Shown here: positions 1 to 64,000 of the stretch, piece by piece
Position numbering within the stretch: position 1 is the stretch's first letter
Layout of the letters: each line of letters opens with the position of its first letter
Assembly: GCF_000788395.1 (NCBI RefSeq)
Contig: NZ_CP009889.1
Location: forward strand, 1,116,001-1,180,000
From: Pseudoalteromonas piratica
GTDB lineage: Bacteria > Pseudomonadota > Gammaproteobacteria > Enterobacterales > Alteromonadaceae
Direction of reading: 5' to 3'
Length of the DNA stretch: 64,000 nt
Translations under genes and position numbers: made by a program
Notes under the pieces: generated by a model
Database searches by the model: none
What the model was told of the DNA's origin: nothing
What the model saw: the letters and a program-made list of their open reading frames with translations, nothing else

Positions 1-1056
1 AATACCAAATAACCTAATTGCTGGCGTGGCAAATCGATGAGCAATGCGCGTTTCAATAGTCGATTGGATCCACATTAAACACACTAAATAAAGCGCTAAT
101 CCCGCGCAGCCAACTGCCGCATATTTTAAAGGAAAAGGTTGCCAAAAACCGACTTTAACCTCACCAGCCAATGCAACCCCCACCATCACCGCAGCAAGCA
201 TTAAAAATAAATGGGCTATCCACCAGCTAACCAGAGTCCATTTTTTTGTGTCTTTCGGTTTACCATTACCGACAAAATCAAAATAAATCCAACACAGAAC
301 AAAAACAGCAAAGCCGCCAAACACAAAGTTAACAAAAATTTCAGGGCTCACTTTATACACGCCTTTTTCTGACAAGGTGATAACGAGCTTAAAAAAGCCC
401 TCGCCCACCACAATCAACAGCAATAACGCAAAGCGCTCAGCCATATGCCCTAATCGTGGCACAAAACGGCTGCATTCTAACACCCCAACTTTTGGCAACA
501 TGTAAAGCAATTGAATGCTAATAATGCCTAAAGCAAACACCACAAAGTTAATCGGCTTAGGCAAAAAGGCGCTTATTGCGAATACCACAGCCAGTAAAAA
601 GAAGTTGCGACTAACTTTGCTAGCCAATACCGTTTCTTCAACCCCTAACTGGTTGGTGCGGTAAAATAAATAAGCCGTAATAAATCGATTAAAGGCATAA
701 GCGAGTGCAAAATAAGCCCAGCCTTTATCGAGAATGTGTGGTATGGATGCTGCCATCACCATTGCACTGACAATTTGGATTGACATTAATAAGCGATGTT
801 TAACATCAGTACTGACGTAAAGTGAATTAAAGACACTCGAATCAGCCCAAGCAAACCATATGGCAATAAATATACCTGCAAATACCGCAAAACCACTTAG
901 TGTAAGGTGATCACTTAAGAAATTACCTAACAAAAATACAATCACAACATGAATAAGATCATAAAATAGTTCTATCCAATGAACATGATCGTGAGATTTT
1001 TCTACGTCCATATGATGTTGTGGCGCACGCCACATCGGATGTCTGTCTAACGGCAT
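1..1056 (-). CDS. LtrA family (low temperature requirement A) membrane protein, 3' end outside window
   Basis: The minus strand is open from an ATG at 1056 to the window edge, 352 codons with no stop. The N-terminal part carries HWIELFYDLIHVV, the typical first-helix signature of LtrA proteins, and the rest is a series of hydrophobic helices (about eight or more) separated by short loops. The usual family length is 350-400 residues, so only a few C-terminal residues should be missing. LtrA proteins are integral membrane proteins; a role in cold growth was proposed in Listeria but the molecular function is unknown. No partner gene is visible because the next gene upstream diverges. The family call is firm, the function is open. 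Confidence 0.85.
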   Translation of the reverse strand, partial: MPLDRHPMWRAPQHHMDVEKSHDHVHWIELFYDLIHVVIVFLLGNFLSDHLTLSGFAVFAGIFIAIWFAWADSSVFNSLYVSTDVKHRLLMSIQIVSAMVMAASIPHILDKGWAYFALAYAFNRFITAYLFYRTNQLGVEETVLASKVSRNFFLLAVVFAISAFLPKPINFVVFALGIISIQLLYMLPKVGVLECSRFVPRLGHMAERFALLLLIVVGEGFFKLVITLSEKGVYKVSPEIFVNFVFGGFAVFVLCWIYFDFVGNGKPKDTKKWTLVSWWIAHLFLMLAAVMVGVALAGEVKVGFWQPFPLKYAAVGCAGLALYLVCLMWIQSTIETRIAHRFATPAIRLFGI

Positions 1057-1238
1057 AATATGACTCTGTCATTGCTTGTGTAACTTTTAGCATAAGAGAT
1101 TTTTTAAGGCTGATAAACCCCATTCTTCTTAACGTATTGTTTAGATTACTGACTATCGTTTAGTGCTAACACGCTTCATTAAGCCGTAAAGCTCGCCTTG
1201 TAAGGTATTCACGTCCCTATTTTATGTAATTCCATCAC

Positions 1239-1265
1239 CTATTTAGGAAAAAGATTCCTAAATAG
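1239..1265. repeat. Perfect 11-bp inverted repeat, 5-nt loop
   Basis: CTATTTAGGAA at 1239-1249 is the exact reverse complement of TTCCTAAATAG at 1255-1265. No T-run follows on either strand, so it is a poor terminator. Its position just upstream of the Fur-like box suggests a regulator site or the end of a leader hairpin. Confidence 0.6.
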
Positions 1266-1282
1266 AATAAATATCAAACATT

Positions 1283-1301
1283 AATGCGAATTATTAGCAT
1301 T
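1283..1301 (+). promoter_or_regulatory. Fur-box-like operator
   Basis: AATGCGAATTATTAGCATT agrees at 16 of 19 positions with the AT-rich Fur palindrome AATGATAATTATTATCATT. It lies 67 bases before the ATG of a TonB-dependent siderophore receptor, where repression by Fe-Fur is expected. Confidence 0.65.
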
Positions 1302-1368
1302 TGGTATTTCAATACTGTTTTATTTTCTATAGAATGCCCGCACTTTTTCTGGGATTATTAGGTTTAGT

Positions 1369-3444
1369 ATGAAGTTAAATCACATTACCAAAGCAATTAC
1401 ACTGTCACTTTTATCACTTTCAGCAGCCGCTGTAGCAGATGAAAAAAAATTAGAAGTTATTGAAGTAAAAGGCACTTACTTTAACGATTACAAAGTAGAT
1501 GATGCCTCTGGCGCAATGCGTGGTAACACATCACTACTTGAAACAGCACAGTCTGTTACTGTTATCCCAGAAACCATTATTTACGAGCAACTTGCAACCA
1601 CATTAGGTGAAGTATTAATTAATGATGCCAGCCTTTCACCCGGCTCAAAACAACGTAACCGTGAAGTATTTAATTCACGCGGTTTTGCCCTTAGTTCATC
1701 AAATGGTTATTTACGTGATGGCCATCAACACTGGTCGCACTACCAGCAGCCAATTGAAACACTATCACGTGTAGAGGTCATTAAAGGCCCTTCAAGTGTG
1801 CTTTACGGCCAGTCGGCACCGGGTGGATTAGTTAACATGGTTACGAAAAAGCCTACGTCATCATCGCTGTTAGATATCAGCGCAGACGCGGATCAAAATG
1901 GCTCTACACGTTTTATGTTAGATGCTGGCGGTAACTTAATTGAAAACCTAAATTACCGTGGTGTGTTAGTAAAACAAGATGTGGTTTATGACCGTGAATA
2001 CGCAAATGGCGAAAACCGTGAACGCGATCGCTTTTTAGGTTACCTCGCCGTTGATTACGCGGTTACTGACGACCTCATAGTTAATGTGTATTACGACCAA
2101 ACAGACGACAAAGCAGGCCTTGATACCGGTGCTTGGTTAAACAGTAACGGTGATGTAATTGGCGATAAAGAGTATATCTATGACTTTTCATGGGCATTTA
2201 CCGATATTCGCGTTAACAACCTCGGTACAAAAATCGATTATCACCTAAACAATGACTGGCAAATGACGTTTGGTTACAACGAGCAAACATTTGAGCGTCA
2301 ACGTTTTGAGTCTGCACCACGCAAACCTTCTGATTACGCAGTTGGTGATAGCTATGAATCACGCCCATACGACCGCTTTGATGACTGGCAATTTAAAACC
2401 ATGTATTTCGATGTGAAAGGTGAATTTAACACAGGTAGCATCCGCCATAACCTGCTTGTGGGCGCTAACAGCTTAGATTACTACTACGGTCAGCTACGCG
2501 TAAAAGCAGCAAGTGTTGATTACACGCCAGGAAACACAGAACCAACGCGTCCAGATATTTCATACAAAACGGATGATACGCTATACACCAGCGAGTACGA
2601 TTTCTACGGTATTTACTTACAAGACTTAATAACCTTTAACGATACTTGGCAAGTATCGCTAGGTGGCCGTTTTGATAAGCAAAACAAAGAAGGTGCTGAC
2701 AACGAATCATTTGTTCCTAAAGTAGGTGTGCTTTATCACCCAGTAAGCGATGCCACTGTATATGTAAGCTATGCCGAAGGCTTTGAGCCACAAAGCAGCG
2801 AAACATTAAATGATGAAACCGATAAAAACCACGGCATGAAGCTTGATGCAGTGACATCCGAGCAATTAGAACTTGGTTTAAAATGGCAAGTGTCTGATCG
2901 CTTAATGATTGATACTGCGGTGTTTGATATAGAAAAAAGCGGCGTATTAGTACGTGAAACACTGATTGACGACCCTAATTTTGAAACCATCACAACCCAA
3001 GCTGGTTTACAACGTCACAAAGGCTTTGAAGCATCAGCACAAGGTGCTGTTACAGATACGCTTTTCGTCATGGCATCAACCATGTACCTAGATGCACAAT
3101 ACGAGCGTGACAGTAACTATGAAGGCAAAACACCTGTGGATGCGCCAAAATGGTCAGCGTCGCTTTGGTCGCGTTACGAGATGACCGAAAAATTAGCACT
3201 TAATGCGGGTTTAATCTACCAAGGCGAGCGCTTCGCGGATGCTGATAATACGATCACTAAGGATGCATACTACCGCATTGACCTTGGTGCGACATTCAGC
3301 ACACTAATTGGCGGACAAGATACCGATTTTCGTTTCAATATCGAAAATGCATTGGATGAAGATTATCTTGCTGGCGGCGGTGTAAATAATGTCACCATTG
3401 GTGATGCACGCACTGCTCGTTTTGAAGTTCGCGTATCACTTTAA
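1369..3444 (+). CDS. TonB-dependent siderophore receptor
   Basis: This 691-aa outer-membrane receptor imports a ferric siderophore using TonB energy. Residues 1-23 form a signal peptide (cleavage near AVA/DE). A TonB-box-like stretch (LEVIEVKG) follows. The plug domain spans about residues 55-160 and includes VEVIKGPSSVLYGQSAPGG, the standard motif of the FhuE/FoxA/FpvA siderophore receptor family. The rest is a 22-strand beta-barrel ending in alternating residues (ARFEVRVSL). Length is normal for the family. A Fur-like box precedes it and a PepSY membrane protein follows, which fits iron uptake with intracellular or periplasmic reduction. The substrate cannot be read from the sequence. Confidence 0.93.
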   Translation: MKLNHITKAITLSLLSLSAAAVADEKKLEVIEVKGTYFNDYKVDDASGAMRGNTSLLETAQSVTVIPETIIYEQLATTLGEVLINDASLSPGSKQRNREVFNSRGFALSSSNGYLRDGHQHWSHYQQPIETLSRVEVIKGPSSVLYGQSAPGGLVNMVTKKPTSSSLLDISADADQNGSTRFMLDAGGNLIENLNYRGVLVKQDVVYDREYANGENRERDRFLGYLAVDYAVTDDLIVNVYYDQTDDKAGLDTGAWLNSNGDVIGDKEYIYDFSWAFTDIRVNNLGTKIDYHLNNDWQMTFGYNEQTFERQRFESAPRKPSDYAVGDSYESRPYDRFDDWQFKTMYFDVKGEFNTGSIRHNLLVGANSLDYYYGQLRVKAASVDYTPGNTEPTRPDISYKTDDTLYTSEYDFYGIYLQDLITFNDTWQVSLGGRFDKQNKEGADNESFVPKVGVLYHPVSDATVYVSYAEGFEPQSSETLNDETDKNHGMKLDAVTSEQLELGLKWQVSDRLMIDTAVFDIEKSGVLVRETLIDDPNFETITTQAGLQRHKGFEASAQGAVTDTLFVMASTMYLDAQYERDSNYEGKTPVDAPKWSASLWSRYEMTEKLALNAGLIYQGERFADADNTITKDAYYRIDLGATFSTLIGGQDTDFRFNIENALDEDYLAGGGVNNVTIGDARTARFEVRVSL

Positions 3445-3488
3445 TAACTAATGTTAACGCATTAACCGTCAATTAATGCATAAATAAG

Positions 3489-3518
3489 GCGAGCAACCTC
3501 AAGGGTGGCTCGCTTTTA
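3489..3518 (+). terminator. Rho-independent terminator after siderophore receptor
   Basis: GCGAGC (3489-3494) pairs with GCTCGC (3508-3513) and a TTTT tract follows. It excludes an upstream start at 3505 for the next gene. Confidence 0.75.
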
Positions 3519-3540
3519 TCGTTACAATGAGCAATCAATT

Positions 3541-4674
3541 ATGAGTATAAGAAAAGCCTTTTTTTGGCTTCACCTAATTATTGGCTGTATAGCCGCCCTG
3601 TTTATTTTTTTAATGTCGGCAACCGGTGCCCTATTAACCTATGAACGTCAAATTATTCATTATGCTGAGAAAAGCGACTACCCAGTAGCGCCAACTAGTA
3701 ATGCAAAAACGCTTTCGCTGGATCAATTAATCCCCATTGCAAATAGTTTTTCCCATAAAAAGCCACTCAGTATCGCCATTCGAAATGAGCAAAATGCCTT
3801 TGTGCAAGTAAAAGAAGGCCGCAAAACCCTTGCCTACTTAAACCCTTATACAGGTGAAAAAATGGATGAGCCAGGGCTTGCCACCAAAACCTTTATGCGC
3901 AAATTACGTGCCTTTCACCGCTGGCTCACACTCGATGGCAGCTTCAGCGAAACAGGTCGTTGGGTTAATGGCATCGCCAATGTGATTTTCTTTGTATTGG
4001 TACTTTCGGGGCTTTATTTATGGTTGCCAAAACGCTTTAATAAACGCGCCTTTAAACAAAAGCTTACCTTTGGCAAGTCTTACCCAAACACTAATGCCCG
4101 CGACTACCAATGGCATAATGTGTACGGCATTTATCTTGCGCCTGTACTGGCAGTAGTGATTGCAACGGCGTTCTTTTTCTCATTTAAATGGCCGGGTAAT
4201 ACGTTAAAAGAGGTGGTATCGACTCAGGCAAAAATAGAAAAGCTTACAGCAACACCCTTAACCCAAGGCACAGCTCAATCGCTTGAAGTGTTATTTAAAA
4301 ACGCCATAAACCAAACGCCAGATTGGCAACGTGCCCAATTTAGCTTACCAAAAACAACAATGGATAAACTGGCGTTTAGCCTTGATACGGGTACAGGTGG
4401 CGAGCCACAAAAACGTTTAACGGTAACGGTTGATACACAAACAGGCGCTATATTACAAATAATCACCTTTGATGATTTATCAACCTACCGAAAAGCACGC
4501 AGTTACATTCGCTTTTTACACACAGGCGAAGCGTACGGCATTATCGGCCAAACCATCGCAGGCCTTGCCTCGCTACTTGCATGTTTACTCGTTTATACCG
4601 GCATTATGCTTTCATGGCGTCGCTGGCAAAACTACCGCTTACGAAAAGCAAAATTAGCAGTAGAAACTGCTTAA
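3541..4674 (+). CDS. PepSY-associated TM helix protein (putative siderophore iron reductase / iron uptake membrane protein)
   Basis: The 377-aa protein has four main membrane helices, at about residues 10-32, 140-160, 195-217 and 335-360, with periplasmic loops between them. Histidines lie at helix ends (FHRWLTL, WHNVYG, RFLHTGEAYG), the pattern of PepSY_TM proteins such as PiuB and FsrB-like ferric reductases, where they may bind haem. The gene follows a siderophore receptor, a very common pairing. I chose the ATG at 3541 because the reading frame upstream of it (from 3505) lies inside the preceding terminator hairpin. The reductase role is inferred from family and context. Confidence 0.88.
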   Translation: MSIRKAFFWLHLIIGCIAALFIFLMSATGALLTYERQIIHYAEKSDYPVAPTSNAKTLSLDQLIPIANSFSHKKPLSIAIRNEQNAFVQVKEGRKTLAYLNPYTGEKMDEPGLATKTFMRKLRAFHRWLTLDGSFSETGRWVNGIANVIFFVLVLSGLYLWLPKRFNKRAFKQKLTFGKSYPNTNARDYQWHNVYGIYLAPVLAVVIATAFFFSFKWPGNTLKEVVSTQAKIEKLTATPLTQGTAQSLEVLFKNAINQTPDWQRAQFSLPKTTMDKLAFSLDTGTGGEPQKRLTVTVDTQTGAILQIITFDDLSTYRKARSYIRFLHTGEAYGIIGQTIAGLASLLACLLVYTGIMLSWRRWQNYRLRKAKLAVETA

Positions 4675-4686
4675 TATCATCAAACT

Positions 4687-4715
4687 AAAAAAGGCTAACG
4701 CGAGTTAGCCTTTTA
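4687..4715 (+). terminator. Rho-independent terminator after PepSY gene
   Basis: GGCTAAC (4693-4699), loop GCGA, GTTAGCC (4704-4710), flanked by A and T runs. The stem core is shared with terminators at 10719 and 14461. Confidence 0.85.
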
Positions 4716-4793
4716 TGTTTTACTCACATCCCTCATCAAATCAACTTTACATTGCCCACATCAAAAACTATTGGTAACCTACGGAAATTATTA

Positions 4794-4874
4794 AATAAAA
4801 AACTTATTAGTCTGAACATTTATGGATGCGGATAACTTCCTTAAATCGAAATGCGCACTAATAAGCTGTTATAT
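4794..4874 (+). other. Degenerate attC site opening the cassette array
   Basis: The right end carries an R' core GTTATAT at 4868-4874. CTTATTAGT (4803-4811) is the exact complement of ACTAATAAG (4857-4865), the outer arm expected in a folded attC. The left R'' core is decayed (AAATAAA in place of a sequence ending in AAC), so the site is probably a relic or the junction of the array with the chromosome. Confidence 0.5.
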
Positions 4875-4889
4875 ATTTCAGGAGACTAG

Positions 4890-5462
4890 GTGTTCAATTT
4901 TATAATAGGAGCTATTTTGGGCACATTTATCTCCTTTGTGTTATTTGTAATTATTTTGGTTTCAAACTTTAACTTTGATGGATCTCTGATTACCAATATT
5001 GTCATTGCATCTGCGACTGTTGTAGCAACAGCAATTCACTTTGATTCCATTAGAAAACAAAGACGAGATCGCGTTTGGGAAATAAATAAAGATATGCTCC
5101 TTAGTTTTGCTCATTCACTTTCTTTAGTTATACAGGCTTCTGAATACCATGCGGAAGAAGTATACAATCGTAATAGAGAAATTAACGAACCGCCAAAAAA
5201 CCGAGAGCCTGAGAAGGACGTTTATAAGAATTTTTATCATATTCAAGAACAGGTTTTAAATGTATATGGAACGCTAATGGATAAAGAGTTAATAGGTAAT
5301 ATTCAATCTTCAAAAGAAAGTAATGAATATATTCATGAAGCATTGGATCATGATGCTATAGATATAGAAGACGCCTACGATAAATCCATTGAGGAATATA
5401 AGAAACTACAAAATAGTTTAAATACTTTTATAACTCAGTTGTCTGGCATAAAAAATATATAA
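4890..5462 (+). CDS. Cassette-encoded hypothetical membrane protein
   Basis: The 190-aa product has two hydrophobic segments at about residues 1-26 and 33-52, followed by a soluble, charged, probably helical tail. I do not recognise a family. The GTG start at 4890 is supported by an AGGAGA ribosome-binding site seven bases upstream. The gene begins 22 bases after the R' core of one attC-like site and its stop codon lies inside the R'' end of the next, the normal packing of an integron gene cassette. Base composition is more AT-rich than the flanking chromosome. It probably sits in the inner membrane with a cytoplasmic tail; function is unknown. Confidence 0.75.
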   Translation: MFNFIIGAILGTFISFVLFVIILVSNFNFDGSLITNIVIASATVVATAIHFDSIRKQRRDRVWEINKDMLLSFAHSLSLVIQASEYHAEEVYNRNREINEPPKNREPEKDVYKNFYHIQEQVLNVYGTLMDKELIGNIQSSKESNEYIHEALDHDAIDIEDAYDKSIEEYKKLQNSLNTFITQLSGIKNI

Positions 5463-5554
5463 CAAGTTACTCAAAAGGACGTAAAACGCTTGGCTTGCGC
5501 TCCTCGTCGCTAATTTTAGCCAAGCATTTTACGCCCATTAGTAAGGCGTTATAA
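5457..5554 (+). other. attC recombination site (98 bp)
   Basis: R''-like ATATAAC (5457-5463) and R' GTTATAA (5548-5554) bound a long imperfect palindrome. The inner arm CGTAAAACGCTTGGC has a single mismatch to the complement of GCCAAGCATTTTACG, and the outer arm pairs TTACT with AGTAA. This matches the organisation of Vibrio/Pseudoalteromonas-type chromosomal-integron attC sites. Confidence 0.85.
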
Positions 5555-5579
5555 GCCCAAATAGAATCAGCGTATATTA

Positions 5580-6575
5580 TTAAATAATATTGTTCATATC
5601 TATTTCGCAGCCTGAAATTTTCATTTCTTTTGCAAGTTTGAACTTCCATGCACCAGCAGCATCAAGAGTCTCGTAAACAACGCCACTGATATCATTTGGC
5701 TTTTCAAGATCTCCTTTAACTATTGCCGTTACGTTTTCTCTACCTAACTTACCAATAAAATACCCATGCTCAAAAACTACATTTTGACGCGATCTAGGAG
5801 ATAGCGCTGTTACTCCAGCCTTAGCTCCTACATCACAAGGGGTATATAAAACTATGGCAAAGCATACTTCATCTGCATATTTCTCAATTTTCTCAATTAT
5901 CGTTTTACTTGAGCTAGCTTGTTCATGCAATATTATTGGGACAAGCCCAACTTGACTTACAAATCGAGCCAATTGCTCTTTTGCTAAGTCATCATGACCA
6001 TGAACAATAAATACCTTGTTTTTATCGTTCGTTGTTTTGCTAAAGGCTGGTACTTTTTGTTGGGCTGGTTGAGTAAAATGTTGCTTCACAGGTGCAGTAT
6101 TCGCAGGTATGTTTTGTTGCACGGGCGGAAAAACCCCAACAGCTGATGGGCTATTAACTGGCACACTTTGTTGCGCAGGTTGGAAGGAGCCTGAGCTAAA
6201 TGGTTGGCTAACAACATGTGGTGCTATTGTTCCGTGAGAGCCTTCTAGTCTGGCAGCTATTTGTAAACAATGAATTTTTAATTCTTGATTTCTATTTTTG
6301 TGGTGAGGGTAAAGCAACCTTTTTTCATCATCGTCTTCAATAATGTCTCTAATTAATTTGCCAACTAATTGATTAGGCTCTAAGTCCCAAATAGCACGCA
6401 TTCTATTTGCTTTGGAACCAGAACCTATTTCATACTTATTTGAATAAAGCTCTAAATCAACGGATTCAGCAACAAATTGCGCCAGTGAATTATTAGAAAA
6501 ATCTAAAAAATAACCACCACCCATTTCAAAATAAGTTTCTAGTTTTCTGCGTTCTTTAGTGGTTAAATCTGACAT
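5580..6575 (-). CDS. TIR-like nucleotide-binding protein (CAP12/Pycsar-type TIR domain), candidate anti-phage effector
   Basis: The 331-aa protein has three parts. Residues 1-100 (FLDFSNNSL, GSGSKANRMRAIWDLEP) resemble an N-terminal domain shared by several abortive-infection proteins. Residues 105-180 are a Pro/Gln linker with three imperfect copies of QPAQQxVPxN. Residues about 188-325 are a TIR-like domain of the PF10137 type: KVFIVHGHDDLAKEQLARF, then ALSPRSRQNVVFEHGYFIGK with the acidic residue expected in the NAD-binding pocket. Such domains cleave NAD+ when activated by phage-induced signals. The gene lies between two attC sites but on the strand opposite to the other cassettes, so it must bring its own promoter. 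The domain call is firm; the defence role is inferred. Confidence 0.85.
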   Translation of the reverse strand: MSDLTTKERRKLETYFEMGGGYFLDFSNNSLAQFVAESVDLELYSNKYEIGSGSKANRMRAIWDLEPNQLVGKLIRDIIEDDDEKRLLYPHHKNRNQELKIHCLQIAARLEGSHGTIAPHVVSQPFSSGSFQPAQQSVPVNSPSAVGVFPPVQQNIPANTAPVKQHFTQPAQQKVPAFSKTTNDKNKVFIVHGHDDLAKEQLARFVSQVGLVPIILHEQASSSKTIIEKIEKYADEVCFAIVLYTPCDVGAKAGVTALSPRSRQNVVFEHGYFIGKLGRENVTAIVKGDLEKPNDISGVVYETLDAAGAWKFKLAKEMKISGCEIDMNNII

Positions 6576-6644
6576 TTGTGTCCTTTATCAATTAAATCAA
6601 ATGGCTAGCTTGTTTCGTTGGTTTATATTAACCTTGCAAAGGGC

Positions 6645-6746
6645 TTATAACAAGCAACTAAAGCGGGACTGCTAAAGCTTGGCTCGGTTCCGCTTTGCTA
6701 CACAGTTTAGCCAAGCATTATCAGCCCCTTAGTGTGGGCGTTAGGC
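6645..6746 (+). other. attC recombination site (102 bp)
   Basis: R'' TTATAAC (6645-6651) and R' GTTAGGC (6740-6746) bound an imperfect palindrome in which a 20-base arm (around 6666-6685, core GCTTGGC) matches the other arm (6709-6728, core GCCAAGC) at 17 positions. The GCTTGGC/GCCAAGC core is shared with the site at 5457. Confidence 0.87.
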
Positions 6747-6762
6747 TTCTTGGAGGTAATTT

Positions 6763-7350
6763 TTGAAAGAAGTTGTAGAGTCTACATTCTTTAACGATGA
6801 ATATTTAGCGAGCATAGCTATATGCTTGTTGGGAGAGATTGAATCAGCTAGGGAGGGGCAAAGGTTTCAGAAGATCATACCTTCAATGGCTTTTTCTTGC
6901 TTCGCATTAGAATCTAAACTCAATTCCTGTGGAAAAACTATCTTTAAAGGGGCTGAATTAAAAAAGTTTATGAATAGCCAATTACAGGGAAAAGCTGATT
7001 GGTTACTTTCTCGAATCGAAGCAGATACAACAAACCCTGACGTTGCAAAAAATCGTGAAACAATCACTGAAATGATTTCATTTCGTAACGCAGTCACGCA
7101 CTCTAAACCAATTGATTTCCAAGAAGAGAGAGAACTAATCGGTTTAGAAAAAATTAACCCTAAATTTTTGGTTCCTAGGCGAAGCGATACGGATTTTATG
7201 AAAACTTACTCTGCTGAAAAAGCAAATGATTTTTATGATGCGTTGACAAATTTCAAACTTATTTGGCTACATTATTCAGGTATCTACTTTGAAAAGAACG
7301 GAATCGAGCCGGATTATCATATTTCTAGAGCAAGGGTAGTTCCGAAGTAA
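6763..7350 (+). CDS. Cassette-encoded HEPN-like protein
   Basis: The 195-aa protein is mostly alpha-helical and contains R108-N-A-V-T-H113, an Rx4H motif with a polar residue after the Arg. This is the catalytic signature of HEPN ribonucleases, in the expected position near the end of the helical bundle. The TTG start at 6763 is supported by GGAGG six bases upstream. The gene begins 17 bases after the R' core of the preceding attC. HEPN proteins act as RNases in toxin-antitoxin and abortive-infection systems, which would suit its neighbour, the TIR protein. No antitoxin-like partner is visible in the cassette. The assignment rests on the motif and predicted helices, so it is tentative. Confidence 0.6.
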   Translation: MKEVVESTFFNDEYLASIAICLLGEIESAREGQRFQKIIPSMAFSCFALESKLNSCGKTIFKGAELKKFMNSQLQGKADWLLSRIEADTTNPDVAKNRETITEMISFRNAVTHSKPIDFQEERELIGLEKINPKFLVPRRSDTDFMKTYSAEKANDFYDALTNFKLIWLHYSGIYFEKNGIEPDYHISRARVVPK

Positions 7351-7375
7351 ACCTAACAAACAATCAATGGGGTCA
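7351..7375 (+). other. Truncated attC site (left end only)
   Basis: ACCTAAC at 7351-7357 is a perfect R'' (RYYYAAC) and the following bases (AACAAACAATCAA...GGG) resemble the left end of VCR-type attC sites. No matching R' half or palindromic arm follows, so the right part has been lost or replaced. Confidence 0.55.
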
Positions 7376-7417
7376 GAGTCGTTGATCTTATTTGCCAGTG
7401 ACGTTTTGGAGCGCACA

Positions 7418-7861
7418 TTGAATTTTAGTGTTAACTCGAAGTTGTTAATCAGTGCTGGGATCATTGCCTCAGCTTCCGCTATTTGGCATCTGCTTTGTAT
7501 TGTTGGTGGCCCTAGTTGGTTTGCATTTGCTCGCGCACCGCAATCGATTGTCGATTCAGCAGTGCAAGGTACTTTACTTGCACCTATTGGTACTATAATT
7601 GTTGCCGTTTTAATGTTTGCTTGTTCTGCTTTTGCTTTTTCTGCGGTAGGCATAATTCGTAAACTGCCTTTACTACGCCCAGCGTTAATTACCATTGCAA
7701 TTCTTTGTTCGTTGCGTGGTTTAATTGCCATTCCAACATTTGTAACTCCAGCGGGATTGGATAGCTGGCAAATTGTAGCGAGCACTATTTGGTTTTATGT
7801 TGGTATTTGTTTTATAGCTGGTAGTATAGAGCATTATAGGTTCGGTAAATCAAGCACATAA
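7418..7861 (+). CDS. Hypothetical four-helix membrane protein
   Basis: The 147-aa product is almost entirely hydrophobic, with about four membrane helices. The order is a first helix near LISAGIIASASAIWHLL, two central helices, and a C-terminal WFYVGICFIAG helix. It resembles small conserved inner-membrane proteins of unknown function that occur in Alteromonadales cassettes. I prefer the TTG start at 7418, which has a GGAG Shine-Dalgarno six bases upstream. An ATG at 7367 is also in frame, but it lies within the truncated attC end and has no ribosome-binding site. An attC-like relic covers the stop codon, so this gene probably entered as a cassette. Confidence 0.6.
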   Translation: MNFSVNSKLLISAGIIASASAIWHLLCIVGGPSWFAFARAPQSIVDSAVQGTLLAPIGTIIVAVLMFACSAFAFSAVGIIRKLPLLRPALITIAILCSLRGLIAIPTFVTPAGLDSWQIVASTIWFYVGICFIAGSIEHYRFGKSST

Positions 7862-7929
7862 CGAACGTATTAACGCTTGGCTGTCGCGTTTTTCGCTAAG
7901 CTTAATCCGCCCCATTTTAGACGCTATAT
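7856..7929 (+). other. Degenerate attC-like site (74 bp)
   Basis: ACATAAC (7856-7862) and GCTATAT (7923-7929, GTT core mutated to GCT) bound arms with CGCTTGGC and GCTAAGC, the same core as the attC sites at 5457 and 6645 but with a mismatch and a one-base deletion. It is probably inactive for recombination. Confidence 0.6.
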
Positions 7930-7944
7930 TTTAAGGAGAAAATA

Positions 7945-8370
7945 ATGAACCCTGCAATTAAAGGATTAGGAGAAACGGTACTTAGAGTACGCGATCTTGA
8001 AAGCATGAAAAAATTCTATGCCAACATAATTGGGCTTGAATTAATTAAAGAATTTCCTAAGGTCGCATTTTTTAAAATTGCAGATGGCTTTGCAGGCCAT
8101 ACACAAGTAATTGGCTTATTTGCCGAAGAATTGCCTCGAGCATTTGTAAATGACAACATTTCTACTATTGAACCCGCTTGTTCTAGTCTGCATCATTTTG
8201 CATTAGAAATCTCATCAGAAGATTATTTAACCGAGAAGACACGGTTGGAAAACGCTGGTTGCGAAGTAATAACCGCTGAACATTCATGGTGTCAATGGCG
8301 TTCTATTTATGTAAAAGATCCCGAAAATAATGTTGTAGAGTTAGTCTGTTATGACGTGTCAGTAGTGTAA
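7945..8370 (+). CDS. VOC family (glyoxalase/bleomycin-resistance/dioxygenase fold) protein
   Basis: This 141-aa protein has the two beta-alpha-beta-beta-beta repeats of the vicinal oxygen chelate fold. The first begins at GLGETVLRVRDLESMKKFY and the second at SSLHHFALEISSEDY. The C-terminal WRSIYVKDPENNVVELVCYD is the typical metal-binding Glu strand (DPxxNxxEL). His in LHHFALEI and the terminal Glu are likely metal ligands. The substrate cannot be predicted; glyoxalase-like, fosfomycin-resistance-like and ring-cleaving roles are all possible. An AAGGAGA site lies eight bases before the ATG. The start is 16 bases after the degenerate attC, so it may be the last cassette of the array, but no attC follows it. 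Confidence 0.87.
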   Translation: MNPAIKGLGETVLRVRDLESMKKFYANIIGLELIKEFPKVAFFKIADGFAGHTQVIGLFAEELPRAFVNDNISTIEPACSSLHHFALEISSEDYLTEKTRLENAGCEVITAEHSWCQWRSIYVKDPENNVVELVCYDVSVV

Positions 8371-8419
8371 GAGTATAAAAACTGACTCAATTGCAAAAAA
8401 GCGATTTAATAGATGGTTG

Positions 8420-8455
8420 AAGGAAAAAACGAATAACATAATTAATTTTTTCCTT
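8420..8455 (+). terminator. AT-rich hairpin, possible bidirectional terminator
   Basis: AAGGAAAAAA (8420-8429) pairs exactly with TTTTTTCCTT (8446-8455). It lies 50 bases after the VOC gene. Its poor GC content makes termination uncertain. Confidence 0.4.
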
Positions 8456-8627
8456 GCTAGCTTTTTGTTTAAACCAAGTTGCTATTGCTATAACGTGTCA
8501 CAAACTAATGATAAGAATAAACAAGGTTTTATGCTTGTATTGTCATCTTTTTAAGGATTCAACGTATTTATGTCGCCCACTTTTTTATTGAGTCCAACAT
8601 TTTATGGGCAATATCTGAGGCGATTAC

Positions 8628-8981
8628 ATGTCTATTTTTGGTAAGTTATTTCGCTGGGAGCGGGGACGACAAAACACCGGTTACGATAAAATGTTATTGT
8701 GTGGTGCTATATGGCCAATACGGTTTGATACTTACCTCATTAAGTTCCCCGAAGGCAGTGAAATACCACCGCACACAGATAATGTCACGTCGGGTAAGCA
8801 CTTTCGTTTAAATATAGTGTTAAAGCATGCCAAGGTAGGCGGAGAGTTTATTTGTTCAAACCCGATTTTTGAGACCAAACGCATCAAATTATTTCGCCCC
8901 GATACCTGTGAGCATCAAGTGTCTAAGATAGTAACAGGAAACCGCTACATACTGAGCATTGGCTGGATTAAAGGCTCTTAG
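8628..8981 (+). CDS. 2OG-Fe(II) oxygenase-like protein (compact DSBH)
   Basis: In this 117-aa protein the double-stranded beta-helix signature is complete. H49-x-D51 in PPHTD and H96 in CEHQV would bind Fe(II), and R106 in RYILSIGW would hold the 2-oxoglutarate carboxylate. The protein is short for the family, so it is a bare catalytic core. The substrate is unknown; small members hydroxylate peptides, amino acids or nucleobases. The ATG at 8628 has a GAGG site seven bases upstream. The gene stands alone between unrelated genes. Family confidence is good because all four key residues are present in order and spacing. Confidence 0.75.
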   Translation: MSIFGKLFRWERGRQNTGYDKMLLCGAIWPIRFDTYLIKFPEGSEIPPHTDNVTSGKHFRLNIVLKHAKVGGEFICSNPIFETKRIKLFRPDTCEHQVSKIVTGNRYILSIGWIKGS

Positions 8982-9066
8982 CAGCTCTATTTCCACTAGC
9001 CTGCACTTAACGGCATATTCTCAATCACTTCGCATATAAATTGTTACACCTGAATTAAAACCTTAA

Positions 9067-9082
9067 CTGTATATACAAACAG
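9067..9082 (+). promoter_or_regulatory. LexA (SOS) box
   Basis: CTGTATATACAAACAG is a perfect CTGT-N8-ACAG LexA operator of the gammaproteobacterial type, close to the E. coli umuDC box. It lies 49 bases before the ATG at 9132. Confidence 0.65.
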
Positions 9083-9131
9083 TATTTATGTTATGGTTTT
9101 AGACAATAATAATCCGACTCAAGGTAGAACT

Positions 9132-9617
9132 ATGTTAAAGGACTTAGAACCCAACGCTCCAACAGACTTTGATTTCATTATTGGTGACTGGCAGGTAAAA
9201 CACCGTCGTTTAAAACAAATTTTAAATAACTGTCAACAGTGGTATGAATTTGACGGGCAGTCTTCAACAGTCAAAACCCTTGGTGGCTTTGGTAACATTG
9301 AAGACAACCATCTTCATTTACCAGATACATCAATTAGGGCTAAAGCCATTCGCTCATTTAACCAAAGCACTGGTGAGTGGTCGATTTGGTGGCTTGATGG
9401 ACGCAACCCGCATCATTTAGATAAGCCCGTTATTGGTAGGTTTGAAAATGGTATTGGCCACTTTTATACAGATGATACCTACAACGACATGCCAATTAAG
9501 GTTCGATTTATATGGAATTCAACCAATCCTAACGCACCAACGTGGGAACAAGCCTTTTCCTCTGATGATGGTGATACTTGGGAGATTAATTGGCAAATGG
9601 AATTCACACCAGCTTAG
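9132..9617 (+). CDS. DUF1579-like protein downstream of a LexA box
   Basis: The 161-aa product contains FDFIIGDWQVKHRRLK, the hallmark of a family of short beta-barrel (lipocalin-like) proteins with an F(D/E)xxxGxWxV opening, often annotated DUF1579. The rest is Trp-rich (WSIWWLDGR, WEQAFSSDDGDTWEI), consistent with an antiparallel barrel that may bind a small ligand. There is no signal peptide, so it should be cytoplasmic. I chose the ATG at 9132, seven bases after AAGG; an upstream in-frame ATG at 9093 lacks a ribosome site. A LexA box precedes it, which would be unusual for this family. Function unknown. Confidence 0.7.
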   Translation: MLKDLEPNAPTDFDFIIGDWQVKHRRLKQILNNCQQWYEFDGQSSTVKTLGGFGNIEDNHLHLPDTSIRAKAIRSFNQSTGEWSIWWLDGRNPHHLDKPVIGRFENGIGHFYTDDTYNDMPIKVRFIWNSTNPNAPTWEQAFSSDDGDTWEINWQMEFTPA

Positions 9618-9725
9618 TAATAAATTACGCAAACCAACATTAATTAAGGCGTTTTTATGTTATAGCTGCTTCGGATACACTATTATTCGACGACTATTTT
9701 GGCGCAATTTATAAAGGAGAGGTAA

Positions 9726-10061
9726 ATGCCACATTGCGTAATTGAGCATTCAGATAAAGTTGATGGCAATATGTTAATTGAAGCTGTTCATAAAGGGGCG
9801 TTAACGTCTGAATTATTTGAACCGACAGGCAGCGATATTAAAGTCAGAGCAACGGCATTTTCAAACTACAAAACAGGTGTTGTTGACCTTAAATTTGTGC
9901 ATGTCACGCTTAAAATTTTATCCGGTCGCACAAGCGAACAAAAAGAAATGCTATCTAATACCGTATTAGATAAATTAAGCGACCTGTCACTTACAAACTG
10001 CTCTATCTCAGTGGAAGTGCAGGATATTGACCGTGCCAGCTATGCAAAAGTAATTGTATAA
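9726..10061 (+). CDS. 5-carboxymethyl-2-hydroxymuconate isomerase (CHMI) family protein
   Basis: This 111-aa tautomerase-superfamily protein starts MPHCVIEHS, the conserved beginning of CHMI (HpcD/HpaF), in which the N-terminal proline left after Met removal is the catalytic base. Length and the C-terminal VEVQDIDRASYAK segment fit the family. In homoprotocatechuate degradation CHMI isomerises 5-carboxymethyl-2-hydroxymuconate, but no other hpa/hpc gene lies in the window, so here it is an orphan and may act on another enol substrate. A strong AAAGGAGAGG site lies just before the ATG. The preceding gene is 108 bases away, so co-transcription is possible but not evident. Confidence 0.85.
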   Translation: MPHCVIEHSDKVDGNMLIEAVHKGALTSELFEPTGSDIKVRATAFSNYKTGVVDLKFVHVTLKILSGRTSEQKEMLSNTVLDKLSDLSLTNCSISVEVQDIDRASYAKVIV

Positions 10062-10077
10062 CTCTTGTCACTTATTA

Positions 10078-10128
10078 AGCGAAACTGATGATGCTATGCC
10101 GATAAAGCTAAGCTCCAACAGTTTCGCT
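10078..10128 (+). terminator. Long-loop hairpin after CHMI gene
   Basis: AGCGAAACTG (10078-10087) pairs exactly with CAGTTTCGCT (10119-10128) across a 31-base loop. There is no clean T-run, so it is at best a weak terminator or an RNA-stability element. Confidence 0.35.
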
Positions 10129-10319
10129 AAATTTGAAAAATTTCCCACTTATTACCTTCCCCACTTTCTTACCATTTTTTATTTCCGATTAAAAAAGAGA
10201 GCGAAAAGAACACCTAAAATGTAAGTAAACATTAATATTAACAGTGGGTTAAATATTAAGTTACAACCCTCGTCTAGGCTTAAATTGATGGAAGAATAAC
10301 AATCAATGAGGAGTCAATC

Positions 10320-10715
10320 ATGACCAAACAAAACCCCCATACGCAAAACGCAGAAGTTGATATGAACCCTATGCTGGATATTGTATTTATCCTGCTTATC
10401 TTTTTTATTGTCACCACCAGCTTTAATCGGCCAACTGCGCTTGATTTAAATCGCGTAAAAGAAAACAAACCTAGCCTTAGTCAAACTGTTACACCGCAAT
10501 TTCAAATCACTAACGATAATCAGATATTGCTCAATAATAAGGTCATTGACGCGCAATCAATTGCTATAAATTTGGCCCGACTAGATGCTAATGGCGAGAT
10601 TACAGCCATTTCAGTAGCTGCAGATAAAGAAAGCACACATAACACCTTAGTGCATTTGTTAAATGAAATAAAAGGCTACACCTCAGCGCCAGTATCACTT
10701 GGTAATTTACGATAA
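10320..10715 (+). CDS. ExbD/TolR family biopolymer transport protein (orphan)
   Basis: The 131-aa protein has a short cytoplasmic N-terminus and one membrane helix at about residues 20-37 that begins with the conserved Asp (D20 in NPMLDIVFILL). A periplasmic domain with a TolR/ExbD-like fold completes it. The Asp is the proton-path residue in ExbBD-TonB, TolQR and related motors. ExbD works with ExbB and TonB, but neither is encoded here. It therefore probably joins a motor encoded elsewhere, perhaps serving the TonB receptors of this region. The ATG follows GAGGAGTCAATC, a good ribosome site, and a strong terminator directly follows the stop, so it is a single-gene unit. Confidence 0.88.
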   Translation: MTKQNPHTQNAEVDMNPMLDIVFILLIFFIVTTSFNRPTALDLNRVKENKPSLSQTVTPQFQITNDNQILLNNKVIDAQSIAINLARLDANGEITAISVAADKESTHNTLVHLLNEIKGYTSAPVSLGNLR

Positions 10716-10718
10716 AAC

Positions 10719-10748
10719 AAAAAAGGCTAACCATTGGTTAGCCTTTTT
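10719..10748 (+). terminator. Rho-independent terminator after exbD-like gene
   Basis: GGCTAACC (10725-10732), loop ATT, GGTTAGCC (10736-10743), then TTTTT; an A-run precedes it, so it could also stop transcripts from the convergent gene. Confidence 0.88.
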
Positions 10749-10788
10749 ACAATCCTGTTGATATAGATTTCAACTCACGTAATTAGAT

Positions 10789-11940
10789 TTAAAAATACTT
10801 CACCCACGCCCATTGTGTTGTTTTCTTAAAGTTTGAAAATAGTTGTGTGGGTTTATACAACAGAGCACCAAGTACAATTGAGATTAGCCATACTTGCCAT
10901 ACGTCATCAACACCGAAATAAACGCCCTTGTTAGTGCCAAATACTGCGACCAAAATTATATACATTACCAGCAACACATATAAGTGCAGTAAATAGAAAA
11001 ACATGGGTGCAGAGCCAAAATAACGAAGCCATGTAAGCGCATGTACATCATACTTTTCAAGCATTGCGAGCACACAAAATGCCATGCCAAGCGTCAATAA
11101 AATAAAATCTAACGACGGCGGGTATTTAGTAAAGTTAATAAAGGATTGTAGTGAAAGTAGCCAATCAGATGAATACACCCAAGGTACTGGCTCACCATAT
11201 ACATTTAAGCCTCTTAGCAAAATTAACAGGGCAAAACATATTACTGTAAGCTTGAATAAAATTGATACACGCTCTGCTGCTTGTTTAGTTTCTGCAAATA
11301 AGGGCCCAAGTGCATAGCCTAAACAAATTACACCAACCCAAGGCAATGTTGGGTAAGATACTTTCACTTTAAAGCTTTCACTCATGTATAAGTATCCGCG
11401 ATCATGCAGCACTGTCCATATTGAATAACCAAACTCATCGGGCGTAAATTCAATAAAATCAAGCGCGTTATGACCTGCAACAATAATTACACCAAGCAAA
11501 CCAATTACTTTATGAGGCAATGCGGTTAATACCGCTAAACTTATCATACATAGCCCTATCGCCCAGATAACTTGCAGATAGAGCGCGTGATAACTGCCAA
11601 ACCATGAAAAATTTACCAGTGTAATTTCAAGTAATATGAGAAAAGCCCCGCGTTTGAACAAAAACGAGCGCACATCTCTGGGCGCTTGGTTTATCGGGTT
11701 TGCATAAAGCCAAGCACTTAACCCAGTTAAAAATACAAAAATGGGAGCACAAAAATGGGCTAAAAAGCGTGTAAAAAAAAGCGCAGTGCTGGTTTCATCT
11801 AAGTTCATCGGATCAGCAACTTGATGATGTAAAAACACCCGTTCTCGCACATGGTCAACCAGCATTAATAAGATTACGATGCCACGTAAAATATCAATGG
11901 ATGGCACGCGATTTTTTAAGTGTTGTAGGTGGTTTGTCAT
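10789..11940 (-). CDS. DUF1624 / HGSNAT-like acyltransferase membrane protein
   Basis: The 383-aa integral membrane protein has about ten helices. The N-terminal RVPSIDILRGIVILLMLVDH is the hallmark of the DUF1624 / heparan-alpha-glucosaminide N-acetyltransferase-like family, with the conserved Asp and His of the first helix region. A second conserved block, YFGSAPMFFYLLH, carries another family His near the C-terminus. Related membrane acyltransferases pass acyl groups across the inner membrane to sugars, but the substrate here is unknown. The gene lies downstream of the siderophore receptor on the same strand, separated by a terminator, so it has its own promoter. Confidence 0.8.
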   Translation of the reverse strand: MTNHLQHLKNRVPSIDILRGIVILLMLVDHVRERVFLHHQVADPMNLDETSTALFFTRFLAHFCAPIFVFLTGLSAWLYANPINQAPRDVRSFLFKRGAFLILLEITLVNFSWFGSYHALYLQVIWAIGLCMISLAVLTALPHKVIGLLGVIIVAGHNALDFIEFTPDEFGYSIWTVLHDRGYLYMSESFKVKVSYPTLPWVGVICLGYALGPLFAETKQAAERVSILFKLTVICFALLILLRGLNVYGEPVPWVYSSDWLLSLQSFINFTKYPPSLDFILLTLGMAFCVLAMLEKYDVHALTWLRYFGSAPMFFYLLHLYVLLVMYIILVAVFGTNKGVYFGVDDVWQVWLISIVLGALLYKPTQLFSNFKKTTQWAWVKYF

Positions 11941-11959
11941 AATGGGGGATCGCCTAAAG

Positions 11960-11992
11960 CAAAAACAGTCTGAACAACATTATTCAGACTGT
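11960..11992 (-). terminator. Rho-independent terminator after second siderophore receptor
   Basis: On the minus strand ACAGTCTGAA and TTCAGACTGT (arms 11965-11974 and 11983-11992) form a 10-bp stem with an 8-base loop, followed by TTTTTG. Confidence 0.8.
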
Positions 11993-12021
11993 ATCTATTT
12001 AACTAATCAATTAATCGCAAA

Positions 12022-14136
12022 TTAAAATTGGTATTTTAAGCTCGCACTGTAATTGATTGGAGAGCCCGGCATAGTCCAAAGTTTGTGGTATGAGTTTTCA
12101 AAATACGCTTCGTTGAAAACATTATTTACATCTAACTTAAGCGTAAGTTGCGTGCTCAAATCAATGGCAGCGGACACATTCACAAGGGTATATGCAGGTA
12201 AAATGTAGTCAGGATCAGTCGTCTCACCTAAACGGTCGCCCACATAATTAACTGTCGCACCCACATAGCTGTCTTTACCCATTATCTGCGTGAAATGCCT
12301 TAACGATACATGCCCAACATGCTCAGCAATATTGATTAAACGTGAGCCTTTTGGAATGGGCACCCCCCAGTCAGAGTTAATCACATCATTTGCAGTTTTT
12401 GCATCGGTATATGCATATGCCAGCTCTAAATTGGTATTGTTCGTGAGTTCAGTAATTAAATTAAATTCAATACCTTGGCTTTCAACTTCACCTAACGTTG
12501 CTGATAACCCAGTATCTGGCTCTGCCGTTAGCATATTGGTTTTTTCAGCAGTAAATACGGCAATATTGCCCGAAAAGCGATTTGCAACATTGTGCCATTT
12601 TGCACCAACTTCTAATGATTTGGTTTCTTCCGGCTCGAATGCGTTCCTATCTGAATCGAGTCCTGGGTTAGGTCTAAATCCTTCAGCATAATTGGTAAAT
12701 ACATTCACATTTTCATTAATATCGTAAATGTAACCAAGGCGAGGTGAAAACTCAGTTTGATTGCGCGTTTGCACTGAGTCACTGCGTTTATTTAAAATTT
12801 CTTGGTCTAATTTATCAACTCGCACACCAAGTAATAACTTTGACTTTTCTGTTAAAGCCATTAGGTTCTGTGCGTACAGGCCAAGTCCTTTTTGCTCTTC
12901 TGCAGTTAGCGTTTTAGCCAATGGTTCTGGCTGAGGCTGTGTATAGTCAGGGTTGTTTGGATTAATTGAGTAAGTAGTATCACCTGAGCCCCACGCTGTG
13001 CGCCACACTTTATAATCTGTATCCAACTCAAAGTTATAGTAATCCATACCCACTAGCAGGTTATGTTTAATAGTTCCCGTTGCCAGTTCACCACTTAGTT
13101 CAAAACGTGCATTCATATCAAGCGCTTGATAATCGCGCTCACGGCGCTGGCGAGATAAGGTATTTGGGTCGGTATACACTAACTGGCGACCGCTAGATAA
13201 CTCAGTATCAGACGATAACCCTTTAAACGACGAGTCACGATACGCGAAGCCTGAAAGTAAGTGCCAATTGTCATTAAGTTTATGATTAAGGACAAATTGA
13301 TGACCTAACGCAGCGACTTTATGCGCACCATCACGAATATCACCATAAAAATCTTCGGCTTCAATTTCATCAAAATTATTGTTAAGAACATAAACGCCAC
13401 GATCGAGTGGTTTTTTCTGATCTAGAATCTCCATTTCATAGCTTAATTTTGTGTTTTCTGACACATGCCATAATACCGAAGGCGATAAATGCAGACTTTC
13501 TAAAGTCACATGATCACGATGCGTGTCAGAATCTTCATAAGCACCATTAATGCGAAATGCACTCTCTTCATTGAAGCCATTGGTGTAATCAAATTCAATT
13601 TGCTTTTTATTAAAATTGCCTAAAGTGCCTTGTACATAGCCTTGCTTTTCAAATTGTGGCTTTTTGGTCACAATATTCACAGTGCCACCAGGCTCACCTT
13701 GACCATATAGTGCAGAGCCTGGCCCTTTCATTACTTCAATTGCTTGAATATTCGCCGTACTTCTATTGCCGTTATAACCACGAGAATTGAAGCCATTTAC
13801 AAGGTAACCTGTTGGGTTATTTTCATCGCCTGAAAAACCCCTAATAGCAAAGCTATCAAACATACCACCTGAATTATTTTGTCGCACAATGCTAGGTGAT
13901 AAGGACAATGCATCAATAAATCGAGTAATGCCCTCATTCTCAATTACATCAGCATTAATTTGATCAACTGCTTGTGGCATTTGAAATAAAGGTACATTAC
14001 CTCGGTAAGGCTGCCAAAACTGCGTTATTTCGATGTGTTCAATATCGTTATTATTTGAAGTGTTTGGTGTATTAAGGTCTTGTGCAAATGCACTGTTAGA
14101 AGCAATAACCAGGGTAAATAAAAACTGCTTTTTCAT
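12022..14136 (-). CDS. TonB-dependent siderophore receptor
   Basis: The 704-aa outer-membrane receptor starts with a signal peptide (residues 1-18, cleavage at AFA/QD) and a TonB-box-like IEHIEITQF. Its plug domain contains IEVMKGPGSALYGQGEPGG, close to the FhuA/FhuE/FoxA hydroxamate-siderophore group, and a barrel ends in YSASLKYQF with the terminal aromatic residue required for BAM insertion. The size is typical. No siderophore biosynthesis, ABC importer or reductase gene is adjacent, and I found no convincing Fur box in the 370 bases upstream. Substrate and iron regulation therefore remain unproven. It differs clearly from the receptors at 1369 and 60350. Confidence 0.92.
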   Translation of the reverse strand: MKKQFLFTLVIASNSAFAQDLNTPNTSNNNDIEHIEITQFWQPYRGNVPLFQMPQAVDQINADVIENEGITRFIDALSLSPSIVRQNNSGGMFDSFAIRGFSGDENNPTGYLVNGFNSRGYNGNRSTANIQAIEVMKGPGSALYGQGEPGGTVNIVTKKPQFEKQGYVQGTLGNFNKKQIEFDYTNGFNEESAFRINGAYEDSDTHRDHVTLESLHLSPSVLWHVSENTKLSYEMEILDQKKPLDRGVYVLNNNFDEIEAEDFYGDIRDGAHKVAALGHQFVLNHKLNDNWHLLSGFAYRDSSFKGLSSDTELSSGRQLVYTDPNTLSRQRRERDYQALDMNARFELSGELATGTIKHNLLVGMDYYNFELDTDYKVWRTAWGSGDTTYSINPNNPDYTQPQPEPLAKTLTAEEQKGLGLYAQNLMALTEKSKLLLGVRVDKLDQEILNKRSDSVQTRNQTEFSPRLGYIYDINENVNVFTNYAEGFRPNPGLDSDRNAFEPEETKSLEVGAKWHNVANRFSGNIAVFTAEKTNMLTAEPDTGLSATLGEVESQGIEFNLITELTNNTNLELAYAYTDAKTANDVINSDWGVPIPKGSRLINIAEHVGHVSLRHFTQIMGKDSYVGATVNYVGDRLGETTDPDYILPAYTLVNVSAAIDLSTQLTLKLDVNNVFNEAYFENSYHKLWTMPGSPINYSASLKYQF

Positions 14137-14507
14137 GTAAAACTCTGAGCAAAGGGATTAATTTTATGTGATAGTATAACATTGCAAACAGCAGCGCTAT
14201 GCTATTATTGAAAAAGCCACAACAAAGTTATTTTTTTGGTTAAATAACATCCAAATCATTTAATTATGTGCAAAGTTCAGCCTTGGTTAGCCAATTTAAA
14301 CTTGGCCACAAATGAGAGGTAAAAAGAATCTTCCGTTATTGCCTTAAAGGTGGTTGTGGAAACGCTCAGCTAGCAACATAAAAAATGCAGCGTAATGTTT
14401 CGACGACATCGCTGCTGAAATGCCACCAGCTATGAGGTGAGAAAGCTTTGGTATATCAACAAAAAAGGCTAACCCATGGGTTAGCCTTAATGCTTGTAAA
14501 ACCTTTG
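14137..14507. other. Intergenic region upstream of siderophore receptor
   Basis: This 371-base stretch should hold the minus-strand promoter of the receptor and the terminator of the kinase operon (14461-14490). A 6-bp GC-rich hairpin (GCAGCG ... CGCTGC) lies near 14385-14415. I saw no gene with a ribosome site and no clear Fur box; a half-site-like ATGCTATTATTGAAAA near 14197 is too weak to call. Confidence 0.5.
14461..14490 (-). terminator. Rho-independent terminator after histidine kinase
   Basis: AAGGCTAACCC / GGGTTAGCCTT (14465-14488) forms an 11-bp stem with a two-base centre. On the minus strand it is followed by TTTTTT, ending the export/two-component transcript. Confidence 0.85.
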
Positions 14508-15836
14508 TTAGCTTGGAATAAACACTTTAACCACTAACCCCGATTGTCCATCACCACGGTTATGTAAACTCAGTTGCCCGTGATGCGCTTCGGCAATTTC
14601 GCGGCATAACGCAAGCCCTAAGCCACTGCCGCTTGCTTTGGTAGAATAAAACGGCACTAAGGCATTGGCCATTACGGTTTCGCTCATTCCGCGCCCTGCA
14701 TCACTGACACTAATTAAGGTTCCTGCTTGCGTACCTGACTGTTTCGCTTCTATTCGTATTGTGATATCACGTAACTGAGAGTCAGATTCATGTGCATTTT
14801 TGAGTAAATTAATCAGCAACTGCGACAGTTGAATTTTATCTGCATAACAGGGAGTTTTTGGTAACTGCCCTTCAAGTTGAAATGACCATTCTTGGGCGAC
14901 GCTTTCAAGTAACGCTTGCCACGCTACTTTTTCAAATTTAGGTTGAGGTAACTTGGCAAATTTACCATAACCCTGCACAAACTCGTTTAAGTGACTGATG
15001 CGCTCTTGCATTGTCGAAAAAACACGACCAAGCCTAGGCTCTTCAAGGTTTTGTGACAATAACTGGCCACTATGCAGCAACGACGACATAGGGCCAAGTG
15101 AGTTATTTAATTCATGGCTTATAATACGAATTACTTTTTTCCAAACAGCGACTTCTTGTCGGCTTAACTCGCGGGTTAATTGCTTAAAAATGTATAAGTG
15201 ATGCAGGTGATTGTTAAGTAAGAACTGGCCGGTAGAAAGGTGCCACGTTTGCACTTCATCTGAGTCGTGTTTTAAATGAAATAAGCCATCACGCCCCGAT
15301 TCCATTGCTTGTTTAATTTGCGCATGCGCCGTTTGGTAAAGGGCGTCACGTGTTAGCCCTTCAAGTCTTAAGTCACTGGCAAATAAACGGTTTGCACTTA
15401 AATTGCTAAACACAACATGATCTGTACTATCAATTAACACCAATGCCTGCGGTGACGATTGCAGTACTTTATCTAGCATCAATTCCCGTTGATAGATCCA
15501 CTGCTTTTCTTGCCTAAGTTGCTCCGCTGTTTGGTTATAAATTTGGCATAAATGACCTAGTTCATCCTGTGCGCTATAGGCAAGTAAGCTTGAAAATTCA
15601 CCGTCTTTAAAATTAAGTAAACCTGTCTCTAACGCTTGTATGCCTGAGTTAACCGATTGCGTCAATAACCCACTAACAATCCAGCCAACTGGCAGTGCAA
15701 TGATTAACACCACAATGGTTTGCGTGCTTGTTGCATTTAGCAATAACAAAACGGGTATTAATACCAATGCAATACTCATTACAACGGCCAGTTGTAATTT
15801 AGTGCGGGTTGTGAGCCTTGAAAGGTATTTTTTCAT
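14508..15836 (-). CDS. Sensor histidine kinase (NtrY/AtoS-like) of a sigma-54 two-component system
   Basis: The 442-aa kinase has two closely spaced membrane helices (residues 16-34 and 40-58) with almost no periplasmic loop. A HAMP-like region follows (about 60-110), then a PAS-like domain (120-220), the phosphorylation site H241 in ISHELNNSLGP, and a HATPase domain with N, G1 (SDAGRGM) and G2 (GSGLGLAL) boxes. The HELNNSL form is typical of NtrY-like kinases that partner NtrC-type regulators. The lack of a sensor loop suggests it senses a signal in the membrane, or the state of the ABC transporter encoded upstream. It starts five bases after the regulator gene, so the two are translationally linked. 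Confidence 0.92.
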   Translation of the reverse strand: MKKYLSRLTTRTKLQLAVVMSIALVLIPVLLLLNATSTQTIVVLIIALPVGWIVSGLLTQSVNSGIQALETGLLNFKDGEFSSLLAYSAQDELGHLCQIYNQTAEQLRQEKQWIYQRELMLDKVLQSSPQALVLIDSTDHVVFSNLSANRLFASDLRLEGLTRDALYQTAHAQIKQAMESGRDGLFHLKHDSDEVQTWHLSTGQFLLNNHLHHLYIFKQLTRELSRQEVAVWKKVIRIISHELNNSLGPMSSLLHSGQLLSQNLEEPRLGRVFSTMQERISHLNEFVQGYGKFAKLPQPKFEKVAWQALLESVAQEWSFQLEGQLPKTPCYADKIQLSQLLINLLKNAHESDSQLRDITIRIEAKQSGTQAGTLISVSDAGRGMSETVMANALVPFYSTKASGSGLGLALCREIAEAHHGQLSLHNRGDGQSGLVVKVFIPS

Positions 15837-15841
15837 AGTGA

Positions 15842-17173
15842 TTAATAATCTATATCGAATTTTTGCAGGCGGCGATAAAGTGCTTGGCGAGACAAACCAA
15901 AATGACGCGCAACCTTAGCAATAACGCCCTGATATTCACGCATTGCATCTTCAATCTCAGCTTTATTGGGTTCTTTATTCTCTTTTACCTGTGCTTTAGC
16001 TTGGCTCTCCAATAAGCCAAAGTCGTTAAACACTAACGGGCCATTGGGGTTTAACACCGCGGCACGTTTACAGGCGTTTTCTAGTTCGCGCACATTGCCA
16101 GGCCATGAATAATCAAGTAGTGCTTGCTCTGTTGCAATGCCGATTTCACGCGCTGGCAAAAAGTGTTTAATCAGCGGCACGATATCATCTTTACGTTCGC
16201 AAAGCGGCGGTAAGCGCAGTTCAATAACATTAAGACGATAATACAAGTCTTCGCGAAAACGCCCCGCTTTTATATCAGACAGTAAATCCGCATTGGTTGC
16301 TGAAATCACCCGTACTTGCACTTTTTGCGTTGCCACTGAGCCTAAGCGTTCAAATTCGCCACTTTGTAACACACGCAACAGTTTCATTTGCCCTGAGGGG
16401 GGTAAATTACCAATTTCATCTAAAAATAAGGTGCCGCCGTCTGCCGCTTCAAACCGCCCTATTCGGTGTTTATTTGCGCCTGTGTACGCACCTGCTTCTG
16501 CGCCAAATAATTCTGCTTCAATCAAGTCGCTTGGCAACGCCCCTGCGTTAACTTTGACAAATGGCTGTGCGGCTAAATTGGAATTCAGTTGAATAATCTC
16601 TGCAATGCGCTCTTTACCACTGCCATTTGGGCCGGTAATTAATACCGATACATCGGATTTGGCCAGTTGTAATGCCATGTCTACCACTCGCTCCATGGCG
16701 GTGCTGGCAAAAATAAGGCCTGCTAGATTGGCATCTTGATGATGTGATTCGCGCTCATCTTGCTGGCGTGTAAAGGTGGCGTTATCTTGTTTGGCTTTAC
16801 CAAGTTCGATGAGGTTAGCAACACTGGTTAAAAGCTTGCTATCATCCCACGGTTTAGCAATGTAATCTGCAGCGCCTGCTTTCACTAATTCAATGGCGGT
16901 TTCAAGCTCAGTCCATGCGGTAATTAAAATAATGGGTAAGTGCGGATTAAGTGCTCTTAGCGCATAAAATAAAGTACGCCCTTCCTCGCCTGAGGTGGTG
17001 TCGGCGGTAAAGTTCATATCTTGAATTGCCAAACTAATACGTTGATAACGTACAATTTGCTCGGCTTCAAAAGGCGTTGACGCGGTGACCACATCGTAAC
17101 CATGGATCTCTAAAATAAGTGACAATGCTTCAAGTACAGCGGGGTTATCATCAATGACGAGAATTTTATCCAT
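15842..17173 (-). CDS. Sigma-54-dependent NtrC-family response regulator
   Basis: This 443-aa regulator has a receiver domain (residues 1-125; D52 as the phospho-acceptor, acidic pocket DD, K107) and a sigma-54 AAA+ domain (about 155-385). The AAA+ domain carries the Walker A GPNGSGKE and a GAYTGA loop, a functional variant of GAFTGA that contacts sigma-54. A Fis-type helix-turn-helix ends the protein (KVARHFGLSRQALYRRLQ). It should activate a -24/-12 promoter; a good candidate lies upstream of the export genes at 21914-21931, with palindromic upstream sites. It is encoded between the transporter and its kinase, all on one strand. Confidence 0.94.
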   Translation of the reverse strand: MDKILVIDDNPAVLEALSLILEIHGYDVVTASTPFEAEQIVRYQRISLAIQDMNFTADTTSGEEGRTLFYALRALNPHLPIILITAWTELETAIELVKAGAADYIAKPWDDSKLLTSVANLIELGKAKQDNATFTRQQDERESHHQDANLAGLIFASTAMERVVDMALQLAKSDVSVLITGPNGSGKERIAEIIQLNSNLAAQPFVKVNAGALPSDLIEAELFGAEAGAYTGANKHRIGRFEAADGGTLFLDEIGNLPPSGQMKLLRVLQSGEFERLGSVATQKVQVRVISATNADLLSDIKAGRFREDLYYRLNVIELRLPPLCERKDDIVPLIKHFLPAREIGIATEQALLDYSWPGNVRELENACKRAAVLNPNGPLVFNDFGLLESQAKAQVKENKEPNKAEIEDAMREYQGVIAKVARHFGLSRQALYRRLQKFDIDY

Positions 17174-17192
17174 TTGTTTTTCTTTTTATAAT

Positions 17193-17226
17193 TCATGCTA
17201 CACCAACGTTTGCCAGTGTAGCATGA
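17193..17226 (-). repeat. Perfect 11-bp hairpin between permease and regulator genes
   Basis: TCATGCTACAC (17193-17203) and GTGTAGCATGA (17216-17226) pair perfectly around a 12-base loop. The minus-strand downstream side (ATTATAAAAAG) has no T-run. It is more likely a processing or partial-termination element that sets the ratio of transporter to regulator mRNA. Confidence 0.55.
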
Positions 17227-17241
17227 ACTTTTAAGTAAGCG

Positions 17242-18450
17242 TTAAATCGTTCGGGTTGCAATACTTGGTGCAATATTCGCAGCACGCTTTGCAGGCCCAA
17301 TCACGGCAAGCAAACTCATTGCAAACACCGCTACTGCGGTTACTGCTACATACCAATAAGATAGCGCTGGTACAGAATAGTGCGCCATTAACTGCTGCCC
17401 TAAAAATACCGCGCCACACACCCCAAGAACTAAACCAGCAATACAGATCAAACTGTTTTCAACCACAAAGTATTTGATAATGGCAGACTTACGGGCACCT
17501 AAAGCACGGCGAGTTCCAATTTGTTTCGTGCGCTTATTAATATTAAACAGCGTTAAACCAAAGATACCAAGGGCTGTTACCAGCACTAATACGCTAATTA
17601 AAATCACTAACATGCGCATCATTAGTAAGTCTTCCGCAACATAATCTGCTTTTTTCTTATCAAGCCCAGTTAAATCTTGAATAACACGCTTGGCGTAACT
17701 TTCATGCATTAGGTCTTCAATTTGCGTCATCACTTCAGCGCGACGACCGCTTTCAGTGCGAACTAAAAATTGGTGTAACTTGCTTGGGTCCAGCATTGGG
17801 ATAATCACAGATTTATCTTTACGCTCTTCCAGTTTCAGCCAAGGTCCCTTCATCATGCCAATAATACCTACTATGGTCAGGGGTTTATCGCCTGTATAAA
17901 TGGTTTTACCTAGGCCATCACCGTCTGGGTACAGTTCATCCATTAACGCCTTAGTTGCCAGTGCAACATTTGGGTACTTTGTAAAGTCTCGGTTTATTAC
18001 CACTTCTTCTTGGGTAAAATTGCGACCAGCGATAAGGTTAACACCTAAGGTATTGAGACCATGTTCATCGGTTTCAAAATAACTGGCGTTCACTGACTTG
18101 GATTTTTCAGGCACAGGTTTTAGCCTAAAACTCGTTGATGAGCCGCCACCCGAGAGCGGAATTGCACTAATTTGCACGGCATCCACCACACCCGGTAATT
18201 GACGGATGCGATCTTCATCAAGTTCAATTTGTTGAATTAAGTCAACGTCGGTACCAAAAGTCATCACATTGAATTTAAATATGTTTTCTTCTTCATAACC
18301 GGTTGGTTGATTTAAATAATTAATGCGATCGTTAATAATAAATGCCGCATTACTGACAATTGCAGTGGTAATTGCAATTTGAATTAACAGTAGCAACGCC
18401 CCCACTTTTGAACGTAGTAGCGCATTGATTATTGGTTTAATTTCTAACAT
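17242..18450 (-). CDS. MacB/FtsX-type ABC transporter permease (second subunit)
   Basis: The 402-aa protein has the MacB/FtsX layout: one N-terminal helix (about residues 15-37), a large periplasmic domain (40-270) and three C-terminal helices (about 280-305, 330-352 and 365-388). IGTRRALGARKSAIIKYF is the coupling-helix motif of this family (typically GxxRAxGA). It pairs with the preceding permease, ten bases upstream, and with the ATPase and adaptor genes. Such four-part systems move amphiphilic or peptide substrates from the periplasm or inner membrane outward by mechanotransmission. The substrate is unknown. Confidence 0.9.
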   Translation of the reverse strand: MLEIKPIINALLRSKVGALLLLIQIAITTAIVSNAAFIINDRINYLNQPTGYEEENIFKFNVMTFGTDVDLIQQIELDEDRIRQLPGVVDAVQISAIPLSGGGSSTSFRLKPVPEKSKSVNASYFETDEHGLNTLGVNLIAGRNFTQEEVVINRDFTKYPNVALATKALMDELYPDGDGLGKTIYTGDKPLTIVGIIGMMKGPWLKLEERKDKSVIIPMLDPSKLHQFLVRTESGRRAEVMTQIEDLMHESYAKRVIQDLTGLDKKKADYVAEDLLMMRMLVILISVLVLVTALGIFGLTLFNINKRTKQIGTRRALGARKSAIIKYFVVENSLICIAGLVLGVCGAVFLGQQLMAHYSVPALSYWYVAVTAVAVFAMSLLAVIGPAKRAANIAPSIATRTI

Positions 18451-18460
18451 GATGCGCTCC

Positions 18461-19774
18461 TTATTGGGTTTTTAAATAGGTTGACGGTGTCGTTCTACAC
18501 ACCAACCACGCTGGGTAAATACCTGCAAGAATACAGGCTGAAATAGCAATAATGGGTGCCGTCATAAGCATGCTAATGTCCATATTTGCGAGGCTTTCGT
18601 AGTAGCTATAGCTTTGGCGAATACCCAGTAAGCCTAATTGCGCAACCAAAATACCAAGCACACCACCAAACAAACCCAACATGCCAACTTCAACAATGTG
18701 TTGATAGAACACTTGGCGTTTACTTGCCCCAAGTGCACGGCGCACACCCACTTCAGGTGCACGGCGTAAAAACTTCGCCAATAACAAACCCAAAATATTT
18801 GCAAGGCATACAGCCAAAAACATAAAGCTTAGCGCTACCATAATTTTGTTGTCTTCGTTAACGACTTGGCGGTAAATAATCCACTCATTCACATCGCGCA
18901 GTTTGAACTCTGGTTGCTCACGGGTAAAGCGACCAAGCTTTTTCTGATCCAGAATATAATTTGTGATGTAGTCAGAATACGCCTGCTTTTCGCTGTCATT
19001 ATTCAGCTGAACCCAAAACTGTAACCATACTTTTTCTGATTCCAACTTATCGTTAAACACTTTTACAGGCTCATGCTTCCAGCCATTGGTGTTACCCCAG
19101 GTATTAAGTTCATGTGCTTTAATCAAACTAAACGGAATAAAAATTTGTTCAGGGTCGTTAAATGCACCATTGTTTGGGTCATAATATTTTACGTGTAACT
19201 GCCAATCTTGAATCACCCCAACAACTCGCATACTTAAGTCATCAAGATACAATGTTTGGCCTACACCATTATCTGTACCAAACAGCTTTTTACTCATTGT
19301 TTCTGAGATAACCACGACCGGCGCCGCATTTTGCTCTTGCTCAAGGCTCCAAACACCGCCATGCAAAAACGTTAAATTAAACATCTCAAAGGCGTCACGT
19401 GATGTAACCCGTGCAGTTTCTAAAAAAGGCTTTATTTTGTCAGAGTTTAAATGCACCGAAAAACCTGTTTTCATTAGTGCTGCACGTTTATATGGCAAAT
19501 CAGCGTTCAATAGATGGTCGGTATCTTTATAAGTTAACTGATACGGAATACTGTCAGGTGAAAACCAGGTTTCGCCTTCATCCATGCTTTGTAATTGCAC
19601 TGCAAACAGTTGACTGCTTTTGTTTGGGATGGGATCCATCGACATCATGTGGTAAACCGACAAACTGGTCATGGTAACCCCAATACCAATGGCGATTGCC
19701 ATTACCATCAGTACACTTACCAGTGGCGTGCGCTTAAAGCTTCGCCAACTTAAATCAATATAATGGCTAAACAT
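18461..19774 (-). CDS. MacB/FtsX-type ABC transporter permease (first subunit)
   Basis: The 437-aa permease has one N-terminal helix (about 18-40), a periplasmic domain (40-300) and three C-terminal helices. The coupling motif is VGVRRALGASKRQVFYQHIVE. It starts two bases after the ATPase stop codon, indicating translational coupling. Two different permeases in one operon suggest a heterodimeric channel, unlike the homodimeric MacB. MacB carries its own ATPase domain, whereas here the ATPase is a separate gene, as in LolCDE and YknYZ-type systems. Its periplasmic domain is larger than that of the partner subunit. Confidence 0.9.
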   Translation of the reverse strand: MFSHYIDLSWRSFKRTPLVSVLMVMAIAIGIGVTMTSLSVYHMMSMDPIPNKSSQLFAVQLQSMDEGETWFSPDSIPYQLTYKDTDHLLNADLPYKRAALMKTGFSVHLNSDKIKPFLETARVTSRDAFEMFNLTFLHGGVWSLEQEQNAAPVVVISETMSKKLFGTDNGVGQTLYLDDLSMRVVGVIQDWQLHVKYYDPNNGAFNDPEQIFIPFSLIKAHELNTWGNTNGWKHEPVKVFNDKLESEKVWLQFWVQLNNDSEKQAYSDYITNYILDQKKLGRFTREQPEFKLRDVNEWIIYRQVVNEDNKIMVALSFMFLAVCLANILGLLLAKFLRRAPEVGVRRALGASKRQVFYQHIVEVGMLGLFGGVLGILVAQLGLLGIRQSYSYYESLANMDISMLMTAPIIAISACILAGIYPAWLVCRTTPSTYLKTQ

Positions 19775-19776
19775 GG

Positions 19777-20481
19777 TTACGCTCCCACAGCCACATTTGG
19801 CTTACCCTGATACAAGGTAAAATCAGCAAGTTGACCATCAACCACTTGGATATTGCGCGGTGCACGTCGCGCCAGTTCCGCATCGTGTGTCACCATCACA
19901 ATGGTGGCGCCATCACGGTTAATTTGTTCTAGTAGCTCCATCACCTGACGTGCCATTAAACTGTCTAAATTACCTGTTGGTTCGTCGGCAAGTAAAAAGC
20001 GTGGTTCGCCAGCCAGTGCGCGCGCAATGGCAACACGCTGTTGCTGACCACCAGAGAGTTGTTGCGGTAAGTGCTTAGCACGGCTTGCAAGACCAACCTG
20101 CTCTAAGCATTGTTCAATACGACGCTTACGTTCAGCCGCTTTAATGCCTCGATAACGCAGTGGCACTTCAACATTTTCATATAAATTAAGGTCTGGAATT
20201 AAGTTAAAACCCTGAAAGATAAAACCAATCTTTTGGTTACGTAAATCGGCACGTTGGTTATCGTTAAGCTTGCCGACATCAATGCCATCCAGTAAGTATT
20301 CACCACTTGAGAACGGCTCTAACATTCCCGCAATATTTAAAAAGGTTGTTTTACCTGAGCCCGATGGCCCAGTAACCGCTATAAATTCGCCTTCTTCTAC
20401 GTTTAAATTAAAGTCTCTAAGCGCATGCGTTTGTACCATTTCTGTTTGATACACCTTGCTAATATTATTCATTTTTAACAT
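19777..20481 (-). CDS. ABC transporter ATP-binding protein (MacB/LolD type)
   Basis: This 234-aa ATPase contains Walker A GPSGSGKTT (residues 38-46), the Q-loop IFQGFNLIP, the signature LSGGQQQRVAIARAL, Walker B FLLADEPT with the adjacent NLDS D-loop, and the switch His in MVTHD. All are intact. The sequence is of the LolD/MacB/FtsE branch that drives FtsX-type permeases. It powers the two permeases encoded directly downstream. The ATG at 20481 is preceded by an AAGGAAAA ribosome site; a second in-frame ATG three codons later is also possible. Confidence 0.95.
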   Translation of the reverse strand: MLKMNNISKVYQTEMVQTHALRDFNLNVEEGEFIAVTGPSGSGKTTFLNIAGMLEPFSSGEYLLDGIDVGKLNDNQRADLRNQKIGFIFQGFNLIPDLNLYENVEVPLRYRGIKAAERKRRIEQCLEQVGLASRAKHLPQQLSGGQQQRVAIARALAGEPRFLLADEPTGNLDSLMARQVMELLEQINRDGATIVMVTHDAELARRAPRNIQVVDGQLADFTLYQGKPNVAVGA

Positions 20482-20519
20482 GTTGTTTTCCTTTTTATCC
20501 TGTTGTCTTGATGCACCGC

Positions 20520-21776
20520 TTAGCGCAGTAAAATTGCATCTGCATTTTTAAATGTGTCGTAATTTGAAATGATGATTTGATCGCCTGTCTTGAGACCTGC
20601 CAGAATTTCTACGCTGTTGATGCTGGTAACACCGGTATTAATTTCAACGCGCTCAGCCACGTCTTCATTTACTTTGTAAGCCACATAACCCCCCGCATTT
20701 AGAAAGCTGCCACGTTTTACCATCAGCACATCATCACGGTTTTCAAGTAAGATGCGGCCAGATAAACGCTGATTTTGACGAATGTTACTAATATCGTTTT
20801 TGGCAAAACGTACACGCGTGGTCACTTCTCGGTTGTTAACCTCCGGCGAAATCGCAGACAGCGTGCCTTTAATTTGCTCAGAGCCAATTTTAAGTTCGAC
20901 CTCCATGCCAATGCCTAAGTCATTTGCATAACTTTCAGGTACTTGCAACTCAGCTTCAAACGCAGACAAATCAACTAAGGTAAGCAGTGCTTGGTTCTTA
21001 TTTACCAGCGCTTTTGGCTGCACCAGTAAGTTACCCACAATGCCTGATACACTGGCTTTTACACTGAGATTACTTACCTGACGCATCAATTCATCGACAA
21101 CTAATTGCTGACGCACCACCTGACTTTTCGCAGATTGCAGCTCAAACGCCAAAGTGTCTTTTGCAAGGGCAACTTCTTGCTCTGCATGTTTAAAGGTAAG
21201 TTGTGCTTTAGCAAGATCATCGACTGCTTTTTCTAAATCAATTTGGCTAATTAAGCGCTTTTCAATCGAAATTTTAGCGCGGCGATTTTCTCTTTCAGCG
21301 GCGTTAAGTTCAACTTGTGCTAAATCTAAGGTTTTTGCCAGCGCTAGCGCTTGACGACGAGCATCGAGCTCGCTTCTGGCAAGCTCGCCTTGTAACCTAG
21401 CAAGCTCAGATTCTTGTTGTTTCAGGTTGTTATTAAGCTCTGGGCTTTCAACTTCAGCAATCACTTGACCTTTTTCCACCGTATCGCCGGCTTTAACATT
21501 CAAGGTTACAAAACCTTGCTCTGGGCTATACGCTTTTGGTGCATTGGCTGCGACAATTTTGCCGGTTGCGGATATGTCGCGCACCAAGTCACCTTTGATG
21601 ACTGTGGCTATTTTTAATTGTGCTTTATTAACCGACACGGTGGCAGTATCAGAGTTGATCATTGCAAACCCTGTCCATGTAATAACTGCAAGTACGCCTG
21701 TTAGTAGTAATGCTGGTTTTACAAAATTCGGTTTTTGTTTAACAACCTGATCTTGTGCGCTGGTATCTCTGATCAT
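20520..21776 (-). CDS. HlyD/MacA-type periplasmic adaptor (membrane fusion protein)
   Basis: The 418-aa adaptor has a short cytoplasmic tail, a membrane anchor at about residues 20-38 and a lipoyl/barrel-sandwich hybrid split around a long alpha-helical hairpin (about 125-235, rich in Leu, Lys and Gln heptads). The barrel opens with YSPEQGFVTLNVKAGDTVEKGQVI. Beta-barrel and membrane-proximal domains follow (DQIIISNYDTF near the C-terminus). It should link the FtsX permeases to an outer-membrane TolC-type channel that is encoded elsewhere. The ATG is preceded by GGAAG that begins directly at the stop codon of the 30-aa gene upstream, so the two are translationally coupled. Confidence 0.93.
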   Translation of the reverse strand: MIRDTSAQDQVVKQKPNFVKPALLLTGVLAVITWTGFAMINSDTATVSVNKAQLKIATVIKGDLVRDISATGKIVAANAPKAYSPEQGFVTLNVKAGDTVEKGQVIAEVESPELNNNLKQQESELARLQGELARSELDARRQALALAKTLDLAQVELNAAERENRRAKISIEKRLISQIDLEKAVDDLAKAQLTFKHAEQEVALAKDTLAFELQSAKSQVVRQQLVVDELMRQVSNLSVKASVSGIVGNLLVQPKALVNKNQALLTLVDLSAFEAELQVPESYANDLGIGMEVELKIGSEQIKGTLSAISPEVNNREVTTRVRFAKNDISNIRQNQRLSGRILLENRDDVLMVKRGSFLNAGGYVAYKVNEDVAERVEINTGVTSINSVEILAGLKTGDQIIISNYDTFKNADAILLR

Positions 21777-21785
21777 CTTACTTCC

Positions 21786-21878
21786 TTAAATACGATGGTT
21801 GTGTTCAAAAACACGGATCAATAACGACGCCGCTAACATCAGCATCGGTACAATAAAAAAACTGGACACTAAAACCAT
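21786..21878 (-). CDS. 30-aa single-helix membrane peptide leading the export operon
   Basis: A minus-strand ATG at 21878, with AGGA nine bases upstream, opens a 30-codon frame ending at 21786. The peptide begins MVLVSSFFIVPMLMLAAS and ends with a basic, His-rich tail (RVFEHNHRI), the layout of a small bitopic membrane protein. Its stop codon TAA is followed at once by GGAAG, which serves as the ribosome site of the adaptor gene. It lies 36 bases downstream of the sigma-54-like promoter, as the first gene of the transcript. It could be an accessory subunit of the transporter, a signal peptide for the kinase, or a leader that tunes adaptor translation. I recognise no family. Confidence 0.6.
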   Translation of the reverse strand: MVLVSSFFIVPMLMLAASLLIRVFEHNHRI

Positions 21879-21913
21879 TGTTTTATTCCTTAATAGTGAA
21901 CTACCTAGAATAA

Positions 21914-21931
21914 ATACCAGTTGTGTGCCAA
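21914..21931 (-). promoter_or_regulatory. Sigma-54-like (-24/-12) promoter of the export operon
   Basis: On the minus strand TTGGCACACAACTGGTAT fits TGGCAC-N5-TTGCA with the required GG-N10-G spacing; the -12 GC is GT. It lies 36 bases before the 30-aa gene. The NtrC-type regulator encoded by the same cluster would need such a promoter. Confidence 0.6.
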
Positions 21932-21985
21932 TTTTATAAAACCAATACTTTCAAAGAGTTAAGGTTTTAGTAGGAAATAACAGCC

Positions 21986-22020
21986 TGTCCGCGGACATAA
22001 AAAGTGTCCGCAGCGGACAC
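21986..22020. promoter_or_regulatory. Two palindromic upstream activator sites
   Basis: TGTCCGCGGACA (21986-21997) and GTGTCCGCAGCGGACAC (22004-22020) are perfect palindromes sharing the half-site TGTCCGC. Their centres are about 20.5 bp apart (two helical turns) and lie 85-120 bp upstream of the predicted sigma-54 start, the usual place for NtrC-family enhancer sites. Confidence 0.7.
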
Positions 22021-22207
22021 TTTTTAAATTGTTTGAAGCGAGTATGAAATAACGCCCTTACGTTATTTCAAAACCTATTGAGCAGAGAAGATAAACTCTT
22101 GGTTAAACTTATTATTCGCATTCATCACAGCCAACACCATAAATACGAAACAGTTTAAATAGGGTTATTTTACATATCATTGAGTGAAATTAGGCCCTAC
22201 GCACATA
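22021..22207. other. Intergenic end region with hairpin (22045-22070)
   Basis: TGAAATAACG (22045-22054) and CGTTATTTCA (22061-22070) form a 10-bp stem with a 6-base loop. It lies downstream of the minus-strand gene at 22208 and may end its transcript, although no T-run follows. With 21879-22020 it makes up the 329-base gap between these genes. Confidence 0.45.
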
Positions 22208-24232
22208 TTAGATGCCAAGCTTTAGAAGCGGCATCACACTGTTTTTATCATCTGACCACATCGCTAAATTTTGGCGATTGCTTGGCTTGATAATCTTATC
22301 AGCCGTAACAGCTAACTTTGCCATTAATGTTGTGTTTTTAGTGAGTACAACCCACTTAGAGGCGAATTCAGTGGCACTATTAGTTTGATAATCAAAAACC
22401 ATTAGCGGTTTGTTTAACCTGTTTGCATGTGCAGTTATCACAGGCATCAAATCAATGTGGTTGTTGGAAATATGTAAAATTAGCGCCCCTTTCTCTGAAA
22501 GCCTTTGCCAATAAAGATTAAACGCCTCATGAGTTAGCAAGTGTGTTGGAATAACATCACTGGTGAATGCATCGATGACAATGGCATTTCGTAATGGCAG
22601 TTCCGTTTTTGCTTCCTTTGCTAACAATAAGCGGCCATCGCCAAGTTCAATATTAAGCGTTGCTTGGCTATTTTGCAGATACGAAAAGTGTTGTGTCGCC
22701 ATCCGATAAACAGCAGGGTTTATCTCATAAAACGTAATGGTGTCATTGTCGCCCACAAGCTTAGCCATAGCCCCAACACCAAGACCAATCACACCTATGT
22801 TTAAAGGCTCAATCTGTTTTATTGCTTTGAGTGTTTCAGCCACACCTGTCGAGGCATGATAATAGTCTTTACTGCCCGCTAAATTACGTCCAAGCAATTC
22901 ACTACCATGTACGGTTGTGCCATCGACTAGTCGGCGCTCCGCAAGATGGCCTGTTTTAATATCTTTTACTGCAACGTACCCATAAAAGTTTCGCGCTGTG
23001 TCGATATTAAACTGGTTAAATAGACTATTTAACCAAATAAAGCTCATTACAATCGAAAGCGAACAAGTCGATAATGCTAAGCTTTTTACACTGAACTGAT
23101 AGTGTTTTATTAATGGCGTTATAAACAACAAAAACGTCAAAATTAATGCGATTGGGTATTCCCATAATTGCGTAAATAGATTTGGAGCCACAAGGCTTGC
23201 GAAGATACTGCCTAAGGCACCTCCAAATGCAATGCACATGTAAAATTCTGTCATTCTTAATTTTTCTGGCGCACTTTGTCGTAAACGAGCGTGACAAAAG
23301 CCACAACAAATAATCAGAATTAAGTTATACATCACTAACTGGGCTAATGTATTGAGCTGTCCGCCAACAAAATACATCATTTGTCCTGCAATCATTGCAA
23401 ACAGCATAGCTGCCAACCAATACATATTTGCGGTGTTAGTTCGCAATGTAAAACAGAAAATATATGTCACTAGATACAAAACCAGGGGCATTAACCAAAT
23501 GAGCGGCATCGGCGGGATATTAGTACTGATCATTTGTGTGGTAGCCACTAAACACATAGAGCTGGCAGCTGAAAGTGCAACCCAATAAACCGTTTTAGCA
23601 TTTAATTTGACCTGATACCTGACGAAATGACTGCCAGCGGTGCCTGTTTGTTTTAGCTGTTTGTGTAACGAAAATAACAATGCAGCAAACCCACAGGCTA
23701 GCAACATCAATGTAATAAGCCACAGCTGTTTTTGCTGAGATAGGGCAAAATTAGCCTCAATCAACAATGGGTAAGTTAATAGCGCAAGCAGCGAACCACT
23801 ATTAGAAAACGAATACCAAGAATATGGCACTGCCTTATTATAAACCTCACTATACCAGCGCTGAAGTAATACACTGGTTGCACTTAACAGAACAAACACG
23901 AGCCCTATCTGCACTATCAAATTAGCAATTACCAACAGAGCAGGTGATAAAAAGCTAGCATCGATACCGGCATTAAAATTAAACGTAATTAACAGTGCAA
24001 CAAACAATAAACTCATGTGCGTTATCGCTTGTTTATTAAAAGGTAAGCGTGCGAGCAAATGGGCATAAATATAACCCAGTAATAATGCACTTTGAAAAAA
24101 GCATAAACTAGCAGACCAAATTGAAGCACCACCACCAAACAAGGGTAACAATGCTTTGGTTTGCATAGGTTGAACTTGAAATAATAAAAATGCACTGAAA
24201 AAAATAATTAAAATGAATAAAATACGAGTCAT
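22208..24232 (-). CDS. Fused membrane / spermidine-synthase-like protein
   Basis: The 674-aa protein joins an N-terminal membrane region of about 12 hydrophobic helices (residues 1-410) to a soluble C-terminal domain (about 420-640). The domain has the SAM/decarboxy-SAM-binding Rossmann fold of spermidine synthase: IGVIGLGVGAMAKL as the glycine-rich loop, an acidic residue after the next strand (FYEINPAVYRMA), and NIELGDGRLLL. Such fusions are widespread and usually annotated spermine/spermidine synthase; true polyamine synthesis has rarely been shown, and the membrane part suggests transport or lipid-linked chemistry. The membrane start has LFQVQPMQTKALLPLFGG, a conserved family motif. It diverges from the CadC-like regulator. 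Confidence 0.87.
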   Translation of the reverse strand: MTRILFILIIFFSAFLLFQVQPMQTKALLPLFGGGASIWSASLCFFQSALLLGYIYAHLLARLPFNKQAITHMSLLFVALLITFNFNAGIDASFLSPALLVIANLIVQIGLVFVLLSATSVLLQRWYSEVYNKAVPYSWYSFSNSGSLLALLTYPLLIEANFALSQQKQLWLITLMLLACGFAALLFSLHKQLKQTGTAGSHFVRYQVKLNAKTVYWVALSAASSMCLVATTQMISTNIPPMPLIWLMPLVLYLVTYIFCFTLRTNTANMYWLAAMLFAMIAGQMMYFVGGQLNTLAQLVMYNLILIICCGFCHARLRQSAPEKLRMTEFYMCIAFGGALGSIFASLVAPNLFTQLWEYPIALILTFLLFITPLIKHYQFSVKSLALSTCSLSIVMSFIWLNSLFNQFNIDTARNFYGYVAVKDIKTGHLAERRLVDGTTVHGSELLGRNLAGSKDYYHASTGVAETLKAIKQIEPLNIGVIGLGVGAMAKLVGDNDTITFYEINPAVYRMATQHFSYLQNSQATLNIELGDGRLLLAKEAKTELPLRNAIVIDAFTSDVIPTHLLTHEAFNLYWQRLSEKGALILHISNNHIDLMPVITAHANRLNKPLMVFDYQTNSATEFASKWVVLTKNTTLMAKLAVTADKIIKPSNRQNLAMWSDDKNSVMPLLKLGI

Positions 24233-24361
24233 TGCTTTGTTGTGTAATTTAAACGTGCAACAACGGTGTCATTTTTTTCTTTTTAGGCGCAATGGGGTTA
24301 CCCTATAGTTTACCTTAAGAAAACCTTAAGCATTGAATAATAATAATTTTTTGGAGTTACT

Positions 24362-26368
24362 TTGAGTAAGTTTGAGATTGGCGAATTTGCTGTCGATGTT
24401 ACCCGCTGTCAAATAGTATCACGGGAAGAATGCACAACCATCGAACCAAAAGTCATGGATGTTCTCAAAATACTTTATGAAAATAAGGGTGAAGTGGTTA
24501 GTCAAGAAACCATTTTTAACGCGGTTTGGCCACGCGCAACTTTTAGCCCAAGTTCCGTGCAAAGAAGTATCGCTATTCTTAGAAAAGCTTTAAAAGAAGA
24601 TGCCAAAAATCCAAGGTTTATTATTACGCATCCAAAACGTGGTTACAGCCTTAGCTTACCAACACCAATCACTAACCAAAGTAAAACGCCCCGATCACAT
24701 TGGCACCTTTTCACCTTTGCTTTGATAACATTGATTGTCGCGGGTGTTGGTTTGTTAAGCACACACTCAACCTCTGTGCAAACTGAGTTCAACTTGCTAA
24801 GACCGATTAATTCACTCGAAAGTAATGAATTTAGCTTTGTACTTTCGCCCTCTGGTGAGCACATTGCGTTTATTCGTGAAATTGACAATAAGCAAAGTAT
24901 TTGGCTTAAAAACTTAGCAACAGGCGAAGAAGTTGTATTGCTTCAAGACCAGGTGTATACGCAACTTGGCTGGCACCCACTTGGCAATGCCCTTGCATTT
25001 GTAACCAATCAAGAAAACACCCAACAACTTGGCTATGTGACATTCGACCCAATCACCCTAGCACCGTTAGAACGCACTCAAGTGATGTCCTTTACCGAGC
25101 ACCGCGTTTCAAGCCACAACCTCGCTTGGGCAGATAACCATAAAATTTACTTTGTTGAGCGACATCTTAAAAATAATGACACCCAACTAAGTACCATTGA
25201 TTTAACCACTAAACAAAAACAGGTTATTTATTCAAGCCAAGGGCAAGATTGGCTGTTAGTCCATGCTTTATCACCTGATCAAAACACCATAGCGCTCGGA
25301 TTTGAGGCTGGACAAAACAACTATCGCATTGACTTAATCAACCTAACGACCAATCAAGTATCAACGCTTGCAACCATTGATGATGGTTTAAGTGGGCTTA
25401 GTTGGCATCCCAATGGCGAGCACTTACTGCTTAGTAAACGCCATCAATTGCTTACCGTTTCTTTAGCTGGTGAGATCAATCACATTGCATTTAACAATTT
25501 TAAAATCGTAAGAGACGCTCAGTACAATAAACTTGGTGATGAAATACTGCTAGAACAAGTCGCAGTTGATGTGGATATTATTGCTGCAAAGCGTGATGCG
25601 TTGAATACCTTTGAGACCTTAGTGAACACGTCATCTATTGATTTTTTACCAGTCTACTCGCCCGCTGGTGATAAGTTTGTGTTTGAGTCTCACCGGTTTG
25701 GCCAAAAGCAATTGTTTTTGTACTTCAACAACCAACAAACCCTGTTATTTGATAATCCAAATAACCATGAGTTATTTGGTGTGGTATGGAACAAGCAAGG
25801 AGACAAAATTTTCACCGCGAGCAAAGACACCGTATTTCGCATTGACATCAATACGCGCAACGTTGAAACCATTACTAATCCGCACCATTCATTTTATTTA
25901 CGAGACGTGTTTAGTGACAACACACAACTACTTGTTTCTTACCGAGACAACAGTGGCACCACCCATCACCCTGCGATATTTAACTTAGAAACAGGTAGCT
26001 TAACGCCATTCCAAGCTGATGGTAAGAAGTTAAGTTGTTCGGCATTAAGTCTCGATCAGCATGACAGAATCTACTTCTCAAATGGGCAAACGGTTTACAG
26101 GGTGAACAATGGTGAGTTTGATGCGCTTTGGCAATCGGCTAGCAAGGACATCATTGGCTTGACAGTAAATAAAGACACCCTTCATGTTACCCATGAATCA
26201 AACGGAGAATATCACCTCAGTGAGCACAACATTCTCACCGAGAAAACCAGCCGTGTAAAAATTGGCGACAATAAAGGGAAAATGTTGATAAACGCGTCAC
26301 CTCATTACGAAACATTTTTATATTTAACCGAGCCAAAACGTAAGAAGTCACTGGTTCGTTTGTTATAA
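24362..26368 (+). CDS. CadC/ToxR-like membrane-anchored winged-helix regulator with beta-propeller sensor
   Basis: The 668-aa protein has an OmpR-type winged helix at residues 1-100 (IEPKVMDVLKILYENKGEVV, then FIITHPKRGYSLSLP). A single membrane helix follows at about 112-132 (LFTFALITLIVAGVGLL), then a large periplasmic region of WD40/PD40-like blades with repeated phrases such as LSPSGEHIAFIRE, WHPLGNALAFV and SWHPNGEHLLLS. One-component regulators of this form bind DNA from the membrane and sense periplasmic signals. The TTG start at 24362 has GGAG five bases upstream. It faces the spermidine-synthase-like gene across 129 bases and may control it. The signal is unknown. Confidence 0.9.
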   Translation: MSKFEIGEFAVDVTRCQIVSREECTTIEPKVMDVLKILYENKGEVVSQETIFNAVWPRATFSPSSVQRSIAILRKALKEDAKNPRFIITHPKRGYSLSLPTPITNQSKTPRSHWHLFTFALITLIVAGVGLLSTHSTSVQTEFNLLRPINSLESNEFSFVLSPSGEHIAFIREIDNKQSIWLKNLATGEEVVLLQDQVYTQLGWHPLGNALAFVTNQENTQQLGYVTFDPITLAPLERTQVMSFTEHRVSSHNLAWADNHKIYFVERHLKNNDTQLSTIDLTTKQKQVIYSSQGQDWLLVHALSPDQNTIALGFEAGQNNYRIDLINLTTNQVSTLATIDDGLSGLSWHPNGEHLLLSKRHQLLTVSLAGEINHIAFNNFKIVRDAQYNKLGDEILLEQVAVDVDIIAAKRDALNTFETLVNTSSIDFLPVYSPAGDKFVFESHRFGQKQLFLYFNNQQTLLFDNPNNHELFGVVWNKQGDKIFTASKDTVFRIDINTRNVETITNPHHSFYLRDVFSDNTQLLVSYRDNSGTTHHPAIFNLETGSLTPFQADGKKLSCSALSLDQHDRIYFSNGQTVYRVNNGEFDALWQSASKDIIGLTVNKDTLHVTHESNGEYHLSEHNILTEKTSRVKIGDNKGKMLINASPHYETFLYLTEPKRKKSLVRLL

Positions 26369-26385
26369 AGCTAAGCCACCTGTTA

Positions 26386-27129
26386 CTAACTGGCTAACCA
26401 CTTTTTAAACTCGCTAGTACGTGTTTTGCTGGTGATCAGAGGCTCGTTAATATGATTAAGATTTACTGCGAGCGTTTCTTTGCCATAGTTTTCAAATGAA
26501 GTTACAAAGTGAATATTCACAATATCACTACGATTCAGTCTGAAAAAGTGCTCGGGGTTAAGCTCGGCTTCAAGCTCGGTCATTGAATTGCCAGACAATA
26601 AGTGATGATTGCCTGCATTATCGTATGCCGAAAGTACACCAGAGGCAGCGCGAATACATACCACATCTTCTACATTTAAAATGCTTACGGCATTGGCGTG
26701 TTTTAGTAAAAAACGCGATTTATAGCGCTTTGTACTTTGATTTTGGATTAGCTGCTTGGTTTGAGTTAAATTTGCTTTTAACGACTCATAATTTGTCATT
26801 GCGCTTGTAAAGCGCTTATAGGTAAAGGGCTTTAATAAATACGCGATACCTTGGTTATCGAAAGCCTGGGTCCAAAACGCGTTATACGAGGTCGTAAAAA
26901 TAACAGGGCAAGGTAAATCAATTTCTTCAAAGGCGTTAAATACTTGGCCATCGAGCAATTCAATGTCAGAAAAAATCAGGTCAACTTCAGGTTCAGTTTG
27001 AAAAAACGCAATGACATCGGCAACCTTGTCGCATATTTTTAGCACATTAGCATTGGCATCAAAGCGCGTGACGTAATTAACCAGTTTTTCCGCCGCCAGC
27101 GGCTCGTCTTCAATAATGACAATATTCAT
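26386..27129 (-). CDS. LytTR-family response regulator
   Basis: This 247-aa regulator has a receiver domain (residues 1-120; D55 in LIFSDIELLDG, Lys in AYLLKPF) and a C-terminal LytTR DNA-binding domain (about 150-245: SRFLLKHANAVSILNVEDVVCIRAASG, ending HFFRLNRSDIVNI). I chose the ATG at 27129, which has GGAG ten bases upstream; an upstream in-frame start at 27168 would overlap the kinase stop. It starts six bases after the kinase gene, so they form a pair. LytTR proteins bind direct repeats spaced about two helical turns, and such repeats lie at 28974-29006. Confidence 0.93.
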   Translation of the reverse strand: MNIVIIEDEPLAAEKLVNYVTRFDANANVLKICDKVADVIAFFQTEPEVDLIFSDIELLDGQVFNAFEEIDLPCPVIFTTSYNAFWTQAFDNQGIAYLLKPFTYKRFTSAMTNYESLKANLTQTKQLIQNQSTKRYKSRFLLKHANAVSILNVEDVVCIRAASGVLSAYDNAGNHHLLSGNSMTELEAELNPEHFFRLNRSDIVNIHFVTSFENYGKETLAVNLNHINEPLITSKTRTSEFKKWLAS

Positions 27130-27134
27130 GCTAC

Positions 27135-28133
27135 TTAAACTCCAAGAGGCAATGTGAGTGAAAAACAACCGTTTCTTTCATCTACTAAAATTGATTGGTT
27201 AAAAATGGCTTGGCACTGGGCATTTAAATGCGTCAAACCGATTTTGCTCGAGTGTGCTTTAAATTCTTTTAAGCGAAGCGGGTTTGTAATTACGATGCAA
27301 TCACTTTGGATATCTATCGTGATCTCAAGCGGGTTATCGCTACTCGCTGCATTATGTTTTACCACATTTTCAATGGCAAGTTGCAGTGCGCACGGAATAA
27401 TTTCTGCTGTATTTCTCCCCTCGCCTTGTGTCACATTGAGCGTGTAAGCACCATTAAAGCGCGTATTGATAAGTGCCATATAATGGTTAGCAAACGCCAA
27501 TTCATGGCTAAGTGGCACTAAATTTTTTGATTTATGTTCAAGAATATAACGATAAATATCACTGAACTGGGCTAAATATTCTTCTGCCTCATCGGGATCT
27601 TTCACAATTAAGGCCGACAATACATTTAAGTTATTAAATAAAAAATGTGGGTCGATATGTTGTTGCAGGGTTTTTACTTGGCTATCGAGTAACGCTTTTT
27701 CTTTTTTAGCCAATATTAACTGCTGCCCTTGTAACCGAGTAACCAACTCAAAAGCCAGCGAATACGCGCCTATTAAAGCATGTAATAACGCGTTCATGCC
27801 AAGCGTTGCAATCATATGCATCGTATCGATTTTTTGAATACCAATAACAGTTTCAAGCGCTAAAACAAGGGCTGTAACTAAGCTACTAAACACTAAGTTG
27901 CTGGCAAAAAACACCTTAGCAATATGCATGGTTATTGAGCTATTACCTTGTTTGATAACATGGTAAATCTTGAGGGTTAACCATTGCGCAATCACGCACT
28001 GTAAAAAAATCCAAAAAGGGGCATCTAAATGAATATTAAGATTTTGCCCTTTGGGTGTTGTTAATAGTGCTGCATAAAGCACTATTAACAACGAAAATAC
28101 AAATAGAACCAGATAGTTAATTGCCTTTGGCAC
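27135..28133 (-). CDS. LytS/YehU-type sensor histidine kinase
   Basis: The 332-aa kinase has four membrane helices in its first 150 residues (starting INYLVLFVFSLLIVLY) and a His_kinase domain (PF06580) with the phosphorylation site in QHIDPHFLFNNLNVLSALI. A HATPase core follows with CALQLAIENVVKHN as the N-box. No periplasmic sensor domain is visible, so it may read the membrane or a partner protein. I prefer the GTG at 28133, with AGGA eight bases upstream. A longer start at 28199 would overlap the preceding gene by 47 bases. It lies between an unknown membrane-anchored protein and its LytTR regulator in a three-gene operon. Confidence 0.9.
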   Translation of the reverse strand: MPKAINYLVLFVFSLLIVLYAALLTTPKGQNLNIHLDAPFWIFLQCVIAQWLTLKIYHVIKQGNSSITMHIAKVFFASNLVFSSLVTALVLALETVIGIQKIDTMHMIATLGMNALLHALIGAYSLAFELVTRLQGQQLILAKKEKALLDSQVKTLQQHIDPHFLFNNLNVLSALIVKDPDEAEEYLAQFSDIYRYILEHKSKNLVPLSHELAFANHYMALINTRFNGAYTLNVTQGEGRNTAEIIPCALQLAIENVVKHNAASSDNPLEITIDIQSDCIVITNPLRLKEFKAHSSKIGLTHLNAQCQAIFNQSILVDERNGCFSLTLPLGV

Positions 28134-28152
28134 GCGCGTATTCCTATTTTTA

Positions 28153-28887
28153 TTATTCGGCTGTTTCTGGAAGACGCATAATAACCTTTCCATTGGCATC
28201 TAAAAACTCTAGTTTGGCTTCACCGTCTTTGGTAACCACCATTTGAATGCGTTTTTTGCCATCCGCATCATTTAATTGCAGGCGAGAATCACCATTTAGC
28301 GTACCGTAAAATGCGCGGCGTGCACCAAGCAATTTATTATCAACTAAGTATTTTTCAATCTCATTCATGGTTTTTGTATCACCCGCTTTTTGCGCCTCAA
28401 TAAAGCGGTTGGTCATGTCAAAGTCCATCGAGGTGTTTGGTCTATCCATCACGGTTAAGCCTGTGATCATGTAATCATCCATTTCGATGTGTTGCATCAT
28501 TAAAGTTTGATCTTGGTTGTAACGGTCAAATGACATGTGCAAACCGTGATTTACTTTGTCATTTACCTTTTCGCCGCGAAACACAAAGCCACCGTTTTCT
28601 GTGCCTTCATCGTTATAGAAGATCATACCTGGGCGCGGTGAATTGTGTTTAAACACTTCTTTACCTTGCTTAATGGCACCTGGCGATTTATCTGAGTTAG
28701 CGAGTACCATGCGGTTATAGCCATTTTTTTCTACAATGTTTAAGCGCTCGACACTAATTTCTTCAAATTCAGCTACCGATGGCTTGGCAAGACCAACATA
28801 GCCCGCGAGTGACACTAAGCCAATGGTAAGTGCTGCGTTAATGCGTTTTTGTACAGTCAGTTGTTTTTCTACGTTGTTGTTATTCAT
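28153..28887 (-). CDS. Conserved hypothetical membrane-anchored periplasmic protein, first gene of LytS/LytTR operon
   Basis: The 244-aa protein has one N-terminal membrane helix at about residues 15-34 (INAALTIGLVSLAGYVGLA) and a hydrophilic periplasmic domain. The start of that domain, FEEISVERLNIVEKNGYNRMVLANSDKSPG, and the C-terminal GDSRLQLNDADGKKRIQMVV, read as repeated short beta-hairpins of the form (N/D)xxGxxR(M/I)xxV. I have seen such strand repeats in uncharacterised bacterial proteins but recognise no named family. Lying first in an operon with a kinase and a regulator, it may be the signal receptor of the pathway or a target. Direct-repeat regulator sites lie about 90 bases upstream. 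Confidence 0.75.
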   Translation of the reverse strand: MNNNNVEKQLTVQKRINAALTIGLVSLAGYVGLAKPSVAEFEEISVERLNIVEKNGYNRMVLANSDKSPGAIKQGKEVFKHNSPRPGMIFYNDEGTENGGFVFRGEKVNDKVNHGLHMSFDRYNQDQTLMMQHIEMDDYMITGLTVMDRPNTSMDFDMTNRFIEAQKAGDTKTMNEIEKYLVDNKLLGARRAFYGTLNGDSRLQLNDADGKKRIQMVVTKDGEAKLEFLDANGKVIMRLPETAE

Positions 28888-28973
28888 TTTGTTATCTCTT
28901 TGCTAGTCGTTATGAGCTGATAGGGTCTAGACTAACCACAAAAACTTCGCGTTTTAATGTAAAAACAACCAGT

Positions 28974-29006
28974 GGGGGAAAAATAAGAATTAACAGGGGG
29001 AAAAAT
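28974..29006 (-). promoter_or_regulatory. Direct-repeat operator, probable LytTR binding sites
   Basis: GGGGGAAAAAT occurs at 28974-28984 and again at 28996-29006, exactly 22 bp apart (ATTTTTCCCCC on the coding strand). Two 9-11 bp direct repeats about 21-22 bp apart is the known form of LytTR sites. They lie 87-119 bases upstream of the operon's first ATG. Confidence 0.6.
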
Positions 29007-29079
29007 CAAATAAATGATTTTCCCACCCATAAATACTGAAAATAACGATGAATAAAGAAAGATTGAGGGTTAAAACATG

Positions 29080-29769
29080 TTAATTAATATAAATAATCAA
29101 GAATTCACAGTTTAAAATATGCTTTTTTGCTAGTTGTTGCATCGGTTTATACACATCTGCGGGGCGGGGTCCTAAATGCGTTTCTTTTTCTTGCTTAACT
29201 AGCTTAAATGTTTGATTTATTGTTCTAAAATCAACTGATAGTTGATTATTCTCAAACAACCACTGACCATTCAGAGTATCTATTTTATCACTGCCATCGC
29301 CAATTAGCTCGTACTCTAAAACCGCTTCGCCATCTTTGTTAAGCGCGAGTGTGCCGTCAGCCACATCGCAATACTGTGTGCGTAAATAAGGTGGCAGGTC
29401 AACTTGCCTCTCGGTACCTGGTTTTCGTATGTACAGACCTAAATGGGCTTTTGAATAATAATGATTGCCTTCACTAAAGCGAAATTCTCGCGATGTTTTA
29501 TGGCCGTTAGCAACAAGCCATTTATCAAGGTTCGCAATAACCTCTGGCTGATTAAACGAAGGGTTTAAGGCAAGCGATGCATTGGGAAAATTAGAAGGAA
29601 TTGATATGCTGCTTAGCACTACATCTATTTTTTCATCAACCAATTGCTCACTCAGACTATTTTTAAGTGCTTCTATTTCGCTGTTCGAATACCCTTTTGT
29701 CACTAAATGCAGTTGTGTATTGGCACATGCAGTTAACAATAATAAAGATAAAAGTACTAAATATTTCAT
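29080..29769 (-). CDS. Putative outer-membrane or periplasmic lipoprotein of unknown function
   Basis: Residues 1-17 form a lipoprotein signal peptide with the lipobox LTAC (LLLLTACAN), so the mature 213-aa protein is lipid-anchored. The remainder has no motif I recognise; it is rich in short strands (CDVADGTLALNKDGEAVLEYELIG). I use the ATG at 29769, which has AGGA five bases upstream. A longer frame exists, but the extra residues lack a signal character. Two TACAnnTGTA operators lie 14-54 bases upstream, so it is probably controlled by a BlaI/CopY-type repressor. It is a single gene followed by the 3'-end region of the LytTR operon's control sites. Confidence 0.7.
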   Translation of the reverse strand: MKYLVLLSLLLLTACANTQLHLVTKGYSNSEIEALKNSLSEQLVDEKIDVVLSSISIPSNFPNASLALNPSFNQPEVIANLDKWLVANGHKTSREFRFSEGNHYYSKAHLGLYIRKPGTERQVDLPPYLRTQYCDVADGTLALNKDGEAVLEYELIGDGSDKIDTLNGQWLFENNQLSVDFRTINQTFKLVKQEKETHLGPRPADVYKPMQQLAKKHILNCEFLIIYIN

Positions 29770-29782
29770 ATACATCCTTTTA

Positions 29783-29823
29783 ATTACAAATGTAATCTTT
29801 AAATTTATAATTACATATGTAAT
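29783..29823 (-). promoter_or_regulatory. Tandem ATTACA-NN-TGTAAT operators
   Basis: ATTACAAATGTAAT (29783-29796) and ATTACATATGTAAT (29810-29823) are 14-bp inverted repeats with centres 27 bp apart, directly upstream of the lipoprotein gene. The core TACAnnTGTA is the recognition sequence of BlaI/MecI/CopY repressors; no such repressor is encoded in the window. Confidence 0.6.
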
Positions 29824-29894
29824 CTTATTATTCAAACCTTTTATTGAGCGCAAAATCACTCACTAGCGATACGATTGGATGTTCGTCAATAGTA

Positions 29895-30683
29895 CTATTT
29901 ATGTTGCGTCTTAATATACGCGTTAGGTGCCACGCCAAAATAATGCTTAAACGCAGTATTGAATGCCGAAACCGATTCAAATCCAAGTTGATGTGCAATA
30001 TCTTGCTGACGATACCCTGCTTCCAGTAACTCTACAGCTTTAAATGCTTTAAGCTTTTGCTTCCACTGTGAAAAGCCCATGTTCATTTGCTTATTGAACA
30101 AACGACTCAGGGTACGGCTTGAAGCACCTACTTTTTCACCCCATTGTTCAATGGTTAGTTTGTTTCCAGGATTGGCCAAAAGCTCGCTGATAATTGGCAT
30201 TAAACGCGCATCTTCACTTAGCGGCATCACAAAATTGGTTTCTTTAGCAAGCTCAATACGGTCAATAAACACATCGATAAAACGCTGAGTTTTATCATCT
30301 AACAGATAGTCATCTTGCCACGTGCAGATCTCTAAAATAAGGGCACGGAGTACACTGTCTACTTCAATTGATTTCGCAACATTGCCTAACCGTTTTGTGT
30401 ATTTTTCATCGATATAAACACTGCGAAATTTTCCGCCATAACGACAAAAACTTTCATGATCTAGTTTAGGTGGTAGCCAAAGTGCCTGTTGCGGTGGAAT
30501 GATAAATTTTCCCTCTGGCGTGAGAATTGTGAGTACCCCATTACTGGTATACGCTAACTGCCCCCACGTATGTTGGTGCGTTTTTACATGCTCCCAAGGC
30601 GGCATATTGGTCGCTCTTGGTAATACAGGCCTGCCAAGCGTTTTCTTTTTAAATCGTGATGGAGTTGATCGCCATTGGTTCAT
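29895..30683 (-). CDS. AraC-family transcriptional regulator
   Basis: The 262-aa regulator has an N-terminal cupin-like sensor domain (residues about 20-120; HVKTHQHTWGQLAYTSNGVL) and a C-terminal AraC DNA-binding domain with two helix-turn-helix motifs (LTIEQWGEKVGASSRTLSRLF and DIAHQLGFESVSAFNTAFK). The architecture matches regulators that control the adjacent drug or metabolite exporter. The gene faces a divergent MFS transporter at 30804 across about 120 bases, so it most likely regulates that transporter and itself. The inducer cannot be inferred. Confidence 0.92.
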   Translation of the reverse strand: MNQWRSTPSRFKKKTLGRPVLPRATNMPPWEHVKTHQHTWGQLAYTSNGVLTILTPEGKFIIPPQQALWLPPKLDHESFCRYGGKFRSVYIDEKYTKRLGNVAKSIEVDSVLRALILEICTWQDDYLLDDKTQRFIDVFIDRIELAKETNFVMPLSEDARLMPIISELLANPGNKLTIEQWGEKVGASSRTLSRLFNKQMNMGFSQWKQKLKAFKAVELLEAGYRQQDIAHQLGFESVSAFNTAFKHYFGVAPNAYIKTQHK

Positions 30684-30803
30684 TAATGAACATTTTCACT
30701 TTGTCTGATTGAGTAAATAGAATGTCATATATTCGATAACATGACAAAGCCTATCTGTTTTACAATTTTTGCGTTCTTACTCAACCCCGACAGGAGCGTC
30801 ACT

Positions 30804-31982
30804 TTGCTTAACGTTATTAAATCATATAAGCCCAGCCCATTTAGTTTTTTAGCTATTGCCGGTGCAGTAATGGCATTTACCTTTTCCGCATGGAATGCAC
30901 TGTTAAACAACTTTGCGATTGAAGCAGCAAACTTTAATGGCGCCAACATTGGTATGTTGCAATCACTTCGCGAAATACCAGGCTTTCTCGCCTTTACGGC
31001 TGTCTTTGTTTTATTAGTACTAAAAGAGCAAACATTTGCTCTTATTTCCCTTTCGTTACTGGTTATAGGGGTAGCATTGACAGGGCTTTTCCCTACTGTT
31101 TACGGTTTGTACGCAACCACTGTGCTAATGTCGGTTGGTTTTCACTATTATGAAACGATTAATCAATCACTTAGCTTGCAATGGTTTAGTAAAGACGAAG
31201 CGCCTGAAAAGCTTGGAAAACTTCTGTCTATCAAGTCGATTGCATCGCTGTGTGCATTTGCCATTATTTGGTTCTTTTTCTCTTTTTTAGCCACCTCATA
31301 TCAGTTTGTGTATTTATTTGTTGGCGGTATTGGCTTACTTGCCACTGTGTGGTTGTGGTTATCTCACCCTTCATTTCAACAACACACCTCGCAGCATAAA
31401 AAGCTGATTTTTAGAAAAGAGTATACCCTCTTCTACTTACTGACATTTTTCTCAGGTGCACGTCGTCAAATCTTTATGGTGTTTGCTGGATTCTTAATGG
31501 TCGAAAAGTTTGGTTATGGCGTTGCTGAAATCTCAGCGTTATATATGCTCAACCACTTAATTAATATTTTTATTGCACCTAAAATTGGCAAAATGATCGG
31601 TAAAATCGGTGAACAGCGCGCATTATCAATCGAATATATAGGATTAATTTTTGTATTTATTGGTTATGCTATTGTCGAAAGTGCAACCGGCGCTGCTGTG
31701 TTATATGTGATTGATCACATCTTCTTTGCAATGGCAATTGCTATAAAAACCTATTTCCAGAAAATCGCTCGACCTGAAGATATTGCCGCAACAGCTGGAG
31801 TAAGTTTCACTATCAACCATATAGCTGCAGTCATTATTCCTGCCAGCTTTGGCTTAGTGTGGCTTTACGATAATTCATTAGTATTTTATTTTGGTGCTGT
31901 GCTTGCGTTTTGTTCACTGGTATTAAGTCAGTTTATTAACCCACATTTGGCAAAACAGCGTTTAGCAAATAACCCCGCTTAA
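30804..31982 (+). CDS. MFS transporter
   Basis: The 392-aa protein has 12 predicted membrane helices arranged as 6+6, with a cytoplasmic loop near residues 195-215. It lacks sugar-transporter signatures and resembles small exporters. I chose TTG at 30804 because AGGAG lies seven bases upstream; an ATG at 30741 is in frame but has no ribosome site and would add a charged extension. It diverges from the AraC regulator at 30683, which probably controls it. Substrate unknown. Confidence 0.85.
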   Translation: MLNVIKSYKPSPFSFLAIAGAVMAFTFSAWNALLNNFAIEAANFNGANIGMLQSLREIPGFLAFTAVFVLLVLKEQTFALISLSLLVIGVALTGLFPTVYGLYATTVLMSVGFHYYETINQSLSLQWFSKDEAPEKLGKLLSIKSIASLCAFAIIWFFFSFLATSYQFVYLFVGGIGLLATVWLWLSHPSFQQHTSQHKKLIFRKEYTLFYLLTFFSGARRQIFMVFAGFLMVEKFGYGVAEISALYMLNHLINIFIAPKIGKMIGKIGEQRALSIEYIGLIFVFIGYAIVESATGAAVLYVIDHIFFAMAIAIKTYFQKIARPEDIAATAGVSFTINHIAAVIIPASFGLVWLYDNSLVFYFGAVLAFCSLVLSQFINPHLAKQRLANNPA

Positions 31983-31987
31983 CTAAA

Positions 31988-32006
31988 AGGGCTATTTAGT
32001 AGCCCT
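31988..32006 (+). terminator. Hairpin after MFS gene
   Basis: AGGGCTA (31988-31994) pairs with TAGCCCT (32000-32006), five-base loop, seven bases after the stop. The T-run is lacking, so termination is likely but weak. Confidence 0.45.
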
Positions 32007-32211
32007 ACTCATGCTTCTATGCCAGCTCAGCCTTTATTGCAATAAACGCATCAACAACCTAGTCGGAAGCGTTCAAATTATAATCAACACAAACTTTAGT
32101 ATTAGAAATAGTAGCTAATGTATCAATTTGTAAACAGCAGGCATATTTGTCCTTTTAAACTGGTCTGAACACTATTATATTGCGCAAAAATTAATCACCC
32201 TGGATTTTATT

Positions 32212-33174
32212 ATGACAACGTTAAAATCGATTATTCTTGCGGTAATTTGCTTAAGTGCAAATGGTGTTTTAGCAAAAACCACATTAACTAAACAAAATAA
32301 CAGCCAGGGTTGGGCTTATGTAAATTATGTAGTGGATGCATCAGGAAATATCACCAGTATTGATATATTAGATCAGTCTGAGTTTAGTGATGTATCAAAA
32401 AACCTAACAAAAAAAATTGAGAAACAACTACGTAAACAACCACCAAAAAATCTAAGCAATACGGTGTTTATCTCAGCAAATAATTCAGCAAACACTCGTG
32501 CAAGCAAATCATTTTATAACGCCTATGGGCAAATTGAACAAAGTATTACATCAAGCTCTTTAACACAGCTTAAAACAGCAATTGCTAACCAGTTAAAGCC
32601 GCTAGCGAAAACAGACGCAGAGCAAGCGCTCTATTACTGGATTAAGAGCCGCGCTTTTTACAAACACCGCGCATGGACAGATTATGACGTTGCGATGATG
32701 GGCGTATTTAATACCGCTCAAAACTTACCCACAGAGCTTTCAGTAGCGGCATTAAAAAGTGCAATTAATTGGTTTAATCGTGATCAGAATTACCAAATGG
32801 CAAGTTTTGCATTAAATAAACTAGAAACTATTTTAAAGCAAAATGCGATTAATATTGATGAACTCCATGAGCAGTACGTTAACGACATTCAAAACGGTAT
32901 TGTTTCAAATAAAACTCAGGCGGCACAAAAGCAAATTGCCAGTGATGCGCCGTTTTTTAGAAAGGTGTTTTTATCAAATGGTGAAATTACCGTAAACACA
33001 GGTAACGTCTCGAATGCGCAGCTTCGTTGCGACGACAAAGTAGAAGACTTGAGCACCGCTAATAACACTATCGCCTTTTCTACTAAAGGTTTAAAAAACT
33101 GCCATGTACTCGTTAAAACCAATAGCGCTGCAAATGTAACGCTCGTACAAACAGGTAATATCAACTTAATTTAA
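32212..33174 (+). CDS. Secreted hypothetical protein with TonB_C-like N-terminal region
   Basis: The 320-aa protein has a signal peptide (residues 1-21, VLA/KT). Residues about 30-75 read GWAYVNYVVDASGNITSIDIL, which resembles the C-terminal domain of TonB (strand, Gly-Asn turn, strand), then a helical TPR-like region (DAEQALYYWIKSRAFYKH) and a C-terminal beta domain. I know no exact family. The mature protein should be periplasmic. Nothing in the neighbours shows its role: the MFS gene ends 229 bases earlier and the MerC gene converges. The TonB_C resemblance is weak and inferred by eye. Confidence 0.75.
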   Translation: MTTLKSIILAVICLSANGVLAKTTLTKQNNSQGWAYVNYVVDASGNITSIDILDQSEFSDVSKNLTKKIEKQLRKQPPKNLSNTVFISANNSANTRASKSFYNAYGQIEQSITSSSLTQLKTAIANQLKPLAKTDAEQALYYWIKSRAFYKHRAWTDYDVAMMGVFNTAQNLPTELSVAALKSAINWFNRDQNYQMASFALNKLETILKQNAINIDELHEQYVNDIQNGIVSNKTQAAQKQIASDAPFFRKVFLSNGEITVNTGNVSNAQLRCDDKVEDLSTANNTIAFSTKGLKNCHVLVKTNSAANVTLVQTGNINLI

Positions 33175-33186
33175 CGCAGTTTCAAT

Positions 33187-33211
33187 AGCCCTAACACACG
33201 TTGGGGCTTTG
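33187..33211 (+). terminator. Terminator between secreted protein and MerC-like gene
   Basis: AGCCCTAAC (33187-33195) pairs with GTTGGGGCT (33200-33208, one G-U) around a four-base ACAC loop, followed by TTG. It can serve both convergent genes. Confidence 0.6.
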
Positions 33212-33220
33212 AATTAGACA

Positions 33221-33613
33221 TCATTCATCATGATTATGAGAACATGCGAGCTGTTTACACAAACGATAATTTTGAACATGCCCAATAATGACAAAAAGCG
33301 AGCCTATCAAGGTTAACCCTTTTTCAAATAGTTCGCCAAAATCGTGGCCAAATAATACTGCGGCGATTAAGAGAAATAACCCGCTCACCCCCCAAGTTAA
33401 AACTCGCCATACTTTATGTTGTCTACAGCCCATAAATAATGCACTACAACTGGTTAATAACACTGCCACAATCAGCATTTGATGAAATGCTTCGTCAGCA
33501 AGCGTTTGTAAACCAATTGAAGGGATTAGCACAATACCAATTGGCAGTAATAAGCAGTGCACGATACACAATGAAGAAATACTAATGGCTAATTTATCTA
33601 GACGTTGTTGCAC
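33221..33613 (-). CDS. MerC-domain membrane protein
   Basis: The 130-aa protein has four membrane helices. The first carries SSLCIVHCLLLPIGI, the Cys/His pattern of MerC-type metal-transport proteins; the C-terminus is His/Cys rich (CKQLACSHNHDE). I choose the GTG at 33613, downstream of the Zur-like box; ATGs further upstream overlap that operator and lack ribosome sites, while GAGAA lies about eight bases before the GTG. MerC proteins import Hg(II) in mer operons, but no merA/merT is present. Chromosomal MerC-like genes behind Zur sites probably handle zinc or a related metal. This is inferred from the operator. Confidence 0.78.
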   Translation of the reverse strand: MQQRLDKLAISISSLCIVHCLLLPIGIVLIPSIGLQTLADEAFHQMLIVAVLLTSCSALFMGCRQHKVWRVLTWGVSGLFLLIAAVLFGHDFGELFEKGLTLIGSLFVIIGHVQNYRLCKQLACSHNHDE

Positions 33614-33634
33614 GAAAAGGTTCTCATTACAAAT

Positions 33635-33655
33635 AATGAGATAATATAACATCTC
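33635..33655 (-). promoter_or_regulatory. Zur-box-like operator upstream of MerC-like gene
   Basis: AATGAGATAATATAACATCTC matches the Zur consensus AATGTTATAATATAACATTTC at 18 of 21 positions, with the core ATAATATAACAT exact. It lies 22 bases before the GTG, so zinc-loaded Zur would block transcription. Confidence 0.6.
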
Positions 33656-33816
33656 CATTAGTGTTATCAATAAGGATTATGGATCCTGCCCTAAAAGTGC
33701 AACAGCACACTTACACAAAGCAACAGTTTCTCACAAAGCCTCACTAACACTTACAGAAAACATCCCTTGCGCATTTTATAGTCTGTTTGCTGTTACTTTT
33801 TATCAAGGAATATAGA

Positions 33817-35331
33817 ATGAAACACACGCTATCTTTAATCACATTTGCACTGTTAGTTACTGGTTGCGGCGGCTCGTCAAAAAAAGACGATGATGTTGTT
33901 GTAGTGACCCCTCCTTCAGCATTAATGCAACAAGCAGAACAAGATCGTATTAGCAATAATGCGGGCGCAATCTCAGTTGCCATTTACCACAAAGGCGAGG
34001 TTGTATTTGCTGATGCGGTTGGCAATAAGCAGCCAAATAGTACCGAAAAAGTGGATAAAAATACGCTTTTTCAAATTGGCTCTACCACCAAAGTCCTTAC
34101 CAGCATTGCCACACTTCAACTTGTTGAACAAAATCGTTTAGGGCTAGACGATAAACTTGTTGATCACCTGCACAATATAAACTTTCCTATTGAACACACA
34201 GATTTTTGGCAAGCAATTGAGCTTGAATGGTTAATGACTCACAAGGGTGCATTTGAAGATGACTATGAAGGTATTAGCTCAGATTCAGATTTAATTTCGT
34301 TTATGCGCGATGAATACACCATTGATAATGGTGTGCTTAACCAACCTGGTCTTTTCTACAACTACTCAAACCCTAACTATTCATATTTAGGTGCCGTTAT
34401 CGCGTTAGAAAGTGGGCTTGATTATGCAAGCTATGTTGAGCAAGAAGTGCTTACCCCTCTCGCTATGACACGTTCAACTTTTTCAAATGAAAAAGTAAAA
34501 GCCGATGGTAATTTTGCGCTTAGTATTAATGACGCTAATGATCAAATTAAAAAGCATACCAGTATTGATGAATTACTTAGCTCAGAAGTAGTATTACCTG
34601 CAGGTGGCAATACCTGGTCAACACCAACAGAGATGCTTAATTTGGCAAAGCTCTTACTTCAAGGTAATGAAAATGTGCTTACACAGGCATCCTCACAAAC
34701 ACTTAGCGGCAAACACGTATTAATACCCAATCCGCTGCCTGTTCATTATGGCTATGGCATGTTTGTCAGCGATGGTTTTATGTATGACAACAAATGGTAT
34801 CCAATTAGGCATTTTGAACACGGCGGTAATGCGAATGCCTACACCAGCTTGTTTTATGTATTCCCAGATCATGACCTTGCCATTTCAGTACTCAGCAGCG
34901 GTGAGTCAGATAATTTATCAGGTACATTGATTGCAGCGTTAAAACATGTAAATGTGCTGCCAGAAGCAGAGCCGTTTGAATTACCAGCCGTTAACACTGA
35001 GCTATTTGATAAATTCGCTGGTGAATACACCATTTATGGTTTGGATTTAACCATTTCAAATGTTTCGGGCAAACTACAGGTATCGATGCCAGCACTTGAC
35101 GCACAAGGGGTAAGTTACAGCGAAACACTTACGCCCATCTCTGCCAATATGTTTGCGTTAACACTAAATAATCAACAGTTAGCCTTTAACTTTGTCTCTA
35201 CCAATGACGGGCAAAGCTATGACTACTTTGTTAGTCGACAAGCCGTTGCAACACGAAAATCGATTAGCACCCGTGTTGAGCTAAGTTCACATAATAAGAT
35301 ACAGATAAGCAAACTGCTTAATAACAACTAA
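33817..35331 (+). CDS. Serine hydrolase lipoprotein, beta-lactamase/DD-peptidase-like (class C fold)
   Basis: The 504-aa protein has a lipoprotein signal with lipobox VTGC (Cys17). The beta-lactamase/PBP fold follows: the nucleophile motif S89-T-T-K92 in IGSTTKVL, a YSN-type motif in FYNYSNPNYSYLG, and HGG in HFEHGGNANAY in place of KTG. The C-terminal 110 residues form an added beta domain. This combination is typical of family S12 esterases, D-aminopeptidases and beta-lactamase-like hydrolases rather than true drug-inactivating enzymes. I chose the ATG at 33817, which has AAGGA upstream and starts the signal peptide. The protein should sit on the outer membrane. Substrate unknown. Confidence 0.87.
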   Translation: MKHTLSLITFALLVTGCGGSSKKDDDVVVVTPPSALMQQAEQDRISNNAGAISVAIYHKGEVVFADAVGNKQPNSTEKVDKNTLFQIGSTTKVLTSIATLQLVEQNRLGLDDKLVDHLHNINFPIEHTDFWQAIELEWLMTHKGAFEDDYEGISSDSDLISFMRDEYTIDNGVLNQPGLFYNYSNPNYSYLGAVIALESGLDYASYVEQEVLTPLAMTRSTFSNEKVKADGNFALSINDANDQIKKHTSIDELLSSEVVLPAGGNTWSTPTEMLNLAKLLLQGNENVLTQASSQTLSGKHVLIPNPLPVHYGYGMFVSDGFMYDNKWYPIRHFEHGGNANAYTSLFYVFPDHDLAISVLSSGESDNLSGTLIAALKHVNVLPEAEPFELPAVNTELFDKFAGEYTIYGLDLTISNVSGKLQVSMPALDAQGVSYSETLTPISANMFALTLNNQQLAFNFVSTNDGQSYDYFVSRQAVATRKSISTRVELSSHNKIQISKLLNNN

Positions 35332-35338
35332 TAAGCAT

Positions 35339-35373
35339 TAAGCATCAGCCGTGACTCTCTCGGCTGATGCTTA
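35339..35373. terminator. Bidirectional terminator between convergent genes
   Basis: TAAGCATCAGCCG (35339-35351) and CGGCTGATGCTTA (35361-35373) form a perfect 13-bp stem between the serine hydrolase and the LacI regulator. Strong in structure; no long T-run. Confidence 0.7.
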
Positions 35374-35385
35374 CAAAACTAAAAC

Positions 35386-36417
35386 TTAAGAACTACGCTC
35401 AATTAAGCTAACAGGTACTTGTTTTAAACTTTCAGGCTTATCGCCTTTTAAAATTTCGCACACCGCTTTGGCAATATCGTCAGCGTCAATTTTTACTGTA
35501 CTAAGTGGCACACTCATTAGTTTTGAGTCGTCTAAATCATCAAAACCAATCACGCCAATATCATGTCCCGGTTTAATACTTTGCTCAGCTAAATATTCCA
35601 TCACACCATAAGCCACAATATCGTTAAAGCACATCACCGATTCAATTGAAGGTACTTTTTCTAAGCACATCGACATCGCCAATCGTCCGCCTTGGCGGTT
35701 AGTCGCACTATTAAACACCCAAGAGCTTACATCTTTGTGTTCATTAATAGCGTTGTTAAAACCTAATAATCGTTGATGATAATCCGAAATCGCATCATCA
35801 CCTCCAATAAACGCAATTTGCTTATGGCCGCGTTTTATTAGTGCTTTAGTGGCGGTGTAAACCCCCTTTTCATTGTCAGGAAGTACGCAAGGTATGGTGC
35901 TGCCGCTTACTTGACGCATAATACTCACCACTTGGGTTTGCATAGTTTGCAGCTCTTCAAGCCACTGTGCTTCAGTATTGGGTGCAGGACAAATAATAAA
36001 GGCTTTAACGCGATATTCTTTTAACTTGGCAACAATTTGTGTTTGCGTTTCGACATCTTCACTGGTGTTAACCAGCGTTGCCATTAGACCTAGTTGACGC
36101 ACATGCTTTTCAAGCGCCACCGCCAATTTTGCCGAATAGGGGTTGGTTAAATCGTTTATAACAATGGCCACTAAGTCAGATGATTTACTGCGCATGGCAG
36201 CAGCATCTCGGTTATACACATAACCGGTTTCTTCAATCGCCTTTAGTACTTTGTCTTTTGCTTTCGCACTTGCTTTTTCACTGCCGCGTAAAACTAACGA
36301 TACAGTTGATTTAGACACCCCAGCAACGCGGGCAACATCATGAACTGTAACGGATTTTTTATCCTGTTGAGGGGACGCTTTTAGTGATTTATTTAATGAG
36401 GAGGTGTGATTTACCAC
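35386..36417 (-). CDS. LacI-family regulator of the mannoside operon
   Basis: The 343-aa repressor has a LacI helix-turn-helix at residues 24-70 (TVHDVARVAGVSKSTVSLVLR, hinge near the end) and a periplasmic-binding-protein-like ligand domain (about 80-343). The gene faces the first GH92 gene across 117 bases containing one 12-bp palindromic operator with the CG centre of LacI-family sites. It therefore probably represses the mannosidase-transport-kinase-isomerase operon and itself, and releases on binding mannose or a phosphorylated product. This arrangement parallels ManR-type regulators described in Alteromonadales, inferred here from context. Confidence 0.93.
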   Translation of the reverse strand: MVNHTSSLNKSLKASPQQDKKSVTVHDVARVAGVSKSTVSLVLRGSEKASAKAKDKVLKAIEETGYVYNRDAAAMRSKSSDLVAIVINDLTNPYSAKLAVALEKHVRQLGLMATLVNTSEDVETQTQIVAKLKEYRVKAFIICPAPNTEAQWLEELQTMQTQVVSIMRQVSGSTIPCVLPDNEKGVYTATKALIKRGHKQIAFIGGDDAISDYHQRLLGFNNAINEHKDVSSWVFNSATNRQGGRLAMSMCLEKVPSIESVMCFNDIVAYGVMEYLAEQSIKPGHDIGVIGFDDLDDSKLMSVPLSTVKIDADDIAKAVCEILKGDKPESLKQVPVSLIERSS

Positions 36418-36491
36418 TCAGCTTACCAGCTATAAATTTGGTTATTATGGCTTGTATTCTAACAAACTGATCAGTATATTCAAATTAAAAT

Positions 36492-36503
36492 TGGAACGTT
36501 CCA
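36492..36503. promoter_or_regulatory. LacI-type operator
   Basis: TGGAACGTTCCA is a perfect palindrome with a central CG, as in LacI-family operators. It lies 42 bases before the first mannosidase ATG and 75 bases before the divergent regulator ATG. Confidence 0.75.
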
Positions 36504-36533
36504 TTTTTGTTTTATTTCGGCATGAGGCACACA

Positions 36534-38936
36534 ATGAAAACAATAAGCCAGCACTGGCAACGTACAAAAAACACCGCTTTTTCCCTGTTTGCAAGCGGTG
36601 CAATGATGCTGACAATCCCTGTTGTATCAGCAAATACCCAATATGTAGATCCCTTTATTGGCACGGGTGGTGACGGCCATACGTTTCCAGGTGCGGTTGT
36701 GCCATTTGGTATGGTGCAGTTAAGTCCTGATACCGATTCGGTGTTTCGCGGTATCGACCCGCAGCCCGAAATTTATAAACGCTGTGCAGGTTATCACTAT
36801 GATGACACCACCATTGTTGGCTTCTCTCACACTCATTTTAGTGGCACAGGGCATTCTGATTTAGGTGATTTACTGATGATGCCTATTACGGGAGAGGTCA
36901 AATTAGACGCGGGCACGGCCAAAAATCCCGATTCAGGATACCGCTCGCGCTTTAGCCATCAAAACGAAAGTGCCAAACCTGGCTATTACCAAGTATTGCT
37001 TGAAGACTACAAGATTAATGCCGAACTAACCGCCACCACCCGTGTTGGCATGCATAAATACACCTTTAAAGAACACGACAAAGGCAGCGTACTGCTCGAT
37101 TTAACCCATGGCATTTATAACTTTAAAAACAAAGTGATTTGGAGTGATGTACGCGTTATCAACGACCGCACTATATTGGCGTACCGTGCAACTAACGGCT
37201 GGGCGAACAATCGTCAAATGTACTTTGCCATCGAGTTTTCAAAGCCTTTTAAAGACATTGAACTGATTAATCTCGATAACAGCCGTTATCGCTGTAATGG
37301 GTGTTTAAGTGAAGGCAGTGGTAAAAAGCCATCAACCATTGTTAATTACAAAATTCCGGAAGCCGCAGGTAAAGCTCTAAAAGTCGTGGCTGATTTTGAT
37401 AATTTAAAAGGCAACCCGCTATTGGTTAAGGTGGGTATTTCTGCTGTGAGCAAGTCCAATGCACTTGAAAATTTAAACAGTGAAATTCCACACTGGAATT
37501 TCGATAAAGTGGTAAAACAAGCAGACGATGTGTGGCATAAATCCCTCGATAAGTTTGAAATCGAAGGCTCGCTTTCACAAAAACGCCAGTTTTACACCTC
37601 GGTTTATCATGCGCTGCAAGCGCCAAGTGTATATCAAGACGTCAACGGCCAGTACCGAGGTGTTGATGGTGAAATCCACCAAGCAAAAGATCACACCCAT
37701 TACACTTTGTTTTCACTTTGGGATACCTACCGTGCGCTTCATCCGCTATTAACGTATGTCGAGCCAGACAAAGTGTCTGACATGATTGCCTCAATGCTTG
37801 ATCATTACCAGCAAAGCTATGACAAAATGCTGCCTATTTGGTCATTCCATGGCCACGAAACTTGGACCATGATCGGCTATCATGCGGTGTCGGTTATTGC
37901 CGACGCCTACCTAAAAGGTATTCGAGATTTTGATGTTGCCCTTGCTAAAGAAGCCATTTTAGCAACCGCAAACCACCCGCATTACGATGCCATTCCTGAA
38001 TATAAACACTATGGCTATGTACCACTAGATGTACTGCCAGAATCAACCTCGATCACCCTTGAATACGCTTACGACGATTATGCCATTGGCCAGTTTTTAA
38101 CAGCTCTTGGCGAAAATGAACTTGCTGCTGAGTACTATGAACGTGCCACCTATTATCAAAATGTCTTCGACCCAAGCGTTAAATTTATGCGCGGGCGCAT
38201 GAAAGATGGTTCTTGGAACCCAGATTTTGACCCGCAAGAAGCGAAATACATGGGCGCATTTACCGAAGGTAACAGCTATCAATACAGCTTTTATGTGCCA
38301 CAAGATGTGCACGGTTTAATTAACTTAAAAGGTGGCGACAAAGCTTTTATTGCACGCCTTGATGAGCTTTTTGAAACTGAGCTTGCCTATGAAAAAATTA
38401 AAGAGCATGAAGACATTGCGGGATTAATTGGCCAATACGCTCACGGTAACGAGCCAAGCCATCATATTGCTTATTTATACAATTACGCGGGTGAGCCATG
38501 GCGCACACAAGCGCGCATTCGCCAAATTATGGATACCCTATCATCAGACAAACCTGACGGCCTTGCAGGGAATGACGACGTAGGGCAAATGTCGGCATGG
38601 TATATCTTTTCGGCGATGGGTTTTTACCCTGTTGCTCCGGGTGATTTAAATTATGCACTCGGTGCACCACAACTGCCAAAAATTACTTTAAAACTTGCCA
38701 ATAAAAAGCAATTTACTGTGCTTGCAAAGCACCTATCAGCAGATAACAAATTTGTAAGCCAAGTATCACTTAATGGCAAACCATTAAATCGCAGTTACAT
38801 TACGCACGACGATATTATCTCAGGTGGCACCCTTGAATTCACCATGTCTGCAAAACCAAACAAAACCTTTGGTAATGCGCTATCGTCGCGTCCACCGTCA
38901 CTGAGTAATCCGAAAAATCCAAATACATTGCATTAA
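36534..38936 (+). CDS. GH92 exo-alpha-mannosidase, secreted
   Basis: The 800-aa enzyme has a signal peptide (cleavage near VSA/NT). The family opening motif DPFIGTGGDGHTFPGAVVPF is intact, as are the catalytic Glu of FTEGNSYQY (E578), the conserved GNEPSHH, and the DDVGQMSAWY block with the catalytic-base Asp. GH92 enzymes are Ca2+-dependent inverting alpha-mannosidases that trim mannose from N-glycans or fungal/algal mannans. I chose the ATG at 36534, preceded by AGG; upstream in-frame residues are not signal-like. It heads a five-gene mannose operon. Substrate linkage (alpha-1,2, -1,3 or -1,6) cannot be fixed by sequence alone. Confidence 0.94.
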   Translation: MKTISQHWQRTKNTAFSLFASGAMMLTIPVVSANTQYVDPFIGTGGDGHTFPGAVVPFGMVQLSPDTDSVFRGIDPQPEIYKRCAGYHYDDTTIVGFSHTHFSGTGHSDLGDLLMMPITGEVKLDAGTAKNPDSGYRSRFSHQNESAKPGYYQVLLEDYKINAELTATTRVGMHKYTFKEHDKGSVLLDLTHGIYNFKNKVIWSDVRVINDRTILAYRATNGWANNRQMYFAIEFSKPFKDIELINLDNSRYRCNGCLSEGSGKKPSTIVNYKIPEAAGKALKVVADFDNLKGNPLLVKVGISAVSKSNALENLNSEIPHWNFDKVVKQADDVWHKSLDKFEIEGSLSQKRQFYTSVYHALQAPSVYQDVNGQYRGVDGEIHQAKDHTHYTLFSLWDTYRALHPLLTYVEPDKVSDMIASMLDHYQQSYDKMLPIWSFHGHETWTMIGYHAVSVIADAYLKGIRDFDVALAKEAILATANHPHYDAIPEYKHYGYVPLDVLPESTSITLEYAYDDYAIGQFLTALGENELAAEYYERATYYQNVFDPSVKFMRGRMKDGSWNPDFDPQEAKYMGAFTEGNSYQYSFYVPQDVHGLINLKGGDKAFIARLDELFETELAYEKIKEHEDIAGLIGQYAHGNEPSHHIAYLYNYAGEPWRTQARIRQIMDTLSSDKPDGLAGNDDVGQMSAWYIFSAMGFYPVAPGDLNYALGAPQLPKITLKLANKKQFTVLAKHLSADNKFVSQVSLNGKPLNRSYITHDDIISGGTLEFTMSAKPNKTFGNALSSRPPSLSNPKNPNTLH

Positions 38937-38956
38937 AATTTTAATAAGAAACAACT

Positions 38957-41482
38957 ATGAAACAGATTCTCTCTCGTTCATTGATGCTATTAACCCCGCT
39001 GCTGGCGCTAAGCGCCTGTGGTACGCATCACGCTGATACCAGCAAAAGTGAAAACAGCGCCACAACACAAACTGATTATGTGCAAAACCCAGCGCAATTT
39101 GTGAACCCGTTTATTGGCACCAAAGGCCCATTTAACCATCGCCAAGCCGCAAATGTGGTACCGGGTGCTGTAAAACCGTTTGGTATGTTTAACTTTGGCC
39201 CTGAGCACGCGTATACCAAAGAGCTGATGGCTGAAAGTGAAGGCATTAGTAAACGCATCAACGAAGACAATGTGCGCATTCCCGTTTCGCCCGGCGGCTA
39301 TAACTGGCAAGCAACGCGCTTAAAAGGCTTTTCATTTACTCGTTTATCGGGCACGGGATGTTTAGGTGCATCAGGTGATGTGCCAGTGCTGCCTTTTAAT
39401 CAAGCGATTAAACACTCCCCTGCCAGCGATAAAATTAATGCCTACTATGGCGCTAATTTTAGCCACGACGATGAAACGGCTATTCCAGGTTATTACCAAG
39501 TAGGACTCGATTCAGGAATAGATGTGCGTTTAGCGGCCACCGACCGCTCTGGTATTGCCGAATTTACGTTTGCGTCAAAAGAGCAGGCAAAACTGATATT
39601 TAGAACGGCTTACTCGCAACTGGGCAGTGGCGATGCATTCACCAAAGTAGATGCCGCCAAAGGCGAAGTCACAGGTTATGTCACAAGTGGTAACTTCTGT
39701 GGCTACCTTGGCGAATACAACCGTCGCGATTACTACACACTGCATTTTGTTGCCAAAATTGATGCACCCATTACCGGCAGTGGCGCGTATGTCGATGACA
39801 CAGTTTCGCCAAATGCAACCTCAAGTAAAGGTGGTATGGGCTATGGCGATAAGGGCGTGCCAGAATGGGGCAAAGGCTCTGGCCTTTGGGTTGATTTAGA
39901 CGTAAACGCTAACCAGCCTGTTACCATGCGTGTAGGCATTTCTTACGTGAGTCTTGAAAATGCCCGTGAAAACCTTGAAAAAGAGCAGGCAAGCCAAAGC
40001 TTTGCTCAAGTAAAAGACAGCGCCTATGCCGCATGGAATGATGCCCTTGGTCGCGTAAAAGTAAAATCAAACGACAGTGATTTATTAACCACCTTTTATA
40101 CGGCGCTCTTTCACAGCCAATTCCACCCTAATATCTTTAGTGATGTAAACGGTGAGTACCGCGGTTTTGACCAACAAGTTCATACTGTTAGCGCAAACCA
40201 AACAGTGCAATATGCCAATTTTTCTGGCTGGGATGTCTATCGCTCACAGTTGCAGTTAATTAGCTTAACCCACCCAAATGTAGCAAGTGATATTGCCCAA
40301 TCGCTGTTTAATCAAGCCAATCAGTTTAACGGCATTTGGGATAGATGGACGCACAACAATGGCCCAACAGGGGTAATGAGCGGTGACCCATCAACCATTG
40401 CGATTGCCAACTTTAAAGCCTTTGGCGCCGATAAATTTGATGTAGCTGGTGCTTATCAATCGCTTTACAAAGCAGCCACAGAGCCAACCGAATATGATTT
40501 ATCAAATGTCGGCTGCCCAGTATTTTGTCGCGGTCAAAAACCATCACTCGATGAATGGCTAAGCCTAAATTACTTATCAGATCAATCTAATTCGTGGGAA
40601 GGTGCCAGCGAAACACTCGAGCAAGTATCCGCTGATTTTGCACTTTCGCAGCTGGCAGCACGCCTTGGCAAAACTAAACACAGCCAAACGCTACTTGAAC
40701 GTTCAAGCTACTGGAAAAACCTTTATAACCCAAAAGCCACTGAGCAGTTAGGTTATATTCAAGGGCGCAATCAAGACGGCAGCTGGAAAGAAAAATTCGA
40801 CCCATTTAGCGGCCACCTGTTTGTTGAAGGCAGCCCAGCGCAATATTTATGGATGCTGCCTTTTGACGGTCAAGGCCTAAACGAATTACTGGGTGGCGAT
40901 AAGGTAATGGCATCACGCTTAGATAACCACTTCCGTAAGCCTGATGGTAGCTGGGTGCTGTATCGCGATTCAGCCGAATATGCTGATGTTTCAAACCAGC
41001 CATCAATTGCTACTCCGTGGATGTATTTGTATACCGGTAAAGCCTATAAAACACAGCAAACTGTGCGCGAAACCATGAAACAACTTTGGCATAACACGGT
41101 ATCTGGTATTCCAGGGCAAGATGATTTAGGGCAAATGTCGTCATGGTATGTGTTCTCAGCACTTGGCATGTATCCGTTTTATCCAGGTCGCGCCGATATG
41201 GTGCTTTCAAGTCCTGCATTTGAAAAAGCAAAAATTGGCAATATTAGCATCAGTGCACCAAACGCAAGCGCTGATCACATTTACATTGATACGCTAAAAG
41301 TAAACGGCCAACCATCTATGCAAAGCTGGATTAACGAAAACCATGTAAACGCGCCACAGCACCTTGAATTTAACTTGAGTACTACGCCAAATAAAGTGTT
41401 TGGCCAAGCTGAAGAGCATCGTCCGCCGTCGTTTTCAACATCATCAACAGTTGCAACTAAGCTTGTTGGAGATAAACCCTAA
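38957..41482 (+). CDS. GH92-family mannosidase-like lipoprotein with diverged motifs
   Basis: The 841-aa enzyme begins with a lipoprotein signal (lipobox LSAC). It keeps the GH92 scaffold, the catalytic Glu (FVEGSPAQY) and GQDDLGQMSSWY. However, the family opening motif is altered (GTKGPFNHRQAANVVPGAVKP), and GNEPSHH of the first enzyme is SNQPSIA (around 40991-41011). The altered residues lie in normally conserved active-site segments, so the enzyme probably has another linkage or substrate, for example phosphomannosyl or capped mannosides. It starts 20 bases after the first GH92 gene and its stop overlaps the transporter start (TAATG), so all are coupled. Confidence 0.9.
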   Translation: MKQILSRSLMLLTPLLALSACGTHHADTSKSENSATTQTDYVQNPAQFVNPFIGTKGPFNHRQAANVVPGAVKPFGMFNFGPEHAYTKELMAESEGISKRINEDNVRIPVSPGGYNWQATRLKGFSFTRLSGTGCLGASGDVPVLPFNQAIKHSPASDKINAYYGANFSHDDETAIPGYYQVGLDSGIDVRLAATDRSGIAEFTFASKEQAKLIFRTAYSQLGSGDAFTKVDAAKGEVTGYVTSGNFCGYLGEYNRRDYYTLHFVAKIDAPITGSGAYVDDTVSPNATSSKGGMGYGDKGVPEWGKGSGLWVDLDVNANQPVTMRVGISYVSLENARENLEKEQASQSFAQVKDSAYAAWNDALGRVKVKSNDSDLLTTFYTALFHSQFHPNIFSDVNGEYRGFDQQVHTVSANQTVQYANFSGWDVYRSQLQLISLTHPNVASDIAQSLFNQANQFNGIWDRWTHNNGPTGVMSGDPSTIAIANFKAFGADKFDVAGAYQSLYKAATEPTEYDLSNVGCPVFCRGQKPSLDEWLSLNYLSDQSNSWEGASETLEQVSADFALSQLAARLGKTKHSQTLLERSSYWKNLYNPKATEQLGYIQGRNQDGSWKEKFDPFSGHLFVEGSPAQYLWMLPFDGQGLNELLGGDKVMASRLDNHFRKPDGSWVLYRDSAEYADVSNQPSIATPWMYLYTGKAYKTQQTVRETMKQLWHNTVSGIPGQDDLGQMSSWYVFSALGMYPFYPGRADMVLSSPAFEKAKIGNISISAPNASADHIYIDTLKVNGQPSMQSWINENHVNAPQHLEFNLSTTPNKVFGQAEEHRPPSFSTSSTVATKLVGDKP

Positions 41483-42690
41483 TGGCCAAGCAAATTAATC
41501 AAACCATGGCGTTTTACGCCATGACCAGTTTGTTTTTTATCTGGGGTTTTATTACCGCACTGAATGATATTTTAATCCCATTTTTAAAAGCCGAGTTTTC
41601 GCTTAGTTATACTCAAGCCATGCTAGTGCAGTTTTGCTTTTTTGGCGCTTACTTTTTAGTGTCACCGCTGGCAGGACGCGTGGTTGCAAAGTTTGGCTAT
41701 CGCAATGGTGTGTTTATTGGGTTATCAACCCTTGCCCTTGGCTGTCTGCTGTTTATTCCGGCAGCCAGCATTAAAGAATATGCGCTATTTTTAGCAGCAC
41801 TCTTTGTACTTGCAGGCGGTATTACCGTGCTGCAAGTATCAGCAAACCCTTATGTAAACTGTTTGGGTGAGCAAAAACATGCTGCAAGTCGCTTAAATCT
41901 AGCACAAGCAATTAACTCCCTTGGTCATACCGCAGGGCCATTGTTTGGTACTTACTTTATTTTGTCAGCGACTTCGCAAACTGCCGGCGCCGAACAAGTA
42001 CAACTGCCGTATTTTTTAATCGCCCTTGCTGCGATAACCATAGCCTGCTCCTTTAAGTTTATTGAATTACCAAAACTTGATTTTGAAGAGCAAACTTCTG
42101 CGCAATCTAAAGAGTCAATTTGGCAACATAAGCACCTTGTTTTAGGCGCACTTGGCATCTTTTTGTATGTAGGTGCTGAAGTGTCAATTGGCGGCTTTTT
42201 AGTAAACTATTTTGAATCACCTGAAATCGGTGGCTTAACCACCGGACAGGCTGGTCATATGGTCGCCTACTATTGGGGTGGTGCGATGATTGGTCGCTTT
42301 ATTGGCTCTGCGTTAATGCGTCAATTCTCGCCAAGTTATGTACTCGCCTTCAATGCCATTATGGCGGTTGTGCTGTTAATTGTTACGGTATTTAGCAGCG
42401 GCAAAATCGCGATGTGGAGCGTACTGGCTGTTGGCTTTTTTAACTCAATTATGTTCCCAACCATCTTTAGTTTAGCTATTCGCGGTTTAGGGCAACTTAC
42501 TGCAAAAGGTTCGGGGCTACTGTGCCAAGCTATTGTGGGTGGTGCAGTATTCCCATTAATCCAAGCGGTTGTTGCCGATGCATTTTCAGTGCAGCTTAGC
42601 TTTTTAGTGCCCGTATTGGCGTATCTGTATATTGTGTTTTTTGCCATTAGCCAGCACCGCGTTAGCGCTCAAAAGGAGTTACCAGCATGA
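41482..42690 (+). CDS. Sugar:H+ symporter of the FucP/GluP family (MFS), probable mannose permease
   Basis: The 402-aa protein has 12 membrane helices with family motifs: a first helix FIWGFITALNDILIP, and AGGITVLQVSANPYVN, which are characteristic of FucP/GluP-type symporters. The N of NDILIPFLK and D/N in helix 4 are conserved binding residues in this family. In the operon context it should carry mannose released by the mannosidases across the inner membrane. It starts within the stop codon of the second GH92 gene and its own stop overlaps the kinase start by four bases, strong coupling. Confidence 0.9.
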   Translation: MAKQINQTMAFYAMTSLFFIWGFITALNDILIPFLKAEFSLSYTQAMLVQFCFFGAYFLVSPLAGRVVAKFGYRNGVFIGLSTLALGCLLFIPAASIKEYALFLAALFVLAGGITVLQVSANPYVNCLGEQKHAASRLNLAQAINSLGHTAGPLFGTYFILSATSQTAGAEQVQLPYFLIALAAITIACSFKFIELPKLDFEEQTSAQSKESIWQHKHLVLGALGIFLYVGAEVSIGGFLVNYFESPEIGGLTTGQAGHMVAYYWGGAMIGRFIGSALMRQFSPSYVLAFNAIMAVVLLIVTVFSSGKIAMWSVLAVGFFNSIMFPTIFSLAIRGLGQLTAKGSGLLCQAIVGGAVFPLIQAVVADAFSVQLSFLVPVLAYLYIVFFAISQHRVSAQKELPA

Positions 42691-43679
42691 GCAAGGTGAT
42701 CTGTTACGGTGAAGCCTTGATTGATTTTCTACAAATTAATCAACAATCAGAAGATGGCATTCGTTTATCGGATTACCGCCAGTACCCAGGCGGTGCACCG
42801 GCAAACGCAGCGGTTGCCCTTGCCAAACTCGGTGGCAAATCGCATTTTGTTGGGCAAGTAGGTGATGATCAATTTGGCCATTTTTTAATAAACAGCCTTC
42901 GTCATTATGGTGTAAATACCGACTGTACGCTTATTCATAAACTTGCCCCAACACCACTTGCATTTGTGCATTTAGATGAGCACGGTGATCGCAGCTTTAC
43001 CTTTATGCGAAAAGACAGTGCTGATTTAAAACTGCGCCCAGATGAAATCAAATCGCAGTGGTTTAAAGACGCTTCGCTAGTTCATTTTTGCAGTAATACA
43101 CTCACTGAAACAAACGCTGTAAACACCACAAAAACAGTACTGGAACACGCAAGCCACAACAATTTAACCATCTGTTTTGATGTTAATTTACGCGCTAATT
43201 TATGGCCAAATTCAGCACTTAAGATCCCGCTTATAAATGAATTTGTTGAAAAAGCAGATGTCGTTAAATTTGCCCGCGAAGAGTTCGAACTGCTTTGTCA
43301 AAATAAGCCAGAAGATTATATAAATCGATGCTTTAACAGCAATTGTGAGTTGCTACTTATCACAAATGGTGGTGACAACATTGAATATATAACCAAACAT
43401 TGCCGAGGCAGCATTAGCCCAGCCAAAGCAGAAGTAATCGATACCACCGCCGGTGGTGATGGTTTTATCGGTGCTATTTTGTATTTATTAAGTGAACGCA
43501 TCACCCTAGACGCACTTTTAAACAATGAAAACGCGCTTAAAAGCGCCATCGCATTTGCCAGTTGTGCCGGTGCGCTTGCCGTAAGTCGTCAAGGCGCATT
43601 CCCTGCACTGCCCTCATTAAACGAGATAGACACCCTTTTTAACCAGCAATTTAGCGCCCTCACGGGCGCATTTTTTTAG
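42687..43679 (+). CDS. PfkB-family sugar kinase, probable fructokinase
   Basis: The 330-aa enzyme shows the ribokinase/PfkB signatures: an N-terminal GEALIDFL and the YPGGAPANAAVALAKLGG motif, and the C-terminal DTTAGGDGFIGAILY with the catalytic-base Asp. It resembles ScrK-type fructokinases in length and motif spacing. In this operon it would phosphorylate the fructose formed from mannose by the neighbouring isomerase to fructose 6-phosphate, which enters glycolysis. Substrate (fructose versus mannose) is inferred from context. The start overlaps the transporter stop (ATGA). Confidence 0.9.
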   Translation: MSKVICYGEALIDFLQINQQSEDGIRLSDYRQYPGGAPANAAVALAKLGGKSHFVGQVGDDQFGHFLINSLRHYGVNTDCTLIHKLAPTPLAFVHLDEHGDRSFTFMRKDSADLKLRPDEIKSQWFKDASLVHFCSNTLTETNAVNTTKTVLEHASHNNLTICFDVNLRANLWPNSALKIPLINEFVEKADVVKFAREEFELLCQNKPEDYINRCFNSNCELLLITNGGDNIEYITKHCRGSISPAKAEVIDTTAGGDGFIGAILYLLSERITLDALLNNENALKSAIAFASCAGALAVSRQGAFPALPSLNEIDTLFNQQFSALTGAFF

Positions 43680-43688
43680 AGAACGCAC

Positions 43689-44882
43689 GTGAACTTTTAT
43701 AACGCTGATTTTTTAATACATCACAGCCAGTCGATTGTTAACTTTTATACCGAGCGCGCTGTCGATAGCAACCTTGGTGGCTATTACCAAAACTATTTAG
43801 ACGATGGCACCTTGTTTAATACAGGGTTTCGTCAACTAGTGAGCAGTACACGCATGGTAATCAACTTTTGCCGCGCGGCTAAGCATTTTAAAAACAATGA
43901 ATACTTAGCCCTTGCAAAACATGGTCTTGATTACATTGAAGCCCATCATTGGATTGCAAATAGCAAACAATACGCGTGGACACTTGACGATAACCAACCT
44001 AAGGATATGACCCAGCAAGCTTATGGTTATGCTTTTGTGTTACTTTGCTACGCCCATTGTTACAAAGCAGGCGTGATTTCATCTGATAGAAAGATTAATG
44101 AAACCTTTGAACTGCTCGAATCACGTTTTTGGCAAGCCAATGAAGGCATTTACGCCGATACCATTTACGCAAATGGTGAACTATGTGAATACCGCGGCCA
44201 AAATGCCAATATGCATATTTGCGAAGCGCTTATTAGTGCCTATAGTGCAACCAATGAGCGCCATTATTTAAAACGAGCAGAGCACCTTGCTGAGCGTTTT
44301 TGTTTTGAATTATCAGCGCATAGTAATGGCTTAGTGTACGAGCACTTTACGCCTGAGTTATTGCCTGATTTTGATTACAACAAAGACGATGCTAAAAACC
44401 TCTATCGCCCGTGGGGGTTTCAACCAGGTCATCAAACTGAATGGGCCAAATTATTACTACAGATTAACTATTTTGATGAGAAACCAAAATTTGTTGCAAA
44501 GGCGCAGCACTTGTTTGATGTTGCCTTTGCTAACGCATGGGATAACGCCCATGGCGGTTTAGTGTATGGCTTTGATACGCATTACGCCACCTGCGACAGC
44601 GACAAATACTTTTGGGTACAAGCTGAAAGCTTTGCAGCCGCTGCATTACTTTTTGATGCAACACAAAACAATACTTACTTAACCCATTACAACGCGCTTT
44701 GGCAGTATTGCTGGCAGTACTTTGTCGATCATGACCATGGCGCGTGGTATCGGGTATTAAAAGATAATAATCAAAAGTACAGTGATAAAAAAAGCGAAGC
44801 AGGCGCTAAGTGCGACTATCACACGATCGGCGCGTGTTTCGATGTATTAGAATTTACTAAACACCCACTTTCAACCAATTAA
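43689..44882 (+). CDS. AGE-family epimerase/isomerase, probable mannose isomerase
   Basis: The 397-aa (alpha/alpha)6-barrel protein carries the family catalytic histidines: FQPGHQTEWAKLLLQI (His and Glu) and, near the C-terminus, YHTIGACFDVLEF. These fit N-acylglucosamine 2-epimerase, mannose isomerase and sulfoquinovose isomerase families; the context favours aldose-ketose isomerisation of free mannose to fructose. It is the last gene of the operon, starting with GTG ten bases after the kinase, with AGAGAA upstream. A hairpin at 44906-44928 follows it. No phosphomannose isomerase gene is in the window, which agrees with a free-sugar route. Confidence 0.9.
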   Translation: MNFYNADFLIHHSQSIVNFYTERAVDSNLGGYYQNYLDDGTLFNTGFRQLVSSTRMVINFCRAAKHFKNNEYLALAKHGLDYIEAHHWIANSKQYAWTLDDNQPKDMTQQAYGYAFVLLCYAHCYKAGVISSDRKINETFELLESRFWQANEGIYADTIYANGELCEYRGQNANMHICEALISAYSATNERHYLKRAEHLAERFCFELSAHSNGLVYEHFTPELLPDFDYNKDDAKNLYRPWGFQPGHQTEWAKLLLQINYFDEKPKFVAKAQHLFDVAFANAWDNAHGGLVYGFDTHYATCDSDKYFWVQAESFAAAALLFDATQNNTYLTHYNALWQYCWQYFVDHDHGAWYRVLKDNNQKYSDKKSEAGAKCDYHTIGACFDVLEFTKHPLSTN

Positions 44883-44905
44883 CACATTTCCCATTTGCCT
44901 ATGCT

Positions 44906-44928
44906 AAGCCACGAAGAGCTCGTGGCTT
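44906..44928 (+). terminator. Terminator after mannose operon
   Basis: AAGCCACGA (44906-44914) pairs with TCGTGGCTT (44920-44928), five-base loop, followed by ATTTG. Confidence 0.65.
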
Positions 44929-45056
44929 ATTTGCTACAAAAGTAAACTTCATACTTTAATCTTAGTGTAATAAGGCGTGATACCCGCCTGAAAGTTGCTG
45001 CCCTACTATTAACATCAAAGTTACGGTTTATCGGGTCATTCACATTGCAATACGCT

Positions 45057-45509
45057 ATGCATTTAAAGTCATTAGTTAAACAAAATATTTCAGGGCAGTG
45101 GCAATTTTTTGTCAGTTCGTTATTCGATACCTTGGAATCATCATATCCTGCAGATGAACGAATGACGTTTTTAACTAAAATGGGCAAGCATGCAAGCCGT
45201 TCTCTGGAGATTAATCCCGAGATGACGTTGGTACAACTAAACGAGCGTATAAACCAGTTTTGGTTTGAGCGCCGTTGGGGTCACTGCAATATATTTGAAA
45301 AAGACAATGGCTTAGTCATTGAACATTATATTTCACCACTTTGCGCCATTTTAAAAGATGAACACCAAGCGTATGGTGATGCGTTTTTAACAGGGCTTTA
45401 TTCTGAGTGGCTTAAAAACGCCAGTGCCCCCTATCAAGGCATTATTAAGAAGGTAAGTGCTGACAACATTGACGATATTGCCGTACGCTTAAGTTATCAC
45501 GTACTCTAG
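45057..45509 (+). CDS. BcsD-like (cellulose synthase subunit D-like) protein
   Basis: The 150-aa protein follows the pattern of cellulose synthase subunit D (PF03500): an opening WQFFVSSLFDTLESSYPADE, the Trp/Glu-containing centre WFERRWGHCNIFEKDNGLVI, an FLTGLYSEWLKN segment, and the C-terminal IDDIAVRLSYHVL. BcsD forms an octameric ring that guides glucan chains in Komagataeibacter. No bcsA or other cellulose gene is in the window, so it belongs to another system or is a displaced accessory. An ATG at 45057 is the most likely start, though no clear ribosome site precedes it; TTG at 45045 is an alternative. The 53-aa gene follows immediately. The homology is by eye and would need profile confirmation. 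Confidence 0.6.
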   Translation: MHLKSLVKQNISGQWQFFVSSLFDTLESSYPADERMTFLTKMGKHASRSLEINPEMTLVQLNERINQFWFERRWGHCNIFEKDNGLVIEHYISPLCAILKDEHQAYGDAFLTGLYSEWLKNASAPYQGIIKKVSADNIDDIAVRLSYHVL

Positions 45510-45517
45510 GAGAGGCT

Positions 45518-45679
45518 ATGACAACTCAATATACCCGTTGTAACAATGTGGTCCACGTGACATTTGCTTCCAAGCAAGTTCAAACAACCCCTGAGGCTAA
45601 AAATAACGAAACTCTGGCTGAGATGTTTAAACGTCATAAAGTTGTGGTACCCTCTGAGCTGATTTTTAAATACAAATAA
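45518..45679 (+). CDS. 53-aa unknown protein coupled to BcsD-like gene
   Basis: An ATG at 45518 opens a 53-codon frame ending at 45679. AGGAG lies five bases upstream and overlaps the stop codon of the BcsD-like gene, so translation is coupled. The product begins MTTQYTRCNNVVHVTF and ends VVVPSELIFKYK; it is hydrophilic, with one Cys and a basic tail (FKRHK). It has no membrane helix or signal peptide and no family I know. Position suggests a small partner of the BcsD-like protein, for example a peptide that sits in its ring. Confidence 0.6.
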   Translation: MTTQYTRCNNVVHVTFASKQVQTTPEAKNNETLAEMFKRHKVVVPSELIFKYK

Positions 45680-45769
45680 AGTAAATAAAATCATATAGCT
45701 GCCGATAATAATAAACGTTTTAAAAACGTAACTAATACTCTCCTCAAAAATAAAATAGGAATTCATAAA

Positions 45770-46237
45770 ATGGATAATAATCCTACGGTTAAAATCATCG
45801 TTGACTTCGCCGGTATTTTTCAAAACATCGACCAGAAAGTAGTATATTGTAAAAATTACTTTGCATTAGTCGGTGATAAGTTTATTTCTTACGGTACTGA
45901 GAATGATCCTAAGGAAATGATTACGATTACAGAGCCAGCGGAACCATCTTTACCACCTACTATTACGCTAAAAGGTGACAGTAGCATTTTCGATTTCAAA
46001 GTTTTTGATTTAGCGACAGGAAATGAAGCAAAAAACACATTTTTAGATTGGTTTCATGACAGTGCATTGAAACCTGTAAAGTTAGGCGTAAACAGTAATG
46101 TTACTAGCTATCAACAATTAAGTTCAGGTACGCTTGATGTAACTATGATGTTGGTTGCACAAAACCCGACTGATAAACAAGAATATACGATTGGGTGGGA
46201 TCCGATTATTGATGTGGATGATGTTAATCCACAATAA
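45770..46237 (+). CDS. 155-aa unknown beta-rich protein
   Basis: The protein is soluble and predicted beta-rich, with acidic stretches (IIDVDDVNPQ at the C-terminus). It has no signal peptide. I recognise no family; the end, YTIGWDPIIDVDD, faintly recalls AidA/PixA inclusion-body proteins, but the similarity is too weak to assign. The ATG at 45770 has AGGA nine bases upstream. It is separated from the 53-aa gene by 90 bases and its 3' end overlaps the convergent kinase gene by 14 bases, a tight arrangement that suggests a long-standing neighbourhood. Function unknown. Confidence 0.55.
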   Translation: MDNNPTVKIIVDFAGIFQNIDQKVVYCKNYFALVGDKFISYGTENDPKEMITITEPAEPSLPPTITLKGDSSIFDFKVFDLATGNEAKNTFLDWFHDSALKPVKLGVNSNVTSYQQLSSGTLDVTMMLVAQNPTDKQEYTIGWDPIIDVDDVNPQ

Positions 46238-48854
46238 TTGACCTGAGCTCACGCTCATTCCAATTTTTCCAAAGAGGAGATGTTATCGCTTCCTCTTTGG
46301 GGTACCCTTTTTTGATGGCCAGTTTTAGCTTTTTCACTGCACGCTCCGATTCATCTAATGCGTCATACGCTTGGGCTGCGAGATAAAATTCCGTTGCATT
46401 TTCTTTGTGCGATATTGAGTCCAGTATTTTCATCGCAGCTGCTTTTTCCCCGATGCGTGCTTTATAATAAGCCCAAGCAAGTTTAGCTCGGCTGTTTTGT
46501 TTATTAATTGAAAATACTTTTTCCGTTAAATCAGCCGCTTGTTTATACGTAGCATTTGTCTCAGGATGCTTAATTAACCAATACGAATCTGCCAAATTGC
46601 CCCAACTCATATAATCGTTTTTATCCAATTTGATGGCTTGTTTATACGCCGAAATGGCATCTTGATATTGCCCTAAAATAAAATGAAAGCCACCAATATT
46701 TGAAAAGCCTCTAGCAGTTGGATTCAATCTATTACCTTCTTTCGCATACGCTAATGCTGATTTTAATTCTCCTTTACCATAGTAACTTGCAGAAAGACCT
46801 ATAAAAGCACTTTTGTTTTTTGGTGTTAAATCAATAAGTTGCTGGTAGACTAGTATTGCTTTATTGTATTGTGCAGTTCGATAGTATAAACGCCCTAACT
46901 GATTAAGCCCTTTCCAATGATTAGGAACAATCTTAAGTGCTGCCTTATAACTTTGCTCAGCTAACGTATTTTCTTTTAGCTGCTGGTAGGCACGCGCCAA
47001 TTCAAAATGCAGGTATTCATTTTCGGGATTTTCATTCACTAGAGCTTTTAACAATTTACTCGCTTTTTCAGCCTCGCCACGTCTAAGCGCAAGCGTATGT
47101 GACAAATAACGGACTTGTGTGTGTGTTGGTTCGATTTTGGCAAGCTGGTTTATGGTTTGTTCATACTGGTTCAACCATTGCTCGTCTTTAGTATTGTGAA
47201 ATTTATTTAAGTATGTGGCTGCTAGATTCACATAGGCATCAACATAAAGTTCGTCTAAGTCAATGGCTTGGTTAAACTGTTCGATGGCATTTTCTATGTA
47301 GTTTGCTTGATCAGAGCGAAACGTATAACCAATTGCCGCAATATAGTGTTTATAAGCACCATCAAACTCGGTGCCTTTACTTGCCATATTACTTTTTGGC
47401 CAATTCAGCATGGTAATGGCTTTTTCAAATACCGCTTGGTTTGAGGCAAATAAGTCTTTTACATTCACCTTAAATTGCTGCTGCTTTAGTGCAACACCTG
47501 AGGCACCGTCTATCAATTCTAAATTAATCAAACGCTGAGAGCCTAAATGCTGAATACTGCCCGTTAATACTAAATCGGCACCATAACGAGAATAAACATC
47601 GCTAACGGTTAAATTGTTCAGTTTGGCTACTTCGGCGCTTGGAATAACCCAGCTATTGGTTTTTTCTCGACCCACTTTACCGAGTTCAGTACTCAACGTT
47701 ACCGCTAAGCCTTGGCTAAACAGCTGTACTTGCGGGTCGTCATTGATGTTTTGTAATGGCAATACTGCAATACGTTTATTCTCACTGATGCGCTTTTCGA
47801 GTATTTGCTGATTGCTAGGCGGGAATAAAATAGGCTGTAAAAGCACTGCCATTACACCTAATAACATCGCCGATATAGTCACTTTTTGCCACGGTGCGCG
47901 TCGCTGCCACCAGTTTGGCTTTTGCACTAAGGCTTGGTTTAAATCGGTAAATGCATCGATTAGATCTGAAAGGAGTGGTCTTTTTGAAGGCTCAACCAGC
48001 AGCAAGTTTTGAATAAGGGTGACTAACGCTTCAGGTAATTGGGTGTCTTTATCAGCTAAATTTTTGGCTTCACCTGTTGTGATTTGTGCTTTTATAACGT
48101 CAAGTGATTTACCATCAAAGGCTTTATCATCCGAAAACAATTCAAACAGCACGGCGCCAAGGGCAAACAAATCGCTTTCTTTACTAGCGTTTTGCCCTAA
48201 ATACAGTTCAGGGGCTAAATAAGCAGGCGAACCTATTGTGGCTGCCTGTGATTCACCACCTAGTACATGAGATAAACCAAAATCGAGTACTTTTAGCTGG
48301 TTATGTATATCAAACATAATGTTATCGGGCTTGATATCACAGTGTAAAATGGCGTTTTGATGCGCATATTCAATGGCATTACACAGCTGCAGTGCAATAC
48401 TGGCTTTTTCTTTTAATGGTATCTCTGTGGCGAGTTTTGCTTTTAGGCTGTCGCCGTCAACCCATTCCATAACGATGGCAAGTTGCTCATCGTTTTGAAT
48501 AACTTCATGGATGGTAACAATATTTGGGTGGCTTAATTTACTGGCAAGTTTGGCTTCTTGCACTAAATCACTTTGGTTATCCGTGTTCGGAACAAGTTTA
48601 AGCGCAACAATGCGATCTAACAGGGGATCTTTAGCTTTTAAAATGGTGGCAAAGCCACCTGAAACCGTGCTTAAAACCTCAAAGTCACTGAGATTACGCT
48701 GAGTAACATGCGCTGCTTCTTTTACTTCATCACAGCCTGGTGTAATAACTTGTGTTATTTCTAAATCGGCGTCAATGCTAGAGTCGTTACAGTGGGTACA
48801 TTTAGCGCTCATAGCATCTAATAAACTGCCGCAGTGATGGCATAATTTACTCAT
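46224..48854 (-). CDS. Membrane Ser/Thr protein kinase with zinc ribbon, sensor-like domain and TPRs
   Basis: The 876-aa protein starts with a zinc-ribbon-like CHHCGSLLDAMSAKCTHC (residues 5-22) and a Hanks-type kinase domain (about 55-310: VSGGFATILKA glycine loop, K in VALKL, catalytic HCDIKPDN, DFG, APE). A membrane helix lies at about 325-345. The outside part begins KRIAVLPLQNIND, a TolB/FlgO-like domain, then eight or more TPRs (about 500-830). All catalytic residues are present. It is expected to sense a periplasmic ligand and phosphorylate a cytoplasmic target. The divergently placed FHA protein is the obvious candidate. Confidence 0.9.
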   Translation of the reverse strand: MSKLCHHCGSLLDAMSAKCTHCNDSSIDADLEITQVITPGCDEVKEAAHVTQRNLSDFEVLSTVSGGFATILKAKDPLLDRIVALKLVPNTDNQSDLVQEAKLASKLSHPNIVTIHEVIQNDEQLAIVMEWVDGDSLKAKLATEIPLKEKASIALQLCNAIEYAHQNAILHCDIKPDNIMFDIHNQLKVLDFGLSHVLGGESQAATIGSPAYLAPELYLGQNASKESDLFALGAVLFELFSDDKAFDGKSLDVIKAQITTGEAKNLADKDTQLPEALVTLIQNLLLVEPSKRPLLSDLIDAFTDLNQALVQKPNWWQRRAPWQKVTISAMLLGVMAVLLQPILFPPSNQQILEKRISENKRIAVLPLQNINDDPQVQLFSQGLAVTLSTELGKVGREKTNSWVIPSAEVAKLNNLTVSDVYSRYGADLVLTGSIQHLGSQRLINLELIDGASGVALKQQQFKVNVKDLFASNQAVFEKAITMLNWPKSNMASKGTEFDGAYKHYIAAIGYTFRSDQANYIENAIEQFNQAIDLDELYVDAYVNLAATYLNKFHNTKDEQWLNQYEQTINQLAKIEPTHTQVRYLSHTLALRRGEAEKASKLLKALVNENPENEYLHFELARAYQQLKENTLAEQSYKAALKIVPNHWKGLNQLGRLYYRTAQYNKAILVYQQLIDLTPKNKSAFIGLSASYYGKGELKSALAYAKEGNRLNPTARGFSNIGGFHFILGQYQDAISAYKQAIKLDKNDYMSWGNLADSYWLIKHPETNATYKQAADLTEKVFSINKQNSRAKLAWAYYKARIGEKAAAMKILDSISHKENATEFYLAAQAYDALDESERAVKKLKLAIKKGYPKEEAITSPLWKNWNERELRSIIVD

Positions 48855-48951
48855 AGTGAGAAGCTTTTGTTATTCTTGATTGTAATTAAGCAATGTTACA
48901 TCACATAATAACGGCAAAAGATTTCAATACAAGCGTTGATATGAGGCAATC

Positions 48952-49875
48952 ATGGGTACATTTACGAATTCGGTTACAGAGCAAACAATTCAGCTTCGCG
49001 ACCATCATATTGTGGGCCGTCACCCTGAAACTGCACATACTTTAATTAAAGAAAGTGCGGTCTCGCGTAGCCATTGTTTAATTGAGTGGCAACAAGGCAA
49101 TTGGTACTTACAAGATATCAGTGCAAACGGTACTTTTGTTAATGGCAAACGCGTTGCAAAAAACATCAAACACGAATTAAAACTAAATGATGTTGTACAG
49201 TTTGGTGATAGTGAAAGCGTGAAGTGGCAGGTTTCCAATTTAGCGCAGCCATGCCCATTTTTAAAAAGCACCAACGAGAGTAAGAATGACCTTGCCCTTA
49301 ACCACCACGTGAACATGCTTAATTGCGAAAACCAAGAACAAATGATCAGCCAAACGCTCTCTGGCCAATGGTTACTTGAGCAAGAAGGTAACATCAAAGC
49401 GCTTCAAAATGGCGACTTAGTGCGTTATCAGGGTAATCAGTACATTTTAATTGCGCCAAGCGATATTGATGCCACGCAAGAATGTGAGCAAACAGCAGAA
49501 CATGCCATTGATGTTAAATTTACAGTAAGCCAAAACGAAGAACATGTTGGTGTTTTACTCAATGTAGATGGCCAAGCCATTGACCTTGAAGACCGAACCC
49601 ATCATTACCTAGTACTATTGCTCGCACGTAAATACCTTGAAGATAAACAAAATAACGTGCCTGAAACAGAAGCGGGTTGGCTTGATAAAAGCCTATTAAT
49701 GCGCCAAACGCGCATGGAAGAAACCCACATCAATACACAGTTTTACCGTTTTAGAAAACAACTGCATACGGCTGCAAAAAAGTTCAATTTAGATGTAGAT
49801 ATTATTGCCAGACGCCGCGGTGAAATCCGTTTGCAATGTTCAACAATTAATATTTTACAAAGCCAAGCAGCATAA
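48952..49875 (+). CDS. FHA domain protein with C-terminal winged-helix-like domain
   Basis: The 307-aa protein has an FHA domain (residues 15-85: IVGRHPE, SAVSRSHCLIEW, ISANGTFVNGKRV), which binds phosphothreonine. A middle region is of unknown fold. The C-terminal 110 residues include THHYLVLLLARKYLED and LLMRQTRMEETHINTQFYRF, which resemble OmpR-type winged helices. This suggests a transcription factor switched by phosphopeptides. It lies divergent to the Ser/Thr kinase across 97 bases and starts at an ATG seven bases after GAGG. It is probably the output protein of the kinase; its promoters are unknown. Confidence 0.85.
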   Translation: MGTFTNSVTEQTIQLRDHHIVGRHPETAHTLIKESAVSRSHCLIEWQQGNWYLQDISANGTFVNGKRVAKNIKHELKLNDVVQFGDSESVKWQVSNLAQPCPFLKSTNESKNDLALNHHVNMLNCENQEQMISQTLSGQWLLEQEGNIKALQNGDLVRYQGNQYILIAPSDIDATQECEQTAEHAIDVKFTVSQNEEHVGVLLNVDGQAIDLEDRTHHYLVLLLARKYLEDKQNNVPETEAGWLDKSLLMRQTRMEETHINTQFYRFRKQLHTAAKKFNLDVDIIARRRGEIRLQCSTINILQSQAA

Positions 49876-49935
49876 ACGCGCCACTACTGATTAAAATAAA
49901 TAACAAGAACGAGTCCCCACCCTTCGCATTTGCAT

Positions 49936-49970
49936 ACGCAACCTAGCATTGCCTCTAGGTTGCGTTTTTT
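49936..49970 (+). terminator. Rho-independent terminator after FHA gene
   Basis: ACGCAACCTAG (49936-49946) pairs with CTAGGTTGCGT (49955-49965), followed by TTTTT. Confidence 0.88.
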
Positions 49971-49989
49971 ATTGTAAACCCCAGGTGTT

Positions 49990-50835
49990 CTAAAAAAGTG
50001 CAGAAAATACTTTTTGTATTCGTGGCAGCCACATCATCATAGTTGCTGCGCCCACGCCAATAAGTGTGATGGTTGCGCCAAATATAGTCATTATTACAAC
50101 GCCCCATTTCACCGACAGGTTATGTGTGCGTTTTGCCCAAAATACCAGCTCTGCAATTAACATGGGCAATAAGTAACAAGCGAAAGACATCGCAATATCA
50201 GCCGGACCATCAATATTACGTGAATTACCCAATGGCCCTTGATTTACGACAAACCATCCCATTAAGTACAAACGAAATGTCCAAACACCGTTAACTAATA
50301 AGAAACTGTGCACAGCAAAACGCTGGTGTAAGTTAAATTGTTTTTTACACGCGGTACGCCACGCAAAATAGATAAAAATAGGAATTAAAATACCATTTAG
50401 CGTAATGCCCATTGAACCTATGTCGCTAAAGCGCATACCTGTTACCCAAGTAAGGTATAATCCGGTGACAGCGCCGCTAATACCCAAGATAAAAAAGATG
50501 CGACCATTAATCCGGTGCAATCGCGGGTATTTATTTCTAATAGATGGCACCAATTGCGACATACCGCAAAATGCTAGAATTATCGCAGGTACCACATGAG
50601 AGAAAAACACGATGCCATCAAACACGCGTTTGTCTTGAACGCCTTGCCCAGGTAACAAGTTATGAGTTACTTCAGTATTACCCATTAAGGTTGGCAATAC
50701 ATATAAAATTAGGATGTAACTGGCAAATAACCATTGGCCAACAAGTGCAGCCCAAAACCAGGTTTTAACACTCTTATCTAAAATTGTGTGTGGTGATAAA
50801 CCATTTTTAACACCATCCGCTAATAAACTTTGCAT
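49990..50835 (-). CDS. DUF2306 membrane protein
   Basis: The 281-aa protein has about seven membrane helices. The central HRINGRIFFILGISG and FNLHQRFAVHSFLL are the conserved His/Arg motifs of DUF2306; the histidines could bind haem or a metal, but the function of the family is not known to me. It faces the AraC regulator at 51020 across 184 bases, and strong palindromes lie between the two. The divergent pair is probably a regulator and its target. Confidence 0.85.
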   Translation of the reverse strand: MQSLLADGVKNGLSPHTILDKSVKTWFWAALVGQWLFASYILILYVLPTLMGNTEVTHNLLPGQGVQDKRVFDGIVFFSHVVPAIILAFCGMSQLVPSIRNKYPRLHRINGRIFFILGISGAVTGLYLTWVTGMRFSDIGSMGITLNGILIPIFIYFAWRTACKKQFNLHQRFAVHSFLLVNGVWTFRLYLMGWFVVNQGPLGNSRNIDGPADIAMSFACYLLPMLIAELVFWAKRTHNLSVKWGVVIMTIFGATITLIGVGAATMMMWLPRIQKVFSALF

Positions 50836-50884
50836 TTCTGCCCCTTTCTATTAAATGACTGATTCACATAGAAAATTGGCATAT

Positions 50885-50920
50885 CGAATTTTAAATTTCG
50901 CGCCGAATTTGAAATTCGGC
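50885..50920. promoter_or_regulatory. Tandem palindromic operator-like repeats
   Basis: CGAATTTTAAATTTCG (50885-50900) is a near-perfect palindrome and GCCGAATTTGAAATTCGGC (50902-50920) is a perfect 19-bp palindrome about a central G. They lie 50-86 bases upstream of the DUF2306 gene and 100-135 upstream of the AraC gene, shared by both. Confidence 0.65.
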
Positions 50921-51019
50921 ACACAAAAAATGACAAAGTTACTTACAAAAGCAGATTTGATCAGCCCATCAGCTCCCGTTACACTAAACGCTAATATTAA
51001 ACTGTCTGCTTGCTCAATT

Positions 51020-52111
51020 ATGACCCTATCCAATTTTTACATTTTAACCCTGTGTGTATGCCTAGGTTGTTTGATTGCGCAGCTATTTGTTAAGCAGAAA
51101 AAGTTACCACATATCCTGTTTGCTATTTTCTGTGGTTCTGTCGCTATGTCACTTACGCAAAAAGTAACAGGCGATGCCATTGGTGCTTATAAGTATTTAA
51201 TTGGATTAGGCACAGTCGCCACCTGTAACTGTTATTGGCTGCTGTCTCGCAGTTTTTTTCGTCAAGAAAAAGTCATTGAACATCATCATTTAGCACTCGC
51301 ATTTGCTATTTCTTTGCTTATTTTTATTAATCAGGGTTATTTGTTCGCAAGTTCTAGCCAGATTATTGCAAACAGTGGTGATTCTGTTTTTCGCCATGTA
51401 TTGTCGGAAATCACGGTTTTATTATCGTCTTGTGTATTGGTGTTATCGTTTTGGGAAGGCTGTAGAGGCTTTAAAGCCGCCACTAAACAAGACAAAGCAC
51501 AGCGAATTGTGTTTTTATCAACCTTCGGCCTTGCTGTTGGCATTAGTAAGCTTACTAGTTTTACCCTAGCAGATAACGCAGATGCAAAAGAATGGGTTAT
51601 TACTGCCATTATTTTGATGGTGGTTGTAAATACGCAATTGTTGCTCGCATGGCGAGTACAATACAAAAGATCGGATAGTCAATCAAAGCCTCAAGCATCA
51701 ACATTTGAAGAGATACGCACTAAACCAGAACCTGTGTGTGACATCGACACTACCCTTGCACGTGAAATTACCTCGCTTATTAACGAAGGTTCGCTTTACT
51801 TACAAGCTAATCTAAAAGTGGCAGATATTGCACGCAGCCTTGATGTGCCAGAATATAGAGTAAGCCGTGCATTAAAATCGCAGATTACCGATAAAAACTT
51901 TAATCAGTACATCAATAGCTTGCGCATCGAGCATGCGAAATCCCTTTTGGCTAACCCTGAAAACCAAGGGTGGTCAGTACTGGTGATTAGTTTAGAAAGT
52001 GGCTTTGCTTCAATTGGCCCTTTTACACGTGCATTCAAGGCTGAAACGGGGCAAACACCTAATCAATTTCGCCAAATGCAATTATCCAACGATTTAGTCA
52101 AAGCCAGTTAA
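51020..52111 (+). CDS. Membrane AraC-family regulator
   Basis: The 363-aa protein has an N-terminal block of about seven membrane helices (residues 1-215, beginning FYILTLCVCLGCLIA) and a C-terminal AraC helix-turn-helix domain (about 270-355: LKVADIARSLDVPEYRVSRAL and VISLESGFASIGPFTRAF). I prefer the ATG at 51020, where the first membrane helix begins, although no strong ribosome site is seen. In-frame starts at 50855 and 50930 would either read through the palindromic operators or add a loose hydrophilic extension. Membrane AraC proteins sense a membrane or periplasmic signal. Control of the divergent DUF2306 gene is likely. Confidence 0.85.
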   Translation: MTLSNFYILTLCVCLGCLIAQLFVKQKKLPHILFAIFCGSVAMSLTQKVTGDAIGAYKYLIGLGTVATCNCYWLLSRSFFRQEKVIEHHHLALAFAISLLIFINQGYLFASSSQIIANSGDSVFRHVLSEITVLLSSCVLVLSFWEGCRGFKAATKQDKAQRIVFLSTFGLAVGISKLTSFTLADNADAKEWVITAIILMVVVNTQLLLAWRVQYKRSDSQSKPQASTFEEIRTKPEPVCDIDTTLAREITSLINEGSLYLQANLKVADIARSLDVPEYRVSRALKSQITDKNFNQYINSLRIEHAKSLLANPENQGWSVLVISLESGFASIGPFTRAFKAETGQTPNQFRQMQLSNDLVKAS

Positions 52112-52119
52112 CTTTGGGC

Positions 52120-52144
52120 AAAAAAAGGGCTTAGCCCTTTTTTA
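52120..52144. terminator. Bidirectional rho-independent terminator
   Basis: AAAAAAGGGCT TAGCCCTTTTTT forms a compact stem with A and T runs on both sides, between the convergent AraC gene and the membrane-protein gene. Confidence 0.85.
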
Positions 52145-52831
52145 TTTGCTTACACTGACAGAAAACAAAGGCCGTTGCTTCACTAACAACCCTCGCACAA
52201 TCAGTACACTGAGTAAGAATATTTGCCAATCGGGTGTATCAAGCGCAAAGGTATAACGTACAAGCGCTAACAAACCAAAATAACCAATCGCCGAGTACTG
52301 AAGCCAAAGCCAAACAAACGGCGTGTGCTGCTCATTTGATGCTAAGCGATTACCCACCTTAAGCCCTGCTAAGGTAAATAAATACACTACAGCACCGACA
52401 ACAATAAAAGATGTCCAGACAAAAATACTTTGCCACTCTACTACTTGTGCCGACTTTGCAGGTCCCGACCAAAGCGCATCCCAACTTACAGCAATAATCA
52501 GCGACCATGAAATGGTGGCTATAAGCGGGTTGGCTTCATCATCAGAAAACAGCTCGTCATACAGATATACCGCGATAAAACCAAGTGCCACAATACCCAA
52601 TAATGGCGTAAGCCAGGGCAGCCATTTAATGCCATAAAAGCTTAATAGGTAGCCACACATTGGTAATAAAGTATGCGAACCGACGACACCTGAAATCCAT
52701 TTAACACGGGTTTTCGCACAGGTTAGCTTATTACTGTAAAGCGCGGTTACAAGGGCAACATCCATACCAATCGCCGCCCCCATCATCACACATGCAAGCA
52801 GATATTCAGCGGCGAACTGCATTTTCTTCAC
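52142..52831 (-). CDS. Hypothetical six-helix membrane protein overlapping di-haem gene
   Basis: The 229-aa protein has about six membrane helices, starting EYLLACVMMGAAIGMDVALVTAL. It has the general form of small transporters (MntP/LysE/cadmium-type), with an acidic DELFSDDE loop, but I cannot assign a family. Its start lies 26 bases inside the end of the di-haem cytochrome gene, so the two are translationally coupled and likely work together, perhaps as a redox or export module. Function unknown. Confidence 0.7.
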   Translation of the reverse strand: MKKMQFAAEYLLACVMMGAAIGMDVALVTALYSNKLTCAKTRVKWISGVVGSHTLLPMCGYLLSFYGIKWLPWLTPLLGIVALGFIAVYLYDELFSDDEANPLIATISWSLIIAVSWDALWSGPAKSAQVVEWQSIFVWTSFIVVGAVVYLFTLAGLKVGNRLASNEQHTPFVWLWLQYSAIGYFGLLALVRYTFALDTPDWQIFLLSVLIVRGLLVKQRPLFSVSVSK

Positions 52832-54407
52832 CTGTTAGCCACGAAAGACGGATATCCCACTTATGGTGATGCTCTGGTGGTAATGGGGTTTGTTCATCAT
52901 CCACTTGCTCAAGCACATTGGTCGCTTTGCTGATATTGGCATCTCGGCCAAATAAAAAGCTCTGTTCTTGTACAATGGTTTTGTAGGCTTTATTGAGTTT
53001 TAACGCACGCTCTTTTGATGGCATGATAAGTTCATAAATGCTATCGAGCTTACTGACTTTATCACGCTTTACATTGCCGTCATTGTCAAACCAGCGCAGT
53101 AACATCTCTTGGTTTTGTCTAAATTCATCGCCACCACCAACACGTTGTAAGTAGGTTAAAAACTCCCCGTCAGATTCGCCTAAAGTAGGTACATCCTTTT
53201 GTGATTTTAAATCGATATAGCGCCAACCAAGTTTGCCCTCAACTTTGCGCGGAAATGAAAAGGTTTGATCAATGGTGGTGCCGACTGTTTTGTGACAGCC
53301 ATTGCAAAACATCAGCTCTTGGTAATGTTGCGGACGAAGCTCGCCTTGTTGGTCTTCGATGTAACCATTAATAGTCCAACTAAAGCCATTATCAATACCA
53401 CGCTCCCCAATTGAAATGGTTTTAGGTAACTGCTCAAACTCTTTCTCTTTTGCTTCAAGCGTATAAGCGCCGCGCAATTTATTGGCTGTTTTGAAACCGT
53501 GTTTTTTCATATAGCGCACTTCTTTCATGCGCGGAGCATTGTAAATCTCACCCTTTTCATCAACCCCTAAATAACGCACCGTGTGTAAAAATTCAGTGCC
53601 TTTTGGGTAAAGCATGGCATGTAGTGGCGTTTGCTTTGCATCCCCAACATAAAAAGCTTGTTTTACGATTTCAGTCACCGTTGACAAGATACCGTCATTA
53701 TTAAGATCGTGCTTAATAATTCGCTCATCAATTGCTGGTGTTGAAATCATCGCCAAATCTTTAATCGTAATTTCCACCAAACTTAAATTGGCAAAATACA
53801 CGTCTAGATTAAACGTACCGTTTATTTCTCGAAAAGCCTGAGGTAAGCGGATCATGGCATCTCCTGTAGACCCATTGGTTGGCCAAAAGGTACTTGGAAA
53901 TGGCTTGTAGTTAAATGCAACCCAATGGCTGTTATCTTTTGCCACACCTAATGCATTAAATGCATTTTCAGGATAGGCTAAGTTCTCGATAAACATCACC
54001 TTTGCTTGCGGCGCATTTTGGTGCGTTTTAGCAAACTTGCCATAGTTATCTTCATTTACGTAGGACAAAATCGTATCATCACTTATGCCTTTAATCAGCG
54101 CTGTGCGATCAATAAATAAGTTCTTCCAGCTATTGCGCATGCCTTCATCAGAAAACTGATAATCGCCCTGCAAATCGCCATCATTCATTATGTTTGGGCG
54201 CTTTTCACTGTAGTTATAGGTTTGGTGACAGGCATAGCACGGGTTGTTTGTGCCTTCGGTTTTGGTGTAACACTGCGGCGGGATCACGGCTTCAGGGTTA
54301 TACACTTCATTATGTTTAATATAATCAAGCGCGCTTGGCTGCTTTGCAAAAACAGAAAAACTCGCAAACGTTATAAACGCAGCAAGTACAAGGCTTAGGT
54401 ATTTCAT
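52806..54407 (-). CDS. Secreted di-haem c-type cytochrome-like protein
   Basis: The 533-aa protein has a signal peptide (residues 1-22, ending near VFA/KQ). Two CXXCH haem-binding motifs are present: CYACH near residue 50 and CNGCH in the C-terminal half. The domain between is large, with no recognisable catalytic motif. I chose the ATG at 54407, seven bases after GGAAG, because it starts a clean signal peptide; an upstream in-frame ATG at 54413 lies too close to the ribosome site. Haem attachment happens in the periplasm. The 26-base overlap with the downstream membrane-protein gene suggests a functional pair. Role unknown; electron transfer is likely. Confidence 0.8.
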   Translation of the reverse strand: MKYLSLVLAAFITFASFSVFAKQPSALDYIKHNEVYNPEAVIPPQCYTKTEGTNNPCYACHQTYNYSEKRPNIMNDGDLQGDYQFSDEGMRNSWKNLFIDRTALIKGISDDTILSYVNEDNYGKFAKTHQNAPQAKVMFIENLAYPENAFNALGVAKDNSHWVAFNYKPFPSTFWPTNGSTGDAMIRLPQAFREINGTFNLDVYFANLSLVEITIKDLAMISTPAIDERIIKHDLNNDGILSTVTEIVKQAFYVGDAKQTPLHAMLYPKGTEFLHTVRYLGVDEKGEIYNAPRMKEVRYMKKHGFKTANKLRGAYTLEAKEKEFEQLPKTISIGERGIDNGFSWTINGYIEDQQGELRPQHYQELMFCNGCHKTVGTTIDQTFSFPRKVEGKLGWRYIDLKSQKDVPTLGESDGEFLTYLQRVGGGDEFRQNQEMLLRWFDNDGNVKRDKVSKLDSIYELIMPSKERALKLNKAYKTIVQEQSFLFGRDANISKATNVLEQVDDEQTPLPPEHHHKWDIRLSWLTGEENAVRR

Positions 54408-54625
54408 ACTCATTCTTCCAACTAAATGAGAAGTGCTTATACCAATGCTGTTAAGTATGTGATCAGGGGTAGCGCTCGATAAATGAAATGCTAACAAGGC
54501 GGAATTTCTCTTATGCAGTTGTTCTACATTGATAAATTCAAACACCGTTAGCATGCTATTTAGTCCGCTAGGATGATCAGCTACTTAAGTGAATTGGTAG
54601 TTCACACTTCTCGTAAAACAATTGC

Positions 54626-56461
54626 TTATTTTTTCACTGGCTCATATAGCCAAAGCGTATTGTTTTCTTGGAAACCGTCTTCACCAATGATGATACGGCC
54701 GTCGTCCATAACGATTACGTTATCTGGCTGTGAAAGTTGGTCAACATCACAACGTGCGGCACCAGATAGGCTGCTACGGTAAGTTGAGCCCATAACAAGT
54801 GGTTCAATGCGGCTAATGTTATAACCCGCTTCAAGTTTTGCGCGGTACACACCACCACAATCTTTAACACGGCTCGAAAGCTGAATATCGCCTTCATTAT
54901 CAATTAACGTATTGTCTAAATCTGCAATCGCAAGATAAACATACGCTTCAGTAATGTCTTCGCCGTCAATGGTATTCACACCCTCAACAGCTTCTTGTGC
55001 ACGTTTAGTATTAATCGAAATACCTTCAAGCTTTCGCCATTCAGCTGTAGCACCTTTTAAGCGTGCAGCCTGACGAGACTCAAGGAATACAACACGGTCA
55101 TCCATTGGCTCACCTGCTGTTACCTTGCCGCCGCCATTAGCTACCGTTGGGTAAGTTGCATCGCCATTTGCCCATGCTTCAACGTCTGCCATTGTCATAT
55201 AACTTGTTTCACCTTCAACAAATTGGTCTGTACCAATGCCGTCAAAGTCTGCAATCCAAGCTTCAATCATTGCATTGTCACCGTGGCCTAACTCAACCCA
55301 CGACACATCAAAGCCTGTTGTTGCAGGGTCGTTTTGACCTACATCTTGAGTAAGTTTTGCACCATACAGGGTACCTGAGCTTAGATCTTCTGGTGTATCG
55401 GCAACGAACTTAAACAGCACACCACCAGTGTCATCTTGTGATAGGTAAACTGTTTTACCATCTGGCATTACCGTTGCATTTTCATGCTCATAACGGCCAA
55501 GCGCATAATGCTTAACCACTGTTGGCTCATTTGAAGTTGGGTTTTGCACTTCAGCAATATAACCGTAGCGGTACGGGTTTGGTGCATCTGGCGCAGTTAG
55601 TTGCCACATGTACCCAATGATATCGGTGTTCATCACTGCAGGGTTATTCCAATCTGGGTGCGTTGTCGTATCGACTTTAGAATTTACAATCCACTCTTCA
55701 GATGTCAGTGGCGTATTCCAAGGCGTTACTGAGCCAAAACAGTTTGCTGCTGTGCCATGCACACCATCGAAATCAAGCATCATGGCGTCAGTCACTTTCC
55801 AGCTGCCAAAATTATCTTTTTCGATAGCCATACGGCTCATACCACCTGGGTACATTTCCCAGTTAGTGAATAGGTAGCCTTTACCTGCACCCGTTTGAAT
55901 AAAGCCGTTAAAGTCTGGCATATCGTTTTCAAGAATAAGCTCATCACCCACCATTGAATAAATATGACCCAGTCCTTTTGGTAATTTACCTTCGTAAGTA
56001 TCACCAGTTTGACCTAGCACTTGATACTGACCATACGCACTCATAACTGTTTGACGCTCAGCATCGCTCACCGGTACTGGTGAATCAATTAGTGTTTCAG
56101 GTAAATTATTAAAGTTAACGCCTGCAAGCACACCCACGGTACCTGTGTGGAATGTTTTGCCAGCTGCATTAGCAATGTTATTGCTGTCAGATGGGTGCTG
56201 CGCATTAAAGAATAAATCACCCTCTTCTGATAAAAAGATACCTGTCACTTCAGCGCCCGTTGGCACAGTTGCTAGGCGTGTAAGCTTACCTGCTGTTCCA
56301 TCAATGCCATCGCTACCATTTACACCATCTTGGCCATCTGTACCCGCTTGACCTGTTGCACCTGCTGGGCCTTGCGCACCATCATCGCCATCCGAACAGG
56401 CGGTCAGTGCAAGTAAAACTGATAGCGCAAGCGCGCTCATTTTTATTTTTTTATGTTCCAT
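54626..56461 (-). CDS. PhoX-family alkaline phosphatase with N-terminal collagen-like repeat
   Basis: The 611-aa lipoprotein starts with a lipobox (LTACSDG) and about ten Gly-X-Y triplets (GDDGAQGPAGATGQAGT onward), an unusual collagen-like spacer that may hold the enzyme off the outer membrane. The remainder is PhoX/DUF839: GAGKGYLFTNWEM, GTAANCFGSVTPWNT and RYEHENATVMPDGKTVYLSQDD, with the Glu/Asp/Asn residues that in PhoX bind iron and calcium. PhoX hydrolyses phosphomonoesters under phosphate limitation. I chose the ATG at 56461, with GGAAA upstream. It lies downstream of a secreted DNase gene, together a phosphate-scavenging module. Confidence 0.88.
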   Translation of the reverse strand: MEHKKIKMSALALSVLLALTACSDGDDGAQGPAGATGQAGTDGQDGVNGSDGIDGTAGKLTRLATVPTGAEVTGIFLSEEGDLFFNAQHPSDSNNIANAAGKTFHTGTVGVLAGVNFNNLPETLIDSPVPVSDAERQTVMSAYGQYQVLGQTGDTYEGKLPKGLGHIYSMVGDELILENDMPDFNGFIQTGAGKGYLFTNWEMYPGGMSRMAIEKDNFGSWKVTDAMMLDFDGVHGTAANCFGSVTPWNTPLTSEEWIVNSKVDTTTHPDWNNPAVMNTDIIGYMWQLTAPDAPNPYRYGYIAEVQNPTSNEPTVVKHYALGRYEHENATVMPDGKTVYLSQDDTGGVLFKFVADTPEDLSSGTLYGAKLTQDVGQNDPATTGFDVSWVELGHGDNAMIEAWIADFDGIGTDQFVEGETSYMTMADVEAWANGDATYPTVANGGGKVTAGEPMDDRVVFLESRQAARLKGATAEWRKLEGISINTKRAQEAVEGVNTIDGEDITEAYVYLAIADLDNTLIDNEGDIQLSSRVKDCGGVYRAKLEAGYNISRIEPLVMGSTYRSSLSGAARCDVDQLSQPDNVIVMDDGRIIIGEDGFQENNTLWLYEPVKK

Positions 56462-56672
56462 GTTGTTTTCCATAAGTGACGGTAAATTAAAATCGCAACT
56501 ATGGTGTCGTTTAATTATGAAAAACACGTTACTGATTAATTAACAAAAAAAGGCGTTTTGATTACTGTAAGAATTACTTCATTTGCATGTGACCAATACA
56601 GGAACAATCAGGGATATTAAAAACGTGACGTTTAGATAACGCTTGTTTGAAGTAAGTTTGAAGTTGAAATAA

Positions 56673-56704
56673 CAAAAGCGCCAAACTGAGTTGGCGCTTT
56701 TTAA
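56673..56704 (-). terminator. Rho-independent terminator after endonuclease gene
   Basis: AAAAGCGCCAA / TTGGCGCTTTTT is a strong stem-loop with A and T runs on both sides, acting on minus-strand transcripts. Confidence 0.88.
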
Positions 56705-56706
56705 AA

Positions 56707-58476
56707 TTAATTAAATGTAATTGACCACTTATTCAATGTGCCAGTGTCTCTGCGATAGTTATCCGCTACGCGCAGTTGCCACTGTCCTTTAGCAAGCGAT
56801 GATACGTTAACATTGTATTGTGCTTTCACATCATTCGCTGAGTCAGAACCATTTTTACTCTTAAGCGCATGTTGGCTGCCATCAGGTGCAACTAGCACTA
56901 AGCTAATATCACCGCGATAGGTATGTGTAATATCAACATCAATTGTAATTGAATTGGCAGTACCTGAGCGGTTTACATCAATTAATGACGTTACCGATGA
57001 ATTATCAGGAATTGCCGTTGATGTAGTATTGCTAAATACACTTTGCTCTGGTTCGGTTGGTGTTGTGCTACCACCTTCGAATGTTTGGCCTGCATTTACT
57101 TGGTTTGAAGTCGCAGAGGCTGACGCCCAGCTAAAGTCGCTATAAGCTTTACCTGTGCCTTTAAGTTGTAATGATGTTCCAACAGCAGTACTTGTGCTTT
57201 GTGCAATGCCAATGTCGGTTGATGTTAATCCTTTTGCAGGGCCATCAGTTGCAGTTAGCTTGCCTTCATAACTTAAAAATTGCACCACTTCACTTTTAGC
57301 ATTAACCAGCGCAATACCATCTGCTGCACCATTTTGTAATCCTGCAAAGGCAAAGAACTTAGTGCCAAAGCCTGCTTGTTGGTTAGCAAGCACACCTGAA
57401 AGGCTTACCGTTTTGTAAGCTGCGCCACCATTACCATTGTATGCAACCAGTGACCAGCCACTTAGGTCAATGCCTTGTGCACCGGCAATTTCAACACCTT
57501 CGTTTACGTCTGTGCCGTCATTGTCATAGTGCAGCTCATTGATCCAAGGCGTGCTATTAGTTGGTGTAGTCGGCGTACCAGTATCTGGGCCGGTACCTGA
57601 ACACACGCTTTCGAAAACACACGCCACAAATTCTGGGTGATCGATAAACGGGTTACGGTTACCTTGATATTGGAAGATTGCATCATTACGGCGCATTTCA
57701 AAGCTATCAACTGGGTCGGCTTTGTGCCATGCCAACAAGGTTGATTTAAGTCCCATGTAAGCAATCGCTTCATTGCCACCCGTTTTAGACCCTTCGATCA
57801 AGTTGCGGTCATCGGTCAAAATTAGGTCTGGTTCTAAAACACCAGTTACAGAATGGCTACCACCTTCATAACGCACAGCTAGGTACATGAGTGCACGAGC
57901 AACATCACCACGACGTGCTGGCCATGTTTGCCATGCACCTGTCGCGCCAGAACCTAAGGTTAAATTGATGTCTTCAGAACCACCACCGCGGTTATTGTTT
58001 AATTCGGTTGCTTTTACAATACATGCCGAATCAGTACACGCTGCATAAGGTTTATTACTGCGGCTTGAGTTATAGCTGCTATCGGCAATAAATAAGTGGT
58101 GTAAATCGGTGTAAGGGTAGTTGTTACTACCATCACTTGGAAAGCCATATGATTTTGGCCAGCTGTGCTCGCGGTTGTAAAAACTATTACCACCACCTGC
58201 TTTTGTGTAACTGGCATTTTTGTAAACATCAATCACATTGCCGCTGTTATTTGGATCTTGATCGGCAATTTCTAATACATCCCAAGTATCTGTCGCTGAG
58301 GACGTATAAGGGATTTTCGTATGCCCTTTAATAATGTGATGCAAGCTTTGTTTTAATTTATCAGCTGTTGTCTGATCAGCGGATGAATAATAGTTTTCAG
58401 GTGCTGCTGCGAGCGATTGCGTTGCGTAACACGCAACAAAAATTGATGTTACTAGTTTTAAGCGTGAGAGATTCAT
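56707..58476 (-). CDS. Secreted endonuclease I-family DNase with lamin-tail-like and P-domains
   Basis: The 589-aa protein has a signal peptide (ending SLA/AA). The endonuclease I domain (about 30-290) carries the catalytic region NREHSWPKSYGFPSDGSN and DLHHLFIAD. A lamin-tail-like domain (about 305-450: WINELHYDNDGTDVNEGVEIAG) and a C-terminal proprotein-convertase P-domain (about 490-589: DITHTYRGDISLVLVAPDG) follow. Secreted Alteromonadales nucleases of this build release nucleotides from extracellular DNA for phosphate, carbon and nitrogen. It stands upstream of the PhoX gene on the same strand, and a possible Pho box lies at 58583-58600. Confidence 0.9.
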   Translation of the reverse strand: MNLSRLKLVTSIFVACYATQSLAAAPENYYSSADQTTADKLKQSLHHIIKGHTKIPYTSSATDTWDVLEIADQDPNNSGNVIDVYKNASYTKAGGGNSFYNREHSWPKSYGFPSDGSNNYPYTDLHHLFIADSSYNSSRSNKPYAACTDSACIVKATELNNNRGGGSEDINLTLGSGATGAWQTWPARRGDVARALMYLAVRYEGGSHSVTGVLEPDLILTDDRNLIEGSKTGGNEAIAYMGLKSTLLAWHKADPVDSFEMRRNDAIFQYQGNRNPFIDHPEFVACVFESVCSGTGPDTGTPTTPTNSTPWINELHYDNDGTDVNEGVEIAGAQGIDLSGWSLVAYNGNGGAAYKTVSLSGVLANQQAGFGTKFFAFAGLQNGAADGIALVNAKSEVVQFLSYEGKLTATDGPAKGLTSTDIGIAQSTSTAVGTSLQLKGTGKAYSDFSWASASATSNQVNAGQTFEGGSTTPTEPEQSVFSNTTSTAIPDNSSVTSLIDVNRSGTANSITIDVDITHTYRGDISLVLVAPDGSQHALKSKNGSDSANDVKAQYNVNVSSLAKGQWQLRVADNYRRDTGTLNKWSITFN

Positions 58477-58798
58477 GGCTATCCATTTGTTTTTTATTAA
58501 AAATTCAAATCAATACCATCCTTTGTAAACTACTTCCTGTGCAATATTTGAAATTATTGCCGCGCTACTCTAATGTAATTTCTTTACATTTTCCTTACAT
58601 TTAGATTATTAACTCTAAAATTATCACGCAGCATTGCGCTTCAAGCCATGATTTGTAAGGGTTTGATTAGTTTGATAACAAATGTAAACGAAAGGTAAAT
58701 TTAGTTGTTTATTATTTCTTCAATTTGTGTCATTAATTTGTCATGGAAAAGCAGTAAACCTGACATTAGAAATTAAACATAACGATGTGAGTTTATTT
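58477..58798. other. Control region upstream of secreted DNase
   Basis: This 322-base, AT-rich stretch carries the possible Pho box (58583-58600) and TTACA-like repeats. It should hold the promoters of the minus-strand DNase gene and the plus-strand small gene at 58799. I saw no further gene. Confidence 0.5.
58583..58600 (-). promoter_or_regulatory. Possible PhoB (Pho) box
   Basis: TTTACAT (58583-58589) and CTTACAT (58594-58600) are 7-bp direct repeats 11 bp apart; on the coding strand ATGTAAG-GAAA-ATGTAAA, near the TGTAA/TGTCA repeats of Pho boxes. They lie about 107-124 bases before the secreted DNase gene. The match is moderate. Confidence 0.4.
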
Positions 58799-58978
58799 AT
58801 GACTGAAAACAAACGTTACTTAATTGAGTTTGCTGTAAATGAAAGCGACAGTATTTCTCGCTATGTAGAAGGTGATAATTTATCACTGGAAAGCGTGACA
58901 AATTGGGCCAAAAAATTAGAGCAAGATGAAGGCTGCTTCTTATCTTTTACCATCAAAGAAGAAAGTTCAGCGCCTTAA
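58799..58978 (+). CDS. 59-aa conserved-looking small protein of unknown function
   Basis: The product begins MTENKRYLIEFAVNESDS and is acidic and hydrophilic (LEQDEGCFLSFTIKEES), with no membrane helix. It probably folds as a small alpha/beta domain. I prefer the ATG at 58799, with GTGAG about eight bases upstream; a longer GTG start at 58727 exists but runs through control-region sequence. No family is recognised. It lies 52 bases before the TRAP binding-protein gene, so co-transcription with it is possible. Confidence 0.6.
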   Translation: MTENKRYLIEFAVNESDSISRYVEGDNLSLESVTNWAKKLEQDEGCFLSFTIKEESSAP

Positions 58979-59029
58979 CTATAACTGCGTCCTGATTGAA
59001 AGCGTAATGATGTGGACTAAACTTAAACT

Positions 59030-60148
59030 ATGCCAGTATCTCGACGCACATTTATTCATTCTACCTCCGCACTTTTTGCAAGTACGTTAGTCAGCTCTTC
59101 GTGTTTATCCTATGCCCTAAGCCAAGAAGAGCAAAGCGCTCACGATGAAGTCACCAAACTGAGCGCAGATTTCACCCTTACCTTTGCATCGCCTTACAAC
59201 ACCCATGAAGCAAACTACATTCCTCACATGCATCAGGTGTTCAAGCACCATGTAGAAACCATGTCTCAGGGCAAAATCTATGTTGATATTCAAGATGGTG
59301 GGCGCGTTGGCAGCGGCACAGATTTAATGGCTGCGGTTACCCGTGGCCGTGTCGATGCAGCGCTAATTTCGGTATCTAACTTATCGCGCGCACTGCCGGT
59401 ATTAGATGTACTAAACATACCGTTTTGGGCAAGTAGCAACCAGGCATTTTTGAATTTAATAAGTTCAAACTATTGGCAGCAGCAAGTCGTTAATCAAATT
59501 AAAACACAGGGTGTGGTTGAAATACTCTTTCACTACATTACAGGCGGCCGTACCTTAAGCACAACCAAGCATACAAATAAGGTCATTAAAACGCCAAATG
59601 ATTTAAGAGGGTTAGTGCTACGTGTACCCGCAAGCAAGGTGCTTAAGCAATTTTACAGCATGACCGATGCGCACGTTATCGAACTTAAATGGGATAAGGT
59701 TGCAAGTATGGCGCGTAGTGGCCACATAAATGTATTAGATCCCGGTGTGATTGGTCTTTACGCAGGGCCAGACCAATTACGTGAGTCAATTTCAACCATT
59801 AGCCATTTTAACAGTGTGCCTGATGCCTGGGTTAATGTGGTAAATCAACAATGGCTCTCACAATTACCCTTGCCATTAAAATTAATTGTACGTGAAGCTG
59901 CACACCATACTTTTCTCAATCAAATCAGCCGACTCTCTGAAATAGAAAATAATTGTAATCTAGCTTTCCAACAAGCTGGCTGTACTTTGTTTACTCCCGA
60001 CAACGAATTAATGGCGCAATGGCAAGACCAATTCGGCCAACATCGCCATGAATGGCGCGATGTTAAAAAACAACTTGTTGGCTCTGTTAAGGCGTTTAAT
60101 ATCTTACTTGAAGCAACCAATACGCCAAGCAAATACCAGCTTGGTTAG
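59030..60148 (+). CDS. TRAP-transporter DctP-type solute-binding protein, Tat signal, orphan
   Basis: The 372-aa protein starts with a twin-arginine signal (MPVSRRTFIHSTSALFAS) and continues with the DctP fold: a lobe I opening near FTLTFASPYNTHEANYI, then GGRVGSGTDLMAAVTRGRVD and the family Arg motif in TPNDLRGLVLRVPAS, which clamps carboxylate ligands. DctP captures organic acids or sugar acids for a DctQM membrane pair, but no DctQ or DctM gene is in the window. It is therefore an orphan binding protein, perhaps used by a distant transporter. Tat export implies it folds in the cytoplasm. It is followed by a Fur-regulated TonB receptor, an unexplained pairing. Confidence 0.85.
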   Translation: MPVSRRTFIHSTSALFASTLVSSSCLSYALSQEEQSAHDEVTKLSADFTLTFASPYNTHEANYIPHMHQVFKHHVETMSQGKIYVDIQDGGRVGSGTDLMAAVTRGRVDAALISVSNLSRALPVLDVLNIPFWASSNQAFLNLISSNYWQQQVVNQIKTQGVVEILFHYITGGRTLSTTKHTNKVIKTPNDLRGLVLRVPASKVLKQFYSMTDAHVIELKWDKVASMARSGHINVLDPGVIGLYAGPDQLRESISTISHFNSVPDAWVNVVNQQWLSQLPLPLKLIVREAAHHTFLNQISRLSEIENNCNLAFQQAGCTLFTPDNELMAQWQDQFGQHRHEWRDVKKQLVGSVKAFNILLEATNTPSKYQLG

Positions 60149-60294
60149 TAAACGCCACCCCTGCATCACCTACTTTGAAGTAACTGCTTTTAATGCCACA
60201 ACGTTTAAACAATTAAGATCCCTGTCACACTAACAATTAACTAAGACGAAAAAATATAATTAAATCATAACTCAACCGCACAAATATATTTGCA

Positions 60295-60313
60295 ATTGAT
60301 AATTAATATCATT
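60295..60313 (+). promoter_or_regulatory. Fur box
   Basis: ATTGATAATTAATATCATT agrees at 17 of 19 positions with the Fur palindrome AATGATAATTATTATCATT. It lies 37 bases before the ATG of the TonB receptor, so Fe-Fur would cover its promoter. Confidence 0.8.
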
Positions 60314-60349
60314 ACGATCCGCATCAAATTATTCAGACATGGAAAGGTA

Positions 60350-62473
60350 ATGATTAAAACGTCCCTCACTTTAACCGCTCTTTTTGTTTCAACCGCAGTG
60401 TTAGCCGATAGCCCCGCCCCCGCACAACAAGCCAAAGATATGGAGCGCATTATTGTTACTGGTAGTCGTGTTGAAGAGCGTATTGATGAAGTGACCGCAT
60501 CGGTTGTGATTGTTGACCAACAAGCACTACTCCGTAATATGGAAGTCACTAATGAACTGCAAAGTATTTTAGCTATTCAAGTGCCGGGCATGGGTCCAAA
60601 CACGGGCACAAACAGTAGTTCTGGTCAAAACTTGCGTGGCCGTAGTGCCTTGGTGTTGATTGATGGTTTGCCTCAATCAACGCCACTTAGAAACGGACGT
60701 TTAGCGATTCGTTCATTAGATCCAAGTGTGATTGAACGGGTAGAAGTGATAAAAGGTGCCACCTCAATTTATGGTAATGGTGCTGCGGGTGGTATTATCA
60801 ACTACATCACCAAAAGTGCCGACAGCAAAGACGGTTTTAACGGTAAACTCAATCTTGCTACTAATTTTTCAGCCACTGATTTTGAGGACAGCCTTGGCAA
60901 GCGTGCAGATGTTACTATTGATGGACGCAGTAACAAACTCAGCTTTGTTGCCAACGTGGCGTTTGAAGATAACGGAATAATTAAAGATGCTGACGGTGAT
61001 GCACTTGGACTTCTCTATGGCATGTCTGGCTTTGAATCTAAGAATGCATTTACCAAACTAGCCTATGATTTAACCGACCAAAGTGCCCTATCACTGACAT
61101 ACAACTATTTTGAAGGCCAACAAGAAGCCGATTACATCAGTACTAATAAAAACGTTAATTTGGGTGAAAAAAGTTACGCCACTAAGAACACCACAGGTGA
61201 GAAAGCACCGGGCGATCCGCAAGGCCCCCGTGGCAACCATAATTTAAAACTACAATACGAACATGCCGATATCTTTACCGATACGCTATTCACTGGTGAC
61301 GTGTATTGGCAAAAACTTGAAAACGTATTTTTCTACAGCACCAAATTCCGTGATCCTGCCCTTGGCCTTGCCGGCGGACAATCGATGATCGAGTCAGAGA
61401 AAACCGGTGTTCGTGCCAACTTTAACACCACCTTTGATTTTGATAATACTGCCGCAAGCTTTACCTATGGCGTTGATTTACTGAATGATACTACGGCCCA
61501 ATCACTCGTGGATGGCCGCGCTTGGACACCCAAAATGGACATGGACAACGCCGCGCTCTATCTACAGTCTAAGTTTGTGATTAATGACGATTGGGTAGTT
61601 AAAGCAGGCCTTCGCCATGAAGAAATAGATGTTGCCGTTGAAGATTTTAAAACCTTAATGGTATGCCGTAAAACCTGTAGTGATGTGATTGATGTGGAAG
61701 GTGGCAATATTGAATACAGTGCGACAACCTACAATATTGGCCTGCGTTTCAACGCCATTGACGCATTTATGCCATTTATTAGTTACTCAGAGGGCTTTGA
61801 TGTCACCGATTTAGGCCGCACATTGCGTACTGCTGATACGCCAAGCGTTAAAAAAATTGATACGGACGCGTCAATTATTAAAAACTATGAAATTGGTTTT
61901 GATGGCAACTCAGGTATTTTCAACTACCAATTTGCAACCTTTATTAGCCAATCTGATATCGGCACCAGCCTAGTTGAAGACCCAGCAACAGGTAAATACG
62001 AAAGCGTACGATCTCCTCAAGAAATTTATGGCTTTGAAGCAGCATTAGAAGCACAAGCAACAGACAACATTAAACTGGGTGTTAACTACAGTTGGTTAGA
62101 AGGTAAAAACACCGATACCGACGAGTACCTAAACGGCAGTACCATTAACCCACCCAAACTAGCAGGTTATGCCGATATTTCGTTAAGTGACGATTGGCAA
62201 ATGTCAGTTACCCTAATGCATGTTGGCAGTCGTGACCGCTTTGAGAAAGTAGGTGATGTTTACACCGGTACAAATGGCCCTGTCAGTAGCTATCAAGTTG
62301 TTAACTTGAGTACTTCTTATCAAATTAACCAAGCCTTTAAAGTGTATGGCGGTGTTGAAAACTTGCTTAACCAAGATTACTACCCAGCTCGCTCACAAAG
62401 CTATACTGGCAACGGTTACAATGTAAAAGGCAAAGGCGCAACCGTTAATATTGGTATGAATTACTTCTTCTAA
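60350..62473 (+). CDS. Fur-regulated TonB-dependent siderophore receptor
   Basis: The 707-aa outer-membrane receptor has a signal peptide (residues 1-19, VLA/DS) and a TonB-box-like ERIIVTGSRVEE. The plug spans about 45-155 (NLRGRSALVLIDGLPQSTPLRN; VEVIKGATSIYGNGAAGGI), of the type found in catecholate and aerobactin-like receptors, and the barrel ends in MNYFF. I chose the ATG at 60350 after GGAAAGG, since upstream in-frame residues do not form a signal. Direct Fur control is supported by the box at 60295. The substrate is uncertain. It differs in plug sequence from the receptors at 1369 and 12022. Confidence 0.92.
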   Translation: MIKTSLTLTALFVSTAVLADSPAPAQQAKDMERIIVTGSRVEERIDEVTASVVIVDQQALLRNMEVTNELQSILAIQVPGMGPNTGTNSSSGQNLRGRSALVLIDGLPQSTPLRNGRLAIRSLDPSVIERVEVIKGATSIYGNGAAGGIINYITKSADSKDGFNGKLNLATNFSATDFEDSLGKRADVTIDGRSNKLSFVANVAFEDNGIIKDADGDALGLLYGMSGFESKNAFTKLAYDLTDQSALSLTYNYFEGQQEADYISTNKNVNLGEKSYATKNTTGEKAPGDPQGPRGNHNLKLQYEHADIFTDTLFTGDVYWQKLENVFFYSTKFRDPALGLAGGQSMIESEKTGVRANFNTTFDFDNTAASFTYGVDLLNDTTAQSLVDGRAWTPKMDMDNAALYLQSKFVINDDWVVKAGLRHEEIDVAVEDFKTLMVCRKTCSDVIDVEGGNIEYSATTYNIGLRFNAIDAFMPFISYSEGFDVTDLGRTLRTADTPSVKKIDTDASIIKNYEIGFDGNSGIFNYQFATFISQSDIGTSLVEDPATGKYESVRSPQEIYGFEAALEAQATDNIKLGVNYSWLEGKNTDTDEYLNGSTINPPKLAGYADISLSDDWQMSVTLMHVGSRDRFEKVGDVYTGTNGPVSSYQVVNLSTSYQINQAFKVYGGVENLLNQDYYPARSQSYTGNGYNVKGKGATVNIGMNYFF

Positions 62474-62478
62474 AATGC

Positions 62479-62507
62479 TAAAAAGGTGCTGTTACAGCAC
62501 CTTTTTT
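62479..62507. terminator. Bidirectional rho-independent terminator
   Basis: AAAAAGGTGCTG, loop TTA, CAGCACCTTTTTT: a strong stem with A and T runs between the convergent TonB receptor and EamA genes; it overlaps the EamA stop codon. Confidence 0.88.
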
Positions 62508-63349
62508 CTTTTCGCTAAGAACTGATTTAACCAAAGAGCAAACACAATAATCGCACCACCTAAACCTAACCGAACCAGGTCTGCATCTCGATTCCAAATC
62601 ACGACATTCACAATAATACCTGCGGGAATTAGGAGGTTATTCATTACCGCAAGCGCGCCAACATTTACCTCTACCGCGCCTTTATTCCACGCAAAATAAC
62701 CAAGACCAGATGCAATTAAGCCTAAATACGTCAGTACACCCCATTGCGTTGCTGTGGTTGGTAATTTATCCACATTACCAAACAGTGCAAAGCAACTTAC
62801 AGCAACCACTAACGCGCCAATAAAAAACCAGCCAAACACGGTTTTATGTTCAAGTGTCTGCTCGCTCATTAAGCGCTTATAAAACACTTGGCCACTTGCA
62901 AAACACAGGTTTGCCCCTTGTACTAAACATAACCCCAGTAAAAAGTCGCCATCAATGCCTTCGTAGCGAATCGCAATGGCACCAAAAATCGCTATCACCG
63001 CCACCAGCAAAAACTGGGCATTAAAGCGTTTTTCCAGTAAGTCATTTAGTAAGGTGATGTAAAGTGGGGTCATCACGGTAAACAGCAATACCTCAGGCAC
63101 ACTTAAATACAAAAAACTGTGATAGTAAAAGCTGTACATTACGCCTAATTGAATAGCGCCTATGGCCATCAACTTTAAGGCAATGCCTTTTGGTGTACTA
63201 AGTAGCTTTAAAAAGGGTAAAAACACACACGTTGCAAGTGCTACGCGCATTAGCACACTAAACCAAGCATCCACTTGGCCTGCTAAATACACACCAATTA
63301 AGCTAAACGAAAAAGCCCATAATAATGTGACCGAGATAAGGTAGTTCAT
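62492..63349 (-). CDS. EamA/DMT-family transporter
   Basis: The 285-aa protein has ten membrane helices in two EamA repeats: residues 1-135 begin NYLISVTLLWAFSFSLIGVY and residues 150-280 contain GLIASGLGYFAWNKGAVEVNVG, the usual signature of the second repeat. These are drug/metabolite transporters, usually exporters of amino acids or nucleotides; the substrate is unknown. It lies downstream of the alcohol dehydrogenase gene on the same strand, 97 bases away. Confidence 0.88.
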   Translation of the reverse strand: MNYLISVTLLWAFSFSLIGVYLAGQVDAWFSVLMRVALATCVFLPFLKLLSTPKGIALKLMAIGAIQLGVMYSFYYHSFLYLSVPEVLLFTVMTPLYITLLNDLLEKRFNAQFLLVAVIAIFGAIAIRYEGIDGDFLLGLCLVQGANLCFASGQVFYKRLMSEQTLEHKTVFGWFFIGALVVAVSCFALFGNVDKLPTTATQWGVLTYLGLIASGLGYFAWNKGAVEVNVGALAVMNNLLIPAGIIVNVVIWNRDADLVRLGLGGAIIVFALWLNQFLAKRKKVL

Positions 63350-63401
63350 GAATATTAAAGGTGATTTAAAAAAGGCAGTTTAGCGAATTTTGTAAAGGAA
63401 T

Positions 63402-63432
63402 GGTATGCAGAGACATTGCCCTTCTGCATACC
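63402..63432 (-). terminator. Hairpin between alcohol dehydrogenase and EamA genes
   Basis: GGTATGCAGA (63402-63411) pairs perfectly with TCTGCATACC (63423-63432). No T-run follows on the minus strand; it may be a processing site or weak terminator. Confidence 0.5.
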
Positions 63433-63446
63433 AATCTTAAAGTGCC

Positions 63447-64000
63447 TTAGTCTTTTTCAAGCACTATGCGATAACGCGCCTTGCCCGATTTTAAATGATC
63501 AAGCGCGGCGTTTATGTCACTCATTTTAAAGGTTTCTATTTGCGGTTTTATGTTGTGTTGCACCGCAAATTCAAGCATTTGTGCAATGGTTGCAGGGCTA
63601 CCCACCGGTGAGCCCGATACTTGTTTTTGCCCACCAATTAAACCAAAAGCGCCCAAATCAAGCGGCTCTAAAGTGGCACCCACAAAGTGCAAACGCCCTT
63701 TGGGTTTGAGGGTTGATAAATACAAATTCCAATCAAGTTTTACGTTAACCGTTGAAATAATAAAGTCAAAGCGATTAGCGGCCGCTTCAATTTCGCGATT
63801 ATCACGCGAGTTAAGCGTGTGGTGCGCGCCAAGTTGTTTGGCTTCTGCCGATTTAGATTCAGACGATGTAAATGCCGTGACCTCGCAGCCCCACGCATTT
63901 AAAAATTGCAATGCTAAGTGGCCTAAACCGCCAATACCTATCACCGCCACTTTATCGGTTGGTTTAACATCAAACTGCACAAGCGGGTTAAATACCGTAA
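63447..64000 (-). CDS. Zinc-dependent alcohol dehydrogenase (YahK/AdhC-like), 5' end outside window
   Basis: The minus strand is open from 63447 to the window edge. The visible 184 codons are the coenzyme-binding half: [21 protein letters not shown] is the Rossmann motif GxGGxG and [16 protein letters not shown] follows. The order fits NADP-dependent cinnamyl-alcohol-type dehydrogenases, which reduce aldehydes. A codon-level continuation upstream (TVFNPLVQ) shows the real start lies beyond 64000, so the GTG at 63980 is internal. The zinc-binding N-terminal domain is not in the window. Confidence 0.87.

Follow-up and report, generated by a model that had tools for sequence, protein, structure and literature searches.

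A candidate TPR-receptor kinase module with a partner of predicted PixA/DP-EP-type fold and an orphan BcsD-like protein in Pseudoalteromonas piratica

Five adjacent genes of Pseudoalteromonas piratica, encoding a BcsD-like protein, two small proteins (p53 and p155), a Ser/Thr receptor kinase and an FHA-domain protein, stay together in related strains. They lie in the window studied here, a 64-kb stretch of DNA on contig 2 of the two-contig, 4.8-Mb genome G000. We tentatively read them, with a confidence just short of even, as a membrane receptor module in which TPR sensing would pass through the kinase to the FHA protein and on to transcription, with p155 as a standing partner. A sequence-only reading had proposed these five open reading frames, all of which were found in their places in the ORF list (Table 1), and had treated them as one group. 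The genes do stay together, although the core is better drawn as the kinase, the FHA protein and p155, because matches to the FHA protein occur in 77 of 108 genomes of the genus and those to the BcsD-like protein in only 3 of 108, and because the p155-type fold recurs beside TPR receptors. The BcsD and 53-aa genes are a lineage-specific add-on to this module.

Table 1. Features of the five-gene block, numbered by position in the window.
Feature	Position	Strand	Basis or remark
Orphan member of PF03500, BcsD-like, 154 aa	45045..45509	+	TTG start; PF03500 E 1.7e-16
p53, 53-aa basic protein	45518..45679	+	AGGAG-type ribosome site ahead; 8 nt after bcsD
p155, 155-aa acidic protein	45770..46237	+	predicted PixA/MakD/DP-EP-type beta-sandwich; invariant C-terminal GWDP
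p155/kinase tail-to-tail overlap, 14 nt	46224..46237	.	ORF coordinates
Ser/Thr receptor kinase, 876 aa	46224..48854	-	Pfam; hydropathy
Hypervariable kinase TPR half, residues ~500-876, predicted outside membrane	46227..47357	-	identity/dS; block profile
Divergent kinase/FHA intergenic region	48855..48951	.	alignment: well conserved, 4 strains
FHA-domain protein, 307 aa, possible C-terminal DNA-binding domain	48952..49875	+	PF00498 E 5.5e-18

The five genes co-occur in other strains, as the earlier grouping implied. The order of the genes in the window recurs in G062 and G099, and in G096 up to the point where its contig stops inside bcsD, leaving only the 3' end of that gene visible; with G000, these are the 4 of 108 genus genomes that carry p155. 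A p155 scan of named genomes returned two loci, in Pseudoalteromonas sp. P1-9 and G4. The p155 gene starts 90 nt after p53. Every gene and pair compared gave a dN/dS between 0 and 0.48 (three genomes for bcsD, four for the others), indicating purifying selection, and this together with the gene order kept across strains argues that the set is more than a chance assembly.

In agreement with what had been read from the sequence, the receptor kinase combines a Pkinase domain (167.6 bits) with two zinc-ribbon-like CxxC pairs, a single hydrophobic helix (residue 325) and TPRs; the TolB-like domain proposed along with these was not confirmed, as that stretch gave only sub-threshold Pfam matches (FlgO, E 0.018; TolB_N, E 0.14). 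The order of kinase domain, transmembrane helix and TPRs is that of a Hanks-type receptor kinase, which would place the kinase domain in the cytoplasm and the TPRs outside the membrane. Among the matches listed for the anti-phage defence kinases MAD6 and PD-T4-6, none extended beyond the kinase domain. The best stretches of defence-kinase matches lay inside residues 45-338 in the 25 listed of 35 families, the MAD6 profile scored 128.7 bits against a cut-off of 460, and the PADLOC matches correspond to the kinase domain. Loci L046, L047 and L058 have near their FHA genes a second kinase type, which is longer (complete copies have 1290-1327 aa); at L058 it adjoins proteins of an HPKF-motif family, which is also found close to the FHA gene in L053. 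At L048 (4082-6904), a kinase frame is broken into two ORFs next to an FHA gene and a WDPII protein that looks intact, possibly through decay or sequencing error.

The FHA domain of the divergently transcribed protein was confirmed (65.6 bits), and its GR, SRSH and NG residues are present, which we take to be the phosphothreonine-binding residues of the domain. The winged helix that had been assigned to the same protein was not: no helix-turn-helix match was found in the window protein, and the best in its relatives was Sigma70_r4_2 at E 0.007. In PADLOC the protein weakly matches a specificity subunit (E 0.0015). A C1 kinase was absent nearby in 13 of 24 FHA loci.

An inverted repeat in the kinase/FHA gap, GTAA-N10-TTAC, was considered as an operator and rejected, because the pattern GTAAT-N7..9-ATTAC occurs at 9 or more of 10 positions in 12 places of the 64-kb window and because the other divergent gaps read lack that form. 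No shared operator for the module was found, and promoter and terminator scans returned sites no commoner than in shuffled sequence. Small peptides with GG-type leader-like starts were seen by eye near FHA or kinase genes at L057 (6662-6889), L069 (9585-9743) and L131 (7266-7448), and may be bacteriocin or RiPP precursors.

In the module that we propose, the kinase would sense something through its extracytoplasmic TPR half, the cytoplasmic kinase domain would phosphorylate a partner, and the FHA protein would read the phosphothreonine and alter transcription, with the bcsD-p53-p155 unit and its own divergent promoter as the likeliest targets. From the observed domains, predicted fold, gene order, conservation and recombination we infer this topology, phosphorylation and regulation, as well as the protein assembly considered below. 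Among the observations that tell against the module are the sub-threshold support for a DNA-binding domain in the FHA protein, the lack of a shared operator, the FHA loci without a C1 kinase nearby and the independent segregation of p155-body and TPR-half alleles. The arrangement shares a membrane Ser/Thr kinase and an FHA-bearing regulator with PknH-EmbR of Mycobacterium, and EmbR (2fez) is among the matches to the FHA region of the window protein. EmbR has DNA-binding and BTAD domains. To our knowledge PknH-EmbR includes no TPR receptor, no partner of PixA/DP-EP fold and no BcsD.

The 155-aa gene had been listed as an unknown. Structure prediction instead gives its product a PixA/MakD/DP-EP-type beta-sandwich, and it is by this predicted structure that p155 falls into the PixA fold class. 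The models are of moderate confidence (mean pLDDT 76 and 71; TM-score of about 0.5 to the top hits; one of five p155 models had a pLDDT of 32). At the level of sequence the protein stands apart. PF12306 (PixA) matched none of 6 members even with E-values of 10 allowed, a search in which the HMMER filters drop most weak matches, and PF08985 (DP-EP) matched neither the 6 members nor anything in G000. A viral fold library gave nothing under E 0.001, and the p155 database search returned 5 clusters. Profile comparison with hhalign joined p155 to neither family C2, whose members are unlike it in sequence and are predicted to share its fold, nor DP-EP, and did not join C2 to DP-EP, so that a single sequence family made up of all three is without support from this method; a weak link connects p155 to the WDPII protein of L048 (P 1.3e-4, probability 54%).

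What these proteins have in common besides the predicted fold is a C-terminal Asp-Pro, invariant in 6/6 p155, 9/9 C2 and 12/12 DP-EP rows. p155 resembles SO1698 and the DP-EP family (PF08985, DUF1888), to which C2 comes nearest, in its probable fold class and in its Asp-Pro, and differs from them in lacking a PF08985 match and in having Gly-Trp where they have Ser-Pro ahead of the Asp-Pro. The place of SO1698 S114 is taken by Gly142 in p155, and the invariant Asp36 of p155 pairs by eye with D37. From the PixA/AidA inclusion proteins and MakC/MakD, p155 differs in its lack of a PF12306 match. The available parts of two reports on those proteins describe no receptor kinase partner (PMC11484084, PMC9060813).

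Proteins of this predicted fold sit beside TPR receptors well beyond the block. C2 genes abut the 3' end of a TPR-kinase gene in 30/30 loci scanned. At E 0.01, 42 of the 108 genus genomes carry a DP-EP gene (38 of them above the cut-off). A wider search for PF08985 across the class gave 0 of 274, but its controls gave no signal either, so it does not argue for absence. A TPR protein is encoded directly upstream of the DP-EP gene, on the same strand, in 30/30 genus loci returned and is likewise the neighbour in 28/29 loci returned from other genera of the family, L171 being the exception (loci L125-L129, L134 and L166-L194). The full-length TPR proteins are 1082-1084 aa long in 6/6 loci read; both of the two scanned whole consist of Trans_reg_C (winged-helix), nSTAND1 and TPR regions, and a hydrophobic helix lies between nSTAND1 and TPR in 3/3 examined. 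We take these to be like the STAND TPR regulators of the MalT/AfsR kind, from which they differ by the predicted transmembrane helix and the DP-EP partner. The two receptor types, kinase/FHA and winged-helix/STAND, are otherwise unlike; the elements common to both are the transmembrane-TPR half and the partner of DP-EP fold.

We found no description of such a pairing in titles and abstract beginnings among the papers listed from the open-licence literature. It gives a context to DP-EP/DUF1888 and PixA/MakCD, fold families of which little is understood, as partners of TPR receptors across a bacterial family, makes their function directly testable and names a possible partner for the FHA-linked receptor kinases of Gram-negatives. 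Two variants of the arrangement were seen. At L130 (5003-6738), two neighbouring C2-type genes share a strand next to a TPR kinase, with no FHA gene nearby, and one alone abuts the kinase. At L069 (3017-5467), the gene of an 816-aa protein meets the kinase gene in a tail-to-tail overlap, and the protein closes with DDPRLGIGKP, a tail like that of DP-EP, as if the partner had been fused to a large protein.

Within the block, the nucleotide profile shows two adjacent variable segments, in p155 and the TPR half, between conserved flanks. Compared with G062, the TPR half is 44-47% identical with a dS of 1.7-2.4, and the remaining kinase is 90-95% identical in the same pairs. Between G062 and G099, dS is 0.06 for the FHA gene, 0.09 for bcsD and 0.07 for p53, against 1.53 for p155 and 1.72 for the TPR half. 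From these sequence comparisons, the TPR half and the p155 gene are recombination hot spots that swap independently. The window and G062 have p155 bodies 96% alike and TPR halves 47% alike; G096 and G099 have TPR halves 87% alike and p155 bodies 45% alike. Co-variation of the p155 body with the TPR half was therefore rejected, the two kinds of allele being shared by different strain pairs. The tail of p155 that follows the Asp-Pro does go with the TPR side, which plain adjacency can explain.

The main rival to reading p155 as part of an output is that the DP-EP/PixA-fold protein is a ligand or inhibitor of the TPR receptor, cut at its Asp-Pro or exposing the tail there, with the TPRs recognising the protein or the tail. 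That the pairing recurs with TPR receptors whose effectors are of two kinds favours it, as does the invariant Asp-Pro. So do the solved chains of SO1698, a protein that reportedly cleaves itself: the aligned chain ends at 116 in wild type, Y26F, K98A, P115A and Q118A (119-residue chains) and reaches 123-124 in D37A, S114A, D116A and P117A (128-residue chains), in line with a cut at Asp116-Pro117. However, the position of D37 is Gly in 12/12 DP-EP rows, and the Ser of S114, kept in DP-EP and C2 rows, is Gly in p155. In the three strain pairs whose TPR halves are 77-87% identical, the tail after Asp-Pro agrees at 8-9 of 11 positions, against 4-5 of 8 in the three pairs at 44-47%; yet this comparison covers four strains only, DNA adjacency explains it equally, and the p155 bodies swap independently of the TPRs. 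Furthermore, no export signal or signal peptide was found in p155, which is probably cytosolic; with the TPRs expected outside the membrane, direct contact is not obvious. On balance we consider the ligand or inhibitor role unlikely.

A bolder version, to which we give somewhat less credence again, would make DP-EP/PixA-fold proteins the cognate ligands, or donors of a tethered Asp-Pro peptide, of transmembrane TPR receptors of both kinase and STAND type, with genes that diversify by recombination and a protein carried here on a BcsD scaffold. If true, this would be an undescribed receptor-ligand family.

Membership of the first gene in the BcsD family, as originally read, is secure: it scores 60.8 bits against a PF03500 cut-off of 23 and matches three solved BcsDs (8pkd, E 2.1e-12; 8poc and 8pog, E 0.002-0.004). 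The frame proposed for it was likewise right, but as its start the TTG at 45045 is preferred over the proposed ATG at 45057, since P0002 and P0003 carry Ser at the place of that ATG. The protein is rare, with the G096 contig-edge fragment as the one addition to its three genus genomes, 2 matches to PF03500 in 369 genomes across the class (one being G000) and 3 clusters in a database search, and bcsD dN/dS is 0.00-0.05 (three pairs). PADLOC reports a weak match to JetB (E 0.0011). No bcs genes adjoin bcsD in the window. The gene, at C2:1161045 on contig 2, is distant from both BcsB genes of G000 (C1:1775355 and C2:481491), which have ORFs of fitting size beside them. The second of these loci (C2:481491-483272, L117), on the smaller contig, is the lower-scoring one, with similar-score BcsB matches in G096 and G014.

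The protein thus resembles the BcsD of cellulose secretion operons in family and structural matches and differs from it in standing beside p53 and p155 instead of other bcs genes, placing a BcsD protein outside cellulose operons. It might nevertheless serve the chromosomal cellulose synthase as an accessory encoded at a distance from it, with the cluster regulating the form of cellulose. BcsB is present in 4/4 block-bearing genomes, in two copies in G000 and G096, and in genus g45 some 4.6 kb separate the PF03500 gene from BcsB in 3/3 genomes. The window protein, however, shares only 22-25% identity with the two BcsDs of g45 that were compared, its gene keeps its position with p53, p155 and the kinase, and of the 45 genus genomes (of 108) that have BcsB, 42 lack a PF03500 match. 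For this last reason the picture of BcsD around glucan, invoked in the sequence-only reading, may not apply here even though G000 has BcsB elsewhere. A cellulose role is not the simplest reading, and we regard it as improbable. At L135 (1357-2552), in another family of the class, a PF03500 gene is followed by a proline-rich 208-aa ORF that by eye may be a BcsH-like partner.

Under the receptor-module reading, this lineage has gained a BcsD-like protein, presumably ring-forming, and p53 as an adaptor, which makes a cytosolic protein assembly, and not cellulose itself, the probable output. In such an assembly BcsD would be the scaffold, p53 the linker and p155, encoded tail-to-tail against the TPR end, the cargo. 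Of the 53 columns of p53, 37 are invariant in four strains. No Pfam match at E 0.1 and no NCBIfam match was found for p53, and a database search returned 4 clusters at 75-100% identity, the window's own among them.

The composition of p155 (pI 4.25, 22 acidic residues, no Arg) raises a further alternative, that it is an acidic DNA mimic titrating the FHA protein or a nucleoid protein. The available part of one report proposes this role for Bnr1, a PixA-family protein of Burkholderia (PMC9060813), and the predicted fold class is the same. Acidity by itself is common, and we give the idea only a slim chance.

That the five genes are chance-inherited neighbours with no joint work is very improbable: the block was met in a single Pseudoalteromonas lineage and bcsD and FHA are little diverged between some strains (dS 0.06-0.11), yet order is kept where dS between the window and other strains reaches about 1.0-1.6 in bcsD, p53 and FHA, and in G099 the flank upstream of bcsD differs while the block stays intact. 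That flank holds genes for 480-aa and 704-aa proteins, by eye a PepSY-type protein and a TonB receptor. Past the FHA gene, DUF2306 was found in G062 and G099 and not in G096. Upstream of the block in the window (41482-44882) are genes for a sugar MFS transporter, a PfkB kinase and a GlcNAc 2-epimerase-type isomerase, which accompany the block in G062 and are not adjacent to it in G099.
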